Under the pieces are notes generated by a model. That model saw only the letters and a list, made by a program, of their open reading frames with translations, had not been told where the DNA came from and made no database searches. From the NCBI RefSeq assembly GCF_000166295.1, contig NC_017506.1:1984001-2048000 (forward strand): 64,000 nt of DNA. The letters run 5' to 3'. A program made the position numbers and the translations under genes. Shown piece by piece: positions 1-64,000 of the stretch (its first letter is position 1; each line of letters starts with the position of its first letter). The stretch comes from Marinobacter adhaerens HP15 (lineage in GTDB: Bacteria; Pseudomonadota; Gammaproteobacteria; Pseudomonadales; Oleiphilaceae).

Positions 1-1174
1 AGGTGCCGTCTTCCGGCGGCTGCTCTCCCGACAATACCTTGGTTCCACTTCTGCCATCCTCGGAGGTGATACTGAGGCTGACCTCAATCACACCCAGAAA
101 ATCGGGATTAGTGATTTTCTCACCTTCTTCGAAAAAGCCGACCCGGAGCTTGAGGGGCTCCTGCAATGTAAATGAAGGAGGTAGAGGATTGACCACCATC
201 CTCAGATCGCTAACGACGGTAACCCGGCTGCCCTCTCCGAGTTCGCCATTAATGCGCCACTGCCCTGCCAACGGCTCATTGACCGTAATAAGATCGTAAC
301 CGGCTTCCCTGGCCCACCGGACGTTGTCGGGAAACTCCGAAAGATTAACGACCTGATCGTCCGGGCGCACGAGGGCAAGCTCCCGGGTGGCAGAGGTTTC
401 AGACTCGCCCCAGAAAATCAGGGCGGTAAACTCACGAACGCCCTCGTCCACAGTAAAGCCATTGCCCTCAATGGGAATCTGCTCCTGTGGGACCGCGGTA
501 TTCAATGCCTGAAGAAATGCCAGGTTCAGCGCATCTGCTGTATCCGCCACCTGGAAACGACCGCCGGAGTCTGTCGCCAACGCTTTCAGAAAGTCGGTAT
601 CGGCGGCCTCAGAGAGAGCCACGGGGTGAAAGGTAGCGCCCCTTTCGATGAGATCAGCGACAATCGTATCCAGAATGCGAGTTTCCTCTGCGGTATTCTT
701 TGCAGGATCGTCGGAGATATCGACCTTGCCGTCGGTCAGCAGTATGAAGTGGGTCCGGCTCAGATCGCCGTCTGTGAAATAATCATCGCTGGCTGTCTCA
801 ATAGCCGCGCCAAGGTTTGTTCTGAGTGCGACCGAGTTAATCTGAGCTGAGCGCTGAATGGCCATTTCCCGCCATGCGTTGTTCACCTCACGGTGCGGCA
901 CCAGCATGTTGACATACTGCCCGAAGGTCCAGACACCCGCGGAGGCCCCCTCTGGCAAAAGCCGGGCCAGCAGACGCACGGCGGGCTGTCGCAGGTTGTC
1001 CGGATCGGTGTCTTTCATGGAGCCCGAGATGTCGACTATGATCCGGACGTCCGACTGCTCCGGCAGTTGAACATCGTCGCTCTCCTGGGCATTCAGCCCG
1101 GCTGGCAGACTGAGCACGAAGCAAAGTGCAACCAGCCCAAACCATCTCGATGTCATCTCTCTCAAGGCATCCAT
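1..1174 (-). CDS. VWA-domain secreted protein (3' part outside window)
   Basis: The reading frame is open from a start near 1174 to the window edge, so the C-terminus is missing. It begins with a signal peptide (hydrophobic stretch FGLVALCFVLSLPAG, then a probable cut after NAQ), followed by a von Willebrand factor A domain whose MIDAS motif reads DISGSMKDTD. Later segments (ADLIERGATFHPVAL, DSGGRFQVADTADAL) are typical of the far half of a VWA fold, and a beta-rich region follows. It resembles the VWA proteins of marine gammaproteobacteria grouped as TIGR03503; this is recognition from memory, not a search. A second in-frame ATG at 1156 is an equally possible start, because neither has a convincing ribosome site. 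The protein should lie in the periplasm or be membrane-associated. Function unknown. Confidence 0.75.
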   Translation of the reverse strand, partial: MDALREMTSRWFGLVALCFVLSLPAGLNAQESDDVQLPEQSDVRIIVDISGSMKDTDPDNLRQPAVRLLARLLPEGASAGVWTFGQYVNMLVPHREVNNAWREMAIQRSAQINSVALRTNLGAAIETASDDYFTDGDLSRTHFILLTDGKVDISDDPAKNTAEETRILDTIVADLIERGATFHPVALSEAADTDFLKALATDSGGRFQVADTADALNLAFLQALNTAVPQEQIPIEGNGFTVDEGVREFTALIFWGESETSATRELALVRPDDQVVNLSEFPDNVRWAREAGYDLITVNEPLAGQWRINGELGEGSRVTVVSDLRMVVNPLPPSFTLQEPLKLRVGFFEEGEKITNPDFLGVIEVSLSITSEDGRSGTKVLSGEQPPEDGT

Positions 1175-1198
1175 CCTTATCTTTTTTTCTTTTTCGCG

Positions 1199-1543
1199 CT
1201 ATTTACGAACAAGACGATAGCGAACCAGATCCAACACCCAGACCAGCAGCATGACCAAGCCGGCGAGCCCCAGGTTGAACATGGCCCGACCTGAAGCGTC
1301 GGCGTCGCCAAGAATCATTTCGTAGCCGCCGAACAGCCAGGCGGGAATCCACCAACCGGCCAGATCGGGTGATTCAACCGGCGTGAGCAGCAAAGCCACC
1401 AGGGCGGCGAGAATCAGGGTCCGCACTCCATAAAAAGGTAGAAAACGGATCAGGCTCTTCATCATGTAAAAGAACACGACAAAGGCTATAGCGTAGGCGG
1501 CCCAGAAAATCCCATAGGCCATTTGTGCATCGGTATCAATCAT
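1199..1543 (-). CDS. small inner-membrane protein, three hydrophobic segments
   Basis: A 114-residue protein with about three membrane-spanning segments (near residues 8-28, 38-55 and 88-108) and a basic C-terminus (RYRLVRK). I do not recognise the family. The start at 1543 is chosen over an upstream in-frame start because its ATG overlaps the TAA of ycgN by one base (TAATG), a typical coupled arrangement, and because the upstream extension is only the arginine-rich antisense-like read-through of ycgN. It sits between ycgN and the VWA gene and is probably co-transcribed with both. Confidence 0.7.
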   Translation of the reverse strand: MIDTDAQMAYGIFWAAYAIAFVVFFYMMKSLIRFLPFYGVRTLILAALVALLLTPVESPDLAGWWIPAWLFGGYEMILGDADASGRAMFNLGLAGLVMLLVWVLDLVRYRLVRK

Positions 1544-1989
1544 TACAGGATCCAGTGAATGATATGTTCTTCCCAGTCTTCTTCCGGCACGCGGTCTTCT
1601 GAAATCACCTTGTGACGGATCGAAACGCCTGCTTCGTGTACCGAATCCGGATCCCCGCTTCGCAAGGGATGCCAATCGGCCAGCGGCCGGTCTTCAGCCA
1701 GGGTGCGGTAAGCGCAGGTGTACGGCAACCAATGGTAGTCGTTGACGGTACCGGGTGTCAGTACCGTGCAACCCGGCACCTTCTTGAGCCGCTCTTCGTA
1801 AACGGTGCACTGGCAGGTCTCTTCGTTCATATAACGACACACCAGATCGGTGTGGTAGACCTCGCCGGTGTCTTCGTCTTCCAGTTTGTTCAGGCAACAC
1901 TTCCCGCAACCGTCGCAAAGAGACTCCCATTCTTCAGGCGTCATTTCATGCAGGCGCTTACGTTGCCAGAACGGCACCTGGGCAATCAT
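1543..1989 (-). CDS. ycgN: YcgN/UPF0260 family cysteine-cluster protein
   Basis: A 148-residue cytoplasmic protein starting MIAQVPFWQRK. It has the cysteine cluster of the YkgJ-type/UPF0260 family: CDGCGKCCLNKLED, then C and CQC in the next 35 residues, then a conserved C-terminal half (PGCTVLTP, WLPYTCAYR, GVSIRHKVISED, WEEHII). The cysteines suggest metal or Fe-S binding, but the role is not established. Start 1989 gives a 4-base ATGA overlap with ycgL; the longer frame upstream only re-reads ycgL. The ycgL-ycgN pairing is common in gammaproteobacteria. Confidence 0.9.
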   Translation of the reverse strand: MIAQVPFWQRKRLHEMTPEEWESLCDGCGKCCLNKLEDEDTGEVYHTDLVCRYMNEETCQCTVYEERLKKVPGCTVLTPGTVNDYHWLPYTCAYRTLAEDRPLADWHPLRSGDPDSVHEAGVSIRHKVISEDRVPEEDWEEHIIHWIL

Positions 1990-2279
1990 GGATTGCGCTG
2001 ATCCAGTCTGCGCTTGAAGTCCACCACGTACCCTTCCTGCTCTTCCGGCATTTGCAGAAAAAAGTCTTTCTCGCCAATGGCTTCCAGAACCTGCTTTCCG
2101 GTAGTTCTCGCAAGCTTGCGGTCGGGCGTCAGGACCAGATCCATGGAATGAACCGGCTGACCGAAAATACCCCGGAGGCTCTCGGGAAGCTCCTCCCACT
2201 TCTGTCCGCGCCGAACAAAAAGGTAGGTATCCTTCTTTTTGCTGCTCCGGAAAACAGAGACAAATTCCCGCTCTTTCAT
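1986..2279 (-). CDS. ycgL: YcgL domain protein
   Basis: A 97-residue YcgL-domain protein. Seen are the family's N-terminal strand (VFRSSKKKDTYLFV), the middle PESLRGIFGQP segment and the C-terminal GFFLQ-like motif, here DFFLQMPEE. The length is normal. No enzymatic role is known. It overlaps rnd upstream and ycgN downstream by 4 bases each, so all three are translated as one coupled unit. Confidence 0.92.
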   Translation of the reverse strand: MKEREFVSVFRSSKKKDTYLFVRRGQKWEELPESLRGIFGQPVHSMDLVLTPDRKLARTTGKQVLEAIGEKDFFLQMPEEQEGYVVDFKRRLDQRNP

Positions 2280-3433
2280 GACTTCAGTAATTCCTCGATA
2301 TCAGCGCGAACCGGAGCAAGAATCTGCGCCCGCCAGCCCTGGAAAAAATCGTGTTGCGCGAGGTCCGGTTGCTGTACAACTTTTTCCAAACGCTTTCTCG
2401 GCGCTAACAATTCCATTGGAATATCAGCATCTTCTGCCGCATTCCTGAAAAGACGCTTTAACTGTTTAAAGAATCCCTGCTGATCCCGGGACAACGGTGG
2501 CGCAATCCTCTCAAGGGACGAATTATCCGCGGTCGATCCCCGGCTAACAAGTTCAATCAGGGTATCGCCGTACCGACGGACTGCGCCGGATGGTACTCCC
2601 TGAATGTTGGAAAGTTCCTTCACGGACGCCGGCAGCCTTTCCGCGATGGCAATCAACAGTGCATCTGCCAGCACACGGTTCCTTGGCCGGTCCCGCCGCT
2701 GGCACTCCCGCTCACGCCAGCGCACCAGTTCCTTGAGAACACCCTGTTGCTGAGCCGAGAGGGTCCATCCGGCCCGCAGTTTCAGGTAATGGTTGTCGGG
2801 ATCCTCCTGCCCTGCCAGTTCATTGGCAAAGCGCGCCGATTCCTCAACCAGAGCCGCTTCCAGACCGCGATCGCGAAGTAATGCACTGACCCAATGGTAC
2901 ATCGGCTCCAGAAAACGGATATCGTCAATCGCGTAGCGTTGCTGAGCATCGCTCAGCGGTCTCGCCAGCCAGTCAGAGCGGGTGGCGGACTTGTCCAGAG
3001 TCTCACCGAACAGGGTTTCCACCAGCCTCGCGTAACCCAGGGAGAACCCTGCTCCGGCCATTGCGGCCCCGATTTGAAGATCAATGACACCGGCAGGTTG
3101 AAGATTCAGCCACTGGCGAAAAAGTTCCAGATCTTCGCTCATGGCGTAAAGAAGCTTTGGAGTGTCCGGGTCCGCCAGGACTTCCCGAAATCGTCCGGAC
3201 TGCTCGGCAACGGAAGGGTCCACCAGGCAAAACTCGCCGTCGAGGCCCAACTGAACCAACCCCGGTATCGGGTAAAAGGTGTTTACCCGCTCAAATTCGG
3301 TGTCCAGCGCCAGGGGCTTGCCCGGTGCCCGATCCAGCCATTTGTCCAGTGCTTGTGGTTCCCGGATCCAGTCAATCCTGGTCGGAGCCGGGGGAACGTC
3401 AACTGCCACAGCGGCCTGGGCGGAAATATCCAT
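2276..3433 (-). CDS. rnd: ribonuclease D
   Basis: RNase D, a 3'-5' exoribonuclease that trims tRNA precursors, 385 residues. The DEDDy exonuclease motifs are present: Exo I LALDTEFERV (D44, E46), Exo II around SEDLELF (D101), and Exo III QRYAIDDIRFL (Y167, D171). An HRDC domain follows in the C-terminal half (ELVRWREREC near residue 235). The length matches the family. The start is followed by a short Ala/Val-rich leader before the domain. It lies 31 bases after recR and overlaps ycgL by 4 bases. Confidence 0.95.
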   Translation of the reverse strand: MDISAQAAVAVDVPPAPTRIDWIREPQALDKWLDRAPGKPLALDTEFERVNTFYPIPGLVQLGLDGEFCLVDPSVAEQSGRFREVLADPDTPKLLYAMSEDLELFRQWLNLQPAGVIDLQIGAAMAGAGFSLGYARLVETLFGETLDKSATRSDWLARPLSDAQQRYAIDDIRFLEPMYHWVSALLRDRGLEAALVEESARFANELAGQEDPDNHYLKLRAGWTLSAQQQGVLKELVRWRERECQRRDRPRNRVLADALLIAIAERLPASVKELSNIQGVPSGAVRRYGDTLIELVSRGSTADNSSLERIAPPLSRDQQGFFKQLKRLFRNAAEDADIPMELLAPRKRLEKVVQQPDLAQHDFFQGWRAQILAPVRADIEELLKS

Positions 3434-3464
3434 AAACGTGCCTGGTAGGTTTATTCGGTCAGAT

Positions 3465-4067
3465 TCAATCGGACAGCGGTTTGCGACCGCGGAATGCGTG
3501 AGTCAGGGTAAAGCCATCGACGTAACCGAGCTCTCCACCCACCGGTATGCCATGGGCCAGACGGGTTATCAGGATGCCCTGGCCATCAAGGCGATCGGCG
3601 ATGTAGTGAGCCGTAGCCTCACCTTCCACCGTCGGGTTGGTCGCCAGAATCAGCTCAGTCACGCCTTCGTCGCGGATCCGCTTCAGCAGACGTTCAATGC
3701 CGATTTCCTCCGGTCCAACGCCATCAATCGGTGAAAGATGACCCATCAGGACGAAATAGCCGCCGCGATAGTCACCCGCCTGCTCAATGGCCAGAAGATC
3801 TGAAGGGCTTTCCACTACGCACAGGGTGCCCGTGCGCCGCTGGGGATTTTCACAGATCCCGCAGATCTCGGTGTCAGCAAAGTTCTGGCAGCTTTCACAC
3901 CGCCGGACACCGCTCATGGCCTGGCTCAGCGCCTCAGAAAGTCGGGTGCCGCCGGAACGACCACGCTCCAGCAGATGGAAAGCCATGCGCTGGGCCGTTT
4001 TCTGGCCGACTCCGGGAAGACAACGAAGGGATTCTACAAGCTCATCAACCAGCGGGCTGAATGCCAT
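3465..4067 (-). CDS. recR: recombination mediator RecR
   Basis: RecR, 200 residues, works with RecF/RecO to load RecA at single-strand gaps. Visible are the N-terminal helix-hairpin-helix ([14 protein letters not shown], residues 17-30), the four-cysteine zinc finger (C57, C60, C69, C72 in CESCQ...CGIC) and a Toprim domain ([35 protein letters not shown]). The C-terminus has the usual [15 protein letters not shown] segment. It lies directly downstream of ybaB, the classical dnaX-ybaB-recR order. Confidence 0.97.
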
Positions 4068-4098
4068 GAAAGGTCCTCGAACGGCTGCAGGATGGAAT

Positions 4099-4422
4099 TC
4101 AGAACGGCATCTTGAAACCGGGCGGCAGGCCCATGCCGGACATCATACCGGACATTTTCTCTTTCTGGTTTTCCTCGACGCGCCGCACGGCATCGTTCAC
4201 CGCAGCGGCCAGAAGGTCTTCCAGAATATCTTTTTCCTCAGTCATCAGGGACGAGTCTATGTCCACTTTACGAACGTCGTGACGGCCGTTCATGGTGACT
4301 TTGACAAGGCCGGCTCCGGCTTCGCCAGTCACTTCGGCCTTGGCGATTTCTTCCTGAGCCTTCTGCATCTCTTCCTGCATTTTCTGGGCTTTTTTCATCA
4401 TGTCGCCCATATTATTCATCAT
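4099..4422 (-). CDS. ybaB: nucleoid-associated protein YbaB/EbfC
   Basis: A 107-residue YbaB/EbfC protein, a small dimeric DNA-binding protein. It begins with the methionine/glutamine-rich helix ([15 protein letters not shown]), then the conserved [17 protein letters not shown] strand region, and ends in a methionine- and glycine-rich tail ([13 protein letters not shown]). Length and order are standard. Only three bases separate it from the dnaX stop, so the two are translated from one transcript. Confidence 0.96.
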
Positions 4423-4425
4423 AGC

Positions 4426-6378
4426 TTATCTCCTGCTTGTCTCTGCCGGCCGGATACTGTCTTCCACTACCCGCGCCTCGAATCGTTCAACAATAGACTT
4501 TACGACCGGATCCCTGTGAATGGACGCCTCTGCGGCTTCCTGGCGCGCCTTTCTCTGGCGTTCCTCATAAGCCGCAGGGGTGTCTGGCCCGGGATTGCCC
4601 TGCTCTGTACGTAACTGAATGGAGTCGCCAAAGCGGTTTCTCAAGGCAGCCAGAATCTTTTCCTCGTGCCTGCTGTTCAACAGCCGGGCGTGCCCCTCAT
4701 CAATGGTCAGCGTAATCACATCGCCATCGCGGGACATGGCGCCGTGACTGGCAAGATTACCGGGCATGCCCACAATGCCAAGACTCCGGAAATCACGGTG
4801 CCAGACGAATTCGCCCTCAGGCTCAGGCGCCTGCTCAACTGCAGGTTCCATCGCTGGATCGGACTCCACAAACGCGGGTTCCGGAGCCGGGGCCGCCTGC
4901 TCAACTGGCTCCGCGCTAACTGCAGGTGCTGGCTCTTCGGTAACAGGAGCTTCGTCGTTTAAAGGATAGCTTTCTTCATACTCTCCAGCCGCCTCGGCCT
5001 GGGCATCCAGACTGGCTAGCCAGGATGCATCCTCATCCGCAACGGGTGGAGCGGCCGGCATCTCGGGTTCAGGCTCAGGCGTGGATTCGGGTTCCGGCTC
5101 CGGCTGTCCAGGGAGTTCGCTGGCCTCTTGAGCCGGCTCTGCGGCCATTTCCGTTACCGGTTCAGAACCTTGCGGCTGCGGTTCCGGCTGTTTTTGCTCT
5201 ACCTGTGGGGTCGGCGCCGGGTCGGGCTCATCCCGTGGCTCGGAAGCGGCAGACTGACCACCGGAGCTTATGGCCGGCGGCTCTCGCCGGTCAGCCCCGG
5301 GGCGGAAGGCAAGCATCCGGAGCAGGGTCATTTCGAAACCCATCCGGGCATCCGGCGTAATGGTAAGGTCTTTCCTCCCAATCAGCGCAGACTGGTAAAA
5401 AAGCTGGGCATCCTCGGCACTGAGCTTGCGAGCCAGCGCCTGGACCTGCTCGGCATCGCCGAGGGCGTTATCGGCACTGCCCGGAACCACCTGTTCCATG
5501 GTCACCCGGTGAAAGAGCGATAGCAGATCGGCGAGGATCACACTGTAATCCGGTGCAAAGTCCGAAATCCGGCTGATTTCCGCCAGCAAGGCCGGGCCGT
5601 CGCCTTCAACGAGTGCATTCACAATGCGTTCAATATCCCGCTGATCAATGGTCCCCAGCATATTACTGACATCACTGGCGGACAGCTTCTGGTTGCCAAA
5701 GGCGATAGCCTGATCGGTGAGGCTCAAGGCATCGCGCATACTGCCGTCCGCAGCCCGGGCCAGGAGCCACAGGGCCGGTTCCTCAAATGGAATTTCCTCG
5801 GCACCCAGTACATGACGCAGATGGCCTGCGATGTGCTCCGGCGTCATGCGTTTGAGATTAAACTGCAGGCACCGTGAGAGCACTGTGACCGGCAGTTTCT
5901 GGGGATCGGTCGTTGCCAGCAGGAACTTGACGTGTTCCGGCGGTTCTTCAAGGGTCTTCAGGAAAGCGTTGAACGATTGGTTCGTCAGCATGTGCACCTC
6001 GTCAATGAGGTACACTTTGTAGCGGCCACGCGTGGGCGCATACTGGACGTTATCCGTCAGCTCACGCATATCATCAACGCCGGTCCGGGACGCGGCGTCG
6101 ATTTCAATCAGATCCACAAACCGGCCTTCCTGAATCTCCTGGCAGCTCGAGCATTCACCACAGGGGTTCGGGGTTACGCCGGTTTCGCAGTTGAGGCAGC
6201 GTGCAAGCAGACGCCCAATGGTGGTCTTGCCTACCCCACGGGTCCCCGTGAACAGATAAGCATGATGAAGACGCTGGCTTTCCAGGGCGTGAATTAACGC
6301 CTGGAGCACGTGTTCCTGGCCCACCATATCCTCAAAAGTGCGTGGGCGCCATTTACGGGCAAGTACCTGGTAGCTCAT
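4426..6378 (-). CDS. dnaX: DNA polymerase III subunit tau (gamma/tau)
   Basis: The clamp-loader ATPase, 650 residues. Walker A is GTRGVGKT (residues 45-52), followed by a four-cysteine zinc module (C64, C73, C76, C79), Walker B VYLIDEVHML and the sensor region ATTDPQKLPVTVLSRC. After the AAA+ and collar domains comes a long low-complexity linker of Pro, Glu, Ala and Gln (about residues 365-520), then the C-terminal tau domain that contacts the polymerase and helicase. I saw no clear A-AAA-AAG slippery site that would make the short gamma form. It heads the dnaX-ybaB-recR operon. Confidence 0.97.
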   Translation of the reverse strand: MSYQVLARKWRPRTFEDMVGQEHVLQALIHALESQRLHHAYLFTGTRGVGKTTIGRLLARCLNCETGVTPNPCGECSSCQEIQEGRFVDLIEIDAASRTGVDDMRELTDNVQYAPTRGRYKVYLIDEVHMLTNQSFNAFLKTLEEPPEHVKFLLATTDPQKLPVTVLSRCLQFNLKRMTPEHIAGHLRHVLGAEEIPFEEPALWLLARAADGSMRDALSLTDQAIAFGNQKLSASDVSNMLGTIDQRDIERIVNALVEGDGPALLAEISRISDFAPDYSVILADLLSLFHRVTMEQVVPGSADNALGDAEQVQALARKLSAEDAQLFYQSALIGRKDLTITPDARMGFEMTLLRMLAFRPGADRREPPAISSGGQSAASEPRDEPDPAPTPQVEQKQPEPQPQGSEPVTEMAAEPAQEASELPGQPEPEPESTPEPEPEMPAAPPVADEDASWLASLDAQAEAAGEYEESYPLNDEAPVTEEPAPAVSAEPVEQAAPAPEPAFVESDPAMEPAVEQAPEPEGEFVWHRDFRSLGIVGMPGNLASHGAMSRDGDVITLTIDEGHARLLNSRHEEKILAALRNRFGDSIQLRTEQGNPGPDTPAAYEERQRKARQEAAEASIHRDPVVKSIVERFEARVVEDSIRPAETSRR

Positions 6379-6520
6379 GTTCCGCCAACTGCAGTGAAAA
6401 ACGGCTTTAACCTTAGCACGGACAAAGATCCAGAAGAAGCAGACTTGATTCCGGAAGCGCGCTCACAAGTTCATGGCTATCAAGGATAATCAGAAGAAAA
6501 ACAGGAGAGGAGAGGAAACT

Positions 6521-6635
6521 GGGGGTGACTCCATCAGCGACACCCCGGCACACAATTCCACCGCTGCGGCTGCTCCCTTCCGGGCCTGACCGGGTTCACG
6601 GTTTCATGTTGCGGAGGCACCAATGGAGCCACCAT
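6521..6635 (-). ncRNA. ffs: 4.5S signal recognition particle RNA
   Basis: Read on the minus strand, the segment has the hallmark SRP RNA domain IV apex GGTCAGGCCCGGAAGGGAGC, with the GGAA tetraloop and the asymmetric loop that binds Ffh. The ends pair in a long hairpin (GGTGGCTCCAT with ATGGAGTCACC), and the CCGCAAC segment after the 5' strand is as in E. coli 4.5S RNA. Ends are set by the terminal pairing and may be off by a few bases. It lies between dnaX and the oxygenase gene. Confidence 0.93.
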
Positions 6636-6672
6636 AACGGCGTTCCGGGACAATTCCCCGAAAGCGGCGCGC

Positions 6673-6701
6673 ATATTAGCAAAAGGGTTTGCACACTACA
6701 A
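6673..6701 (-). promoter_or_regulatory. probable sigma-70 promoter for ffs
   Basis: On the minus strand TTGTAG and TAATAT are separated by exactly 17 bases. The -10 box lies about 38 bases before the first base of the mature SRP RNA, which would leave a short 5' leader for processing, as in E. coli. Confidence 0.5.
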
Positions 6702-6726
6702 TGACAAATCAGCACGCCCGTCAGCA

Positions 6727-7482
6727 TCATCCTTGTAAAGGCAGCGGCACTTCATCCTGTCGGAACCAGCAGGCCAGACTGTAGCGAGTGCGGTTTGCCG
6801 GTAACACCTCGTGAGGAATTTCCTCGCTCATGAACAAGGCCATTCGTCCTGCCTCGGGCAACACGGTTCCGCACACTTCCTGATCGTTGTCCCGGTTGAA
6901 AACCTGAAGCGCGCCACCGTCGGCTGCCTGCCAATCTTCATTCAGATAAAGCACCAGACTCACCACCCGGGATGCCCTGCCCTTAAAGCTGTCCAGATGC
7001 TGTTTATAGAAATCACCTGAATGGTACGTAGCATAATGAGTCTCGAATCGCTTCAGCCCGAGAAACAGCCTTTGATTCAGACCCTGGCGAATGGACTCGA
7101 AAAACTCGAACAGCGCGGCCTGAGGAGCTGTAATGCCTTGCAGCCAGGCAATCTTGTCGCGCCGCACCGACCGGTCTCGCACCAGATCACTCCCGCGCCC
7201 GATGCCAGCTTTTTTCATGGCATCGGTACGATCCAGAATCTGCACTTCCTGTTTCAGCGCCGCCAATAGGTTGGCGCCCAGCCGCGACCTCACATCCAGC
7301 GACATCCAGCCGTGCTCGCTCAGCCCTGAAGCCAGTTCATCCAGCCAGTCCTCAGACACCGGCTCCTGTTGCTCCGGCGTGAGATCCATCGACTGGACAT
7401 CACTGCCCGCCACCGCATCCTGGGCGCTGTGCAAAGGTGAGATAAGGGGATCATGGATCGGAATGATTACCGGCGTTTCCAT
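6727..7482 (-). CDS. Fe(II)/2-oxoglutarate-dependent oxygenase (prolyl 4-hydroxylase-like)
   Basis: A 251-residue protein with the double-stranded beta-helix of 2OG-Fe(II) oxygenases. The iron triad is H162-x-D164 (KQHLDSF) and H224 (IPHEVLP), and R233 in the motif RTRYSLACWF should bind 2-oxoglutarate. The LVLYLNEDW and DGGALQVF strands are typical of the P4Hc/PiuC-like group. The N-terminal 100 residues are less conserved. The substrate cannot be told from sequence. It is divergent from the mutarotase gene. Confidence 0.85.
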   Translation of the reverse strand: METPVIIPIHDPLISPLHSAQDAVAGSDVQSMDLTPEQQEPVSEDWLDELASGLSEHGWMSLDVRSRLGANLLAALKQEVQILDRTDAMKKAGIGRGSDLVRDRSVRRDKIAWLQGITAPQAALFEFFESIRQGLNQRLFLGLKRFETHYATYHSGDFYKQHLDSFKGRASRVVSLVLYLNEDWQAADGGALQVFNRDNDQEVCGTVLPEAGRMALFMSEEIPHEVLPANRTRYSLACWFRQDEVPLPLQG

Positions 7483-7600
7483 CGGCAGGCCTCGTACTGA
7501 ATTTGAGCGTATTTTAGGCGCAATTGTCGCCGCAGCGGCAGTTTTAATTTACTCTCTGTGTAGGCAAATACACTTAACCGGTTTCACTCAGTAGCTAACC

Positions 7601-8524
7601 ATGTCAGAAAGCAGTAACAGGCCACCGCTCTCACTTTCGCCGGGCCAGTGGTCCTTCACGCGCTGGAAAACAATCGGGCAACTGGAAGCTCTCGAGGTCC
7701 ACCATCCTTTATTCCAGGCCACCGTGTTTATTCAGGGCGCTCACCTGGCAAGCTTCAAACCTCAGGATGAATCTGACTGGCTCTGGATGAGCCCAGCGGC
7801 CCGGTACGAACCCGGTCGAGCCATCCGCGGCGGCATCCCCGTGTGCTGGCCCTGGTTTGGCGATCCGGCCCGCAACGCGCCGGAAGTGCGGAAACGCATC
7901 CAGACCGACCAAGCCCACGGGTTTGCCCGTACCGCGCTCTGGAAACTGGAAGATGTCCGGGAGAACGCCCACGAAGTGGAAATCAGCCTGTCCCTGGATG
8001 CCAATGAAGATTTCAGTGATGTCTGGATCGGGCATGCGCTCGCCCTGCTCACCTTCAGCTTCTCCATCCGCGGATGCCAACTGGCTTTGACGACCACGAA
8101 CCTGGGGAACGATCCGCTGGCCTTTACCCAGGCGCTCCATACTTATTTGCCGACCAGCGACATAACCCGGACTCGTGTGCTGGGTCTCGGAAACAGCCAG
8201 TACATCGACACCCTGGATAACTGGGAATACCGCAACCAGGAAGGCCCTGTGTATTTCGACGGCGAAACGGACCGCATCTATGAGAGCGGCGAAACCCTGA
8301 CGATCGTGACACCCCGAACTGGCCGCAAGCTCTCGGCCGTAGGAAGTGACTCAACTGTGGTCTGGAACCCCGGTCCGGCCAAGGCGGCCAAGCTATCGGA
8401 TTTTCCCGATACGGCCTGGCAGTCCATGCTGTGCGTCGAAACCGCCAATGCAGCCAGCGATTATCGGGTGCTTAATAACGGGCAAAGCCACACATTAGGC
8501 GTATTCATTGGAAGGAAATCATGA
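7601..8524 (+). CDS. D-hexose-6-phosphate mutarotase (YeaD family)
   Basis: Aldose 1-epimerase-like protein, 307 residues, of the YeaD/glucose-6-phosphate 1-epimerase family, which interconverts alpha and beta anomers of hexose 6-phosphates. Seen are the family motifs GAHLASFKP, RGGIPVCWPWFG, DQAHGFART with the expected catalytic histidine, LALTTTNLG, and FTQALHTYLPTSD near the active-site acid region. A short inverted repeat (GTGTA-N6-TACAC, 7558-7573) lies in the divergent promoter region upstream. It overlaps the next gene by 4 bases. Confidence 0.88.
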   Translation: MSESSNRPPLSLSPGQWSFTRWKTIGQLEALEVHHPLFQATVFIQGAHLASFKPQDESDWLWMSPAARYEPGRAIRGGIPVCWPWFGDPARNAPEVRKRIQTDQAHGFARTALWKLEDVRENAHEVEISLSLDANEDFSDVWIGHALALLTFSFSIRGCQLALTTTNLGNDPLAFTQALHTYLPTSDITRTRVLGLGNSQYIDTLDNWEYRNQEGPVYFDGETDRIYESGETLTIVTPRTGRKLSAVGSDSTVVWNPGPAKAAKLSDFPDTAWQSMLCVETANAASDYRVLNNGQSHTLGVFIGRKS

Positions 8525-9336
8525 GCCTGGCATCGTTTCTGAAATCCCGACTCGTTCCCGCGGAACTGGATCAACATATCAACCGCATCCGCAAACCCAT
8601 CGGGAGCCTGGGCTACGACCCATGGGGCTATAACAACGAAGCCATGAAGTACGGGCTTTCGCTCACCAAACAGATTTACGAAAAGTACTTCCGGGTACAG
8701 GCGCACGGGGTGGAAAACATTCCCGCCGAGGGGCCGGTCCTCATTATTGCCAATCACAGTGGCCAGCTCCCTATCGACGGCTTGCTGATTGGCTATGCCC
8801 TTGCCTCCCGGGAAAAAGATGCCCGCATTCCAAGGGCCATGATTGAACGCTTTTTTCCAACCGTGCCCTGGCTGGGCAATTTGCTGAATGAAGTTGGCGC
8901 TGTACTTGGAGACCCGGTCAACTGCGCCAAGATGCTCGCGAATAACGAAGCCGTGATTGTTTTCCCCGAGGGCATTCGAGGTTCGGGCAAGCTTTACCAC
9001 GACCGCTACCAGCTCAAACGGTTTGGCAACGGCTTCATGCACCTGGCCATGAAGTACAAGGCGCCGATCGTGCCCGTTGGCGTGGTGGGTTGCGAGGAAA
9101 CCATCCCGGCCATCGCCAACATAAAGCCCCTGGCAAAAGCCCTGGGCATTCCCTATGCCCCGGTCGCCATGCCCGTGGTGCTGCCGGCAAAAGTTCACCT
9201 GAACTTCGGAGCCCCGATGTACTTCGACGACCTTGAAATTCCCGAAGAACAGGTCACAGAACGCGTAGAGAAGGTCAAGGCGGAAATCAGCCGGCTGATC
9301 GACAAGGGACTGAGCGAAAGGAAAAGGCTTTTCTGA
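8521..9336 (+). CDS. lysophospholipid acyltransferase-like protein
   Basis: A 271-residue PlsC/LPLAT-superfamily protein. The acyl-acceptor motif is IIANHSGQLPIDG, a longer-spaced version of the usual HX4D that is seen in a glycerol/wax-type acyltransferase branch. The second block is VFPEGIRGSGK, followed by APIVPVGVVGCEE. No N-terminal membrane helix is evident. The start overlaps the mutarotase stop (ATGA), and the stop overlaps the next start by one base, so it is probably functionally linked with the SDR gene after it. Substrate unknown. Confidence 0.8.
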   Translation: MSLASFLKSRLVPAELDQHINRIRKPIGSLGYDPWGYNNEAMKYGLSLTKQIYEKYFRVQAHGVENIPAEGPVLIIANHSGQLPIDGLLIGYALASREKDARIPRAMIERFFPTVPWLGNLLNEVGAVLGDPVNCAKMLANNEAVIVFPEGIRGSGKLYHDRYQLKRFGNGFMHLAMKYKAPIVPVGVVGCEETIPAIANIKPLAKALGIPYAPVAMPVVLPAKVHLNFGAPMYFDDLEIPEEQVTERVEKVKAEISRLIDKGLSERKRLF

Positions 9337-10283
9337 TGAGCGAACAACGCAGACCGCACATTCTGATCACCGGTGCCGCCGGCGCCCTCGCCCAGAAAGT
9401 TATCGAACAGCTTCGGGATACCTGCGACCTGGTCGCCGTGGATTTCCGCGAACAGGTCTACCTGGGCGACGACATCCCCAGCTACTGCATCGATTTCAAC
9501 AAGAGGGTGTTCGAGGATCTGTTCCGGCGCTATGAGTTTGATGGCGTGATCCACATGGGCCGGATTATGTCCAGCCAGCTCACCCGCATGCGGCGCTACA
9601 ACGCCAACGTGCTCGGCACCCAGAAGCTTCTGGACCTGAGCCACAAGTACGGCATCAAACGAGTGGTCGTGCTTTCAACGTTCCATGTCTACGGAGCGGT
9701 GGCCTACAACCCAGCACTTATCGACGAAGCGGCACCGCTCAAGAGCGCAGGGCTCAGCGCCGACCTGATTGACTCCGTGGAACTGGAGAACCTGGCCAAC
9801 ATCTATCTGTGGCGCTACCCGGAACTGAACATCACCATTCTGCGACCCTGCAATATCGTCGGGCCGGGCGTGCGCAACACCATAAGCACCCTGCTGGGCA
9901 GCGAACGGGCTCCGGTGCTGGCGGGCTTTTCGCCCATGATGCAGTTTATCCATATCGATGACATGGCCGACGCCATTGTGCTGGCGTATAAAAAACCGAC
10001 ACGTGGCGTGTTCAACGTCGCGCCGCAGGACTGGGTGGCTTACCAGCACGCACTAAAGCTATGTGGCTGCAAGCGAATCCAGGTGCCTTCCATTCCACCG
10101 ATGGTTCCGAAGATGATACTCGGCACCTTGAAACTGAAGAGCTTTCCGTCCTATCTGATGGCGTTCTTCAAGTACCCGGTGGTGATTGATGGGCGGGCGT
10201 TTGTTAATGAGTTCGGATTTGAGCCGAAGCGGCCGCTAAAGGAGATTTTCCGGTTTTATCGGGAGAACAAGAGGCCGGTTTAG
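9336..10283 (+). CDS. extended SDR-family protein with atypical active site
   Basis: A 315-residue NAD-dependent epimerase/dehydratase-like protein. The cofactor motif ITGAAGALAQKV (near residue 10) and the central VVLSTFHVYG strand are intact. Where the YxxxK catalytic pair normally follows, the sequence reads DLIDSVELENLA, with neither Tyr nor Lys in the usual place; the downstream LRPCNIVGPG and IHIDDMADAI motifs are normal. It may therefore be non-catalytic or use different chemistry. It is translationally coupled to the acyltransferase. Lipid or cell-envelope metabolism is a guess from that neighbour only. Confidence 0.75.
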   Translation: MSEQRRPHILITGAAGALAQKVIEQLRDTCDLVAVDFREQVYLGDDIPSYCIDFNKRVFEDLFRRYEFDGVIHMGRIMSSQLTRMRRYNANVLGTQKLLDLSHKYGIKRVVVLSTFHVYGAVAYNPALIDEAAPLKSAGLSADLIDSVELENLANIYLWRYPELNITILRPCNIVGPGVRNTISTLLGSERAPVLAGFSPMMQFIHIDDMADAIVLAYKKPTRGVFNVAPQDWVAYQHALKLCGCKRIQVPSIPPMVPKMILGTLKLKSFPSYLMAFFKYPVVIDGRAFVNEFGFEPKRPLKEIFRFYRENKRPV

Positions 10284-10364
10284 GTCCACAGCGGCTACAT
10301 AAGTTACGCTGGGAACTAAACAGAGCTATTCTTTGGAAAGGACTTCTTCACGAGGCACTCTGGC

Positions 10365-12500
10365 ATGTTCAGCAACATGGACGTACTCAGCTACTCGCTG
10401 GCGGCGATTACGTTCGGACTTCTGGCGATTTTGGTGGCGGCACGATACCTTCGTCGCGGAGTCGACCGCGCTCTTGCGCTTGCCTCAACCGTTACGGCCG
10501 TTTGGGCGTGTTCGCTCGTAAGTCAGAGCATTTGGGGCTATCCGGGCTTTAACCTGAGATATTTGATTGAATTGCTTCGGGATGCCGCCTGGATTTACCT
10601 GCTCTTTGCGTTGCTGAAAGACGGACTGAGGGAGAATAAGCTCACCGGCAAAGTAAAGCAGATTCTGGGCGCAAGCGCGGGCGTGCTACTTTTGGTTCTG
10701 CTCGGAATCGGGCTCATCGAAAATTTCACTGATATGGCCATGGCTAGCGGGAAAATCAAACTTCTCGGCCAAATCGGACTTTCCCTGCTAGGCCTGTCTC
10801 TCATCGAGCAAATCTGGCGCAATTCCCCCAGTTTCGGAAGATCAAGTATAAAATACATGTGCATTGGCGCGGGGACTATCTTCGCCTTCGATTTCTTTAT
10901 GTATTCCGATGCCCTCCTCTTTGGGCATGTTGCGGAATCGTTCTGGAACGCTCGCGGTTTTGTAAATGCTCTACTGACACCGCTATTCGCGGTCAATGTT
11001 ATCAACACCCGCAGGCAGCCCGTTGATTTTCACTTGTCCCGCTCGGCAGTTTTTCATGGTGGAACACTGATATTTGCCGGTGGCTATCTGCTGTTTCTTG
11101 CCCTCGGTGGCTATTATGTTCGAACCCTGGGTGGGCAATGGGGCGACGCGCTTCAGGTTCTATTTTTCACGATTTCGCTTGTTTTCCTGACTACGCTCCT
11201 TCTCTCGAGGCGCATCCGTTCCAAACTGATGGTATTGATCAGCCAAAACTTTTTTGACTACAAATACGACTACCGCGAAGAATGGCTGAAAATGACGCGG
11301 GAGCTTGCCGACCTCAGTGACGACCCTCCTCTACCCCAGCGCGTCATAAGGATTCTCGCGGGACTAGTTGAGAGTAACGCGGGTGCGATTTGGCTCATTG
11401 GCGAGCAGGATGCTTACGTTCTCAAAGCTTCGGTCAATCTTTCGACACCCAAATACACCATGATCGAGGGCAACTCCGAGCTGGTTCGCTTTTTTCGGGA
11501 CCGTGAGTGGATTGTCGACTTACATGAATACAAGGCAGATCCGGTCAGCTACAACCTTTTGGAAATTCCTGACGCAATAGCAAAAACTCCTGACTGCTGG
11601 CTGATCATTCCTCTTTATTTGGGCAATGAGCTCTATGGGATGGCTCTTGTCGGCAACCCATACGCCCGCGTAGAGCTCAATTGGGAAAACTTTGACCTCA
11701 TTAAGGTCGTGGCTCGGCAGACCTGCAACCTGCTCGCCCAAGCCGATGCTCAATACAGATTATCCCGTGCGATGCAGTTTGAAGCCGTAAGCAAGGCGTC
11801 CTCTTTTATGGTTCATGACCTGAAAACCGTGATTGCCCAGTTGTCACTGCTGGTGAAAAATGCGCCAAAGCATCGCAATAACCCTGCATTCATTGACGAT
11901 ATGATCAATACAACTGAACACGCTGTGAGGAAAATGTCGAATCTGGTAGATCACATTCGCAAACCTCATACAGAAGAAAAGGTCAATCTTGAACCGATCA
12001 ACCTGACACATTTGGTTCAGCACTTGGTGACGCATTATCAGCATCGGACGCCAGCGCCGCATGTTGTCGGCTCTCCACCAGAAGCGATCATTAAAGCTGA
12101 TACTGAGCATCTCCGCAGCGTACTGGGCCATCTGATTCAGAACGCACAGGACGCGACACCGCAGACAGGGGAAATCACTCTTACAATCAAGACATCCAAA
12201 GGCTCCGTAGTTCTGTTCATTCAAGACACAGGCTCAGGAATGACAGAAGAATTCATCAGTGACCAATTATTCAAACCTTTTGAAAGCACCAAAGGTCTGA
12301 CGGGCATGGGTATTGGCGCTTATCAGGCTAGGGAATACATACGGAAAATTGGGGGAAGTATCGATGTTACAAGCGAGCCCGGGGTTGGGTCATGTTTCTC
12401 TGTGCGAATCCCCCTTGCATTCGAAAAGGCGGTACAACTGACTGAACAAACATATCGACCAGATCATGACGCGGACCACTCAAAGGAGAGCGTCAATTAG
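10365..12500 (+). CDS. prsK: PEP-CTERM system sensor histidine kinase PrsK
   Basis: A 711-residue membrane histidine kinase of the PrsK type that accompanies exosortase systems. The N-terminal 280 residues form a set of about eight membrane helices, then a GAF-like region (residues 310-460), then the kinase core. The phospho-acceptor lies in FMVHDLKTVIAQ (His about 484). ATP-binding boxes follow: N box HLIQNAQDAT, G1 DTGSGM, G2 GMGIGAY. It should phosphorylate PrsR, whose gene follows 100 bases later. Start ATG 10365 has GAGG eight bases upstream; ATG 10377 is a less likely alternative. The input signal is unknown. Confidence 0.92.
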   Translation: MFSNMDVLSYSLAAITFGLLAILVAARYLRRGVDRALALASTVTAVWACSLVSQSIWGYPGFNLRYLIELLRDAAWIYLLFALLKDGLRENKLTGKVKQILGASAGVLLLVLLGIGLIENFTDMAMASGKIKLLGQIGLSLLGLSLIEQIWRNSPSFGRSSIKYMCIGAGTIFAFDFFMYSDALLFGHVAESFWNARGFVNALLTPLFAVNVINTRRQPVDFHLSRSAVFHGGTLIFAGGYLLFLALGGYYVRTLGGQWGDALQVLFFTISLVFLTTLLLSRRIRSKLMVLISQNFFDYKYDYREEWLKMTRELADLSDDPPLPQRVIRILAGLVESNAGAIWLIGEQDAYVLKASVNLSTPKYTMIEGNSELVRFFRDREWIVDLHEYKADPVSYNLLEIPDAIAKTPDCWLIIPLYLGNELYGMALVGNPYARVELNWENFDLIKVVARQTCNLLAQADAQYRLSRAMQFEAVSKASSFMVHDLKTVIAQLSLLVKNAPKHRNNPAFIDDMINTTEHAVRKMSNLVDHIRKPHTEEKVNLEPINLTHLVQHLVTHYQHRTPAPHVVGSPPEAIIKADTEHLRSVLGHLIQNAQDATPQTGEITLTIKTSKGSVVLFIQDTGSGMTEEFISDQLFKPFESTKGLTGMGIGAYQAREYIRKIGGSIDVTSEPGVGSCFSVRIPLAFEKAVQLTEQTYRPDHDADHSKESVN

Positions 12501-12600
12501 TCGGCGTCCACTTCAATAAATTCCATCGAGCATTGCAAAGTGTCAACGTTCGGTTAAGAATCTTTACAAGGGAAACTCCAAAAAAGGATTTGATGCTGTT

Positions 12601-13974
12601 GTGACTAGACGACTCTTGATCGTAGAAGACGACCCGGGGCTCCAGAGCCAAATGCGCTGGTGCTTCAGCGATGATCTGGAAGTAAGCCTAGCGTCGGATC
12701 GTGAATCCGCATTGGCACTCCTGCGACGAGAAGAGCCCAATGTAGTGACCTTGGATCTAGGCCTCCCCCCTGACCCAGGAGGAGCCTCTGAGGGATTCAG
12801 TCTTCTGGAAGAAATTCTCAGGCTCGCGCCACTAACAAAAATCATCGTTGTTACCGGTCGCGAAGACAAGGAGAATGCTGTCAAGGCCATTGGAATGGGC
12901 GCATCAGACTTTTACCAAAAGCCTCTGGATGCAGACATCCTGACCTTTGTCGTAGACCGAGCTTTTCGGCTTTATGAACTTGAGCGCGAGAATCGCGAAC
13001 TGGCGAACCAGCAGAACGCCACCAATATCAAAGGTATTGTCGCAGCCAGCCCGCAAATGCTTCAGGTTTGCCGGACGCTAGAGAAAATCGCGCCGACTGA
13101 CGTTACTACACTCATAAACGGTGAAACCGGAACCGGCAAGGAGCTGCTCGCTCGGGCACTGCATGATCTCAGCCCTCGAGCCTCAAAGCCCTTCGCGGCC
13201 ATTAATTGCGCAGCAATACCTGAAGCCCTCTTGGAAAGCGAGCTATTCGGCTACGAAAAAGGCGCTTTTACCGGCGCAACACAGAACAAAAAGGGCAAAA
13301 TAGAGTCTGCCAACGGTGGCACGCTTTTTCTTGACGAGATAGGGGACATGCCTTTCGCGCTGCAGGCAAAATTGCTCAGATTTCTTCAGGAACGGATGAT
13401 TGATCGCGTTGGTGCGATCGAACCAATTTCAGTTGATGTACGGGTTATATGTGCGACCCACCGGAATCTGAACCAGCTTATTGAAGGCGGCGAATTCCGG
13501 GAGGATCTGTACTACCGCATTAGCGAAATCACGCTTGACGTCCCTGCTCTGAGGGATCGTGATGGCGATGCCCTGGTTCTCGCCCAATCACTCCTGAAAA
13601 GTATCGGGAAAGAGCTCGACCGCCCCAACCTGTCCTTCGCCGAGGACGCCATAAGCGCCGTCAATAACTATCCTTGGCCCGGGAATGTGCGGGAGATGAT
13701 CAACAAGGTCAAGCGCGCGATCATAATGGCCGAAGGTAAAAGAGTCACTGCCGAAGACCTGTCCCTTCAAGCTACATCAACGCAAGATGAGAAATGCCTG
13801 AACCTTCGCCAGATTCGAGAAACCGCAGAGCGGCGTGCGCTTAACCAAGCACTTCAGGTCAGCGGATTCAATATGGCGAGGGCGGCCCGATTACTTGGCA
13901 TAACACGCCCCACCATTTATAGCCTTACCGATAAGTACAACATCGAAACCTCCGAAGCTTCACCAGAGAGCTAA
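12601..13974 (+). CDS. prsR: PEP-CTERM system sigma-54 response regulator PrsR
   Basis: A 457-residue NtrC-type activator with a GTG start. Receiver domain: acidic pair VEDD (10-11), phospho-acceptor D52 in TLDLGLP, K107. AAA+ domain: Walker A GETGTGKE (174-181) and the sigma-54 contact loop GAFTGA (221-226), so it can open sigma-54 promoters. A Fis-type helix-turn-helix (ARAARLLGITRPTIY) ends the protein. Family knowledge links PrsK/PrsR to expression of PEP-CTERM genes. The two sigma-54 promoters found downstream in this window, both with a common 13-base upstream element, are the obvious targets. Confidence 0.94.
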   Translation: MTRRLLIVEDDPGLQSQMRWCFSDDLEVSLASDRESALALLRREEPNVVTLDLGLPPDPGGASEGFSLLEEILRLAPLTKIIVVTGREDKENAVKAIGMGASDFYQKPLDADILTFVVDRAFRLYELERENRELANQQNATNIKGIVAASPQMLQVCRTLEKIAPTDVTTLINGETGTGKELLARALHDLSPRASKPFAAINCAAIPEALLESELFGYEKGAFTGATQNKKGKIESANGGTLFLDEIGDMPFALQAKLLRFLQERMIDRVGAIEPISVDVRVICATHRNLNQLIEGGEFREDLYYRISEITLDVPALRDRDGDALVLAQSLLKSIGKELDRPNLSFAEDAISAVNNYPWPGNVREMINKVKRAIIMAEGKRVTAEDLSLQATSTQDEKCLNLRQIRETAERRALNQALQVSGFNMARAARLLGITRPTIYSLTDKYNIETSEASPES

Positions 13975-13993
13975 AGAGCCAGGCAGGACTACT

Positions 13994-16669
13994 ATGAACA
14001 ACGTAACTACATTGCCCATGTTCAAGCGACACCGCCACCATGGGCGCGTGATTACCTTTTGCAAGGGTCTGTATATCGGCACCAGCCTTGTGGCAGCGCT
14101 GGTTTTAGCCGGATGCGGCGGGGGTTCAACAGAGCCCGAAGGGCTCACTCACATTAATCGAAGTGAGACCTACGCAGAGCAAGGGCAGTACAGATCCGCC
14201 ATGCTGGAAATAAAAAACGCCATCCAGCAGGAACCGGAAAATCTAGACTACATTCTACGCCTTTCTGATCTCTATCTTCGTGTGGGTGCCTATCCAGAAG
14301 TCGAGACACTCCTGGGTCCGCGACTGGATCAACAGCCCGGCGAGATCGCGCTTCCCTTAGCAGAGTCCTACATTGGGCAAGGCAAACACTTATCTGCGCG
14401 TGAAACATTGGCACTGGCCGACCTTGAAACCCCAGAGGAAAAAGGTCGAGGCGCCGTTGTTCAAGGCGGCGCGCTGAGACTCGCCGGCGACTATCAGGCA
14501 GCCATTGAGCAATTCGAAAAGGCACTTGCTGAGGGGTGGCAAGTGGAAAAGGCGACTGCCGGGATCCTGAAAACCTACCTGCATCTGAACAATCCTCAGA
14601 AAGCAGTATCCGAGGCTGACTCCTATCTCGCAGAATACCCTGAAAGCTCCGAGGTCTTGATGTTAAAGGGGCGCGCACTTTACACGCTGAACCGCCTTGA
14701 GCCGGCTGTGGAGGCGCTAACGGCAGCTGTGGGCGCTCTCCCCAACTCTGACTTTTTTCTGCCAGTGCGAAGACAAACACTGACATTGCTTTCCCGAGTG
14801 CTCACGGAACAGGGCCGTGTTACCGAAGCACAGGTTTATAACCGGGTTCTTGCAGAAAATACCGATTCCGATCTTGAGAATCAGGCAAAGTCAGCGATTT
14901 CTGCGATTAAAGAAGGTCGCTTCGACGAGGCCTCTGAGACCCTCCAGGACCTGCTCCAGTTAAACCCGGATAACGAACGCATCGCTCTTACCCTTGGCGC
15001 GCTAAATCTGCAACAAGGCAGGCTTCAAGAGGGCCTGGATCTGCTTTCTCAGAATATTGATCCGGAAACGTCTCCCACCCGCTTCATTCGGCTTACAACA
15101 ATGGCTCGAATCGACAAGGGTGAGCGCCGGGAAGCCTATGCAACGCTGGCTCGAGCAATTGAGGCCCGCCCCGACGACACGGAGCTGCTGGCTATGCATG
15201 GCATGGTGGCGCTGAGTCTCGAAGACACGAAGTCCGAGGGCGTTGCCAGTCTGAGCCGGGCCCTAAGCCTCAATCCCGAGAACGTTCGTCTTCGACTGGC
15301 CCTAGCCAACTATTACGAAGGCCAAGGGATGCCCGAGCAAGCTCTGGGACAACTTCGGATTGCCTTTGCAAACAAACCGGACGACTGGCCCACCACAGCG
15401 GCCTACGTGCGTTTACTTATCCGAGAGGGCCAAACCGGGGAGCTTAGAGAGTTGCAACAGTCTCTGGAGAACGGCTACCCCGAGAACCGCTCTGCGCAGC
15501 TTCTTGCAGCGATTTCATTAGCAGGAACTGGTGATACCGAAGAGGCAATCAAGAAGTTGGAAGGCCTCCGTGACACCAACCCTGAGAGCATTGAAGTAAA
15601 CATCACGCTAGCCCAGCTATACCAGGAGGCGGGTCAACCAGCCAAAGCCGTCAACAGCTTTGTCGCAGCTGCCAAACAAACCGAGCCAAAACTACCGTTG
15701 TTGTTCAGGGCTGCCCGGCTTCATGCCGCCAACCATCAGAACGAGTCCGCCGTTGAAGACTGGACCAAGTCTGTCAGTCAGGCTGAACCCGAATTGGCAG
15801 ATGCTCTGGCCGCAACAGAGATTCTTTGGCTGATATCCGAAGATGAACTGGAGACAGCCCGTTCCCGGCTAGCAGAAGTCGGCAAGGGAATAGAGTCAGC
15901 GTCTCTCAAGACCGCTGAAGCCAACCTGCTTGCTGCCGAAGCACAGAAACTAACACTCTCAGAACAATGGGATGATGCGGTCAACAAGGCTCAGCAGGCT
16001 TTTGCACTGAACCCTGAAAATCAGGGGTTTGCTCTGTTACCAGCACGAATCCGCACCCAACAGGGTAATATCGAGGCAGCTGAGTCTGCGGTATTGGAAG
16101 TCGAGCAGGTTTTCGGAGCAACGGCCCCGGTGACCACTGCACGCGCCGCCATCCTACAGGCTGATAATCGCGCTGAAGAAGCTTTTCAGACCCTCTATAA
16201 ATTTTGGAGTGAGAGCGGTGATCCTGCCGTCCTTCCCGCGCTCGTTCAGCTGTCCAACCAGGTCGCGCAAGAGAAGACCGACGAACTTACAGCAAAATGG
16301 GTTGATCTCGTCCCTGATAGCGTTCCGGCCAACCTTTCCCGCGGGAATCAATTGATGACCGAAGGCAACATCATGGCGGCCGCAAATCACTATCAAAAGG
16401 TTTTACAGCGGGATCCGCTCCACACAACGGCTTTGAACAATCTTGCCTGGGCATTAAGGGATACAGACACCCCTCGTGCACTTGAATTCGCAGCTCGCGC
16501 TGCCGAGATTGAGCCTGAGAACCCGGCGATTCTCGATACCTATGGCTGGATTCTTCATCTCGATGGCCAACACCGTGCAGCAATGGATCAACTACAACGA
16601 GCGCTCGCAATGGCCCCGGATAACGAAGAATTCAAAAAGCACCTCGACGAGATTCGCAGGGCATTATAG
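13994..16669 (+). CDS. prsT: PEP-CTERM system TPR-repeat lipoprotein PrsT
   Basis: An 891-residue lipoprotein made almost entirely of tetratricopeptide repeats. After a basic 24-residue leader, a hydrophobic segment ends in the lipobox VLAGC (Cys41). Repeats run to the C-terminus, for example YAEQGQYRSAMLEIKNAI, NNLAWALRDTDTPRALEFA and NPAILDTYGWILHLDGQHRA. Length and architecture match the PrsT family (TIGR02917 by recall), thought to be a scaffold for matrix export or assembly. It follows prsR by 19 bases and is closed by an intrinsic terminator. Confidence 0.92.
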   Translation: MNNVTTLPMFKRHRHHGRVITFCKGLYIGTSLVAALVLAGCGGGSTEPEGLTHINRSETYAEQGQYRSAMLEIKNAIQQEPENLDYILRLSDLYLRVGAYPEVETLLGPRLDQQPGEIALPLAESYIGQGKHLSARETLALADLETPEEKGRGAVVQGGALRLAGDYQAAIEQFEKALAEGWQVEKATAGILKTYLHLNNPQKAVSEADSYLAEYPESSEVLMLKGRALYTLNRLEPAVEALTAAVGALPNSDFFLPVRRQTLTLLSRVLTEQGRVTEAQVYNRVLAENTDSDLENQAKSAISAIKEGRFDEASETLQDLLQLNPDNERIALTLGALNLQQGRLQEGLDLLSQNIDPETSPTRFIRLTTMARIDKGERREAYATLARAIEARPDDTELLAMHGMVALSLEDTKSEGVASLSRALSLNPENVRLRLALANYYEGQGMPEQALGQLRIAFANKPDDWPTTAAYVRLLIREGQTGELRELQQSLENGYPENRSAQLLAAISLAGTGDTEEAIKKLEGLRDTNPESIEVNITLAQLYQEAGQPAKAVNSFVAAAKQTEPKLPLLFRAARLHAANHQNESAVEDWTKSVSQAEPELADALAATEILWLISEDELETARSRLAEVGKGIESASLKTAEANLLAAEAQKLTLSEQWDDAVNKAQQAFALNPENQGFALLPARIRTQQGNIEAAESAVLEVEQVFGATAPVTTARAAILQADNRAEEAFQTLYKFWSESGDPAVLPALVQLSNQVAQEKTDELTAKWVDLVPDSVPANLSRGNQLMTEGNIMAAANHYQKVLQRDPLHTTALNNLAWALRDTDTPRALEFAARAAEIEPENPAILDTYGWILHLDGQHRAAMDQLQRALAMAPDNEEFKKHLDEIRRAL

Positions 16670-16697
16670 CCTTAACTGTCTATGTCGTATCGATAAG

Positions 16698-16729
16698 AAA
16701 CCAGACTCGAAAGCGTGTCTGGTTTTTTT
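16698..16729 (+). terminator. intrinsic terminator after prsT
   Basis: AAACCAGAC pairs with GTCTGGTTT across an 8-10-base loop and is followed by a run of seven T, 30 bases after the prsT stop. It separates the prs operon from the PEP-CTERM gene, which has its own promoter. Confidence 0.85.
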
Positions 16730-16781
16730 ACATCTCATGCATAGCCGCTTTACACAACCAATCTGACGGCTTCTTCACTCA

Positions 16782-16794
16782 ACTGTTTTATATA
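16782..16794 (+). promoter_or_regulatory. shared upstream element, possible PrsR site (copy 1)
   Basis: ACTGTTTTATATA, identical to the copy at 19360-19372. Both copies start 26 bases before the first base of a sigma-54 -24 box and both precede PEP-CTERM genes. Assignment to PrsR is inference. The distance is shorter than for usual enhancer sites, so an architectural or integration-host-factor-type role is also possible. Confidence 0.6.
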
Positions 16795-16806
16795 TGTTTT
16801 TCCGTT

Positions 16807-16823
16807 CTGGCACGGATGTTGTT
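16807..16823 (+). promoter_or_regulatory. sigma-54 promoter of first PEP-CTERM gene
   Basis: CTGGCACGGATGTTGTT fits the -24/-12 consensus (YTGGCACG-N4-TTGCW) with one mismatch, TTGT for TTGC. GG-GC-equivalent spacing is exact. Transcription would start about 12 bases downstream and give a leader of roughly 115 bases that contains the riboswitch candidate. Confidence 0.82.
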
Positions 16824-16845
16824 TAACAGACGACGTGGGGACATT

Positions 16846-16918
16846 TCCCCGCCGCCAAACCTCTCGCGAGAGGGGGACGGAAAGCCACGGATCTCTCTGA
16901 GATAGCCGGGTTGCACGG
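16846..16918 (+). ncRNA. candidate c-di-GMP-I (GEMM-I) riboswitch
   Basis: The leader shows the GEMM-I core in order: CAAACC; a stem CCTCTC-GCGA-GAGGGG closed by a GNRA tetraloop; GGGACGGAAAGCCACGG; a second short hairpin (ATCTC...GAGAT); and TAGCCGGGTTGC. Compared with the remembered consensus (GCAAACC...GGGACGCAAAGCC), the pair positions read CC/GG instead of GC/GC, and the outer stem reads CCG/CGG instead of CGG/CCG, both of which keep pairing. No T-tract follows, and a GGAG ribosome site lies about 20 bases downstream, so control of translation is more likely than of termination. Ends are approximate. Confidence 0.72.
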
Positions 16919-16950
16919 AACGCACTACACCTTGACGGAGTATCAGTACA

Positions 16951-17745
16951 ATGAAATTGGCCAGAACGACTTTAGCTGTAGCGTGTCTGAGCGCCATGTC
17001 TGCTCAAGCAGCATTCATTAACAACGGTTCTGAGGCGAATCTCAGTGAGATTATCAACGACAATCTCATTGTCTCGGGAAGCAGCGTTAATGTGCTCGGC
17101 GATACCAAAAACAATGATGTAAGCACCGAACCATTTTTTACCTCTTCCCCGGACGGAAGCAACAGCACAGCAACCTTTCTGATTGAAATCACGTCTATGC
17201 TGTCCAAACAGTCTTTCGGCATCTACAACGGCGACGACTACGTCGAGTTGTTTAACGGTGCGGACGAAGGCAGCTTTACAACCAGTGGCGGCTTTAACGG
17301 GCCCGTAACTGACAACGCCAACCGCGCCCAAGTCAGTTTCGACATCTCGGGTGGTAGCTACAGCGTTTACGTCAACAATCAGAAAAAGGGTACCTTTGCC
17401 AGCGAGGAATTCGGTTTCTACCTGGGTCGCGGTGGCGCCCCGGTAATCTATTCCGATGCCGAACGTAATGGTGGCGTTGAGCGATTTGTTGCAATTCAGG
17501 GCAAGGGGCAGCGGATCAATCTAGGCAGCGAAATAACCTACGGCTGCAGTGAAGATACTCCTGAGAAATGCGTACTTTGGGAAAGTGATGACTACATCCT
17601 TGGTTTCGAGGACGGATCAGACATGGACTACAACGACATGCTGGTCTACGTGGAGGACATCGTCCCGGTTCCAGAACCCGGAACGCTTGCGCTTCTTGGG
17701 ATCGGCCTTTTCGGCCTCGGTGTCGTTCGGCGCCGCAAAGCCTAA
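16951..17745 (+). CDS. PEP-CTERM sorted protein with DUF4114-like region
   Basis: A 264-residue secreted protein: signal peptide (LAVACLSAMSAQA), an acidic Asn/Gly/Ser-rich body, a calcium-type segment near the end (GFEDGSDMDYNDMLVYVED) as in DUF4114 domains, and a C-terminal sorting signal VPEPGTLALLGIG, hydrophobic helix and RRRKA tail. Four cysteines are absent except for one pair (YGCSEDTPEKC). The exosortase encoded next should cut at the PEP motif. ATG 16951 has GGAG ten bases upstream. Expression appears to be controlled by sigma-54, the 13-base element and the riboswitch described above; an intrinsic terminator follows. Confidence 0.9.
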   Translation: MKLARTTLAVACLSAMSAQAAFINNGSEANLSEIINDNLIVSGSSVNVLGDTKNNDVSTEPFFTSSPDGSNSTATFLIEITSMLSKQSFGIYNGDDYVELFNGADEGSFTTSGGFNGPVTDNANRAQVSFDISGGSYSVYVNNQKKGTFASEEFGFYLGRGGAPVIYSDAERNGGVERFVAIQGKGQRINLGSEITYGCSEDTPEKCVLWESDDYILGFEDGSDMDYNDMLVYVEDIVPVPEPGTLALLGIGLFGLGVVRRRKA

Positions 17746-17765
17746 GGCCCGCTAGCGTTATCCAG

Positions 17766-17795
17766 AAACCCCACCGTGCACGCGGTGGGGTTTTT
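17766..17795 (+). terminator. intrinsic terminator after PEP-CTERM gene 1
   Basis: AACCCCACCG pairs with CGGTGGGGTT around a six-base loop, followed by TTTTT, 20 bases after the stop codon. The exosortase gene therefore probably has a separate promoter or depends on read-through. Confidence 0.88.
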
Positions 17796-17874
17796 GCTGG
17801 CCAGACCTAATGACGAGAAAAGAATAAGGCGATACTCTTTGCAGTAAATCAATAACAGGATTCTCAGGTTACGG

Positions 17875-19290
17875 ATGACTTTGGTTCCCCGGCTTTCTCG
17901 TGCTTGGCCTTTTCTCTTGGCCACCCTCGCATCCGTTGTGATTTTCTATCCCTCATGGGCCAGGCTCGCTGAAATCTGGCTTAAGTGGGAACAGACCATG
18001 TCACACGGCCTACCCACAGCTATTGCCTATCTGGCCCTCCTTATTGTCCACCCACCTCTGGATAGCAGCTCACGCTGGTCTGAAAAAGGGCTCTGTAGTC
18101 GTCTTGTTGGGGGAATACTGCTCATTCTTGTCACTTCCGCGTGGGCAGCACTTGAACTGGTTCGTATCGATACGCTGGCCTATCTCACCTTGCCAGTCAG
18201 CCTTTTTGCAATCGCGTGGACCCTACTAGGGCTCGGGGGCGCGCTGAAGCTCATCCCATACCTGCTCCTGCTCAGCCTATCGCTGCCTATATGGGCTGAC
18301 CTCATTCCGATACTGGTGAACGTGGCCACCGTCGTCGTCGGGGGCGCAGTCAGCGCCATGGGAATAACCGCACTGATTGAAGGCAGCAACATTACGCTCG
18401 CCTACGGCAGACTCGTTATTGCAGATGGCTGTTCAGGCATCGGCTTCCTCGCGATTGCAATGGTGCTTGGAGCATTCACGGCAATCCTGAACGACTATCG
18501 GTGGCGAGGCTGGGCAATGATAATGTCCTGCTCAATTGTCTTGGCGCTGGTTATTAACTGGGTCCGTATCATTGCATTGGTGCTAATAGCTGACTGGACA
18601 AATATGGAAAGTTCCCTGGTTCGTGAACACGAGATGTTCGGCTGGATCGTGTTCGCAGCCTTTATTCTGCCAGCGCTTGCTCTGGCTCCGGTCAGGCGCC
18701 GAAAAACTTTACAGTTCGGTAATGATCACGTGATCAGCTACTCCGCTTCTGGTTTTATTTTGTTCGCGCTGGTAGCCGGGTCAGGAGCGGTTTTCATGGT
18801 TCAGTCGAGGGAGATAGAGGAATCTCCACTCTCGATCACAGGCGCTGACTTACGCGAGATAAGTGCGCCCGCTCTTCCCTTATCTCTCCAGGTGCCTGAT
18901 CAACTTGAACAAAGATTCTTCATGGAGGAAGGCACGGAGGTTTACGTATCCCTGGCACAGATCCAACGTCATTCTCCGGAGGAAAAGATCGTCCCTTACT
19001 TACCCCCACTCGTGGATCGCGATATGTGGTTCAGGGAAGCGACACCAGCTCCAGGCAAGGAAATATGGAGGCGCATCAGCACACCTCAGAGGGTAGTTGT
19101 CTCACATATTTACGCTATTGGCGCCTACCGCACAGATACCTACGTCAAAGCCAAGTTATTACAACTGCCAGCAATCTACAGTGGAAGAACGCGGTTTGCA
19201 CTGATTTCCCTGCAGGCCGCGTGCAAAACCTCAACCTGTGAAGAGGCTTTGGACCGCATCGCTGCCTTTGAGGCCAAGACTGATATCTGA
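17875..19290 (+). CDS. exosortase with C-terminal EpsI-like region
   Basis: A 471-residue inner-membrane cysteine protease/transpeptidase-like enzyme that removes PEP-CTERM signals. About eight hydrophobic helices fill residues 10-280. The catalytic residues are visible: Cys186 in ADGCSGIGFL, Arg231 in NWVRIIAL, His252 in REHEMFGW; the early SHG motif is at 43-45. After a last helix (about 285-310) comes a periplasmic region of some 160 residues resembling EpsI (DUF3485-like), which in many genomes is a separate gene. The subtype (XrtA or another) is not certain; the PrsK/R/T neighbours and the XrtA-type locus at 42-61 kb favour XrtA. Confidence 0.88.
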   Translation: MTLVPRLSRAWPFLLATLASVVIFYPSWARLAEIWLKWEQTMSHGLPTAIAYLALLIVHPPLDSSSRWSEKGLCSRLVGGILLILVTSAWAALELVRIDTLAYLTLPVSLFAIAWTLLGLGGALKLIPYLLLLSLSLPIWADLIPILVNVATVVVGGAVSAMGITALIEGSNITLAYGRLVIADGCSGIGFLAIAMVLGAFTAILNDYRWRGWAMIMSCSIVLALVINWVRIIALVLIADWTNMESSLVREHEMFGWIVFAAFILPALALAPVRRRKTLQFGNDHVISYSASGFILFALVAGSGAVFMVQSREIEESPLSITGADLREISAPALPLSLQVPDQLEQRFFMEEGTEVYVSLAQIQRHSPEEKIVPYLPPLVDRDMWFREATPAPGKEIWRRISTPQRVVVSHIYAIGAYRTDTYVKAKLLQLPAIYSGRTRFALISLQAACKTSTCEEALDRIAAFEAKTDI

Positions 19291-19359
19291 ATCCAATTCT
19301 GGCCTGTCGACCCGTTTTACACCTGACCGGCTACTGTCTCACTAAGGAATCTCTTACTT

Positions 19360-19372
19360 ACTGTTTTATATA
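19360..19372 (+). promoter_or_regulatory. shared upstream element, possible PrsR site (copy 2)
   Basis: ACTGTTTTATATA, the second exact copy, again starting 26 bases before a -24 box. The flanks differ from copy 1, so the identity is not simply a recent duplication of the whole region. Confidence 0.6.
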
Positions 19373-19384
19373 GCTTTACTCATG

Positions 19385-19402
19385 TTGGCCTCACCATTGC
19401 TT
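19385..19402 (+). promoter_or_regulatory. sigma-54 promoter of second PEP-CTERM gene
   Basis: TTGGCCTCACCATTGCTT has TGGC and TTGC at the exact -24/-12 spacing; the second half of the -24 box (CT for AC) is weaker. The leader would be only about 35 bases, with GGAAGG before the ATG and no room for a riboswitch. Confidence 0.72.
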
Positions 19403-19446
19403 TGTTATCTACTGCAACACGACACTAAACACAGGAAGGTGATGCT

Positions 19447-19950
19447 ATGAACAAATTTATTGGAGGAGTCGCTGCGGGCGTATTCATGACTTTTGCGACC
19501 GCGCAGGCAGGCATGATCACTGACACGGTTAACCAGGCAGTGAAATTGAATATGTGGGACAGCCACTCCTACACCCACAATATTAACGATGATGGATTCG
19601 TATTGGGCAGCGCAGTAAGTGGCACCCTGGAAATCGACGTCGCAGACGATCGTGACGGCTGGTTCTCCCTGTTCGAAACCATCCTGTTTCAAATCGAAGA
19701 TTTCGATTTTGACACCGGGACCATCCAGTTTGGCACAGCTGATTTCGGCAGCAACCTCGAAGCGGAAGCTCTGGGTGCACTGAATGCTGATGGCTACCTC
19801 GACGTTACGGTTAAGTCTCTTAGCGGTGACTTCTACGTAGGCAAGTCAGTTCTCTCTGTAGTAACCGAAGCTGTTCCCGAGCCTGGCACACTTGCCCTGT
19901 TGGGTCTTGGTCTCGCCGGTCTGGGCGCTGCCCGCCGCCGTAAGGCCTGA
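19447..19950 (+). CDS. short PEP-CTERM sorted protein
   Basis: A 167-residue secreted protein. The signal peptide ends near AQAG. The body is acidic, beta-rich and without cysteines (for example DDRDGWFSLFETILF, DFDFDTGTIQFG). The C-terminus has VPEPGTLALLGLG, a hydrophobic helix and RRRKA, almost identical to the signal of the first PEP-CTERM protein. Function unknown; likely a component of the extracellular matrix. It has its own sigma-54 promoter and terminator, so it is a single-gene unit. Confidence 0.88.
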   Translation: MNKFIGGVAAGVFMTFATAQAGMITDTVNQAVKLNMWDSHSYTHNINDDGFVLGSAVSGTLEIDVADDRDGWFSLFETILFQIEDFDFDTGTIQFGTADFGSNLEAEALGALNADGYLDVTVKSLSGDFYVGKSVLSVVTEAVPEPGTLALLGLGLAGLGAARRRKA

Positions 19951-19971
19951 TTACTCCCAGTTTTCAGGCAG

Positions 19972-19999
19972 AAAAAAGCCAGCTTGCGCTGGCTTTTTT
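19972..19999 (+). terminator. intrinsic terminator after PEP-CTERM gene 2
   Basis: AAAAAAGCCAGC pairs with GCTGGCTTTTTT around the loop TTGC; the A and T runs make it potentially bidirectional. It lies about 22 bases after the stop codon. Confidence 0.88.
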
Positions 20000-20046
20000 T
20001 GTGCCTATAGTAAACGCCAAACCCTCTACCAGATTGAATAACCTTT

Positions 20047-21492
20047 ATGTCCGCCAGCCTGAAAGTCATCAAAAGTGCTGCGTTGCTGCTCGGTATGCAG
20101 GTCGTTCAGCGCGGACTGGGCATCATCAGTACGCTGATCCTCGCTCGAATATTGACGCCTGATGATTTCGGGATCATTGCGTTGATCACCATCGTCCTCC
20201 AGTTTTTTGAGCTGCTGGCGGAGATTGGGAACCAACAATACATTGTCCAGAAAGAAATACTTCGCGACAGCGATCTTAATACTGCCTGGACAATGGACAT
20301 TCTGATCAAGTCTTTAGTTGCTCTCGCCGTCATTTGTTCGGCGCCGCTCTTATCTGCTTTTTTCGAAACACCGGAATTGGCCCTTGCCCTGACCATAGCG
20401 ACCCTTGCCCTTCCCCTCCGAGCTCTTCGCACTCCTGGAATGATGCAAGCCGTCAGAGAGATAGATTACCGCCCTCTGTTTCGACTTACCCTCTGGCAAA
20501 AGGGACTATCGTTTATTGCCGTGATCACCATCGCCTGGCTATACCAGAGTTATTGGGCAATCGTTCTGGGAAGCCTGCTTTCTGCAGCCGTGTTTGCCAT
20601 CGGTTCTTATAGGGTTCATCCATACCGGCCCAAATGGAGCCTTGAGAATGCGCGTGAACAATGGAGTTTTTCACAGTGGCTTTTGCTGCGGGGCATTGTC
20701 GGGTTTACACGTTCGCAAGTCGACAACCTGATTGTTTCCAAGCACTTCAGCACCTCTGCGCTCGGAGGATACAATCTGGTCCGTGAAATCAGCTTGTTAC
20801 CAGCCTTGTCTGCAATCATTCCAATGAGCGAGCCTCTTCTGGCGTCGATTGCCCGGGTAAAGGACGATCCTGACTCACTGGCCTACCGGGTGAGATTCAG
20901 CCTGGCAATCATGGTGACCGTCCTCACGCCACTCACAACCTTTCTGATGCTGTACCCCGACCTAATTGTGCTGACTCTTCTCGGCGAACAATGGGCGGCG
21001 TACAGCCACCTGTTGCGACCGTTCGCACTCTTTTTCCTGACATTTTGTCTTTTCGCTCTGATCAGCGATGCCATAATTGCGCTTGGGCGGGTGCGGGCAC
21101 TGTTTACATTCGATCTGATTTCGACAGCCATCATTATCATTATCTTGCTTGTCTTTGCGACAGGCTCTTTGACAAACATGGCTTGGATTCGCGGAGGGCT
21201 GGCGATAGCAACCACTATCGCACTACTGGTGCTTCTTAACCACTGGACTGGATTCAGCCAAACGAAGCTCCTATTCCTAATAATACCCGGAGCATTGGGA
21301 TCGACCGCAGGTACGGGCCTGATGATGGTTATGCATCTCGGAGAGATTCAAGGATTCTGGGAATTGGCTATTCGTGGGTGTTTATTCATTATCACATCGG
21401 CACTCGCCGCAATTTGCGCAGCCATACTACTCCTGAAGAAAACCGAAGAGTGGCATCAGGTTCGATACATTCTTAAAGAGTTCAGGCGCTAG
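20047..21492 (+). CDS. oligosaccharide flippase (Wzx/MOP family)
   Basis: A 481-residue polytopic protein with 12 or more hydrophobic segments and the polysaccharide-synthase (PST) type motifs of Wzx: LGMQVVQRGLGIISTLILARILTP at the N-terminus region and DDFGIIAL, NQQYIVQKE following. It should flip undecaprenyl-linked oligosaccharides to the periplasm. It is read towards the FG-GAP gene, and their 3' ends overlap by four bases. A second flippase gene at 41.3-42.8 kb is frameshifted, so this is the intact one of the region. Confidence 0.88.
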   Translation: MSASLKVIKSAALLLGMQVVQRGLGIISTLILARILTPDDFGIIALITIVLQFFELLAEIGNQQYIVQKEILRDSDLNTAWTMDILIKSLVALAVICSAPLLSAFFETPELALALTIATLALPLRALRTPGMMQAVREIDYRPLFRLTLWQKGLSFIAVITIAWLYQSYWAIVLGSLLSAAVFAIGSYRVHPYRPKWSLENAREQWSFSQWLLLRGIVGFTRSQVDNLIVSKHFSTSALGGYNLVREISLLPALSAIIPMSEPLLASIARVKDDPDSLAYRVRFSLAIMVTVLTPLTTFLMLYPDLIVLTLLGEQWAAYSHLLRPFALFFLTFCLFALISDAIIALGRVRALFTFDLISTAIIIIILLVFATGSLTNMAWIRGGLAIATTIALLVLLNHWTGFSQTKLLFLIIPGALGSTAGTGLMMVMHLGEIQGFWELAIRGCLFIITSALAAICAAILLLKKTEEWHQVRYILKEFRR

Positions 21493-23849
21493 TCAGAGGC
21501 AACTCCAGTAGCATTGACGCTTTCGTAAACAATCACTTTGTGATGCCCCCAACCAATCGAAACAACGTCTTTATCGCCGTCGTCATCCAAATCCACTACT
21601 AATGCGCCATCGTGATGTTCGTCACCCTGGTGTATCAATCTCGGCAACCACGATTCTCCATTGTTCCGATTTTCAAGCCACAGGAGCCTCGCTCGCTCCG
21701 GATTCCGGAGGTCATGCTCCCCCACGATCACATCCGGATCGCCATCGTCATCCATATCCGCTACGCCAAGACTCATTGGCCCTGTTAATCGTGCAATCAA
21801 GTGTTTTTCCCAGTCGCCCTTCTGAGGCAATTGCTGGTACCAGACCAAATCACCGGTCTCACTTACAGCTTCAAACCCCACGACAATGTCCGGGAGGCCG
21901 TCACTGTTCAAATCCGAAACCACATGACGGTCAGGTTTTAGGCCCTTTTCGTCAATCCAGACGGCTTCCCAGTCACCAAGCCCACTTCCATACAATATGG
22001 CAGTTCCGAGAATAACATCCGAATTATGATCCGCGTCCAAGTCTGCGACAGAGACGGCCTCATCCAATGAAAGGGGGTTGAACTCGCTCCATACCCATTC
22101 CTCGTGTCGCGCCTGTATCGGAACAGCGATCGATTGGATGCCCTCTCCTGCAGCATGCCAGGACAAAAGCACACGTTCTTCCTTGTCACCCATTGCAGGT
22201 AATACTGCGCTACCCTGCAGGAGGTCTCCGCTTGCCCTCTGAATGTTCTGAAAAATTTCGAACTCGCCAGCGCCAAGGTTCCTGGCCCAGACGAGTCGCT
22301 CTCCGTGGTTACCTTCTTTATCCCGGGAATCAGTAACCCAGTTCGCCAGCTTTTCCCAAAAGGGTGCCTGATAACCATAGGCTCGCCACCCAGTGGCAAG
22401 GACATCAGGCCTTCCATCCCGATCGAAATCATGAATTAGAGCAGCGTCAGTCGCCCCGGCCCCCAACTCCGAGCGCTGCCATTGCTCACCCAACGCACCA
22501 GGGTTTCGATACCAGAACCCACCGCTTACCAAATCTTTCCGACCATCCCCATCCAAATCCTCGGCGAGAACGGCGGTGGCCTGCCCGGGTCGGTCATCGT
22601 CAATGACATGCCGCACCCAACCTTGGCGGGAATTCAGTTGATTTCGCCAGATCCAAACTGGGTAATCCCCCCGGAAATTCTCGATCTGCCAGTTCGTCCC
22701 GATCAGATCGACATCAAAATCATTGTCTATATCAACCGCTCTGAGGCTATGCGCTCCCCCTAGAGAAAGGGTTTCCTGTACCCAGCCGTTCGGCTCGTTC
22801 AAGTAAACCGAAACCGGGTTCTCACCCTCACCCTGATTCATTTCAGCAGTGAGCACATCCATATCTCCGTCAAGATCGACATCCGCCGCAGCCACAAAGT
22901 GGTGGACCGTTTCGACGTCCTCGGCAACTATGTGTTTTATCCAGTATTGGTCAGTTATTGCGCCAGGGTTCTCCAGCCATGCAATTTCATAGAAGGCCCC
23001 AGTTGGTTCCGATGGGGAAAGCAAAATGTCCGGCCAACCGTCACCATTGAAATCACCGGTATCGATGTAGACATCATGCCAGTGCCAACCACCTTCACCA
23101 GAGCCGGTGTACTGGATCTTTTCCCAAGAATTCAGGGAGTCACCCGGGTTCCGGAGCCACACGTCACTGGCCACAATATCTTTGAACCCGTCCTTGTCGA
23201 GATCTGTAATCGAGAGCCCCTCACCATGCGGGACAGAGATGTCCTCATAGGCCCATTGCTCTGGAGTTACCTGCCTGAAAACCCGAATAAAATTTCCATT
23301 CTTATAGCCGAACAGAGACTGGTTCCGGACGATCACGTCAAGTGCACCGTCACGATCCAGGTCGGCCACCTCAACATCATGAAACTTGCCTTCACCAATC
23401 AAATAGCGACTCCAGTCATCATTTTTTAGCCACACGATGCCGCTGTCGGAAACCAAAACAATGTCGTTGGCGCCGTCGCCGTCGACATCCGAAACTTCAA
23501 GATCTGTCCTCGTCGCCAACGATTCGGTAATTGTGTGGCGCTTCCAGGTCGGGTTTTCATACCACACCAGTTCGCCCAAACGATCTGAAAAATCGTTTAT
23601 GCCGAGTTTGCGCCCGACCCTCTCAAAAAACGTCAAATTTCTCGGCCGATGCCCTCCGATAACAATGTCCAAAAGGCCATCGCCATCAATATCGCCGATC
23701 GTTTTGCCCCAGGGAGCATTTGGACCACTCGGGTCGATGGTTTCGCGTTCGAAAAATGAATTCGCGGGTCCTGAATCTGTGGGATGAGATGAGTCGCACC
23801 CGGTTAGTGCGACGAAAACTGCCAGTGTCAGAATACGTAAAGGCTGCAT
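21489..23849 (-). CDS. FG-GAP/VCBS-repeat lipoprotein
   Basis: A 786-residue surface or periplasmic lipoprotein: lipobox LTGC (Cys18), then a beta-propeller-type array. I count 13 calcium-binding cores of the form DxDxDGxxD-I/V (for example DIDGDGLLDIV, DLDRDGALDVI, DMDDDGDPDVI), spaced about 45-60 residues with aromatic strands between (VWYENP, VWLKN). Such proteins bind calcium and carbohydrates or act as adhesins; no catalytic residues are recognisable. It is encoded against its neighbours on both sides and has its own upstream region. Confidence 0.85.
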   Translation of the reverse strand: MQPLRILTLAVFVALTGCDSSHPTDSGPANSFFERETIDPSGPNAPWGKTIGDIDGDGLLDIVIGGHRPRNLTFFERVGRKLGINDFSDRLGELVWYENPTWKRHTITESLATRTDLEVSDVDGDGANDIVLVSDSGIVWLKNDDWSRYLIGEGKFHDVEVADLDRDGALDVIVRNQSLFGYKNGNFIRVFRQVTPEQWAYEDISVPHGEGLSITDLDKDGFKDIVASDVWLRNPGDSLNSWEKIQYTGSGEGGWHWHDVYIDTGDFNGDGWPDILLSPSEPTGAFYEIAWLENPGAITDQYWIKHIVAEDVETVHHFVAAADVDLDGDMDVLTAEMNQGEGENPVSVYLNEPNGWVQETLSLGGAHSLRAVDIDNDFDVDLIGTNWQIENFRGDYPVWIWRNQLNSRQGWVRHVIDDDRPGQATAVLAEDLDGDGRKDLVSGGFWYRNPGALGEQWQRSELGAGATDAALIHDFDRDGRPDVLATGWRAYGYQAPFWEKLANWVTDSRDKEGNHGERLVWARNLGAGEFEIFQNIQRASGDLLQGSAVLPAMGDKEERVLLSWHAAGEGIQSIAVPIQARHEEWVWSEFNPLSLDEAVSVADLDADHNSDVILGTAILYGSGLGDWEAVWIDEKGLKPDRHVVSDLNSDGLPDIVVGFEAVSETGDLVWYQQLPQKGDWEKHLIARLTGPMSLGVADMDDDGDPDVIVGEHDLRNPERARLLWLENRNNGESWLPRLIHQGDEHHDGALVVDLDDDGDKDVVSIGWGHHKVIVYESVNATGVASD

Positions 23850-23997
23850 AATCCGTAGTCCCAGAAACGTCCGTGTGGTGGCAGGAAGCGGAGCCTAGCA
23901 GAGCCGGAAAACTTCGGGGCGCTGGCTACACTTCGTTACAATAATGTACTAATATTAACATTAAGTTGAAGTCATTGGTTCGGCGAGGGATAGCACC
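23850..23997. promoter_or_regulatory. divergent promoter region
   Basis: 148 bases between the FG-GAP gene (minus) and a glycosyltransferase (plus). The half near the glycosyltransferase is AT-rich and holds the palindrome TAATATTA inside ATGTAC...ACAT (about 23945-23962). TAATAT could be a -10 box for the plus strand, but no good -35 is paired with it. Confidence 0.35.
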
Positions 23998-24900
23998 ATG
24001 AATCAGCAGTACGACGAAACCAGTCCGGTGGCTATCGGCCTGCCTGTCTATAATGGCGAGCGGTATCTGGAAGACACCCTGCGCTCCGTACTGAACCAGA
24101 CTTTCGACAACTTTGACCTCTTCATCGCCGACAACGCCTCCACAGACCGTACCGAAGAAATCTGCCGAGATTACGGCGGTCGAGATTCGCGAATTCAATA
24201 TATTCGTAATCCCATCAATCTGGGTGCGTCGAAAAACTATACAGTCTGTTTTGAACCGGCCCGGTCCAGATTTTTTCGATGGCAGAACGCCGATGACCCG
24301 ATCGAACCCACGTTGATTGAAAAGTGTTTTGAGGTTTTAGAGGCAGATCACGATGTAGTTCTTGCCTACGGCAAGACCCACATAATTGATGAATACGGCG
24401 CTTTTACAGAAGCCTACGACGATAAGCTGAATCTCACTTCGGAGTCTGCCTCCCAGCGGTTTAAAGACTGCATTCAAAATCTGGGCCTGCAAAACGTAAT
24501 TTACGGACTTATGCGGCGAGATGCCCTTGCGCGCACGGCGCTACTCGGCAACTACGTGGCAGCAGATATCAATCTGGTTGTCGAGCTGTCTCTTTATGGG
24601 AAGTTCAGAGAAGTGCCTGTTCACCTCTTCAATCGCCGCATGCATCCGCAGGCCAGCAGTTGGAAACGTGATGATAGCGAACGCCAGAAGAATTTCTGGG
24701 ATCCGGCAAAGCGAAAGCTCGTGATGCAGACCTGGCGAAGCATTAAGGAGTACTACAAAGCCGTCTGGAGAGCACCAATACCGCTTGAGGACAAACGGGT
24801 GCTGTCTATGTTTCTTCTCAAACGGGCCTATTGGTATAAAGATCCGATGAAGAATGAACTGATGGACGTCATCAAATACGGGCTCATCAAGCGCCCCTGA
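23998..24900 (+). CDS. glycosyltransferase family 2
   Basis: A 300-residue GT-A fold transferase. The N-terminus is VAIGLPVYNGERYLEDTL, with FIADNASTDRTEEI as the nucleotide-sugar pocket and WQNADDP as the metal-binding DxD-like motif. No membrane segment is seen, so it acts at the inner face of the membrane on the lipid-linked glycan. It opens a plus-strand run of genes to 36.1 kb whose spacings are mostly below 35 bases. Confidence 0.88.
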   Translation: MNQQYDETSPVAIGLPVYNGERYLEDTLRSVLNQTFDNFDLFIADNASTDRTEEICRDYGGRDSRIQYIRNPINLGASKNYTVCFEPARSRFFRWQNADDPIEPTLIEKCFEVLEADHDVVLAYGKTHIIDEYGAFTEAYDDKLNLTSESASQRFKDCIQNLGLQNVIYGLMRRDALARTALLGNYVAADINLVVELSLYGKFREVPVHLFNRRMHPQASSWKRDDSERQKNFWDPAKRKLVMQTWRSIKEYYKAVWRAPIPLEDKRVLSMFLLKRAYWYKDPMKNELMDVIKYGLIKRP

Positions 24901-24917
24901 ATCTGCAAGGAGAGATT

Positions 24918-25943
24918 ATGAAGGTATTAGTTACAGGCCACAGAGGTTTTATTGGCACGGTTATGGTGCCGATGCTGCTTGAGGAAGGATTCGATGTCAC
25001 CGGCCTGGATACCGATCTCTATCGCTACTGCACGTATGGCGACGAGCCCATGGACGTGCCCTCCATCTACAAAGATGTGCGCGACGTTACAGCCAAAGAC
25101 CTTGAAGGCTTTGACGCCATTGTCCACCTGGCAGCACTTTCAAACGATCCTCTCGGAAATATCAATCCCGATCTGACCTATGACATCAACTATCACGCTT
25201 CTGTAAAAATCGCAGAGCTGGCGCGTTCTGTTGGTGTGCAACGTTTCCTGTTCGCGTCCTCATGCAGCATGTACGGAAAAGCGGGACAAGACGTCCTTGA
25301 TGAAACTGCCCAATTCAACCCAGTTACCCCCTACGCCAAGTCCAAGGTGCTGGTAGAAGAAGACGTTTCCAAACTTGCCAGTGATACTTTCAGCCCGGTG
25401 TTTCTTCGCAATGCAACCGCCTACGGAGTTTCGCCGCGGATCCGGTTCGACCTTGTGATCAACAACCTGGTGGCCTGGGCCCACACAACCGGCAAGATTC
25501 TGCTGAAGAGCGATGGCACACCGTGGCGCCCTCTTGTTCATATTGAAGATATCACCCAGGCAGTGATTTGCGCCCTCAAGGCTGAACGCGATGTGATACA
25601 TAACCTGGCAGTAAACGTCGGTAGTAACGAAGAAAACTACCAGATGCGGGATCTGGCGCAGTTCGTCAAGGAAACCGTACCGAACTGCGAGGTCGAATAC
25701 GCAGAGGATGCCGGTCCAGACCCGCGCTCTTACCGCGTCAATTTTGACAAGATTCATCAGGTGTTTCCGGAATTCAAAACCAGGTGGACGGCGCGCAAGG
25801 GTGTTGAACAGTGCTACGAATCCTATCTTCGATTCGGACTCAGTAAAGACGACTACGAAGGGATCCGCTACAAACGTATTGCCCACATCATGAATTTGAT
25901 TGAGGAAGGCAAACTCGATCGCAACCTGGTCTGGCAGATCTAG
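24918..25943 (+). CDS. NAD-dependent sugar epimerase/dehydratase (extended SDR)
   Basis: A 341-residue SDR enzyme: cofactor motif VTGHRGFIG, DVRD and HLAALSNDP segments, FASSCSMYG, and the catalytic YxxxK in PYAKSK. HIEDI and the C-terminal substrate region are normal. It probably changes a nucleotide sugar made by the cytidylyltransferase three genes on, but the exact reaction (epimerisation or dehydration) is not readable. A good ribosome site (AAGGAGAG) precedes the ATG. Confidence 0.85.
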   Translation: MKVLVTGHRGFIGTVMVPMLLEEGFDVTGLDTDLYRYCTYGDEPMDVPSIYKDVRDVTAKDLEGFDAIVHLAALSNDPLGNINPDLTYDINYHASVKIAELARSVGVQRFLFASSCSMYGKAGQDVLDETAQFNPVTPYAKSKVLVEEDVSKLASDTFSPVFLRNATAYGVSPRIRFDLVINNLVAWAHTTGKILLKSDGTPWRPLVHIEDITQAVICALKAERDVIHNLAVNVGSNEENYQMRDLAQFVKETVPNCEVEYAEDAGPDPRSYRVNFDKIHQVFPEFKTRWTARKGVEQCYESYLRFGLSKDDYEGIRYKRIAHIMNLIEEGKLDRNLVWQI

Positions 25944-25954
25944 GGGTCGAACAG

Positions 25955-26479
25955 ATGATATTTACTGAAACGGAAATTTCGGGCTCCTACCTGATAGACG
26001 TCAAGCGCATTGGCGACGATAGAGGTTTCTTCGGCCGTCTGTGGTGCGAGCGAGAAATGGAAGAAATGGGCCTTGTATCGGCAATTAAGCAGTCCAACAT
26101 CGGCGTAAGCCCTCTGAAAGGCACTCTCAGGGGACTTCACTACCAAACAGCCCCACATCAGGAAGTGAAAATTATTCGTTGTCCGCGCGGCGCCATTTAC
26201 GATGTCATTGTGGATCTGCGCCCTGACTCACCTACATTCAAAAAGTGGTTCGCAGTTGAACTGACAGCGGAAAACAGCCGGATGCTCTACGTTCCCGAGG
26301 GCTGCGCAACGGGTTACCAGACACTCGTAGACGACACCGAGATCTATTACCACACGAGTGAATTCTACCATCCGGAATCTGCAACAGGCGTTCGCCACGA
26401 TGACCCTACATTTGGCATCGAGTGGCCGCTGCCCATCGCAGCGATCTCGGACAACGACAAGAACTGGAATAATTTCTGA
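25955..26479 (+). CDS. dTDP-4-dehydrorhamnose 3,5-epimerase family protein
   Basis: A 174-residue cupin-fold RfbC-type protein. LRGLHYQ carries the usual active-site histidine, and VIVDLRPDSPTF and LYVPEGCATGYQ are typical. The latter differs from the common VPEGFAHGF, so one active-site position usually held by His is Thr. It may be an epimerase on a CDP- or dTDP-linked 4-keto sugar. It lies 11 bases after the SDR gene. Confidence 0.85.
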   Translation: MIFTETEISGSYLIDVKRIGDDRGFFGRLWCEREMEEMGLVSAIKQSNIGVSPLKGTLRGLHYQTAPHQEVKIIRCPRGAIYDVIVDLRPDSPTFKKWFAVELTAENSRMLYVPEGCATGYQTLVDDTEIYYHTSEFYHPESATGVRHDDPTFGIEWPLPIAAISDNDKNWNNF

Positions 26480-26511
26480 CAATAAAATAAATAGAAAGAC
26501 AGGGAAGCAAA

Positions 26512-27798
26512 ATGATCATAGTCGACACAGAGATTGCAAAGCGGGTAGAGGAAAACCGTCCGATCAGACTGGCCATGGTCGGCGCGGGTTACAGCGCGAA
26601 GCATATCGCCGCACAGATTGAGAGTTCATTCCCGGCGATTCAGTTGGCGGTAATTGTCAACCGAACCCCAGAGAACGCCGAAGCAGTTTTTCGCAATGCT
26701 GGCGTAGACAACACTCAGTTTGTTTCGACCAGCGCCGAACTGGAACAAGCAATTGAGTCCCGCACTCCCTGTATTGCGGACGACGCCAGAGTCGCGTTTG
26801 ACGCTGCTACCATCGACGCCGTTCTTGAGACGACTGGCGAAGTGGAGTATGGCGCCTGGGTCGCTCTGGAATCCATCAAGGCAGGCAAGCACACGTTCGT
26901 ACTGAACTGCGAAATGGACGCAACCGTTGGTCCTCTGATGAAGCACTATGCCAAGCAGAATGGCGTAGTCTATTCAAACTCAGACGGCGACGAACCTGGT
27001 GTAGCTTCCAACCTGGCTCGTCACGTTCGCACCATGGGGCTGGAGGTTGTGGGCGCCGGCAATCTCAAAGGCTTCTACGATGTTCACAGAACGCCTGAAA
27101 CCCAAAAGGCGTTTGCAGAGGCCAACAACCAGAAACCACACATGATGACCTCTTTCGTGGACGGCACCAAATTGTCCATGGAGCTTACGGTCACCGCGAA
27201 CGCACTTGGCTTTGGTGTGGGCAAGCGTGGCATGTACGGGCCCGCGTGTGACGATGTACGAACCTGCCTTAGCCATTTCCCCGACGATGCCTTCTCTCCC
27301 GGCCAAGGTATCGTGGACTTCCTTCTTGGCGCCTCTCCATACACCGGCGCATTTATTGTTGGTTACACCGACAACCCGATGAAGCAGGAATACCTGAAGT
27401 ACCTGAAGATGGGCGACGGTCCTTTTTACGTGTTCTACACCCCCTTCCACCTTCCGCAGCTGGAAATACCCATCACGGTTTGTCGTGGCGTCCTTTGTAA
27501 TGACGCTGCCGTTACCCCTCTTGGAAAGCCCTATTGCGAAGCAGTCGCAATCGCGAAAAAGGATCTCAACGAGGGCGACATCCTTGATGGCATAGGAGGC
27601 TTTACCAATTACGCCCTGATCGACAATTTCGAGACCAGCCTGCGGGACAACCTGTTGCCAATGGGCGTTGCCCAGAACTGCAAAGTAAAGCGCCACGTGC
27701 CTATGGACCAGGCACTTACCTATGATGATGTTGAGTTGCCCGACGGGCGCCTGATTGACCAACTCAGAGAAGAAATGATTGCTACACTTTGCTCATAG
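26512..27798 (+). CDS. NAD(P)-dependent oxidoreductase with SAF-like C-terminus
   Basis: A 428-residue protein. N-terminal Rossmann motif LAMVGAGYSAKHIA (about residues 19-32), a dehydrogenase-type middle (VLETTGEVEYGAWVAL, NSDGDEPGV, GNLKGFYD), and a SAF-like tail (AVAIAKKDLNEGDIL). It resembles the homoserine-dehydrogenase-like oxidoreductases found in surface-polysaccharide clusters. The substrate is not known; its position between RfbC- and RfbF-type genes suggests a nucleotide-sugar step. Confidence 0.75.
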   Translation: MIIVDTEIAKRVEENRPIRLAMVGAGYSAKHIAAQIESSFPAIQLAVIVNRTPENAEAVFRNAGVDNTQFVSTSAELEQAIESRTPCIADDARVAFDAATIDAVLETTGEVEYGAWVALESIKAGKHTFVLNCEMDATVGPLMKHYAKQNGVVYSNSDGDEPGVASNLARHVRTMGLEVVGAGNLKGFYDVHRTPETQKAFAEANNQKPHMMTSFVDGTKLSMELTVTANALGFGVGKRGMYGPACDDVRTCLSHFPDDAFSPGQGIVDFLLGASPYTGAFIVGYTDNPMKQEYLKYLKMGDGPFYVFYTPFHLPQLEIPITVCRGVLCNDAAVTPLGKPYCEAVAIAKKDLNEGDILDGIGGFTNYALIDNFETSLRDNLLPMGVAQNCKVKRHVPMDQALTYDDVELPDGRLIDQLREEMIATLCS

Positions 27799-27822
27799 AG
27801 GCAGTTGAAGGGAGTCAGTGTT

Positions 27823-28608
27823 ATGAAGGTTGTACTCTTTTGTGGCGGACTAGGAATGCGCCTGCGTGAATTCTCAGAAAACATTCCCAAGCCGATGGTG
27901 CCCATTGGCCACCGGCCGATTGTCTGGAATTTGATGAAGTTCTACTCCCATTACGGCCACAAGGATTTCGTTATCTGCCTTGGCCACAACGCCCATGTAA
28001 TCAAACAGTATTTCCTTAAATATGACGAGTGCCTTACTAACGATTTCGTGCTTGAAGCCGGCAAACCGCACCTGACCAAAACCGACATCCACGATTGGAA
28101 GATTACCTTCGCCGATACCGGGCTTAAATCAAACATCGGGATGCGCCTGAAGGCAGTTGAGAAGTATCTGGATGATCTCGGCCCCGACGACATGTTCATG
28201 GCCAACTATGCGGATGGCCTTTCGGATGTTCCACTAGATGACATGCTGGAGTTTTTCAAGAAAAGCGGGAAAACTGCCTGTTTCCTTTGTGTGCAGCCAC
28301 AACAGTCATTCCATTACGTGCGGCTTAACGACGACGGTACCGTACACAGCATCCAGGACACGACCAATACTGGCCTGACGGTGAACGGCGGCTTTTTCAT
28401 TTTCAAGAAACGAATTTATGAGTACATACAGGACGGTGAGGAACTCGTTCACGAGCCGTTCGAGCGACTGATAGCGGAAAATGAGCTGGTGGCTTACCGA
28501 TACGATGGTTTCTGGAAATGCATGGACACGTTTAAGGACAAGCAGGCCTTTGACGAGCTCAATGCAAGTGGGGAATGCCCCTGGCAGGTCTGGCGAGAGA
28601 AGGTGTAG
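27823..28608 (+). CDS. rfbF: glucose-1-phosphate cytidylyltransferase family protein
   Basis: A 261-residue nucleotidyltransferase with the signature FCGGLGMRLREFSENIPKPM and the RfbF-specific segments NYADGLSDV, GGFFIF and the end WKCMDTFKDKQAFDEL. It should make CDP-glucose, or a related CDP-sugar, from CTP. ATG 27823 is chosen over the upstream TTG frame extension because AAGGGAG lies nine bases before it. The window has no obvious CDP-glucose 4,6-dehydratase besides the SDR gene upstream. Confidence 0.88.
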   Translation: MKVVLFCGGLGMRLREFSENIPKPMVPIGHRPIVWNLMKFYSHYGHKDFVICLGHNAHVIKQYFLKYDECLTNDFVLEAGKPHLTKTDIHDWKITFADTGLKSNIGMRLKAVEKYLDDLGPDDMFMANYADGLSDVPLDDMLEFFKKSGKTACFLCVQPQQSFHYVRLNDDGTVHSIQDTTNTGLTVNGGFFIFKKRIYEYIQDGEELVHEPFERLIAENELVAYRYDGFWKCMDTFKDKQAFDELNASGECPWQVWREKV

Positions 28609-28613
28609 CTGCT

Positions 28614-29273
28614 ATGTTAAACAGTGTGCTTGGTGAAGCACAGAGCCCCCTACACATCTTGTGCTTGGGCGCCCACTGCGATGATATTGAGATCGGCTGC
28701 GGTGGTACCCTGCTTCAAATTCTCACAGAGCGAATCGATGTACACCTTACCTGGGTGGTGTTTGCTTCGAACCCTGCACGCCGGCAAGAGGCCGAAACGG
28801 GCGCACGGCTGTTTAGCGAAGGCGCGGACTCTTTGGAGCTGAGGATTCATGATTTTCGGGACGGTTTCCTTCCAACGGAGCCCGAGCGTTTAAAGGAGAC
28901 CTTCGAACACCTGAAACATGACATCCCCCAACCTGACATAATTTTCACTCACTATCGTCATGACCTTCACCAGGATCATCGCGCTGTTTCAGATCTGACC
29001 TGGAACACGTTCAGAAACCAATTGATTCTGGAATATGAAATTCCGAAGTGGGACGGAGACATGGGCCAGCCGAACGCTTTTTTCCCCATTTCCAGGGCTA
29101 CTGGCGAGGCCAAAATCCGATTCTTACACGAAGCCTACACTTCACAGGCGGCAAAAGCATGGTTCAGCCAAGACCTGTTCTGGAGCCTGATGAGAATCCG
29201 GGGTATGGAATCCAACGCTGCTGACACCATCGCAGAAGCATTTTACTCTCGCAAAATGGTCCTATCCGTCTGA
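28614..29273 (+). CDS. PIG-L/LmbE family N-acetylsugar deacetylase
   Basis: A 219-residue zinc deacetylase of the PIG-L family. The metal motif is GAHCDDIEIGCGGT (AHxDD), with THYRHDLHQDHRAV carrying the third ligand. Cytoplasmic, so it should deacetylate an N-acetylated sugar before or during glycan assembly. The start at 28614 leaves a five-base gap from the cytidylyltransferase; the stop overlaps the next start (TGATG). Confidence 0.87.
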   Translation: MLNSVLGEAQSPLHILCLGAHCDDIEIGCGGTLLQILTERIDVHLTWVVFASNPARRQEAETGARLFSEGADSLELRIHDFRDGFLPTEPERLKETFEHLKHDIPQPDIIFTHYRHDLHQDHRAVSDLTWNTFRNQLILEYEIPKWDGDMGQPNAFFPISRATGEAKIRFLHEAYTSQAAKAWFSQDLFWSLMRIRGMESNAADTIAEAFYSRKMVLSV

Positions 29274-30613
29274 TGTCAACGCGCTCCCCTTCGCCCAGAA
29301 TCGCTGTCTTTGGTCACTATGGGAACCAGAACCTTGGTGATGAGGCCATTATCGAAGCTGTATTGAAGAATCTTCGTCACCACCTACCCAATGCGGAACT
29401 CTCCTGTTTTTCCATTAATCCTTCGGACAGCGCCAGCAGACACGGTGTCGATTCATTCCCGATCCGGTATCGTGCCGATTTTTTTAATCCGCCCCGGACC
29501 CAGACGCCTGCACAGGAAGACACCCCTGCACCAGCGGCTGTAAATGAAGTAGCCACGCCATTAGCAAAATCTTGGAAGACCAGACTCAAGTCTTTCCCAC
29601 TTTTGGGCAGCCTACTCCGCACAGGCCAGAACGTAGTCGAGTTCCGCCATACGTTAAAGCAGGAAGTTGTGTTTCTTCGAGCCGCCAGCATAAGACTGGA
29701 AACCGTCGACCTGCTTCTGATCACCGGCTCAAATCAGTTCCTGGACAATTTTGGCGGACCATGGGGGTTCCCATATACTTTGTTGAAGTGGACGTGGCTC
29801 GCAAAGCGTTCAGGCACAAAGGTGGCCTTTTTGAGCATTGGTGCCGGCCCACTCACTCACCCGCTCAGTTACTGGATGCTCCGCCGGGCGCTGAAACGAG
29901 CCGATTACCTCTCATTACGGGACGAAGGTTCACAAACACTGATTCGTGAAAAGGTAGGTATAGAGGGGCCAGTCTTTCCTGACCTGGCCCACAGTCTTTA
30001 TGAAAGTGGGGCCAGGCCAAGTCGAGCAGAGCGAAGCGACAGGCTGCGGGTTGCTGTCAACCCGATGCCGGTCTTTGACAGGCGTTACTGGCACCATCCG
30101 GACGACACCCTATATAGAGACTATGTCCAGAAACTGGCAAAACTCTGTGAACACATTGTCCAGGAGGGAGCTCATCTCACGTTGTTCAGCACACAATTAA
30201 AAGATGAGGACGTTATCGACGATGTGATCGAAGCCATGGGGGTTGCCGCTCCGCCCTCGATTGCCCGCAGCAGAACGGTCGCCGAATTGATGGAGACGCT
30301 CAGTCAATCAGACTGCGTAGTTGCCACCCGGTTCCACGCCACCGTATTACCACTACAACTTGGCATTCCCGTGCTGGGTATTTGCTATTACCGAAAAGCC
30401 GCAGAGCTTCTTGTGGATGTGGGGCTGGGCGATTACTTCGTCAACATTGATGATTTCGATGATGAGACCCTGCGCCAGAAGTATAAGGCCTTGACCACAC
30501 GAATTTCTTCCGGCTCTCTCACGCTTTCTGAGGAGCACTCACGATACATCCAGGCGCTTGACGAACAGTATAGAAATATCGCTGCCCTGGCGGTCAAAGG
30601 AGACCAGCAGTAA
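29273..30613 (+). CDS. polysaccharide pyruvyltransferase family protein
   Basis: A 446-residue member of the family that adds pyruvate ketals to surface glycans (CsaB/WcaK type). N-terminal FGHYGNQNLGDEAII, a core with FLSIGAGPL and SLRDEGSQTLI, and the C-terminal CVVATRFHATVLPLQLGIPV. Residues 75-120 form a less conserved Pro/Ala-rich insertion. Pyruvylation makes a polymer acidic. Coupled to the PIG-L gene and followed two bases later by the RIFT-barrel gene. Confidence 0.85.
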   Translation: MSTRSPSPRIAVFGHYGNQNLGDEAIIEAVLKNLRHHLPNAELSCFSINPSDSASRHGVDSFPIRYRADFFNPPRTQTPAQEDTPAPAAVNEVATPLAKSWKTRLKSFPLLGSLLRTGQNVVEFRHTLKQEVVFLRAASIRLETVDLLLITGSNQFLDNFGGPWGFPYTLLKWTWLAKRSGTKVAFLSIGAGPLTHPLSYWMLRRALKRADYLSLRDEGSQTLIREKVGIEGPVFPDLAHSLYESGARPSRAERSDRLRVAVNPMPVFDRRYWHHPDDTLYRDYVQKLAKLCEHIVQEGAHLTLFSTQLKDEDVIDDVIEAMGVAAPPSIARSRTVAELMETLSQSDCVVATRFHATVLPLQLGIPVLGICYYRKAAELLVDVGLGDYFVNIDDFDDETLRQKYKALTTRISSGSLTLSEEHSRYIQALDEQYRNIAALAVKGDQQ

Positions 30614-30615
30614 GC

Positions 30616-33165
30616 ATGCCGAGGCCCAGCGTTGTACTCCGAGAAAACCACGGTTTTTCGAGGACCTCTGAACCGATCCAACTTGGAATTCCGCTTGCCA
30701 AAGGGTATCTGCAGGATAAGCAACCTCATTTCCTGAAATATTCTGACGGGGAATTGGTTATACCTTTTCAGACCCGCCCGCTCAGCTATTGGCCAGATAA
30801 CAGCGTGCGTTGGCTTCAGGTTGCCTTTCCGGCCGACCTTGCCCCGAACCAAACTCGCGTCGTCGAGCTTTTCAAGGAAGAACCCTCTCTCAATAATCCA
30901 AATTCCCAGGTCGTTCCACCTGTTCAGCCAGCTGATAGCGGCCTTGGCATCAGGATTATGCTGCCAAACGGCGACTATCGCGAGATGGAGTTCGAACTGA
31001 AGGATCCGTTGAACACCTCGTGTTCTGTACGATTCGAGAAGAAGTGGGCTGTTGTCGAAGACGGCACCTACTTCTTACGTAGCCGTTCAGAAGGCGTTTT
31101 CCTGACGTCAGCAGGAACCGATCTCGTCCGGTTCTTTATTGATATCCAACTCTTTAAAGTAGGCGAACTGATTCGTGTTGACGCAGGTCTTCATAATCCC
31201 CGTAGGGCTGTTCACAAGGGCGGCTTGTGGGATCTTGGCGACCCTGGTTCAGTTTATTTCAAATCATTCTCGCTTAGTGTTCGACAAATGGACAGCCGTT
31301 CCCAGTGGATCAGGCCCCAGCCTGGTGTCGAGCCGATTTTCAGCGAGAATGAAGCGCTTATTCTCCACCAGGAGTCCAGCGGCGGAGAGAATTGGAACAG
31401 CAACAACCATCTCAATCGGGATGGCGTGGTGACAACCAGGTACCGGGGCTTCAGGCTTTTCCGAAAATCTGAAGTAGTAGACGATGGATATCGTGCATCT
31501 CCGGTCGCCGGGGTAACGGGAGAAAACTCCGGCACCTGTGCGCAGCTGTCCGAGTTTTGGCAAAACTTCCCGTCTTCAATCAAGGCCGAACGAGGTTGTG
31601 TGACTATCGGCTTCTTTCCTGAGACCGAGTTGGATTACGAGCTCCAGGGAGGCGAACAAAAGCGCCAAACCGCCTGGATCCAGCTGACACCCGCTGGAGA
31701 AACCTTGTTGAACCTCCAGTCACCCTTAACGCCCGTGATTCCGGCCGAACACTATGCCAACACCAAAGCATTCTCGTGCTTTTCTCCTCCGGAGGAGACC
31801 GACGAGATTGATTCGCTTATAGGGCTGGCGCTCTCACCGGAAGAAGGCTTCCTGAAAAAACGGGAGATCATTGACGAATACGGATGGCGAAACTTTGGCG
31901 ACCTCTATGCTGATCATGAATGCATGTACCTGCCATCCGATCATCCCAGGTTTATTACCCATTACAACAATCAGTATGACGCCATCTACGGCTTCGCACG
32001 CCAGTTTGCCTTGACGGGGGATCGACGTTGGTTCGAGTTAATGGATGATCTCGCAAAACACGTGGCAGATATCGACATTTATCATACAGACGATGACCGC
32101 ACTGAATACAACCGTGGTATGTTCTGGCACACAGATCACTACCTTGATGCCCACACCGCCACGCACCGCACTTATTCACGATTTAATTCAACCAGCTCAA
32201 TACCAGGCCAAACCGGCGGCGGCCCCGCGGCGGAACATTGTTACAGCACGGGATTGCTCTACCATTTCTGGATGACCGGGTCTGAATCATCGCGTTCGGC
32301 CGTTATTGAACTCGCGACCTGGATGAGAAATGCTCATGAGGGATCAAAAGGTCTTCTGGCGCAGGTGCTTGCTGTAAAGAAAACGGACCTCCCACGGTTA
32401 AAAAAGGTTTGGGGAGGCAATACGAACGGGGTTTATCGGTATCCGTTCACACGCGGCACGGGAAACTACATTAACACGTTGCTGGATGCCAGTATGCTGG
32501 AACCAGATGAAGGTTGGCTTGATCTTGCCGAAAGCGTGATTCGCAGCACTATCGGCCCAATGGATAACATTGAACAGCGTGGGCTACTGGACGCAGAAAC
32601 GGGCTGGCACTACCTTGTGTTGCTTTCGGCAATGACGCGCTACCTCTGGATGAAACTGGACAACAACACGATAGACGAACCTTATCACTACACCCTGGCG
32701 AGCCTACGGCACTACTGGCGTTGGATGGCTAAAAACGAACGTCCGTTTATGGATGATTCTGAAAACCTTGAATTTCCCAACGACACCTGGGTCGCACAAG
32801 ATTTCAGGAAAGCAGTGTTAATGAAGCAGGCGGCACTATTTGATACCGCGCACCGGAAAATATACGAAGAAAAGGCATCTGAATGGTCTCTCTATGTGAC
32901 TCAAAAGCTCCAGGCTAGTGAAGAGCGATTCTTTACCAGAATCCTTATTATACTGCTTCAAAATTACGGCCCGCACCGTTTCCAAACAACAATACCAGAG
33001 AAGGGTCAACTTCTGTCACCGACAAACACCAACCGGATGGCCTTGACGAAAGCCAAATCTACCCTGAGAGTCCTCATCCAGATAGGCCGTCGAATTGGCC
33101 GCGGTTTGCTGCAGTTTCGTCCCTCCAGAGAGAGTTCCTGGTTAAAGATACGTTTGGAGCGTTGA
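30616..33165 (+). CDS. large RIFT-barrel/PcRGLX-YetA-like protein
   Basis: An 849-residue protein. The first 280 residues resemble the N-terminal RIFT-barrel of PcRGLX/YetA-type proteins (ENHGFSRTSEPIQLGIPL, YWPDNSVRWLQVAF); the middle and C-terminal part (about 370-800) is rich in Trp, Tyr and His and reads like an alpha/alpha toroid (DLYADHECMYLP, FWHTDHYLDAHTATHRTYSR, ETGWHYLVLLSAMTRYLW). These features fit a polysaccharide lyase or glycosidase. There is no signal peptide, unusual for such an enzyme. It could modify or edit cytoplasmic glycan intermediates. Recognition is from memory and no catalytic residue is assigned. Confidence 0.6.
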   Translation: MPRPSVVLRENHGFSRTSEPIQLGIPLAKGYLQDKQPHFLKYSDGELVIPFQTRPLSYWPDNSVRWLQVAFPADLAPNQTRVVELFKEEPSLNNPNSQVVPPVQPADSGLGIRIMLPNGDYREMEFELKDPLNTSCSVRFEKKWAVVEDGTYFLRSRSEGVFLTSAGTDLVRFFIDIQLFKVGELIRVDAGLHNPRRAVHKGGLWDLGDPGSVYFKSFSLSVRQMDSRSQWIRPQPGVEPIFSENEALILHQESSGGENWNSNNHLNRDGVVTTRYRGFRLFRKSEVVDDGYRASPVAGVTGENSGTCAQLSEFWQNFPSSIKAERGCVTIGFFPETELDYELQGGEQKRQTAWIQLTPAGETLLNLQSPLTPVIPAEHYANTKAFSCFSPPEETDEIDSLIGLALSPEEGFLKKREIIDEYGWRNFGDLYADHECMYLPSDHPRFITHYNNQYDAIYGFARQFALTGDRRWFELMDDLAKHVADIDIYHTDDDRTEYNRGMFWHTDHYLDAHTATHRTYSRFNSTSSIPGQTGGGPAAEHCYSTGLLYHFWMTGSESSRSAVIELATWMRNAHEGSKGLLAQVLAVKKTDLPRLKKVWGGNTNGVYRYPFTRGTGNYINTLLDASMLEPDEGWLDLAESVIRSTIGPMDNIEQRGLLDAETGWHYLVLLSAMTRYLWMKLDNNTIDEPYHYTLASLRHYWRWMAKNERPFMDDSENLEFPNDTWVAQDFRKAVLMKQAALFDTAHRKIYEEKASEWSLYVTQKLQASEERFFTRILIILLQNYGPHRFQTTIPEKGQLLSPTNTNRMALTKAKSTLRVLIQIGRRIGRGLLQFRPSRESSWLKIRLER

Positions 33166-33166
33166 C

Positions 33167-33787
33167 ATGAAATCCCAGATCAAGACCCTGGCACGAATCA
33201 TATTCACACTGTTGGCTTCACCTTTATGGCTGGTCTATCGCGGGTTTTCGATCATAGGCAACCAGGATTCAGTGTTTCAGTCCGTTTCCCAGTTATTGAG
33301 CCTGGTTCCAGGAAAACCGGGAATCTATTTGAGAGCCAGTTTTTACAGCCTCGCCTGCCCCGACACATCCAGCGAGATTTCTATTGGTTTTCTAACCGTT
33401 TTGTCCCACTGGGACACGACTATCGAACGTGGGGTTTACGTGGGCCCTCAATGCAACATTGGGAAGTGTTTCATTGGAGAGAACACCTTGTTGGGCAGCG
33501 GCGTACATGTGCTCAGCGGCAGCAAGCAACACGAATTTAACGATCCCCAACGCCCCATTCAGGAACAGGGTGGCACCTTTACAAAAATCAGGATTGGCCG
33601 GGATTGTTGGCTGGGAAACACGTCCGTTGTGATGAGTGATATCGGCGACCACAGTGTTGTGGCGGCCGGCGCTGTTGTGACCAGGGCAATACCGCCTGGA
33701 TGTATTGTCGCAGGCAATCCGGCAAAAAAGGTACGTTCACGCTTCAGTGAACAGCCATCCGGTTCACAAGGGGAGAATGCAAACTGA
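33167..33787 (+). CDS. hexapeptide-repeat acyltransferase
   Basis: A 206-residue left-handed beta-helix transferase. After a hydrophobic N-terminus (about residues 10-30), hexapeptide repeats appear (VYVGPQCNIGKCFIGENTLLGSGVHV, written in two parts in the protein), and the end IGRDCWLGNTSVV...VVAAGAVVTRAIPPG...VAGNPAKKV is diagnostic of the WcaF/Maa/CysE-type group. It probably O-acetylates the polysaccharide or a precursor. Confidence 0.84.
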   Translation: MKSQIKTLARIIFTLLASPLWLVYRGFSIIGNQDSVFQSVSQLLSLVPGKPGIYLRASFYSLACPDTSSEISIGFLTVLSHWDTTIERGVYVGPQCNIGKCFIGENTLLGSGVHVLSGSKQHEFNDPQRPIQEQGGTFTKIRIGRDCWLGNTSVVMSDIGDHSVVAAGAVVTRAIPPGCIVAGNPAKKVRSRFSEQPSGSQGENAN

Positions 33788-33788
33788 C

Positions 33789-35153
33789 ATGGGTGGTCGA
33801 ATCGAAAGCCTCTATTATTCAAGCCCTGTGTGGTTGCAAAACATGCTTGTCAGCGCACTCGGCTATCGCCTCTACCTTAAACGGTACACTGGCCGCTATC
33901 ATCAGATTCGCGCCCTTCTCTCGGAGGCGCGTCACTGGACTGAGAGCCAACGGCTCGCCTACCAAAATGAAAGACTCTATGAGATGGTTCGTTTCTGTAA
34001 ACAGAACGTGCCCTACTACCAAAAGCTGTTTGCCGAACACGGACTGCGTGAGCAGGACATCACCCACATTGACGATCTCCACAAAATCCCGGTTCTGGAC
34101 AAAGATACCCTACGCAAGGACCAAGGGAATTTCAGAGCTGTGGGCTCAAAGCCCTATATCCTACAGAACACCAGTGGAAGTACAGGCACCCCTCTGACCC
34201 TGGCAGTTGACGAAACGACATATAAAATGGCCATGGCATTAGTGGTGGATCATGAAGAGTTCCACGGGGTTCCGTTTGGTGCCCGCAGAGCCACCTTTGC
34301 CGGCAGAATGGTCCAGAAATCCAATGACCTTTCCCCACCGTTCTGGCGCTTCAATCGCGCCGAAAACCAACGGCTTTACTCCAGTTACCACCTGAACAGG
34401 GACACCTTCCCGTTCTATCGAAAGGATCTCGATTCATTTGCTCCGCTCGAGTTAATCGGATACCCCTCCGCCATTTCGGACATTGCCGGATACTTCGAGT
34501 TGACTGAAACTAGGCCACAGTTCAGCCCCAAAGCCATTATTACGAACTCCGAAACCCTTCTTTCCTGGCAGCGAGAGAGAATAGAGAATGTTTTCCAGTG
34601 CCCGGTACGAGATTATTATGGAACCGCAGAGTACGTTGTTTTTGCGGGACAGGACGCAGAAGGTCTTTATCAAGTAAGTCCAACTTTGGGAATCACCGAA
34701 GTGCACACGGATGAAAGAAACAAACTACAGGGCGATATTATTGCAACCTCCCTTACTAACTATTGCATGCCACTCCTACGCTATCGAGTAGGTGATTCTG
34801 CGACACTGATCAGTGAGAGTGAAGGAAGCGTTCAGACCACGTTCGCAGGGATAAACGGTCGGCTAGATGACTATATTGAGACGCCGGATGGTCGGAGAAT
34901 TGGTCGAATTGACCATATTTTTAAGGGGCTAACTGGCATTAAGGAGGCTCAGGTTATTCAGGAGACCGATGAAGATTGCCGAATACTTATTGTAAAAGAA
35001 TCCGCGGAATCATCATTAAACGAGCACGCTCTCCAGGAAAACTTCCACGCTCGAATAGGTCCGGAGATGAAGCTCTTCATTGAATACACCAGTCAAATCC
35101 CAAGGGCTGCAAACGGCAAATTTAAAAGTGTTGTTCGGGCAGTGAAGGCATAG
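33789..35153 (+). CDS. CapK/PaaK-like adenylate-forming protein
   Basis: About 454 residues, of the phenylacetate-CoA-ligase-like (CapK) group common in capsule and O-antigen loci. The nucleotide loop is QNTSGSTGTPL; YYGTAEYVVFAG and PLLRYRVGD are the later adenylate-forming motifs; the end is IPRAANGKFKSVVR. It may activate an acyl or amino-acid substituent for the glycan. The start is uncertain: ATG 33777 has its GGGGAG only one base away, while ATG 33789 has it about 13 bases away; both overlap or abut the acyltransferase. Confidence 0.78.
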   Translation: MGGRIESLYYSSPVWLQNMLVSALGYRLYLKRYTGRYHQIRALLSEARHWTESQRLAYQNERLYEMVRFCKQNVPYYQKLFAEHGLREQDITHIDDLHKIPVLDKDTLRKDQGNFRAVGSKPYILQNTSGSTGTPLTLAVDETTYKMAMALVVDHEEFHGVPFGARRATFAGRMVQKSNDLSPPFWRFNRAENQRLYSSYHLNRDTFPFYRKDLDSFAPLELIGYPSAISDIAGYFELTETRPQFSPKAIITNSETLLSWQRERIENVFQCPVRDYYGTAEYVVFAGQDAEGLYQVSPTLGITEVHTDERNKLQGDIIATSLTNYCMPLLRYRVGDSATLISESEGSVQTTFAGINGRLDDYIETPDGRRIGRIDHIFKGLTGIKEAQVIQETDEDCRILIVKESAESSLNEHALQENFHARIGPEMKLFIEYTSQIPRAANGKFKSVVRAVKA

Positions 35154-35159
35154 TCGAAC

Positions 35160-36089
35160 ATGATCATATTTACCATTGTTATTCCCTGCTTCAACGAGGC
35201 AGAGCATATCGGCAAGTGCCTTTCATCACTAAACAATCAGAATTTTCCGAGAAACCAGTTTGAGATTATTGTTGTCGACAATGGGTCCGAAGATGCATCT
35301 GTAGAAATAAGCCAGGCTTCGGCTGATAGAACCATTGTGTATCCCGATGGTAAAGTCGGAGCGGTCAGGAACAAAGGAGCATCAGAAGCAAAAGGCCAAA
35401 ACCTCGTTTTCATAGATGCCGACTGCACAATGGACAATGACTGGCTGAATCGTGCTCTGAAGCTTCTTAGCCTCAATGCAAACACGGCGTTTGGAGGTGG
35501 CTGCTTGCTTCCTCCCGACGCGAGCTGGATTGAAAAGTGCTGGCTTTTGGAGGGGCACGAAGGGAATTCTCTACCTAGAGAGCTCATAGGTTGCTCAATC
35601 GTCCTAAATCGTGACCTATTTGAAGAAATTGGCGGCTTCAATGAGAGTATGTCATCCGGGGAAGATAGTGAACTATCTCGTAGGCTGAAGATCGCAGGAA
35701 ACTCGGTTAGCTTGAGCAGGGCCCTAAACGTTGTCCATTGGGGAAACGCCAAGACACAAAGCGCCTTTATAAGGCGCCAGATATGGCATGCAAAGTCTTA
35801 TGAGTCATACCTCAGAAACAATATGGGTGACCCGGTATTCCTTCTTGCCGGATTGTTCGCTGCATTGTCAACTTTAGGCGGTTTCTCCTTGTTTCTGGCA
35901 CCAAGAGTGTCCATCTTGGCCTTGATGCTAGCACTAATACTCCCAGCGATACTTACAGCAAAACGATTTAAAAGAGTATCTCGGTTACCGTGTTCACTTT
36001 CAGAAGCCGTAAACTCATACTACTTAGACTTACTCTATTTAATTGGCCGATCCATCGGCCTTTCCGCTGTTCTCCTCAGCCGACTGTGA
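35160..36089 (+). CDS. membrane-anchored glycosyltransferase family 2
   Basis: A 309-residue GT-A transferase: TIVIPCFNEAEHIGKCL, VVDNGSEDAS, and the metal motif FIDADC, then GEDSELSRRL as the acceptor-side acid motif. Two to three hydrophobic segments lie at residues 215-260 and near the C-terminus. Its codon use looks more AT-rich than the genes before 33 kb. It ends tail-to-tail with the secreted protein gene three bases later. Confidence 0.85.
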   Translation: MIIFTIVIPCFNEAEHIGKCLSSLNNQNFPRNQFEIIVVDNGSEDASVEISQASADRTIVYPDGKVGAVRNKGASEAKGQNLVFIDADCTMDNDWLNRALKLLSLNANTAFGGGCLLPPDASWIEKCWLLEGHEGNSLPRELIGCSIVLNRDLFEEIGGFNESMSSGEDSELSRRLKIAGNSVSLSRALNVVHWGNAKTQSAFIRRQIWHAKSYESYLRNNMGDPVFLLAGLFAALSTLGGFSLFLAPRVSILALMLALILPAILTAKRFKRVSRLPCSLSEAVNSYYLDLLYLIGRSIGLSAVLLSRL

Positions 36090-36092
36090 CCC

Positions 36093-37283
36093 TCAATTGA
36101 TCTCAATAGATGTTGGGGGTGCAGGTGGAGACGCGATCGGCTCTCCCATTAAATCACTGGGAATATCATTTCTTATTACGACATCATCTATCGAGTACCA
36201 CTCTTCTCGTCGCTCTGAATTGTCATAGGTTTGGAAAAAGTCATTGCCACCGATTGCCACAAGATTCCACTTGGCATTCACGTCTTCAGATGTAGAACCA
36301 CGAATCCACGGGATGGTTGTAACGTTAAAAATCTGTTCTCCATTGATCCATTGCCGCATTATTCCGTCTTTGGCGCCCGGCGACGAATTCATCTTCACGT
36401 AGAAAGCCAATTTAGTCCACGAGCCTCCTCGACCATAGACCTGATCGTGGCCGATGTTTACGTAGGGATCCCGTGAAATAAGGCCACCATTCACTCGATC
36501 TTCCAATTCAGGGTCGGAACCATTCGGCCCCATACCCGACAGATCGGCAGTAAAGTTCATATTTAGATCACCAATGCCCACCAACTGCCGCGGCAATCCT
36601 GAAATGTCGCCTGATGAGAACCCATAGTTATCTCCATGCGGGCCACCCCTGAAGGCCAAAGCATTTCGCACCCCATAGCTATTGATTGTGTGATCCCACA
36701 AAAATATGGGGCCAAGCTCCCCTCCGCCGAATGCTTGATACTCGCTTCCGTCACCGCTCCAGCTAGAAACACGAAAGAGTTTTGAAGCTGCTGCTGGCGT
36801 TCCGCTAACGTATTCGCGTGTCCAGTTGTCGCCAAAGCGGATCCAAAACTCAACGTAGAGTGAGTCGTAGCCCTCAGGAAAATACTGCACGAGCATCGAC
36901 TCCGACCCCCAGTAGTTCCAACCGGCATCGTAAGAATCTCTCCAACTGACGAAGGACTTGCCGTTTCCACCGCGCGCTTTATCCGAGTTCTTCGCCAATA
37001 TCTCAATTGCTTCATGACGATCAGGATGGCCAGTAGAAGGAGCCCAGACCGGATCCTGCCGTACAGAGAACCATCCTTCCGGAATTTTGTGCGTGGAGGC
37101 GCGCTGTTCACGATCCGGTTTTCCAGCAGGATTTGCTGAAGTCGCGTTTACCTCGAGACCGCTGTGCCAATCTGGCTGACCGTCGAAGCTGTCTTGAAAC
37201 AGAATTTCACCATTGGCTAATCCGCTTGAGGCAACCAAAGCAATCAAACAGAGCTTTCTTGAAAAATTAGGTAACGGGAGCAT
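36093..37283 (-). CDS. secreted jelly-roll (lyase- or lectin-like) protein
   Basis: A 396-residue exported protein: signal peptide (FSRKLCLIALVASSGLANG), then ILFQDSFDG and a concanavalin-like jelly-roll with many aromatic strands (YDSLYVEFWIRFGDNW, WTKLAFYVKMNSSPG, QWINGEQIFNV, WYSIDDVVIRND), as in polysaccharide lyases of the alginate/glucuronan type or heparinase-I-like folds. No catalytic set is identified. It is the only minus-strand gene between 23.9 and 39.1 kb, so it has its own promoter. It could degrade or bind the polymer made here. Confidence 0.65.
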   Translation of the reverse strand: MLPLPNFSRKLCLIALVASSGLANGEILFQDSFDGQPDWHSGLEVNATSANPAGKPDREQRASTHKIPEGWFSVRQDPVWAPSTGHPDRHEAIEILAKNSDKARGGNGKSFVSWRDSYDAGWNYWGSESMLVQYFPEGYDSLYVEFWIRFGDNWTREYVSGTPAAASKLFRVSSWSGDGSEYQAFGGGELGPIFLWDHTINSYGVRNALAFRGGPHGDNYGFSSGDISGLPRQLVGIGDLNMNFTADLSGMGPNGSDPELEDRVNGGLISRDPYVNIGHDQVYGRGGSWTKLAFYVKMNSSPGAKDGIMRQWINGEQIFNVTTIPWIRGSTSEDVNAKWNLVAIGGNDFFQTYDNSERREEWYSIDDVVIRNDIPSDLMGEPIASPPAPPTSIEIN

Positions 37284-37738
37284 AGGTAATCCTTTCGCTA
37301 TCCAAGTTGAACTGGCTCTTGAGAAGATACTCGAAGCCGTGTAGCTAGTATGTGAACAGACTTCATTTCCATGGCAACTGACTGTGTTGATTGGCGACCT
37401 TATGTAACGTTATATTTCAGTCTAGCACCTGCCGGGCAAGCATCCATTGGCGGGGATAGACCTAATTTTTCCCAAAAACGGCGCCATATCCTATGTAGTT
37501 ATTACGTGCAATCTGATAGATTTATCACCAAGGCGATTTGGGACGTTTTCAAGTTAGCGGAGACCAGCATTCCCGTGTAATCACCTGTTTGAAACCATCG
37601 CACCAATTACACTTCGTTATTTTTGCACTTTATCGGCCAATGGAACATGACCATCTTGCAACTGAATGGTCCAACCATCCAGATACGGAACGAAGGCAAT
37701 CGAAAACTTTTTACGGTGAGGATTTCTGACAAAGGAAT
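37284..37738. other. AT-rich intergenic region, divergent
   Basis: 455 bases between the secreted protein (minus) and a glycosyltransferase (plus). It is visibly richer in A and T than the surroundings and has short open frames, but none with a ribosome site or any recognisable product. I see no terminator, riboswitch, JUMPstart-type element or sigma-54 promoter. It must contain the promoters of both divergent genes. AAAGGA before 37739 is the ribosome site of the plus-strand gene. Confidence 0.5.
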
Positions 37739-39139
37739 ATGTCGAGCACTAGAGCAGATCTCAAAGATAGACATATTCTGTTTATCGCCTATTTCTATCC
37801 ACCTACTGATAGCACTGGTGTCCCTGGATGCATGCGGACGATAAAATTCGTGCGTAACCTAGCCAATGGCCGCTGCCACGTCCTCACAACCTCTCCGCAA
37901 ACGAAATCATCTCCTGACGCGCTTGCCCACCTTCACTTACCGGTTAACAGAGAACAAATACACAGGGTAAAAAGTTTAGACATTTTTAAATTTCTATTGT
38001 GGGCCAGAAAGCGGATTCGGCTACTGACCTCTTTTTCAAAGCGGGCTGAACCGACAGATAAGACTGTCCAGTCAGTTCTCAAGACTTCAAACACTAACGG
38101 CGAAGTTGCTAGTCGAAGCAAAGTGCAAAAATTTAAGGACTTTATTTATGACGCCTGCTACTTCCCAGACCAAGCCGGGCCCTGGATAATTCCGGCGGTA
38201 ATAAAAGGCATCAAGGTTGTAAAGCAACACAATATTGACGCTATCTTTGCGACTGGTTCGCCGTGGTCAGGATTGGTCGCAGGATATCTCATCAGTAGAT
38301 TGAGCTCCCTTCCGCTAATCGTCGATTTTCGTGACCCCTGGATGAATAATCCTTTCCATCAATCGAAAGGGCGATTGTTAGATGATTGGAGCGCAAGGCT
38401 CGAACGGCGTGTTGTGAAGCATGCATCGGCCGTATCTCTCAATACAGACCCACTGCACGCTGAATTCGTTCATCGGTATCCAGATGAACCCGCGAACAAA
38501 TTTTTTGTTATGCCCAATGGGTTCGATTCAGCCGAATTTCAGAACATCGTTGCAGAACCGAGAGTGACAGTTCAAGACTCGCTTTTGCTATGCCACGCAG
38601 GTTTCCTTTATGGCGTCCGCGACCCCGCCGTATTACTTGAGGCAATCAGAGCAGCAAATCAGCAACTGGCAGATTCAGGCAAAAGGATCGTTTTCCGACA
38701 GATAGGCGATGTAAATCTGGGTTACGACCTCAAAGACCGTTTCTCCGACCTCCTTGAAGATGGCAGTCTGATTCTGGATTCCGCTCGACCCTATAAAGAG
38801 TGCCTCTCAGCACTTGCATCAGCCGATATAGTAGTCAACGTCCAACCAGGAACACGCACTCAGATTCCCTCCAAACTCTACGATTACCTCGCCATCAACA
38901 AACCGATTATCAATATAACTTCTCCGGACGGGGCCTTGGGCACCTTGGTTATCGATAAAAAACTTGGGGACCTAGTTAGCTTTGAGGAGAAAGAGCAGTT
39001 AACTCAGCTCCTGAAAGCATATGCCCTTGACGAAAAACTGGGTTCTTTCTCCGGCTATGAAAACCGAGACGAGTTCGAAATATCGCACATCACTCAGACG
39101 TTAGCCCGACGCCTTCACGAGTGCCTGGATGCCCCCTAA
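37739..39139 (+). CDS. glycosyltransferase family 4-like
   Basis: A 466-residue GT-B protein. N-terminal HILFIAYFYPPTDSTGVPG is the usual acceptor-side start of this branch; IVDFRDPWMNNPF is the linker before the donor domain; the C-terminal domain has PNGFDSAEF, CHAGFLYGVRDP and QIPSKLYDYLAINKPI, which bind the nucleotide sugar. Codon use is AT-rich. It stands alone between the AT-rich region and a hairpin, convergent with the PA14 gene, and looks like a later addition to the locus. Confidence 0.82.
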   Translation: MSSTRADLKDRHILFIAYFYPPTDSTGVPGCMRTIKFVRNLANGRCHVLTTSPQTKSSPDALAHLHLPVNREQIHRVKSLDIFKFLLWARKRIRLLTSFSKRAEPTDKTVQSVLKTSNTNGEVASRSKVQKFKDFIYDACYFPDQAGPWIIPAVIKGIKVVKQHNIDAIFATGSPWSGLVAGYLISRLSSLPLIVDFRDPWMNNPFHQSKGRLLDDWSARLERRVVKHASAVSLNTDPLHAEFVHRYPDEPANKFFVMPNGFDSAEFQNIVAEPRVTVQDSLLLCHAGFLYGVRDPAVLLEAIRAANQQLADSGKRIVFRQIGDVNLGYDLKDRFSDLLEDGSLILDSARPYKECLSALASADIVVNVQPGTRTQIPSKLYDYLAINKPIINITSPDGALGTLVIDKKLGDLVSFEEKEQLTQLLKAYALDEKLGSFSGYENRDEFEISHITQTLARRLHECLDAP

Positions 39140-39144
39140 ACTAC

Positions 39145-39171
39145 TCGGGCGTACCAGATAGGCACGCCCGA
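39145..39171. terminator. hairpin between convergent genes
   Basis: TCGGGCGT and ACGCCCGA form an 8-base-pair stem with an 11-base loop between the stops at 39139 and 39179. There is no proper T-tract on either strand, so termination efficiency is uncertain. Confidence 0.5.
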
Positions 39172-39178
39172 TCCTTCG

Positions 39179-41203
39179 CTACTGAATATTGTATTGAACG
39201 GTATTCGATGGAGGGCTTAACAAGCCCTCTTGGTCCCTCGTCTGGAGGTTGAAGTACCAGACGCCTGCGCTTAGTCCCTCGAAACTATAGGTAGTTACAT
39301 CACTGGATACCGTCACGGTTTGATCAAGCGAGGATTGATTCTGCCCATAGTTAATCTGATAAGACTGAATCTCGCTTAGGGAGATTGATGTACCGTCAAG
39401 CCGGGTTCCGGGCGCTGTCCAACTGATGGTCACAACGGGGGCTGGCGCCGGATCGGGCTCGGGATCAGGCTCCGGAGCAGACGGCTCACTCGTTGTCGAA
39501 TCGCCAATCCCGGCGGTACGGCCCTCCCAGATTGCCGCCTCGCTAGGATTGCGTGGGCTTACGCCACTTTCGAATGCACTGAGGACTGTAACCCCCTGAG
39601 TGTTCAGTACCTGTCCGGCATCATCCATCCAGGGGTCAGAGCCGTATTCCATTTCCCAAACATCCGGAATTGAGTCCCCGTCCGAATCCAAAGATACCTC
39701 AGAGTCAAGCGGAGTTACCCGGAAGATATCGGAACTATTAACAGTTCGGCCATTGCTCATGTCCACAACCTGGAGCACGACGCTAGCTCCCCCGTAGCCT
39801 TCATTGAATTCCAGAACTACGGGATATTTTTCCCCAGCCGAGAGGGCCTTTTGCGCGCGGTAGGTCGTGCTGTTGAGACCTGTCCACGCATCTATAATCA
39901 GGTCACCACCAACGTAAAGCCTCGCACCGTCATCGCGACTAATACGGAATTCATAATTTCGCTGCCCTGAATCAAATGCTGGAATCAGAGTGCTGTACCA
40001 ACGAACGCTAAATCGATCATTCGGGAGGTTCCCGCCCGGCGAACCACCACCCCAGCTATTCGTGGGGCTTTCATCCAGGCGTGCGAAATCAAACGTTTCG
40101 AAGTTCCTTCCGGAAAAATACTGGCCCACCAGACCCTGGGTATACGGCACATCCACTGGAGCCTCTGGCTCAACAGGCTTGTCGTCAGGGTTGCTCGGAT
40201 CCGTTCCTTCATTGTATTCCCTAAGGTTGGAATAACCGTCCCCGTCCGCGTCTCTCTCAGCGTCAAGCGGGTCTGCAGGATCTAGCCCGTACGCGAATTC
40301 TGCTCCATCGGGGATGGAGTCGCCATCCGTATCTGCAGATGTGGGATCAATCCATAGCTGATATTCATCCGCAGTTGTTAACAGATCATTGTCCGGGTCT
40401 GCATTTGCATCCTCCGGATCGGCCGGATTCAGGCCTGCCTGCACCTCCCAGTTGTCATACAGACCGTCCTGATCTTCATCGAGAGGCGGGTATGCATCAT
40501 TGAAAGGCAGGCTATGCTCACCGTCGAAAAAGCCCACACGGTACCCTGCTGAGAACCCCAGCCTGGCGTCGGCAGTATCGGGATACAACTGGCTTTCTTG
40601 CCGAGGAGAGTAAAGGTACTGGGAGTCAATAACGGACCTTCCAAAACCCGGCCCCTCCCAGGCCACGCTGAAATGATCACCTCCGCCGCCTTCTTTGTGT
40701 CTTAGTTCAAAATAGTAGCGCTTGCCTGCAGTCAGTTCCTGAACTGCGGACACCTGGGAAGTGTACTTTGAGTAGTCTCCTGCAGATGTCCAGCCGGTAA
40801 CAGAGGCGATAACCCTTACATCCGAGGCATTCTGACTAGGGCTTAGCAAGAACTGAGTTTCATCATCACCAGAAACATAGAACCTGTATAGCCCACTCGC
40901 CGGGGCCTCGATAAAACCACGAACGAGGCTGCCATAGTTGTCAGCGCGATTGGGGCTAACCGACAGGCGCGTTAATTCCAGAACTTGATCCGGATTATCG
41001 GGGTACCTGCTTAGACTGGTGAGCTGAGCTATTGAGTTTCCATTCACTCCCTCAAAATACCGAAGTTCAGCCCAACCTGCCTCGCTGGCCTCCGGAAGGG
41101 CTGCGGTTGGAGGTAAAGAATCGACACCTCTCATGGTCCAGGATTGGCATCCTGATAGGAAAAGGGCAGTCAAGGTTAACGGAACAAACTTTCCAGTTGC
41201 CAT
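39179..41203 (-). CDS. PA14 / thrombospondin type 3-repeat lipoprotein
   Basis: About 674 residues. Lipobox LSGC (Cys19 from the chosen start), a first PA14-like beta-barrel (GLYRFYVSGDDETQFLL, YYFELRHKEGGGGD), then several calcium-binding repeats of thrombospondin type 3 kind (DEDQDGLYDNWE, DTDGDSIPDGAE, DADGDGYSNLRE), a second PA14-like domain (YEFRISRDDGARLYVGG), one more repeat (DSDGDSIPDVWE), an acidic Pro/Glu linker and a fibronectin-III-like end. It is likely a surface carbohydrate-binding protein. ATG 41203 (GGAG six bases upstream) is preferred to an in-frame TTG at 41215. It has no PEP-CTERM tail. Confidence 0.83.
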   Translation of the reverse strand: MATGKFVPLTLTALFLSGCQSWTMRGVDSLPPTAALPEASEAGWAELRYFEGVNGNSIAQLTSLSRYPDNPDQVLELTRLSVSPNRADNYGSLVRGFIEAPASGLYRFYVSGDDETQFLLSPSQNASDVRVIASVTGWTSAGDYSKYTSQVSAVQELTAGKRYYFELRHKEGGGGDHFSVAWEGPGFGRSVIDSQYLYSPRQESQLYPDTADARLGFSAGYRVGFFDGEHSLPFNDAYPPLDEDQDGLYDNWEVQAGLNPADPEDANADPDNDLLTTADEYQLWIDPTSADTDGDSIPDGAEFAYGLDPADPLDAERDADGDGYSNLREYNEGTDPSNPDDKPVEPEAPVDVPYTQGLVGQYFSGRNFETFDFARLDESPTNSWGGGSPGGNLPNDRFSVRWYSTLIPAFDSGQRNYEFRISRDDGARLYVGGDLIIDAWTGLNSTTYRAQKALSAGEKYPVVLEFNEGYGGASVVLQVVDMSNGRTVNSSDIFRVTPLDSEVSLDSDGDSIPDVWEMEYGSDPWMDDAGQVLNTQGVTVLSAFESGVSPRNPSEAAIWEGRTAGIGDSTTSEPSAPEPDPEPDPAPAPVVTISWTAPGTRLDGTSISLSEIQSYQINYGQNQSSLDQTVTVSSDVTTYSFEGLSAGVWYFNLQTRDQEGLLSPPSNTVQYNIQ

Positions 41204-41331
41204 GGCAGACTCCAAAACCTGAGAAAGGAGTGTTTAGTCTCGAATAGTCAGTATCGTCACAGGTACTGAATCACGCCACGCAAACGATGTAATGATTGGC
41301 AATTAAAAACCCAGACAAAGAGGGTGCGGTT

Positions 41332-42790
41332 CTAAAAGGCTCCCGATCGAAACTTGTTGATAAACCACACCCACCCGTTAACAACTTCATTTTTAAGAGG
41401 GTGCCTTATAAGGAAAATGCTACTTACCCAGATCAGGGGCAAAAGGCAAGCGACGGCCAAAAAGGGAATAGCGGTTCCATCAAACCATTGTTTACCAACC
41501 TGATAGATTCCCCAAGCGGAAGACCAACACACTCCCGTGATCAGAGTATTACCTATCCAAGCATGGAAGAACGCAATGATCTCCAGATTAAGGAAAGTTC
41601 CCAGCAAAATTGTTGTGAACATAAAATCAAGGAAGCCCACAACCGCAAAGCTTCCTGCGACGTAAACCAAGCCGTGGGGATAAGCTGCTACTATCCCAAT
41701 ACAATACAGAACAAACATCACGCCTTCTTTTTAACACCATCAGCCGTTCCTTTCCACGGGCCACAAGCAGGTCACTCGAAAACCAATGAACCGTTCGGAA
41801 CATGGCCCAATAGGCCAACATGGTCGCAAACGGAGCTGCTGCGTCCCATTGATCTCCAAAAAAAAGGCGGATGACGGGTAGGCTGACAACGCTCGCTACG
41901 GCAAGAACCGGCCAAACGAACCCGCCGAGCAATACAGTAGCACCAATGTAAGCCTGGTTAACGTCCTTGCCGGTCCGCTGTACTTCAGACAAGAAAGGCA
42001 AAACCACTGGCTTTACCCCCATGAGGAGTATTTGTGACATGAATTCAATGAACCCAAGGCCCCGTGAAAACAGACCAACTTGAGCCGTTGTGCCGAGCTT
42101 GCCAATGATCATATCCGGGGCCGTGACCACGCCCCGCCTGAAAAAGCCGGCAAGTGAGTTGTAGATTCCGAAGCTCGCTATCGGCTTCAGGTTTCTGAAC
42201 GAGGGCTGCCAACGGATACGGGCCGGCATAAACGTCAAAATTATCAGAAATTCGACGACAACAGAGAGTGTATAACCCCACGCCAATGCGTAATAGGTGT
42301 AGCCCATGTGAATGAGCACGACAGTAGAAATCAGATTCGAAAGTGACGTACCCAGGCGAATGAAGAAGAGCTCGCGGAACCGGAATTCTCTCGTTAAGAT
42401 CGCTGCAGGAATGCTGATGAACGGCGCAAGAAAAAAGCTGACCGACAGAATCGTGAAGATTGTTGCAACTGGCGGTATGTCGTAAAGCTCAGAAACTGGA
42501 ATTGCGGAAAACCAGATCCCGATACCCATGCCCCAGGAGATCAGCATAGTGAGACCAAGAGCTGCCCTGACCTTTTCCTCGGTCATCTCGGACTCTCTGA
42601 CCAGATACATCCCCGCGCCCAACAAGCGGAATTCACTTATCACCATTACAATGGCACTGGCAATCGCAAAGGTGCCAATCTGGTCTGGCGTAAGGAGGCG
42701 AGCCACAATCATCGTGGACGCCAAGCCTATTAGCATCCCTCCATATCGGGTCAGAAAAGAAAACAGCAGCGCACGGCGAACTTTTGACAT
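41332..42790 (-). pseudogene. oligosaccharide flippase, split by a +1-base frameshift
   Basis: The first frame (start 42790) reads a Wzx/MOP protein: FLTRYGGMLIGLASTMIVARLLTPDQIG (in two stretches), then membrane helices to ARGKERLMVLK, after which the frame turns into non-membrane Arg/Ser-rich sequence and stops at 41627. A second frame, ending at 41332, resumes with FVLYCIGIVAAYPHGLVYVAG and more helices exactly where the protein should continue. Removing one base from the A-run at 41728-41732 (minus strand TTAAAAAGAAGG) joins them to a 485-residue flippase, the normal length. It may be a true mutation, a sequencing error in a homopolymer, or slippage. Confidence 0.8.
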
Positions 42791-42797
42791 GGGTGGC

Positions 42798-43919
42798 TCA
42801 GTTGCCTCTGCACTGGTGGTAAATGGTTGTGTACTGACTTGCCATATGGTTTATCGAATAATTTTCATTGAAGCGCTCTCTGGACAACCTTGAGCAAGCC
42901 TGCCAAAGGCCCGGGTTCTCCAGAAGTTTTGACATCGCTGACAGAAATGCCTCTTTGTTGTTGTTCTCGGTGAGAAACCCCGTCTGACCATCTACGACGA
43001 TTTCAGGATTTCCCCCAACGTGGGTCGCAACTGCAGGAATTCCGAGACTCATGGCTTCTAACAGTGTCATTGATGTTCCTTCCGTGAAAGACGACAACAG
43101 GAAGACATTCATCAACCCCAGATACTGGGCGGGTCTGTTGATAAACCCTGTAAACCTGACCGATTCTCCAATATTCAGGTCAGCTACCCTCTTTTCCAAT
43201 GCCGGCCTTTCCGGGCCATCGCCGACCATAAGAAGAACGGCCGTAGGATGGGCCTCCAACAGTTCTGCGAAAGCATCAATCATCATTCTCTGGTTCTTGA
43301 CCTGATCTAGTCGGGAAACCGTACCCAGAACTGGTGCTTTTTCTGGAATACCCAGTTCAGAGCGTATCTTTGACACCTGTTCCTCTTTCCGTTCAAGGGG
43401 ATCGATACCGTTATAGATCACTTTTATTTTCGCTTTAGGGATGAACTCGTATCGGGAAAGCGCCTCTCGGGTCGCTCCTGATATTGCGATGATCGCAGGC
43501 GTCATCAGTGCCATCAACGGATTGATCATGAGGGCCTTATACCGGTACCTGTCCGGAAAAAACCGTCCGTGTTCAGTGAAGACTACCTTGGAGCCAGTAC
43601 CAAACGACGCCAGCCACCCGTAAACATAGGGCGTGTACTGATGGCAGTGAACGATATCGAACCGTCCCTGCTGAATCCGTTTTCTCAAGGATTTGACCAA
43701 CGCCAGATCAAAGCCTGGTTGTCGACTGAGGCAAAACACCGGCAAACCTTCATTTGCCAGAGACTGGCCGATCTCACCGATAAAACTATCAATACATGCG
43801 ATCTCATGATTAACCTCGCATGATCTGGAATTCCTAACCAGCTGATTGATCACCTGTTCCGTGCCACCTATGGCCATATTGAAGGTGACATGCAGTACGT
43901 TGATTGAGCGCGCTGTCAT
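42798..43919 (-). CDS. PEP-CTERM/exosortase-associated glycosyltransferase family 4
   Basis: A 373-residue GT4 enzyme of the type often annotated as sugar transferase, PEP-CTERM/EpsH1 system associated. The N-terminus is VLHVTFNMAIGGTEQVINQLV; the donor domain has GTVSRLDQVKNQ, LLMVGDGPERP, GFINRPAQYLGLMNVFLLSSFTEG and the EGxxxxxLEAM-type motif (TEGTSMTLLEAMSLGIPAV), with the catalytic glutamates. It overlaps the amidotransferase gene by four bases. Confidence 0.9.
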   Translation of the reverse strand: MTARSINVLHVTFNMAIGGTEQVINQLVRNSRSCEVNHEIACIDSFIGEIGQSLANEGLPVFCLSRQPGFDLALVKSLRKRIQQGRFDIVHCHQYTPYVYGWLASFGTGSKVVFTEHGRFFPDRYRYKALMINPLMALMTPAIIAISGATREALSRYEFIPKAKIKVIYNGIDPLERKEEQVSKIRSELGIPEKAPVLGTVSRLDQVKNQRMMIDAFAELLEAHPTAVLLMVGDGPERPALEKRVADLNIGESVRFTGFINRPAQYLGLMNVFLLSSFTEGTSMTLLEAMSLGIPAVATHVGGNPEIVVDGQTGFLTENNNKEAFLSAMSKLLENPGLWQACSRLSRERFNENYSINHMASQYTTIYHQCRGN

Positions 43920-45814
43920 CTTACGAAGTCTTTGTAGTGCTGATACCAGAGGGCGAAGACCACCATGCTCCAGAGCTCCTGGGTGAAACGGTTATCTCCC
44001 GAAAGGTGTGCTTGCCATAGCGCCCTAACCTGCTCCATTCTGAAATAGCGGGACAAACCGCTATCGGGCCCCGTCAAAAGCGGTTCAGCAATAGCCCGAA
44101 TCTCTGATCTCAACCATTGGGCGAGCGGCACCGAGAACCCCATTTTCTTCCGGTAGAGTATGTCTTCATCAAGCAAATCAGAGAAACATTCCTTTAGAAC
44201 GTGCTTCTTGCAATTGCCTTTCAGCTTCAGCGCAGAAGGAATGCCAGCGGCATACTCCACTACCCGGTAATCAAGGAGCGGAGCACGGGTTTCGAGGGAA
44301 TTCGCCATGCTCATTCGATCAACCTTCACCAGGATGTCGCCCGGTAAATAGGTCTTGATATCCGTGTAGAGAATGCGGGAAAGATGATCTTCCGCAGGTG
44401 CCTCCTGATAGTGATGCCGGGTAATGTCAGCAGGATCGTAATCATCGGTTAGCGCGGCAAACTCAGGGGAAACAACTCTTTTCCAAACCCTGGGATTGAA
44501 AAAGCAGTTGCTCGTAAAGAATCCGAGATCTGGATCGAGTGCTACGGTCCCGAGAAGCGACGACGCCTTTTTGCCCAACGGGCCCGGGATATGGCCTGCC
44601 AGTCGGGATAACCCGGGAAAAAGTGAATGCCTCAGTGCCGGCGGGAACAAAGACCGGATTCGGTTTTCAATGGCATCTGTCCGATACTTGGAGTAACCCG
44701 CAAAATTCTCATCACCGCCGTCACCTGCAAGCGCAACGGTAACCTGAGTGCGCGCAAGTTGTGAAACGAAAAACGTGGGCACAAAAGAAGGATCGGCAAA
44801 GGGTTCATCAAAGAATCGGCTGATACCAACGAGGTTATCCGCTACCGTCTCTTTGACTGTGAATACGTGATGGTCCGTCTTGAATTGCCTGGCGACAAGG
44901 TCCGCGTACTTAATTTCATCGAACTTTTCGTCATCAAATCCGATTGTGCAGGTGGTAACGGGCTGAGAAGACCGGCCAGCCATAAGACCGACAACAGCGC
45001 TTGAGTCGATACCACCGCTCAAAAAAGCGCCCAGGGGAACATCACTGATCATTCTCAAGCGTACCGCTTCGTCAATGACATCGTAGAGCCCGGCTTTTAT
45101 ATCACTAACCGTCCGACCCTCTACAGGCCTGAAGGAAAGATCCCAGTATTTCCGCACGGAAATACGACCCTCGCAAACTTCCATACAATGCCCAGGCGGT
45201 AGTTTGTGTACGTTCGCATAGATCGTCTTGGGGTCAGGGATGTATTGATAGACGAAGAAGTCCTTGATCGCATCCGGCCTCAGCGCGGGGCGCACAACGG
45301 GTGTAGCGAATAACGCTTTAATTTCAGAACCAAAGAAGAACTGTCCATCCGTGTCGGTGTAGTATAGAGGCTTTTTACCGAGCCGATCCCGTCCGATGAA
45401 AAGTGACTTGGTCTTGGCATCCCAAATGGCGAATGCGAACATTCCGTTCAGCTGCCTCAGGCAGGATTCACCATGCCTGGCGTACAGAGCGAGAAGCACT
45501 TCCGTGTCTGTCTGGGTTTTGAACGAAAAACCGTCTTGCTCCAAACCCTCGCGGAGAGAGCGAAAGTTATAGATTTCGCCATTGAAAACGATAATGTACC
45601 GCCCGCACGACGATGCCATCGGCTGGTTACCGGCGGATGATAAATCCAGGATGCTCAGGCGCTGATGAACAAGAGCGACGTCCTGATCGATGTGGACACC
45701 GTTTGCGTCCGGCCCTCGATGAGCAATGGCTTGGCCCATCCGTTCGGCCCATAGGTGATGTTGTTCTCGATCCGGCAACGTACCGGTGCGCAGAAATCCT
45801 GCGATGCCACACAT
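43916..45814 (-). CDS. asparagine synthetase-type amidotransferase (exosortase A-associated)
   Basis: A 632-residue AsnB-like protein. Cys2 of MCGIAGF is the glutaminase nucleophile; GPDANGVH and FNGEIYNFRSL complete the glutaminase domain (residues 1-200). The synthetase domain has the ATP pyrophosphatase motif FLSGGIDSSAVVGL and LAGDGGDENFAGY. The neighbourhood matches the amidotransferase 1 of exosortase-A loci, so it probably amidates a sugar acid or a linked residue rather than making free asparagine. Confidence 0.92.
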   Translation of the reverse strand: MCGIAGFLRTGTLPDREQHHLWAERMGQAIAHRGPDANGVHIDQDVALVHQRLSILDLSSAGNQPMASSCGRYIIVFNGEIYNFRSLREGLEQDGFSFKTQTDTEVLLALYARHGESCLRQLNGMFAFAIWDAKTKSLFIGRDRLGKKPLYYTDTDGQFFFGSEIKALFATPVVRPALRPDAIKDFFVYQYIPDPKTIYANVHKLPPGHCMEVCEGRISVRKYWDLSFRPVEGRTVSDIKAGLYDVIDEAVRLRMISDVPLGAFLSGGIDSSAVVGLMAGRSSQPVTTCTIGFDDEKFDEIKYADLVARQFKTDHHVFTVKETVADNLVGISRFFDEPFADPSFVPTFFVSQLARTQVTVALAGDGGDENFAGYSKYRTDAIENRIRSLFPPALRHSLFPGLSRLAGHIPGPLGKKASSLLGTVALDPDLGFFTSNCFFNPRVWKRVVSPEFAALTDDYDPADITRHHYQEAPAEDHLSRILYTDIKTYLPGDILVKVDRMSMANSLETRAPLLDYRVVEYAAGIPSALKLKGNCKKHVLKECFSDLLDEDILYRKKMGFSVPLAQWLRSEIRAIAEPLLTGPDSGLSRYFRMEQVRALWQAHLSGDNRFTQELWSMVVFALWYQHYKDFVR

Positions 45815-45816
45815 GG

Positions 45817-46968
45817 TTAGTCGGCCCCCCCGGTTACCGTTGAATTGCGGGGGGACATAAGCTGCTGAAAGAGTTCAAGATACTCATCAGCCATTCGTCG
45901 CGCCGAATAGACTTCTTCTACTCGGGTCCTGGCATTCGCAGTCAGTGTGGCCTTGAGTTCAGGGTCAACAAGCAGCTTATTGCAGGCTTCAACTAATGCA
46001 CAGACATCGCCGTGTGGCACCAATAACCCTGTAACTCCATCCTCAATCAGTTGATCTACCCCAGGAATGTCGTAGGCAACGACCGGAACACCGACAGCCA
46101 TCGATTCCATCAAGCACCTGGGAATCCCCTCCAAAGAAGAGGTCATCACGAACATCTCAAACTTGGAAAGCAGCTCCAGGCGATCTTCGCGAAAGCCCAG
46201 AAACTTGACAGCCTGCCCGGCTTTCATGCGGGCGCACTTTTCCTCCAATTGTGGACGTTGCCGTCCCTCACCTATGAGCTGTAACTCCAGGCCTTGGTGA
46301 TGCTCGTGCAGCCCCTCAAACGCGCTTAATAGGTCCAGCAGTCCTTTGCGGGGAATAAGCTGGCCGACAAATCCGATTGGTCGGATACCGGCTTCCGACT
46401 TTTCCCGGGAACCGGGATTAGCGAGTGTGGCGTCTATGTCCTTGATATCCACACCATTCCGGATAAAGCGAATCTTTGATGACGGCACCCTGAAACGGTG
46501 CATGTCCTCTATCAATTCCTCGGACAAGGGGGCGACAGCATCAAAGTACCTGAGGATTGAGGTTCCAAGCCTGATAAACATTTTAAGTTTAAAGCCAACA
46601 TTGCCGGAGAAGCCGTGGGGTGTGCTCACGCAACGGATGCCTGCAATTCTGCCTGCGATCAGGCCCAGGATGTCGGATTTATAGCCATGGGTCAGAATGA
46701 CATCGATTTCCCTCTTCCGAATGATGTTAACCAGCGTTTTGACGCTTCTGATATCGAATCGACCAGCCATATCAACGTAATGGACTTGGCCAGCCGAGTC
46801 CGGGTGGAAATCTGCTACGCGCAGGTCTTGGTTCGGGCTTTCCCTCGTTACTGCCAGATCGCATCGCATTCGCTGCGGATCAATGTTGTTGGCAAATGCC
46901 AGTACCCATCTTTCGGCCCCGTAAAAACCCGAAGGTGAGATAAACTGAAGCACCTTGATCTGACTCAC
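45817..46968 (-). CDS. glycosyltransferase family 4
   Basis: A 383-residue GT-B enzyme with a GTG start at 46968, chosen because it makes a 4-base GTGA overlap with the ligase gene; the longer frame upstream re-reads that gene in an Arg/Cys-rich shadow. VLQFISPSGFYGAERWVL at the N-terminus, GFVGQLIPRKGLLDLL, LIGEGRQRPQLEE, VMTSSLEGIPRCLMESMAVGVPVV and GVTGLLVPHGD in the donor domain. Part of the minus-strand glycan operon. Confidence 0.9.
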   Translation of the reverse strand: MSQIKVLQFISPSGFYGAERWVLAFANNIDPQRMRCDLAVTRESPNQDLRVADFHPDSAGQVHYVDMAGRFDIRSVKTLVNIIRKREIDVILTHGYKSDILGLIAGRIAGIRCVSTPHGFSGNVGFKLKMFIRLGTSILRYFDAVAPLSEELIEDMHRFRVPSSKIRFIRNGVDIKDIDATLANPGSREKSEAGIRPIGFVGQLIPRKGLLDLLSAFEGLHEHHQGLELQLIGEGRQRPQLEEKCARMKAGQAVKFLGFREDRLELLSKFEMFVMTSSLEGIPRCLMESMAVGVPVVAYDIPGVDQLIEDGVTGLLVPHGDVCALVEACNKLLVDPELKATLTANARTRVEEVYSARRMADEYLELFQQLMSPRNSTVTGGAD

Positions 46969-48335
46969 GTGTATACGTCCCTGCTTTTGCGTGTAAATTT
47001 GGCTCGTTCGTACGATGCTGCGTCGCCTTCTCCGGCGGCACCAGCATTTGCTTTCTTGGCCTGCAAGTAATAGACCTTGATCGCAACAGCCAGAAAAAGA
47101 ATCATCCAATAAAGGATTTCGGCCCGGAATCTGTTTATGAAGGTGCCCGCGGCAAGATATCCGATGAACGCACACTCCAGCGCCAATATCTGAAAATACG
47201 CTTTGGTGTTATCCATGGACATCACATACTTCTTGGCCTTGCGGGCCAGGCGATAGAGCGACAGCAACATGCAGCAGAAAAAGCCGAAGCCCAGCCAGCC
47301 CAGTTCCGACAATCCCTGGAACCACATCGAGTGGACAGAGCGATGCTCCACTCCTCCGCGGGTTTCGTCGTCCATGTATTGTGGGGCGAGTCTGTTATAT
47401 CCGTTGATCCCCATGCCCATTGGATGATCGTCGAGCATGTCAAACGTTGTCCACCAGAACACCATACGACTTGAGCCACTGGTTTCCTTGTCTTCGATTT
47501 CTTTCAGCGTTCCCATACGTTCCCAGAACAAGTCATCGGTGACGTAGATTGCGCCTGAGAGCCCGACAACAACCATGAGCACAGCCGTGAATCGCTGTCC
47601 TTTGCGCTGCTGGCTGGAAAAAATCATGAACAGGATGAAAATGCCCAAACTGACAACTCCGGCAAGAAATGCACCACGACTGTTGATGAGAACGAGACCG
47701 TTAGCAATGAGCGCACCACATACAACAGAAAGAGCCCGGATTTTTTTGTCACCCATCCAGGCGAAATAAAGTAGCAGGACTGCGGAAGGGACCAGGGCCG
47801 CCGCCGTATCATTGGCATCCAGAGAATCCACCATTCCAATACCCTCTACCCTCCCTTGCGCATTCCGACCTGTCACATGGGCGAGATAACCGATGTAAGC
47901 GCACCCCATGATGTATACCCACAGGCAAACTTTGAGTGCTTTCTCCGAATAAATAAGCTTGTAAGCAACCAAAACAATAATAATCAGCTTGAGAAATTCG
48001 AACGTAAAGCGTTTGTGGTTCGGAAGGTCAAGGGCAAAGATATACGCAACGTAATACATGCAAAGAACCGCAAGCATCCACTTGAACGGGGCCATCTCCC
48101 CCCATGGACTCATTTCTGAGTAATGGCGGTATTTTATTGCAAGGGCGTACAACATCAGCAGAGAAGCGATTAGCGAATAGCGCAACCCAGGGATACTGCT
48201 GGCCCACCAGCGATTGTCTGGGTTAAAAAAATAAACCATCTGGTAAACCACGAATGCGGCGGTACCACTGTATGCAAGGGCCGCAACAACGCCACCAAAA
48301 AACACCAGCAGGAAAAGAAGCGCAAATTTCGACAT
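46965..48335 (-). CDS. exosortase A-associated O-glycosylation ligase/polymerase-like (Wzy/WaaL family)
   Basis: A 456-residue polytopic protein with about 11 hydrophobic segments. The start (FALLFLLVFFGGVVAALAYSG, FFNPDNRWWASSIPGLRYS) and SRGAFLAGVVSLG fit the Wzy_C superfamily ligases found in PEP-CTERM loci (TIGR03097 by recall). It is the only ligase/polymerase candidate in the window, so it may polymerise the repeat units or attach glycan to proteins. Start and stop are both coupled to neighbours. Confidence 0.88.
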   Translation of the reverse strand: MSKFALLFLLVFFGGVVAALAYSGTAAFVVYQMVYFFNPDNRWWASSIPGLRYSLIASLLMLYALAIKYRHYSEMSPWGEMAPFKWMLAVLCMYYVAYIFALDLPNHKRFTFEFLKLIIIVLVAYKLIYSEKALKVCLWVYIMGCAYIGYLAHVTGRNAQGRVEGIGMVDSLDANDTAAALVPSAVLLLYFAWMGDKKIRALSVVCGALIANGLVLINSRGAFLAGVVSLGIFILFMIFSSQQRKGQRFTAVLMVVVGLSGAIYVTDDLFWERMGTLKEIEDKETSGSSRMVFWWTTFDMLDDHPMGMGINGYNRLAPQYMDDETRGGVEHRSVHSMWFQGLSELGWLGFGFFCCMLLSLYRLARKAKKYVMSMDNTKAYFQILALECAFIGYLAAGTFINRFRAEILYWMILFLAVAIKVYYLQAKKANAGAAGEGDAASYERAKFTRKSRDVYT

Positions 48336-49511
48336 TTAACGACCTTCCCTCCCCGGCCTTGCGCTGTCCCAGGTCACTTGGGTTTCACCCTGAATAGCCC
48401 TGAGAATGCCGCGAACGGCATACCAATTCACAGCGACGAAGTAGTAGGGAAAGGAAATCCAGATTGGAAGGGCGTTCTTGTTGGAAGAAAAATGACCAAT
48501 GGCAGCCAACCCAAGGGTTAGCGCACCGCCAAGCGCAATCAATTTGAACACGGTCAAACCAAAAAGAGACAGTGCCAGACTCCCGAAACCGCCCAAAGCG
48601 AGGAAAAGAGGGATCAACCAACGCAACAGTTTGTGAGAAATCACCATGAAGGAAAAAAGCCCGGTTTTAAAAGGATTCATAACACCCCGAACCCGGAAAA
48701 GCCCTCGAATGCTCCGATTTACAATGCGTTCCTTGCGGGCAATTTCCCTATCAAACTCTCCGGCAGTCTCCTCAAAACACTGAGCTTTCGGCTCAAAAAC
48801 ACCGCGGTAGCCCTTAAGCACAATCTGAAGGGGATTCACAAAATCGTTGATGTCTTTTTGATCCAGAGGCTGCCACAAAGCACTTCTGATGGCGTAGATA
48901 GCGCCATCACCTCCGACAACCGACGAAAGGCGCGACTCCATTGTTTTAATTGCCAGTTCATATCGCCAATAGAGCCCTTCATTCTGAGCACTCGCTCCGG
49001 CCTCTCCATCCGTATATAGGGCCGCACCAACCACATACCCGACATTGCGCTTCTGAAAGTGACGAACCAGCTGACGAACGGCATCGGTCGCATACATCGC
49101 ATTGGCGTCGCTAAACACCGTAATATCTGAATACACAGAGTCCATGGCGAGGTTCAAGCCCATGGTTTTCCCCAGACGACCCTCCTGCCTGATCAGTTGA
49201 ACTCCTCGCCCGGCGAATCGCTCTACAATTTCGTCCGTGCCGTCGGTCGAGCCATCGGACACCACCAGCACAGTAAGTCGATCCTCTGGGTAATCGAGCT
49301 CTAGCGAGTTGCTCAGTTTCTCTTCAATGACATCGGCCTCATTAAAGCACGAAACAACGAGAGTTACCGATGGGAGACTGTCCTCAGGCTGCGTCGCTAC
49401 TTCTTCCGGCTTTTTCAATAACGACAATATCCCAAGCAGGAGCGGGAACCCGATATAGACGTAGGCCGGCACCAGGAAACATACAATGGTTGCAATCAGA
49501 ATCGCGCTCAT
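48336..49511 (-). CDS. membrane glycosyltransferase family 2
   Basis: A 391-residue processive-type GT2. An N-terminal helix (ILIATIVCFLVPAYVYIGFPLLLGIL), catalytic domain with TLVVSCFNEADVIEEKL, VVSDGSTDGTDEIV, FSDANAMY and a cellulose-synthase-like GDGAIYAIR, then NRSIRGLFRVRGVMNPF and three or four C-terminal helices. ATG 49511 gives an ATGA overlap with the FemAB gene and removes a 12-residue upstream extension. Confidence 0.88.
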   Translation of the reverse strand: MSAILIATIVCFLVPAYVYIGFPLLLGILSLLKKPEEVATQPEDSLPSVTLVVSCFNEADVIEEKLSNSLELDYPEDRLTVLVVSDGSTDGTDEIVERFAGRGVQLIRQEGRLGKTMGLNLAMDSVYSDITVFSDANAMYATDAVRQLVRHFQKRNVGYVVGAALYTDGEAGASAQNEGLYWRYELAIKTMESRLSSVVGGDGAIYAIRSALWQPLDQKDINDFVNPLQIVLKGYRGVFEPKAQCFEETAGEFDREIARKERIVNRSIRGLFRVRGVMNPFKTGLFSFMVISHKLLRWLIPLFLALGGFGSLALSLFGLTVFKLIALGGALTLGLAAIGHFSSNKNALPIWISFPYYFVAVNWYAVRGILRAIQGETQVTWDSARPGREGR

Positions 49512-50569
49512 AGGCTGATATATCGTCTTATCTTCGGACCAAGCCAATTGGCCAAATCAGGGGGCAGGCATTGCCAGCCGGCCACTATCCATTTTCTGAT
49601 CGTTGATTTCAGGTCGCTGGGAACAACAATTGGGTTGTCAGAACCGGAGGCATCGTCTAAGCGATGCCACCTGAGTGCCTTTGGCTGGCCCCCCCACTGC
49701 TTTTTAAAGCGAAAAGTGCCTTCGCCGAAGGAAGAACGGCCAAAATCGAAGGTTTTCGCTCCACGATCGCTTACCCACTCGAGCAGTCGCCAGTAAAGGA
49801 GCATATTTGGCGCAAGGTGATTGTATTCCGCCAGCGTGGATGCCCAGGGAATGCAAGCTTCCTCATTGCCCAAGAGAACGATACCAGCCCCAACAGGCAG
49901 GCCATCCAGATCGACAACAGCGACCACCATCCGCGGGCCATAGGCTTCCCTCAATGCCTGGAAAAAAGACAAACTGTGAACCGGCGAGCCCAACCGCCTC
50001 ATATTGTCGCAAAAGACGCTATAGAATCCCCTGAGAAGCTCATCTTCCATTCCGACACAACAAGCAAGTCCGTTCTTTTCAGCCTTGCGAATCTGGCTTC
50101 GAAGTTTTGGCTTGAAAGTCGTAAACAAAGCCTGACTGCTTCCCGGCAGAGAAAGAACCATTCGAACCTTCTGGCCAGCATTCCAGGTGTCGGTTTCTAC
50201 GGCCGGATTTCTAACGCGAATCTCTACGGAGTTCAGTCCTTCTCTGGTTTTCAACTCCTTTGCGGCTGCGAGCAGTCTTTCTCGAATAGAGTCATCGTCA
50301 GCGACAGGGCCACCGTAGTCGCAAAAAGGGAGTGAAATTAATCGAGGAGCCATGAAGGGTGGCTTGATTATCACAAGAGGCAAAACCCCACAAACTTCGT
50401 CGTTTCGATAGGCAGCGATCACCCTGCTCTGGTGTCGGTAGGCCTTTTCGATTGCCTCCAGCCAAGAAATGGAATGATATGGCCCCGCTTCCCCGGTTTT
50501 CCTCAGATAGCGGTCAAGCTCTTCTCTCGGACACCGGGCCAGTCTGAATACGCGAACCTCAACCGGCAT
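49508..50569 (-). CDS. FemAB-family XrtA/PEP-CTERM-associated protein
   Basis: A 353-residue protein with two GNAT-like halves. PYHSISWLEAIEKAYRHQSR, PLFC-like LISLPFCDYGGPV, then TTFKPKLRSQIRKAEKNGL and a C-terminal GIVLLGNEEACIPWASTL, NMLLYWRLLEWVSDRGAKTFDFGRS. These match the FemAB-related protein of XrtA loci (TIGR03019 by recall). Such enzymes transfer aminoacyl or acyl groups; here the target is probably the glycan. ATG 50569 overlaps the TAA of the next upstream gene by one base. Confidence 0.9.
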   Translation of the reverse strand: MPVEVRVFRLARCPREELDRYLRKTGEAGPYHSISWLEAIEKAYRHQSRVIAAYRNDEVCGVLPLVIIKPPFMAPRLISLPFCDYGGPVADDDSIRERLLAAAKELKTREGLNSVEIRVRNPAVETDTWNAGQKVRMVLSLPGSSQALFTTFKPKLRSQIRKAEKNGLACCVGMEDELLRGFYSVFCDNMRRLGSPVHSLSFFQALREAYGPRMVVAVVDLDGLPVGAGIVLLGNEEACIPWASTLAEYNHLAPNMLLYWRLLEWVSDRGAKTFDFGRSSFGEGTFRFKKQWGGQPKALRWHRLDDASGSDNPIVVPSDLKSTIRKWIVAGWQCLPPDLANWLGPKIRRYISL

Positions 50570-51693
50570 TATTGAACTCCACGAGAGAAAAGATTGCGAG
50601 CCGACCGGAGCGCGTTCTCGACACACAGGCTAACCCGTGGGCGCTGCAACACCATTTTCACGATACTTCCATGTTCACGCCCGAGACTCTTTTTGTACCG
50701 ATCTTCACCACCCATAAAGTCATAGAAATCCAAGCCTTTATCGAGATACTCCTGAATCATGATGGAGTGCCCCACCAGCCCCGGCTTGAGGCGGTTATCG
50801 TCGGTTTCGCTGGTTACTCCCAGATAGAAGTACACTCGCTTTCCCTGGATGAAGTTATAGAAGCCCGCGAGTAGCTCGTCCCCGGCCTTCACAACGGCAA
50901 TATCTACCTCACCTTTTTCCCATCCGGATCGAATCAAACCATGATGGAAGCGAACAAACTCACGGTTGGCATACCCACTTTGCCCGGGCAGTCTCCCCCA
51001 TTTTTTAATATGGTGCCCACCGAATCCATCGAACCAATCGATAGCTTCTGAAACGCTTGGTGGCCGGTGCACCGCCAGATCTCCCAACTCTGAATACAAG
51101 CGAATGGACCTCTTTATCTGATAGCGAGCATTGGAAGACAGCGCTTGCAAGTAGCTTGAGGCCGAACGTCGAACTTCATTCAGATCGACACCCACACAGG
51201 GCGTTTGCCACCGAATCAGAGCACGCATACCACTAGCCCTCGATAATTTGGAGGCTCGACCAACGTCAATCCCGGTCACAATGAGTTCATCCCATTGGAT
51301 TTCATTCCGTTTGAGTGCGTCCAGAAAGGCTTTGCTCACTGCCTGTTCCTCGCCCCGTTTTATCAGAAAATCGTTGTACTCTATCCAGATTTGATCTTCA
51401 TATGGCTCACCGGTTTGGTGAAGCCTCATGCAATTAGAGATCACGAATCCATGCCGACGCTCTTCCGTCATCGAAAGCAACCCAAGGCCAATCAAGTGAC
51501 CTGATTTCACTGCTTCGAGGACGAGCAGATTTGGTTTGTATGTTGTTAGCCAGTTCCCTATCCACCGCCATGATAGAAAAAAGCAGGCATCTGAATGCGC
51601 ATATAACCTCTGCCACTTTTCTTCCAGTGACTCGATATTCGCCTGGGAGAAATTGACCATCGTTACTGCAACGGAAATATTCTCAGCTAGCAT
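50569..51693 (-). CDS. GNAT-family acetyltransferase (CelD/BcsL-like)
   Basis: A 374-residue protein of the Acetyltransf_6 (CelD/BcsL) type: ACFFLSWRWIGNWLTTYKP at the start, SNARYQIKRSIRLYSELGDL in the middle, and KAGDELLAGFYNFIQGKRVYFYLG, GLDFYDFMGGEDRYKKSLG at the end. It is a distant relative of the FemAB gene beside it and probably also modifies the polysaccharide. It overlaps the deacetylase gene by seven bases. Confidence 0.85.
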   Translation of the reverse strand: MLAENISVAVTMVNFSQANIESLEEKWQRLYAHSDACFFLSWRWIGNWLTTYKPNLLVLEAVKSGHLIGLGLLSMTEERRHGFVISNCMRLHQTGEPYEDQIWIEYNDFLIKRGEEQAVSKAFLDALKRNEIQWDELIVTGIDVGRASKLSRASGMRALIRWQTPCVGVDLNEVRRSASSYLQALSSNARYQIKRSIRLYSELGDLAVHRPPSVSEAIDWFDGFGGHHIKKWGRLPGQSGYANREFVRFHHGLIRSGWEKGEVDIAVVKAGDELLAGFYNFIQGKRVYFYLGVTSETDDNRLKPGLVGHSIMIQEYLDKGLDFYDFMGGEDRYKKSLGREHGSIVKMVLQRPRVSLCVENALRSARNLFSRGVQ

Positions 51694-52685
51694 TCAGCCT
51701 GCTCCGCCAGCAAACGCAATTGCTTTGGCGAGATCGCTTTGCCACCCACTTCGTTAAAGAAAAAATCAAAGAAGCGCCGGAAACGCTCCAAAAACTCCTC
51801 CAGTTGATCCTCGTTTCGAACATAAGTGGTATTGCCTGGAACGACACTGGGACTGTGGAAGCTCCAGGTGAAAACTCGGGTGCCGCGTTCCAACAAAGAT
51901 TTGGTGAGCCTTAAATGCTCGTTTGACGAGTACCCCTCCGGAGAAAGCATTAAACGATCAACCGCTCCGAGACGAGCCAGCACCCCTGGCAACCGGAACT
52001 GTCGCAACGACCACGCTACGTTATGCAGAGGTCTGCCAAATGAAGCAGCCCACCCCAAAAACGCACCAGTACAGGGAATTTCCAGCAGTGGCTGATCCGG
52101 ATCTCCAAACCAGAAAGGATTTGGCCCAAAGCGCGAATAGTCAGGGCCACCATCAGCGCTGCCGTCCATCGGGGGGCAGACCGAAAGGTCTATAGTGAAT
52201 CCCAGTTCAGCAAGAATTTCCTGGGTATTCTCCCCAAAACCATAACGCCCAGCCTTGTAGATAGTGGGCTGAAAGCCGAACGATTCGGCGATCCGATCCC
52301 TGAGATTCCTGAGCTTTTCTTTCTCCAGATCTCTGGGCAGATTTCCCGGGTACATATTGGATCGGGTCAGCGCTTCTTTGAAGGGCGGATTCACCCAAGG
52401 ATGCAACTGAGCCCCAATATCACACTCACCGCGGTCGTAGTATTGTTTGAGAAGGCCGAACCCTTCCTTTTGGCTTGCAACTGGATAATCTATTACATAG
52501 CAGGGAGTTATTCCGTATTCTCTGAAGATCGCCTGGGCTCTGCCGATGTACTCCATGGCGGAAACAGAATTCTCTCGAGAATCCGGCGCTGCACTCCAAT
52601 CGAACTCTTCTTCGGCGTCGACGACCACTACCAGATAAGGTGGAGAATCCGCAGGCAATCTGATTTCCTTGCAGTCTTTGAACAT
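51687..52685 (-). CDS. polysaccharide deacetylase-like protein (WalW type)
   Basis: A 332-residue NodB-related protein. LVVVVDAEEEFDW carries the first acidic motif, DIGAQLHPWVNPP replaces the usual HxxxH metal site, and KAGRYGFGENT and FTWSFHSPSV follow. The family is often named WalW in polysaccharide loci. No signal peptide, so it may act in the cytoplasm or be non-classically placed. It has a 29-base gap from the outer-membrane gene upstream. Confidence 0.82.
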   Translation of the reverse strand: MFKDCKEIRLPADSPPYLVVVVDAEEEFDWSAAPDSRENSVSAMEYIGRAQAIFREYGITPCYVIDYPVASQKEGFGLLKQYYDRGECDIGAQLHPWVNPPFKEALTRSNMYPGNLPRDLEKEKLRNLRDRIAESFGFQPTIYKAGRYGFGENTQEILAELGFTIDLSVCPPMDGSADGGPDYSRFGPNPFWFGDPDQPLLEIPCTGAFLGWAASFGRPLHNVAWSLRQFRLPGVLARLGAVDRLMLSPEGYSSNEHLRLTKSLLERGTRVFTWSFHSPSVVPGNTTYVRNEDQLEEFLERFRRFFDFFFNEVGGKAISPKQLRLLAEQAEC

Positions 52686-52714
52686 TGAATCCTTTCCTGA
52701 CAGCAGATATCTGA

Positions 52715-54073
52715 CTAACGGCCCTGGCCAATGAGAGAAAACCCATGAGTTAAAACCAGCCGGAGTTCAAACTCCTCTTCATCAGGTCGCTGGCGCTTAC
52801 TTCTCAAATAGGCTTGGTTGAATTCCACTGCGAATGTCGTGAATTCGGCGAGCTGGCGAACCCAGCGCGAGTTGAATCGGTGCACCTGTTCCTGCACTTC
52901 CGAGGCATTTTCCTCAGTTTCTGCTTGCCACAAATAACGAAACTCCAAGCGTTGTAAATTCGATATTTGAATTCCGAGGTCCAAGCCGGCGCCGAGCTCG
53001 TGGGTCGTCTCGCCACTTTCCTTGGACTCTCGGATTTCTCCAGATACCTGAACCGAAAAATCACAAACATCGCACAGAGTTCGACGGGTGTGGCGTAAAT
53101 CGAACCGATCAGACAAGACCACTTCATTCAGCCGAACGTTCTCTGAAAAGTCATCTGGTGTTTGCGGATTCAACACTAGATCGATGGCGCTATCCGACAG
53201 CGTGCGATTATAGGAAAAAGAGGTCGTCCAATCTGTCGTTACCCAATCCTTTGTCAGGAAAGCAGTTACGCCGTCACTCTCTGTGACGAGCCCGGAAGGA
53301 AGCTCGGTCTCAGCCTCACTGACACCGCCGCCAATGGAAAAAGTGCCAAAATCATCAGCGGAGCGGTACCCAACCTGGTAGGCATCAATCGTAACCTCTG
53401 TGGCACCTTCATCGGACCAACTTCGGCTGCCATTCACAAGCCCAAAGGACCTCTGGGATAGCCTTCTCTCAAGATTGACCTTTGCAGTGTAGGAGTCCGT
53501 ATCGCCTTCGTCTGAATCGCCATAAGCCCGTGCTCCATCTGCCGACACCCTGACAGTGGTCAAAGCGCCAGGGGTCAACCTCAGACCCGCCCCCGCGTTG
53601 ACAATGTTCTGGGTATCATAATTCGTCGGGTCGATCAGAAAGCCGGTGTTGTTCCGCACTGTCCGTACGGTGTGGCCTGCATTGAATTCGAATGGGTTGG
53701 AGGGGTCGGCGTGGGCAAACCGAGACAACCCGGTTATTGAACTATTGTCTCCGCCACTACCTATATCTGAATTCCGTGATGTCTCCACTCTGGCTGAATA
53801 GTCCAGCAATGCACTGTTACCTCCACTGACCCACTCGCCCGCAAGCCCGCCTTCCAATCCGAGCCGACCTTCCGTCTCACTGTCCGTACCCGCAGCCGTA
53901 TCGACGCGATTTTGAGTCAACGCGGTAAAAACAGACGCATTTCCCTCAAAACGGGCCAGGTCTTCCTCAAAGGCCTGAGCAAAGGCCGGACCAAAAGGCA
54001 TTATCAGAGCAAGAAACCCCAAAACTCCGGTGAAGCGATCCATGATTCCACCACTGAACGTTGACAGTTTCAT
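52715..54073 (-). CDS. PEP-CTERM-associated outer-membrane beta-barrel protein
   Basis: A 452-residue exported protein. Signal peptide GVLGFLALIMPFGPAFAQA, then alternating amphipathic strands with many aromatic endings (TDWTTSFSYNRTLSD, QRLEFRYLWQAE, FELRLVLTHGFSLIGQ), typical of a barrel of 14-18 strands. It corresponds to TIGR03016-type proteins of XrtA loci by recall. It may be the outer-membrane port for the polymer. Its ATG overlaps the BY-kinase-like stop by four bases. Confidence 0.87.
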   Translation of the reverse strand: MKLSTFSGGIMDRFTGVLGFLALIMPFGPAFAQAFEEDLARFEGNASVFTALTQNRVDTAAGTDSETEGRLGLEGGLAGEWVSGGNSALLDYSARVETSRNSDIGSGGDNSSITGLSRFAHADPSNPFEFNAGHTVRTVRNNTGFLIDPTNYDTQNIVNAGAGLRLTPGALTTVRVSADGARAYGDSDEGDTDSYTAKVNLERRLSQRSFGLVNGSRSWSDEGATEVTIDAYQVGYRSADDFGTFSIGGGVSEAETELPSGLVTESDGVTAFLTKDWVTTDWTTSFSYNRTLSDSAIDLVLNPQTPDDFSENVRLNEVVLSDRFDLRHTRRTLCDVCDFSVQVSGEIRESKESGETTHELGAGLDLGIQISNLQRLEFRYLWQAETEENASEVQEQVHRFNSRWVRQLAEFTTFAVEFNQAYLRSKRQRPDEEEFELRLVLTHGFSLIGQGR

Positions 54074-54948
54074 TCCTGAAAGACCAAGCCGGAGAATTTG
54101 GTGGCATCAAAGGATTCCACCGACTCCAGAATTTCATCTTCTGTTAAACGACCGAAAGGTACTCCTAATATCACCTGATCGGAGAACCTCTCAAGAATCC
54201 TGGCCTCAGTACTCTCCTGGAATGGTGGCGAGTTGATAATGATGCAACGATCCGGATAGCGCCCTTCTAGTTCTTCGATGAGGTCTCGCATCCTTATTGA
54301 GGAAAAGAGCTCCACAGCTGAAGCTGGGTGGTTCCCTGCCGGAATGACACTGAGCCTGTCGACGCCGCTTGGATAGATAATCTTTTTGATGGGCAACTTG
54401 GGGTCGAGAATATAGTCCGTCACCCCTTCATCCATCGGCACGGAAACCAACTCGGATAACCCACTGTTGTGAGGATCACAATCAACCAACAGCGCGGAGG
54501 TGCCGGAATCCGAAGCAAACGCAGCCGCCAAGTTAAACGCCGTTCTTACAGGACACTCTGACTTGCCAATGCAGGAATAAAGAACTGTAAAACTGGGCCT
54601 GTTGTTGGCGTTGTTGCGCAATTGAATGCGAATCTCGCGGTAAGCATCCAGAACCGCTTTATCAGCCATGCCAGGAAATACGATCTTGCGAGCCCGCAAC
54701 TCTGCCTTCGTCCAGGGCCGGGGATTTGATATCAGCCCCAATGATACAGACGAATCGTAGACAGAGGGTGGATATCCATCGGTTTCCGTCTCGACACGTG
54801 TCCAGTTCGGCGGTTGCAGGCGCTCTCCCGCAAATGGGCGTTCCTTCCTGAACTGATCATCCGGATTAGCCTCGCCGTCGCCGTACTTGCCTTCTTTGCG
54901 CTGTTGCTGACTTTTAAGAAGTGCGTTGTAGAGTTTATTATCGTCCAT
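54070..54948 (-). CDS. BY-kinase-like (CpsD/XrtA-type) protein, degenerate ATP site
   Basis: A 292-residue protein in the position of the XrtA-associated tyrosine autokinase. The fold is recognisable: LDAYREIRIQL, the Walker A' strand ALLVDCDPHNSGLSEL (155-158) and VIPAGNHPASAVELFSS. However, the P-loop reads YSCIGKSECPVRTAFNLA (124-141): where GEGK(S/T) is expected it has SECPV, without the lysine. Walker B reads IIINSPP (Asn239 for Asp). There is no tyrosine cluster at the C-terminus. It is probably a non-catalytic partner of the chain-length protein. It overlaps that gene by 11 bases. Confidence 0.85.
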   Translation of the reverse strand: MDDNKLYNALLKSQQQRKEGKYGDGEANPDDQFRKERPFAGERLQPPNWTRVETETDGYPPSVYDSSVSLGLISNPRPWTKAELRARKIVFPGMADKAVLDAYREIRIQLRNNANNRPSFTVLYSCIGKSECPVRTAFNLAAAFASDSGTSALLVDCDPHNSGLSELVSVPMDEGVTDYILDPKLPIKKIIYPSGVDRLSVIPAGNHPASAVELFSSIRMRDLIEELEGRYPDRCIIINSPPFQESTEARILERFSDQVILGVPFGRLTEDEILESVESFDATKFSGLVFQE

Positions 54949-56518
54949 TCCCTACTCCCGCCCCAAATATCTCTGCCAATTTAGACATTATCCGTTCCGG
55001 GCTGATACCCATCACGCTGAAAACCAGAACGGCGAGATATGCTGTAATAAAAACACCCAGGATACTCAGCAGTAGTAGGACGTCTTTTCGCAAAAGCCTA
55101 TCTTTCCAGGTACTCCGATAGTGGGGAATCGTGCCAATAACCGGAATCGACTCGGGAAGTGCTAGATGGAGTTCCCGAGGCGAACGAATTCGTTGGTCAA
55201 ACATAACGAGTGCTGTTATCAGGCCAAGCACCAGAGCACTACCCAGGAATGGTCCGGCCAGCCCAATCTGATAGAGCTGAAGCCCGTCCCACTGGGTTGG
55301 GAATGTTGCAGGTTCCTGAATCTTATAGCTCACGCCTTCACCCTGAACATCCAGAGTCATGGAAAGCCTGGCGCGCTCGCGCCGCTGCAGCATGTCCTCA
55401 TATACATCACGCGTTACGTCGTAATCGCGAGTCAGTTCAGACAACTGGGCCTGATTCTCCGCGACACGCTCAGCCCGGGCGAAGGCTTCCTCCAGCAAAC
55501 GTTCCAAAGAGGCTAGACGATTTCTTTGAACCTCAAGGTCGGTGCGGCCTTCAGACAAACGCATCTTGAGGTTTTCATAGACGGGATTCTCGAGCACTTC
55601 GGTTACACTGCCTTCGCGGGAATCATCGCTCTGAGTCGAAACCTGTTGTTCAAGATCTCCGATTTGCCCTTTGATACTCACCACATCCGGATGGCGCTCA
55701 TGGTAACGCAAGAGCAACTCATCCAGCTCCTGCCTCAATGCCACCAGCCGTCTTTCAGCAGCAGATCGTCCCGGATCAACTGTAACCCGCCGAACTGGTT
55801 CCTCCTGAGATAACTGCTGCTGAGTAAGCCGAACTTCTGATTCAGTCTGCTGGATCTGAAGCTTGAGATTCTCTATCTCAGCTCGGAGGTTTTCAATGCG
55901 GCCACGGACATTTCCTTCCGTACCATCTTGATTATTCGATTTAAAGACTTTTAGTTTCTGTTCAGCCTCTTCGAGCTGTCGCTGGTAAGACTTGACCTGT
56001 GAATCAATAAATTCGAAGGCCGCCTGGCTTTCGCCCTGCTTTTTGTTAATTGTGCGCTCAATAAACCTGTCGAGTACCGAACTCAGAACGGTAAAAGACT
56101 GATTTGGATCCTTACTCGAGTAGGAAAGCTCAAGAAAATTTCGATTGGACACCCTGAGAGAGATCTGCTTACGGAGACCCGATATAGCAACATTTTTATC
56201 CTGATCAGACTCTGCCCCGGTCAGAAGCTCACTATCAAGCGCTATCTGCTCGAGGAATGAGCGACTCTCAACTAACTCACGCGCTTCGTTAATACGATCA
56301 ATCTGCGTGACTTCGGCCTGCCCGCGAAGAAGTGGCTCAAGGATGTTTGATTGATCGGCGTAAAGCAGCGCCTCTGATGTATAAGTCTTTGGAGTTACAT
56401 ATCCCCAACCCAAAACACCGGCAGTTGCAAGCATAAATACGATAGCGGCCGACACCCGATATCGGTACAACTCTCGCTTTATTGCTCGAAGGGTATCGAG
56501 GATAAACTGCAGATCCAT
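54938..56518 (-). CDS. polysaccharide chain-length determinant (Wzz/GumC, XrtA type)
   Basis: A 526-residue inner-membrane protein: N-terminal helix (VSAAIVFMLATAGVLGWGYV, about 22-42), a long periplasmic coiled coil (residues 160-400, rich in Gln, Glu, Leu and Arg), and C-terminal helices (GLAGPFLGSALVLGLITALV and LLLSILGVFITAYLAVLVF). This is the TIGR03007 type by recall. It works with the BY-kinase-like protein and the export lipoprotein to set chain length. No cytoplasmic kinase domain is fused. Confidence 0.92.
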   Translation of the reverse strand: MDLQFILDTLRAIKRELYRYRVSAAIVFMLATAGVLGWGYVTPKTYTSEALLYADQSNILEPLLRGQAEVTQIDRINEARELVESRSFLEQIALDSELLTGAESDQDKNVAISGLRKQISLRVSNRNFLELSYSSKDPNQSFTVLSSVLDRFIERTINKKQGESQAAFEFIDSQVKSYQRQLEEAEQKLKVFKSNNQDGTEGNVRGRIENLRAEIENLKLQIQQTESEVRLTQQQLSQEEPVRRVTVDPGRSAAERRLVALRQELDELLLRYHERHPDVVSIKGQIGDLEQQVSTQSDDSREGSVTEVLENPVYENLKMRLSEGRTDLEVQRNRLASLERLLEEAFARAERVAENQAQLSELTRDYDVTRDVYEDMLQRRERARLSMTLDVQGEGVSYKIQEPATFPTQWDGLQLYQIGLAGPFLGSALVLGLITALVMFDQRIRSPRELHLALPESIPVIGTIPHYRSTWKDRLLRKDVLLLLSILGVFITAYLAVLVFSVMGISPERIMSKLAEIFGAGVGNGR

Positions 56519-57157
56519 TTATAGCTCACCTCTGAAGATCTGTTTTCTGGGAACACTGATCACGTCTCCTGGCTGGAGGACATGATTGAAGTCCATATTC
56601 CCTTCGGAAATCAGCTCGCCGAGATCAAGGCCAAAGGTTTTATATTCGCCATCTACTTGGCGGTTCAGCGTCGCCCGACCGTCAGCGGCGAAGTCTGTCA
56701 ATCCGCCTGCCAAAAGAACCAAATCCAGAACCGTCATGCCCGGCTGAAACGCAACCGACTGGGGCGCTTCCACCTGGCCGGTAATCCTGACCCGGTTGCG
56801 ATACTCTTTGCTGGCAGGATTAACCACCATGACTGTAACCTCGGGGCTGCGCACCAATTCGCTCAACGCTACTCGTATCTCTGAGGCCAGCTCCTCGGGC
56901 CGTTTACCCTCCGCAATGACATCGCCAGTCAATGGCATCGAAATATTCCCGTCAGGACGGACGACGATGGTTTGTGAAAGCTCGGGGTTGCGCCAAACAT
57001 GAACCGAAACAGTATCTCCTACACCTATTTCATAGGGCTCTGATTGGGCGTCGGTGGCGGTAGGCATTGACTTCGTGGACGGAAGCCCCGAGCAGGCCGC
57101 TAAAAACGAAACCAAAGCGACAAGAAGGACTCCCTTAAACAACTGCGCGTTTCCCAT
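56519..57157 (-). CDS. polysaccharide export lipoprotein (Wza-like, PEP-CTERM type)
   Basis: A 212-residue secreted lipoprotein (lipobox LAAC, Cys22) with a Poly_export domain (YEIGVGDTVSVHVWRNPELS, VRPDGNISMPLTGDV) and a SLBB domain (VRITGQVEAPQSVAF, TVLDLVLLAGG). It is half the length of E. coli Wza, normal for the XrtA-associated version (TIGR03027 by recall). Its TAA directly abuts the ATG of the chain-length gene. Confidence 0.93.
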   Translation of the reverse strand: MGNAQLFKGVLLVALVSFLAACSGLPSTKSMPTATDAQSEPYEIGVGDTVSVHVWRNPELSQTIVVRPDGNISMPLTGDVIAEGKRPEELASEIRVALSELVRSPEVTVMVVNPASKEYRNRVRITGQVEAPQSVAFQPGMTVLDLVLLAGGLTDFAADGRATLNRQVDGEYKTFGLDLGELISEGNMDFNHVLQPGDVISVPRKQIFRGEL

Positions 57158-57193
57158 GAGCTTTCTCCAGATTCAGTTTATTCTTAGCAGCTT

Positions 57194-58600
57194 CTAGCGA
57201 ACACCCTTACCAAGCAACACGACCTCAACGGTCTGTATCATGATCAAGATGTCCATCATCAGGCTATGATTCTTAGAATAGTATAAGTCGTACTCAAGTT
57301 TGCCTTTTGCGTCCTCAATAGATGCACCGTAGGGGTATTTAAGTTGCGCCCAGCCCATTAATCCAGGCTTGACGTAATGCCTCGTGTCGTAAAACGGGAT
57401 TTTCTCTTTTAATTCAGAAACAAATTCCGGGCGCTCAGGGCGGGGACCAACTATGCTCATTTCCCCTTTGAGAACATTGTAGATTTGAGGAAGTTCATCA
57501 AGACGAGTATTTCGAATAAAAGCGCCAACTTTGGTCACTCGGCTATCGTTAGCAGATGCCCACTGAGCTTTGCCGTCTTTTTCAGCATCTTGCCGCATAC
57601 TACGGAATTTGTAGATCCTGAACTCGCGGCCAAGCATGCCGACACGTTTCTGGCTATAGAGAATCGGCCTTCCTGTTTCCAGAAAGACCGCCAGTGCAGT
57701 TAAGACAATGAACGGCAACATAACTACCAGCAAGGTCAGGCTGATAGCGAGATCCAGGAAACGCTTGGCAAAGGCTCTACTCTTGGACGCTTTGAAGCCT
57801 TCCGAAAAAACAATCCAGGATGGGTGCACCATAGCGAGCTTCGCTTTCTTTAGCTCCCGTTCATAAAAGTCCAGAGCGCTTGTAACTTCAACCCCGCGCA
57901 GTTTACATTCCATTAGATCTGGCACAGGCAGCCAACCACCCTCAGCTTTGCGACGTTCTTGCTGAGCGACAACTATTTCCGAGATTCGGTTTTTACGGCA
58001 AAACTCATAGAAGTCGTAGGGCGTACAAAGAAGCTTCTCTTGTTCCACGGTCGGGTCGGTGCTATCGGAAATGCACCCTAAAATGCGGACTCCCAGCGCA
58101 CGCATATTCTGTTCGGACTCCGCCAGCAAACCTCCAGCGAAATCACCAGCACCTAGAATCACAACCCGGCGCACCAGTTGCTCCGAGTCCACAATCCTGA
58201 GGAAGATCAATCTCATGAGAACAACGACTAACGAAGCCAGCATTACGGCCCAAAAAAGGTTGGAACTTCCAGGGTCTGCAGCAGGCACCATGACATAAAG
58301 GATGGTCAGCCCGATGCCCCCAACAAAACAGTAAGCAACCAAGGTTCTGAAAAAGAGAGAAGAGATACTTTCCTGCACCATAACCAGATATCCACCCATG
58401 GCCAGCGTTCCGCAGCTTAAGACGAGTGCAAACAGAAAAGCGGAAAGGATGTCGGTATGGACAGGCGCATAGTCGACCCCGACAAATGAAAGAATTAGGG
58501 TCAACAAATAGAAAACGGCAAAAAGGACCACGAACTCCAGAATGCCGAGCACCAAATGCGGTATGTGTATGTAATGCTTGCGAAACCGTATGTACGACAC
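57194..58600 (-). CDS. priming sugar transferase (polyprenyl glycosylphosphotransferase)
   Basis: A 468-residue enzyme that transfers a sugar phosphate to undecaprenyl phosphate and starts the glycan. Four N-terminal helices (residues 15-115), a Rossmann-like CoA-binding region (VVILGAGDFAGGLL), one more helix (LAISLTLLVVMLPFIVLTAL), and the catalytic C-terminal domain (YSQKRVGMLGREFRIYKFRSM, TRLDELPQIYNVLKGEMS, GPRPERPEF). This matches the TIGR03013-type transferase of PEP-CTERM loci. It is the first gene of the minus-strand operon. Confidence 0.94.
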   Translation of the reverse strand: MSYIRFRKHYIHIPHLVLGILEFVVLFAVFYLLTLILSFVGVDYAPVHTDILSAFLFALVLSCGTLAMGGYLVMVQESISSLFFRTLVAYCFVGGIGLTILYVMVPAADPGSSNLFWAVMLASLVVVLMRLIFLRIVDSEQLVRRVVILGAGDFAGGLLAESEQNMRALGVRILGCISDSTDPTVEQEKLLCTPYDFYEFCRKNRISEIVVAQQERRKAEGGWLPVPDLMECKLRGVEVTSALDFYERELKKAKLAMVHPSWIVFSEGFKASKSRAFAKRFLDLAISLTLLVVMLPFIVLTALAVFLETGRPILYSQKRVGMLGREFRIYKFRSMRQDAEKDGKAQWASANDSRVTKVGAFIRNTRLDELPQIYNVLKGEMSIVGPRPERPEFVSELKEKIPFYDTRHYVKPGLMGWAQLKYPYGASIEDAKGKLEYDLYYSKNHSLMMDILIMIQTVEVVLLGKGVR

Positions 58601-58864
58601 GCTGAACTTCCTTGTCGTCTGTTCGACAATCAGCGACAGACTAACATCAAATTACCCTGGCAGCTTTCTACCCTTTGCTGCCAGCCATGACCTCTCAAGA
58701 GGCATTCTGCGCTGAACACAACGCAATCTCAACAGATTGTATCTTTATGTAACATACTTTTACATTGTTTTATGTTGCTCAAAACTTCCGGGTTAAGACT
58801 GATTGTAATCGGCAACTATCTAGGAGAAAATCAAATTATTGGTGTTAGTTGGGAAGGAGTACCC
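58601..58864. promoter_or_regulatory. divergent control region of the polysaccharide operons
   Basis: 264 bases between the priming transferase (minus) and the deacetylase (plus). It holds an inverted repeat CTGGCAGC-N12-GCTGCCAG (58657-58684), a possible operator or stem-loop in the leader of the minus-strand operon, and an AT-rich stretch (58739-58775) where -10/-35 boxes are likely but not unique. ATTGTTTTAT in that stretch resembles the PEP-CTERM 13-base element only in part. The ribosome site GGAAGGAG precedes ATG 58865. Confidence 0.5.
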
Positions 58865-59773
58865 ATGCCACGCCCGGACGCAAGATCACCGCTCCATGCA
58901 ATGAGTATTGATGTGGAAGATTACTTCCATGTTGCTGCTCTCTCGCACGTAATAAAACCTAGCCAGTGGGACAGCCTGCCGAGTCGAGTGGTTCAAAATA
59001 CGGAAAGGCTGCTAGAACTGTTCAAACAGTATGACGTCAAGTCAACATTTTTTGTTCTCGGCTGGGTTGCAGAACGCTTTCCGGACCTCATCAGAAAACT
59101 CTCTGACGACGGTCATGAGATTGCTTCCCACGGATATAGCCACCAACTCATCTATAATCAATCTCGGGAAATTTTCCGGGAAGAAACCATCCGGTCCAAA
59201 AAACTTCTCGAAGACATTACCGGTAATCCCGTTCACGGCTATCGAGCGGCCAGCTACTCGATCACAAGGGAGTCACTTTGGGCCCTCGACATTCTTTGTG
59301 AGGCCGGCTTCAATTGGGACTCAAGCATCTTTCCGATCCGACATGATCGTTATGGAATTCCAGATTCGCCAAAAGCGCCCTATTCGATTCAAACGGAGAG
59401 TGGCAACGTTATCAGGGAGTTCCCACTGACCACGGCCAAAGTATTTGGCCTCTCAGTTCCCGCTGCAGGCGGAGGTTACTTCAGGCAATTTCCCTATCCA
59501 TTGTTCCGGTACCTGTTCCGTAACGCATCCGGCTTCGGAACGCACCCGCAGATGTTTTACCTGCATCCTTGGGAGATAGATCCCGACCAACCTAGATACA
59601 ACAATGCCAGTTGGCTCTCAAGGTTCAGGCACTACACGAACCTTGACCAGTGTTATGGTCGCCTAGAAACGCTCCTACAGGACTTCCGATTTGGCACGGT
59701 CAGTGAAAGTTACAATGCCTACGATCCTGACGAATCTCTGACTCGAAACTCCCAAATGGTGCGCCTGGCTTAG
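58865..59773 (+). CDS. XrtA/PEP-CTERM locus polysaccharide deacetylase
   Basis: A 302-residue NodB-type deacetylase. MSIDVEDYFHV carries the catalytic acid, HEIASHGYSH the metal-binding HxxxH, and GYRAASYS, FYLHPWEID follow. The DUF3473-type C-terminus is present. ATG 58865 is chosen because of the strong GGAAGGAG site seven bases upstream; the longer frame from 58772 has no such site. It corresponds to TIGR03006 of XrtA loci by recall. Confidence 0.92.
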   Translation: MPRPDARSPLHAMSIDVEDYFHVAALSHVIKPSQWDSLPSRVVQNTERLLELFKQYDVKSTFFVLGWVAERFPDLIRKLSDDGHEIASHGYSHQLIYNQSREIFREETIRSKKLLEDITGNPVHGYRAASYSITRESLWALDILCEAGFNWDSSIFPIRHDRYGIPDSPKAPYSIQTESGNVIREFPLTTAKVFGLSVPAAGGGYFRQFPYPLFRYLFRNASGFGTHPQMFYLHPWEIDPDQPRYNNASWLSRFRHYTNLDQCYGRLETLLQDFRFGTVSESYNAYDPDESLTRNSQMVRLA

Positions 59774-59796
59774 CCGGGCAAAGGACGTCGTTAGCC

Positions 59797-60846
59797 ATGT
59801 ATCTTGAATTTTTTGGACTGCACAGGCACCCCTTTCGGATTACACCGGAAGACGATTTCATTTACATGAGTCAGCAGCACTCCCGTGCATATGTCTATAT
59901 GTCTTCGGCTATCTGGAGCTCAGAAGGTTTCGTCGTAATTAGTGGTGAGATAGGCTCCGGAAAAACTACCTTACTCAAGAAAACTATCAGAAACCTTGAG
60001 GGCGACCTGAAGCTACTCAATATTTCCTACACCAATCTTGAGTCGAAAGATCTGTTTGGATTAATCCTTCGCAAGGCGGGTTTGAAAGTCGAGGATGACA
60101 GCAAGGTCGCCATGCTCTTTCAGATCACGGAGTACCTGGAGCGAATGGCGGCCGCAGGAACGCCCGTAGTTTTGACGATTGATGAAGCTCAGAATCTGAC
60201 CCGAGAAAACCTTGAAGACATTCGAATGCTGACCGGCATGGAAAGTATGGGCGGGCCTTCAATGCGGGTAATACTTCTTGGACAGCCAGAGCTAAAGGCT
60301 GCAGTGTCTGCGATACCGCAGCTCTCTCAGCGTGTAAAACTTTTCTTCCACCTGGAGGGGCTGACAGCTGCAGAAACAGCAGAATACATTGATTACAGGC
60401 TTCTTGTTTCTGGGCACGGCGGTAACAAGTTATTTGATGACGACACAGTTAGTGAGATTCACAAGCTCAGCCATGGCATACCCAGACTGATTAATAAGCT
60501 CTGTGACGGAATGATGATGTGCGCTTACTCGGAAGATCGGCCATTCATAGATCCTTTCGACCTGAAAGGTATTCGGAAGGACCTACTTGGTGAGGACGAT
60601 ACCGACGAGTCAGTTGACCAAAAGCCAGGTCGTCAGCGACCTAAGAAAGACATGGTGGAGACTAAGCAGCGTAAGCGGCATCAAAGCGAGGCAGAAGCTG
60701 ACTCGTCTCAGGTACTTTTGAGAATCGCTGAAGCTCTGGAGAGTATAGACAGAAGGCTTTCGCAGATGACGTCAAACCCAAAGGAAAATGAGGACCGCTA
60801 TAGCACCTCAAGCAATGTGAAGCCGCTGGCGCCAGGGCGAAAATAG
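59797..60846 (+). CDS. XrtA-associated ATPase (ExeA-like)
   Basis: A 349-residue AAA+ ATPase related to ExeA/GspA: YLEFFGLHRHPFRITPEDDF at the N-terminus, Walker A GEIGSGKT (50-57), Walker B VVLTIDEAQNL, LLGQPELK and GIPRLINKLCDG. The last 80 residues are charged and low-complexity. It is the TIGR03015 type of PEP-CTERM loci by recall. It follows the deacetylase by 23 bases and ends convergent with prpD, which starts 1.5 kb away and stops 28 bases downstream. Confidence 0.93.
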   Translation: MYLEFFGLHRHPFRITPEDDFIYMSQQHSRAYVYMSSAIWSSEGFVVISGEIGSGKTTLLKKTIRNLEGDLKLLNISYTNLESKDLFGLILRKAGLKVEDDSKVAMLFQITEYLERMAAAGTPVVLTIDEAQNLTRENLEDIRMLTGMESMGGPSMRVILLGQPELKAAVSAIPQLSQRVKLFFHLEGLTAAETAEYIDYRLLVSGHGGNKLFDDDTVSEIHKLSHGIPRLINKLCDGMMMCAYSEDRPFIDPFDLKGIRKDLLGEDDTDESVDQKPGRQRPKKDMVETKQRKRHQSEAEADSSQVLLRIAEALESIDRRLSQMTSNPKENEDRYSTSSNVKPLAPGRK

Positions 60847-60874
60847 AGGTTTTCCTAATCCGCCCCGCAGACCG

Positions 60875-62359
60875 TTAAATCAACAGTAAATTCATGAACT
60901 CATGAACAGGTGTGTTTTCCAGTTTCTCCGGATCCTGGCACATCTTTAGGACAGTATCGCAGCGTTTTGACGGAAGTCGCGTCTTGAGATTGGAAAGGAA
61001 CTTTTCTTCCAGAAGCGGCATACCTTCCTTCCGACGACGACGATGACCTATCGGATACTCGACCGCAATCTTGTCCGTGTTCGAACCATCATTGAAAAAC
61101 ACCTGAATCGCATTGGCGATGGAGCGCTTTTCCGGTTCCAGATATTCCCGGGTATACCGCTCGTCCTCCACAACTTCCATTTTATCCCTAAGTTCATCAA
61201 TTATCGGGTTAGCCCGGTGGAAACTGTCTTCATAATGCTCCGCGGTGAGGCTACCAAAGGCAAGCGGAACGGCAGCCATATATTGCAGGCAATGATCGCG
61301 ATCTGCGGCGTTTGCCAGCTTCCCGACCTTGGAAATGATCCGGATCGCAGATTCATGAGTGGTGATCACGATCTTATTTATCTCGTTCAGTCGGTCTTTA
61401 ACTTCCGGATACAAGATAACAGCCGCTTCTGCCGCAGTTTGAGCATGGAATTCGGCAGGGAAGGAGATTTTGAAAAGGATGTTTTCCATTACGTAGGAAC
61501 CGAATTCCTGAGGAAGCGAGAATTGGCGTTTATCCTCGGGTTTGAGCTTCTGATCTTTATTGGTTTTACTAAACAGAACGTCATAAAAGCCCCATTGGGG
61601 CGCTGTCAGCACTCCCGGAACGCCCATTTCACCTCGCATTGCAATATCCGCCAACCGGACCGCCCGTGACGTGGCGTCACCCGCTGCCCATGACTTCCGG
61701 GAGCCGGCGTTGGGAGCATGACGGTACGTCCTGAGGGATTGCCCGTCTACCCAGGCATGGGACAGCGCCGAAAGCAGCTGCTCACGATCCGCGCCCATCA
61801 ATCGGGAAGCCACCGCCGTTGAAGCCACTTTAACAAGCACCACATGGTCCAACCCAACGCGATTAAAAGAGTTTTCGAGGGCCAGGACGCCCTGAATTTC
61901 ATGAGCCATGATCATGGCTTCCAGAACGGTTCGCATCGTTAGCGGCTCTTTGCCTTCAGCAACCCGTTTCTGCGAAAGGTGGTCTGCAACAGCCAATATG
62001 GCACCCAGATTGTCCGATGGATGCCCCCATTCGGCCGCCAGCCATGTGTCGTTGTAGTCCAACCAGCGAACATTGCAACCAATGTCCCACGCAGCCTTTA
62101 CGGGGTCCAGTCGGTAGGGCGTTCCGGGCACACGGGCACCGTGCGGAACCATGGTGCCTTCGACGATTGGACCAAGATGTTTGGTGCATTCTGGAAAGCG
62201 CAGAGCCAGAAGAGCACAACCGAGAGTATCCATCAGACAATATCGGGCGGTATTCCAGGCTTCTTCGCTGGTTATTTCATAGGTAAGAACGTAATCCGCG
62301 ATTTTCTGCAGGACTTCGTCATAATCGGGACGTTCGTTGAGATCAAATGTTGCAGACAT
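60875..62359 (-). CDS. prpD: 2-methylcitrate dehydratase
   Basis: PrpD, 494 residues, an MmgE/PrpD-fold enzyme of propionate catabolism. [59 protein letters not shown] and [13 protein letters not shown] are characteristic. In organisms that use AcnD and PrpF, PrpD often takes part in a later or redundant hydration step. It lies 33 bases after prpF. Confidence 0.95.
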
Positions 62360-62392
62360 AGTGGAGCCTCCTTGCCCCCACTATAGATTCCG

Positions 62393-63571
62393 TCAGATGC
62401 TATCGCCAGGCACCCTCACCCAACCTTCCATCAAAACCCGCGCACTGCGGCTCATAATGGCTTTGGTTGCGGTCCACTGACCATCCACTTCCTTCGCTTC
62501 TGCCCCTACACGCAAAGTGCCTGATGGGTGACCAAAGGTCACATGGGTACGGTCGCCACCGCCAGCAGCGAGGTTTACGAGGGTTCCGGGAACGGCCGAC
62601 GCCGTGGCAATGGCCACCGCCGCGGTGCCCATCATGGCGTGGTGGAGCTTGCCCATGGACAGAGCGCGAACCAGTACATCGACGTCCTCTGCCCCGATGC
62701 TCTTCCCGCTTGACGATACGTAATCAGACGGTTTCGCCACGAAGGCCACTTTCGGGGTGTGCTGGCGATTGGCCGCTTCTTCGATGTTCTGAATCAGCCC
62801 CATTTTCACCGCACCATGGGCACGAATGGTTTCGAACCTCGCCAGGGCCGCGGGATCGGAGTTGATGTCGTCCTGCAGCTCGGTGCCTTTGTATCCGATG
62901 TCCCCGGCGTTCACGAAGATGGTGGGGATGCCGGCATTGATCATGGTAGCTTTCAAGGTGCCTTCGCCAGGCACTTCCAGGTCGTCCACCAGGTTGCCGG
63001 TGGGGAACATGGAGCCTTCGCCATCAGCCGGGTCCATGAATTCCACCTGCACTTCAGCGGCCGGGAAGGTCACGCCGTCGAGCTCAAAATCGCCGGTTTC
63101 CTGCACTTCACCGTTGGTGATGGGCACGTGGGCAACGATTGTTTTCTTGATGTTGGCCTGCCAGATACGCACCGTGCAGGTGCCATTTTCCGGAATACGG
63201 TCTTTGGCCACAAAGCCGCTGTTGATGGCGAAAGCGCCTACGGCGGCGGTGAGGTTGCCGCAGTTACCGCTCCAGTCCACAAAGGGCTTGTCGATGGAGA
63301 CCTGGCCGAACAGGTAGTCGACGTCGTGATCCGGCTGGGTGGGTTCTGCCAGGATCACAGTCTTGCTGGTGCTGGAGGTAGCGCCGCCCATGCCGTCGAT
63401 TTGCTTCTGGTAGGGGTCGGGGCTGCCGATCACCCGCAACAACAATTTGTCCCGGGCTTCGCCCGGGCTCTGGCAGGCTTCCGGCAAATCCTTCAGCCGG
63501 AAGAACACGCCTTTGCTGGTGCCGCCACGCATGTACGTGGCGGGGATTTTTATTTGTGGCTTGTGTGTCAT
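62393..63571 (-). CDS. prpF: AcnD-accessory 2-methylaconitate isomerase
   Basis: PrpF, 392 residues, a two-domain diaminopimelate-epimerase-like isomerase that converts the AcnD product trans-2-methylaconitate to the cis form. IPATYMRGGTSKGVFFRLKDLP at the N-terminus, GMGGATSSTSKT, DWSGNCGNLTAAVG (the active cysteine) and VTFGHPSGTLRVG are diagnostic. It overlaps the acnD stop by four bases. Confidence 0.96.
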   Translation of the reverse strand: MTHKPQIKIPATYMRGGTSKGVFFRLKDLPEACQSPGEARDKLLLRVIGSPDPYQKQIDGMGGATSSTSKTVILAEPTQPDHDVDYLFGQVSIDKPFVDWSGNCGNLTAAVGAFAINSGFVAKDRIPENGTCTVRIWQANIKKTIVAHVPITNGEVQETGDFELDGVTFPAAEVQVEFMDPADGEGSMFPTGNLVDDLEVPGEGTLKATMINAGIPTIFVNAGDIGYKGTELQDDINSDPAALARFETIRAHGAVKMGLIQNIEEAANRQHTPKVAFVAKPSDYVSSSGKSIGAEDVDVLVRALSMGKLHHAMMGTAAVAIATASAVPGTLVNLAAGGGDRTHVTFGHPSGTLRVGAEAKEVDGQWTATKAIMSRSARVLMEGWVRVPGDSI

Positions 63572-64000
63572 GCCGCACCTTCCGATTGCAGGAAATCCTC
63601 GGCAAACCGCTGCAACACCCCACCGGCGCTGTAGATAGATACTTCTTCAGCGGTGTCCAGGCGGCAGACGACCGGAATTCGCTCGGTGCTGCCGTTCTTC
63701 CGATGGATGACCAGCGTGAGCTCGGCACGGGGCGCCGGTGTGCCCTCCACGTCGTAGGTTTCGGTGCCGTCGATGCCAAGGGTCTTGCGGGTTGTGCCTT
63801 CCTCGAACTGCAGGGGCATCACGCCCATGCCGATCAGGTTGGTGCGGTGAATCCGCTCGAAGCCTTCGGCCACAATCGCCTCTACACCGGCCAGAGCTAC
63901 ACCCTTGGCGGCCCAGTCACGGGAGGAGCCCTGGCCGTAGTCGGCACCGGCGATGATGATCAGCGGCTGCTTGCGCTCCATGTAGGTTTCGATGGCTTCC
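63568..64000 (-). CDS. acnD: Fe/S-dependent 2-methylisocitrate dehydratase, C-terminal part
   Basis: The frame is open to the window edge; about 144 residues are seen. ETYMERKQPLIIIAGADYGQGSSRDWAAKG is the swivel domain of aconitases with GSSRDWA, followed by FERIHRTNLIGMGVMPLQF. The identity as AcnD rather than AcnA rests on the coupling to prpF. The Fe-S cluster cysteines lie outside the window. Confidence 0.9.
   Translation of the reverse strand, partial: EAIETYMERKQPLIIIAGADYGQGSSRDWAAKGVALAGVEAIVAEGFERIHRTNLIGMGVMPLQFEEGTTRKTLGIDGTETYDVEGTPAPRAELTLVIHRKNGSTERIPVVCRLDTAEEVSIYSAGGVLQRFAEDFLQSEGAA

Follow-up and report, generated by a model that had tools for sequence, protein, structure and literature searches.

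An RNA that is almost certainly a c-di-GMP switch precedes an exported matrix-protein gene in Marinobacter adhaerens HP15

What controls the production of exosortase-sorted surface proteins? The controlling signal of PEP-CTERM/exosortase systems is largely unknown, and the stimulus of the kinase PrsK was called obscure by Haft et al. 2006 (PMC1569441). The locus analysed here is a natural control pair for this question: two PEP-CTERM genes have the same type of promoter, one with an RNA switch in its leader and one without. A c-di-GMP aptamer in such a leader would tie one PEP-CTERM/exosortase output directly to the main biofilm signal. In the window (the whole 64-kb stretch of DNA that was analysed), the gene order is prsK, prsR, prsT, the switch, PEP-CTERM gene 1, an exosortase gene and PEP-CTERM gene 2, with these products:

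10365–12500, + strand: PrsK histidine kinase (TIGR02916, 672 bits; cut-off 300)
12601–13974, + strand: PrsR sigma-54 response regulator (TIGR02915, 681.7 bits; cut-off 502.6)
13994–16669, + strand: PrsT-like TPR lipoprotein (TIGR02917, 303.2 bits, below the cut-off of 312.2)
16951–17745, + strand: PEP-CTERM protein 1, 264 amino acids (PF07589, 33.6 bits, cut-off 20.7; TIGR02595, 29.1 bits, cut-off 16)
17875–19290, + strand: XrtA-like exosortase (TIGR04178, 60 bits, above the cut-off of 23; TIGR03109, 134.8 bits, below the cut-off of 208)
19447–19950, + strand: PEP-CTERM protein 2, 167 amino acids (TIGR02595, 29.0 bits; PF07589, 34.6 bits)

TIGR02595 has two matches in the genome, both within the window. 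The window also carries a bacterial small SRP RNA on the − strand (6529–6625, 71.1 bits).

The sequence-only reading had proposed a c-di-GMP-I riboswitch ahead of the first PEP-CTERM gene, to be judged by the Rfam cut-off, and a covariance-model search bore it out. RF01051 (c-di-GMP-I, GEMM-I) matched 16844–16918 on the + strand with 50.5 bits against a gathering threshold of 35 (E = 6.6e-7 over the 64-kb window; full model, 1–87, aligned), the sole RF01051 match reported in the 4.65-Mb genome. That this segment is a riboswitch for c-di-GMP, a biofilm signal, is almost certain. RF03167 (c-di-GMP-I-GGC) scored 53.0 bits on the aptamer, below its gathering threshold of 59. The GEMM-I elements named earlier do occur in order: CCAAACC (16855–16861), the GCGA-loop stem (16860–16875), GGGACGGAAAGCCACGG and TAGCCGGGTTGC, the last ending in C92 at 16914. 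The alignment to RF01051 gives the following parts:

16844–16918, + strand: c-di-GMP-I aptamer (RF01051, 50.5 bits; gathering 35)
16854, + strand: G20, the specificity base
16855–16880, + strand: helix P2, with the reversed inner pair C21–G46, then C22–G45, and a GCGA tetraloop at 16866–16869
16881, + strand: A47
16883–16912, + strand: helix P3, short and without the 11-nt GAAA receptor
16914, + strand: C92

The first hairpin has a GNRA tetraloop, GCGA, and the 11-nt tetraloop receptor is absent by inspection of the alignment; this receptor is common in c-di-GMP-I RNAs and is not demanded by the RF01051 model. The inner CC/GG pairing, which had been flagged as departing from consensus while staying complementary, is real: among 24 aptamers of the same subtype, pair 12–37 is C–G in all 24 and pair 13–36 in 23. 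In the alignment of these 24, both partners vary in 9 of 20 pairs, and pairing holds in 94.6% of cells, a level that none of 500 shuffles reached. Counting against the riboswitch reading, the whole leader folds no better than shuffles (z = −0.67). In the nearest relative, locus L021 (98% protein identity), two positions between G20 and the start codon are changed, and many on the promoter side, as judged by eye. The contig that carries L021 is about 92% identical to the locus over 5.7 kb and comes from a metagenome-assembled genome labelled Rhodopirellula that is probably mis-binned.

Upstream of the aptamer, a sigma-54 promoter and the PrsK/PrsR pair had been claimed, and both are present, with TIGR02916 and TIGR02915 above their cut-offs and the promoter at 16808–16823. 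The control elements are:

16727–16732, + strand: second TTTACA, which begins 81 nt before the promoter and shares letters with the prsT terminator's T run
16749–16754, + strand: TTTACA, the core of Haft motif 1 (predicted PrsR site), which begins 59 nt upstream of the promoter
16808–16823, + strand: sigma-54 −24/−12 promoter TGGCACGGATGTTGTT (10 of 11 consensus letters)
19386–19401, + strand: sigma-54 promoter of PEP-CTERM gene 2 (pattern match), with TTTACA starting 70 nt upstream

Across both strands of the window the sigma-54 pattern matched at 16808 and 19386 only. The first of these promoters starts 36 nt before the aptamer match and predicts a transcription start at about 16834. According to the published rule for the PrsR regulon, a −24(GG)/−12(GC) promoter is preceded, 32–92 nt upstream, by a motif 1 ending in TTTACA (PMC1569441). 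Here GG stands at −24 and TTTACA starts 59 and 81 nt upstream, with GT rather than GC at −12, in a comparison that covered the 6-nt core of the 17-nt motif. The −12 element, TTGTT and not TTGC, counts against the sigma-54/PrsR reading. In Aquincola, pepA depends on RpoN and its transcription start has been mapped (PMC9850573). DVUA0057, a regulator predicted for PEP-CTERM genes, enriched all five of its predicted PEP-CTERM targets in a DNA-binding chip assay (PMC3333781). By eye, ACTGTTTTATATA is common to both PEP-CTERM promoters (16782–16794 and 19360–19372), starting in each case 26 nt before the sigma-54 site. Also by eye, the T run of the prsT terminator enters a TTTACA (16699–16732), and terminator and possible PrsR site overlap.

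The second PEP-CTERM gene (19447) had been described as having the promoter and no space for the switch. It does have the sigma-54 site at 19386, and its leader, about 35 nt by estimate, is too short to leave room for an aptamer; no Rfam match at gathering was found in it.

Given this arrangement, it is very likely that a c-di-GMP-I riboswitch in a PrsR/sigma-54 leader gates the translation of PEP-CTERM protein 1. Two further features enter this model:

16835–16852, + strand: 5′-terminal hairpin P0 (GUGGGGA/UCCCCGC; fold z −3.1)
16937–16940, + strand: Shine-Dalgarno GGAG, 10 nt before the start codon

Transcription would start near 16834 from a PrsR-driven sigma-54 promoter and give a leader of about 117 nt, carrying in order a short hairpin, the aptamer and a terminator-free stretch with the Shine-Dalgarno. 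c-di-GMP would bind at G20, A47 and C92, as the alignment suggests, and binding would most likely alter translation of the PEP-CTERM message, probably switching it on. PEP-CTERM protein 1 would then need both a PrsK/PrsR signal and high c-di-GMP, and PEP-CTERM gene 2 would need PrsR alone; such a two-input gate (PrsR plus c-di-GMP) is consistent with the anatomy of the locus. No terminator was found in the leader, the single terminator-like match falling within the promoter, and control is probably translational.

On balance we lean towards c-di-GMP turning PEP-CTERM gene 1 on. The opposite, an off switch in which the ligand hides the Shine-Dalgarno or stops elongation and so limits PEP-CTERM protein at high c-di-GMP, is doubtful but the strongest competitor: the anatomy does not fix the direction, and folding shows no clear switch in the window's leader. 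With the aptamer enforced (P1 left unenforced), the modelled unpaired probability of the Shine-Dalgarno moved from 0.31 to 0.35; of 32 leaders modelled, 7 gained more than 0.1 in exposure and 2 lost exposure. Against an off switch, the predicted partner of the Shine-Dalgarno in 6 of 11 family-f47 leaders (L040, L069, L074, L079, L081 and L089) is the strand 1–6 nt after C92. Because this strand is also the 3′ strand of P1, ligand binding would free the Shine-Dalgarno in those six leaders, which predicts an on switch; the partner lies elsewhere in the other five (L043, L061, L067, L070 and L076). For the window, the on switch is read purely by analogy. On inspection by eye, several genus members, but not the window, could pair the Shine-Dalgarno with the 3′ strand of P0 or of the aptamer. 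In Methylophaga, 10 of 11 riboswitches, including 3 of the 4 linked to CTERM genes, had higher transcript levels in biofilm, which also argues against an off switch, and one of the 4 was higher in planktonic anoxic cultures, which fits it (PMC12530212).

Is the unusual inner pair a peculiarity of this RNA or the mark of a group? At E ≤ 0.001, RF01051 matched in 15 of 57 relatives in addition to the window's own genome, some of these matches being of another subtype, which counts against our reading, in searches whose filters lose weak matches. Larger searches, also run with filters that lose weak matches, gave matches in 51 of 390 genomes of the order and 67 of 369 of the class (own genome included in both; some genomes recur). 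The base after G20 was C in 40 of the first 116 loci classified, and the aptamer belongs to a recognisable c-di-GMP-I subtype with the inner pair C21–G46. In a 158-locus set, which takes in loci found by a subtype-built model and in which loops were read at fixed positions, a GNGA loop occurred in 46 of 55 C21-type and 6 of 103 other loci, and a pattern like the 11-nt receptor in 2 of 55 and 51 of 103, respectively. GNGA is a weaker mark of the subtype in the class, where RF01051 alone was used and the counts were 8 of 20 C21-type loci against 6 of 90 others. Among 17 C21-type loci scanned, the best above-gathering match was RF03167 in 4, RF01051 in 12 and neither in L016. Some c-di-GMP-I matches come in pairs (L004 and L017, about 0.8 kb apart; G472:C36 975–1057 and 1197–1279, about 0.2 kb apart), and one genome (G584) has 11.

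To compare the genes behind these RNAs, the longest open frame with its start no more than 300 nt away was scored by a C-terminal rule for exosortase targets (proline motif, hydrophobic run, basic tail). A length limit had at first missed clear cases; the rule was then revised once and is not blind. The order set held 86 loci (5 weak matches left out, 19 loci without a complete frame), and the class set, which was not used to define the subtype, held 110 (5 matches left out, 29 without a complete frame). An exosortase-target gene lay downstream of 35 of 39 C21-type aptamers in the order, compared with 1 of 28 others and 5 of 198 background frames; in the class the counts were 9 of 16, 1 of 65 and 8 of 502 (Fisher p = 4e-7). 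Related genomes within these counts are not independent; with each genome counted once they became 27 of 31 versus 1 of 24 (order) and 9 of 13 versus 1 of 42 (class). The lone exception among the others in the order, L026, is probably a false call, and that in the class, L226, combines a canonical inner pair and a GCGA loop with a VPxxA-CTERM-like gene. Seven C21-type loci of the class with a complete frame lacked a target gene, five of them from two genomes (G635 and G429). Family scans of 40 order-set proteins (E 0.01) found PF07589 in 25, TIGR02595 in 26, TIGR03370 in 11 and an alpha/beta hydrolase in 4; in a Pfam scan of 70 proteins encoded after other-subtype RNAs, PEP-CTERM was not among the best 25 of 77 families listed. 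In related bacteria, too, this unusual form of the switch is found mostly ahead of genes of this kind.

The loci themselves differ in their surroundings. Of 55 C21-type loci compared, 16, including the window's own, have a PrsT match upstream; 13 of these 16 belong to the window's genus. Most PEP-CTERM proteins at the compared loci are about 28–40% identical to the window's. One family, f28 (L044, L060, L073 and L077, recognised as the four hydrolase loci by their protein tails), has the C21 subtype and a 7-bp 5′ hairpin before an alpha/beta hydrolase (lipase-like) gene and not a CTERM gene. Locus L051 lies on a 42-kb contig (G000 contig 3) that matches plasmid genes such as trfA, kleE and korA and shares 99.6% identity with a Nitrincola iocasae plasmid over 4.6 kb; the contig is probably a plasmid of its host.

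Promoter linkage was defined over all fetched loci as a promoter scoring at least 9 of 11 and starting 10–60 nt before the aptamer. In the order, 22 of 40 C21-type loci and none of 46 others showed it; in the class, the counts were 0 of 20 and 5 of 90. In the 21 promoter-linked loci other than the window's, the promoter starts 41–54 nt before the aptamer match in 19, and 16 and 21 nt before it in two. TTTACA or TTTACG stands 50–75 nt above the promoter in 17 of the 22 (the misses are L020, L059, L062, L067 and L075). The five class loci of other subtypes (L204, L213, L116, L117 and L192) have a sigma-54-like site 32–54 nt upstream and no TTTACA core; sigma-54 may be paired with c-di-GMP riboswitches elsewhere too.

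The closing helix P1 is not part of the Rfam model. To look for it, we compared two 10-nt segments, one ending just before G20 and the other beginning just after C92, using each locus's own and exchanged partners. The outer CCG/CGG pairing (16849–16851 with 16916–16918), which the sequence-only reading had counted towards a folded RNA, can be drawn, and both halves are found in L021, but comparison gave it no significant support: in the 22 promoter-linked loci, P1 was not significantly above mispaired controls (267 of 2,000 permutations as good). For a hand-picked 16 of them (without L009, L020, L043, L059, L067 and L075) 1,194 of 2,000 permutations were as good, and elsewhere 0 of 2,000 (46 canonical loci of the order) and 3 of 2,000 (18 other C21 loci).

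In the window, the 7-bp hairpin P0 (16835–16841 with 16846–16852) covers the would-be 5′ strand of P1. Over the 22 promoter-linked loci, the 30 nt before G20 had a mean fold z of −2.01 (−8.2 kcal/mol), and the range for 28 of the 29 control windows was −0.54 to +0.37; over the 16, the mean was −2.46 in the same kind of comparison of fold energy with 29 control windows. The outlying control window, 130 nt upstream, had z = −2.2 (22 loci) and −3.0 (16 loci), a signal that we attribute tentatively to the preceding gene's terminator. The six added loci gave 0.7 (L009), 0.4 (L020), −2.3 (L043), −0.1 (L059), 0.0 (L067) and −1.7 (L075). In L043 the hairpin is shifted upstream by about 16 nt. The promoters of L009 and L075 are so near the aptamer that almost no 5′ strand of P1 would be transcribed, and neither locus has a clear P0. 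Stem sequences vary, from GUGGGGA/UCCCCGC here to GAUCGGG/CCCGGUC, GAUCGG/CCGAUC and others in relatives. As a group, the other C21 loci of the order lack P0 (mean z −0.71, 18 loci), and four lipase-type loci have it. An arm-swap test for P0 (0 of 2,000 as good) was set aside as biased, since five control windows gave z from −0.6 to −3.1; by that test P0 scored −5.7, 76 canonical loci −6.0, and five 16-locus subsets of these canonical loci between +0.03 and −3.9. The case for P0 therefore rests on the fold-energy comparison with the 29 control windows. In promoter-linked loci, the 5′ strand of P1 appears mostly to be folded into a 5′-terminal hairpin instead.

Could the aptamer simply be decaying, with P1 gone, no switching and the gene run by PrsR alone? 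The lack of a significant P1 signal in promoter-linked loci and the 42 of 57 relatives searched that had no match (filters lose weak matches) would fit this, but we regard it as improbable: the aptamer core is nearly the same in the window and L021, the aptamer is kept with covariation across families, and the hairpin in the place of P1 is itself conserved. A functional riboswitch is preferred, and a wider proposal, speculative though plausible, can be built on it. The C21–G46 subtype, gammaproteobacterial, mostly GNGA-looped in the order and usually without receptor, would serve exosortase-sorted surface proteins for the most part. Within the genus of the window and families close to it, P1 would have been lost: transcription would begin at a PrsR/sigma-54 promoter shortly upstream of the aptamer, and a hairpin at the extreme 5′ end would stand in for P1 beside the ligand site. 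The outcome would be a two-signal gate on one matrix protein that switches by means other than P1 competing with the Shine-Dalgarno. If P0 truly replaces P1, these loci would be a test case for a riboswitch working without its usual closing helix.

Which ligand does the RNA bind? We take position 20 to be the specificity base, G for c-di-GMP and A for cGAMP, and assume from crystal structures that G20, A47 and C92 contact the ligand, with A47 stacking between its two G and C92 pairing with it. Position 20, which the earlier reading had singled out for inspection, is G (16854) and not the A of cGAMP-sensing GEMM-Ib; of the 40 C21-type loci in the order set, 39 have this G. Because G20 is kept, with A47 and C92, c-di-GMP is the predicted ligand and not cGAMP. 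The genome has 63 GGDEF matches, so c-di-GMP can be made by the host. An altered ligand (cGAMP or another cyclic dinucleotide) is very improbable, given the intact c-di-GMP set of bases in the roles assumed above and an inner pair that, though changed and beside the pocket, is still Watson–Crick, even if the subtype departs from consensus in this pair and often in tetraloop and receptor, and other-ligand variants of the c-di-GMP-I class are known (PMC7266159).

Compared with known systems, the aptamer shares with RF01051 an above-gathering score, the two-helix core, a GNRA loop and G20/A47/C92, and differs in its C21–G46 inner pair, its GCGA rather than GAAA loop, the missing 11-nt receptor and the lack of a significant P1 signal in promoter-linked loci. 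RF03167 is the closest model by score (53.0), yet the aptamer stays below its gathering threshold of 59; at the position of A47 the RF03167 consensus carries G, and its inner pair is G–C. Neither the dedicated subtype nor the hairpin was found in the literature searched here. Since 4 of 17 C21-type loci pass the RF03167 cut-off, the subtype may nevertheless have been described before. The bare link between c-di-GMP riboswitches and PEP-CTERM genes is already published: in Methylophaga nitratireducenticrescens GP59, four c-di-GMP riboswitches each adjoin a PEP/VPLPA-CTERM gene near exopolysaccharide genes (PMC12530212). The available sections of that account give locations and transcript levels, and no aptamer subtype, promoter or PrsR; those of PMC10599522, PMC3495685, PMC13194489 (Geobacter), PMC8233155 and PMC3333781 do not make the link. 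The available parts of the PrsK/PrsR regulon papers describe no riboswitch in leaders, and what the present locus has in common with that regulon is the −24/−12 promoter, the TTTACA site and the kinase, regulator and TPR genes (PMC1569441, PMC9850573, PMC3333781).
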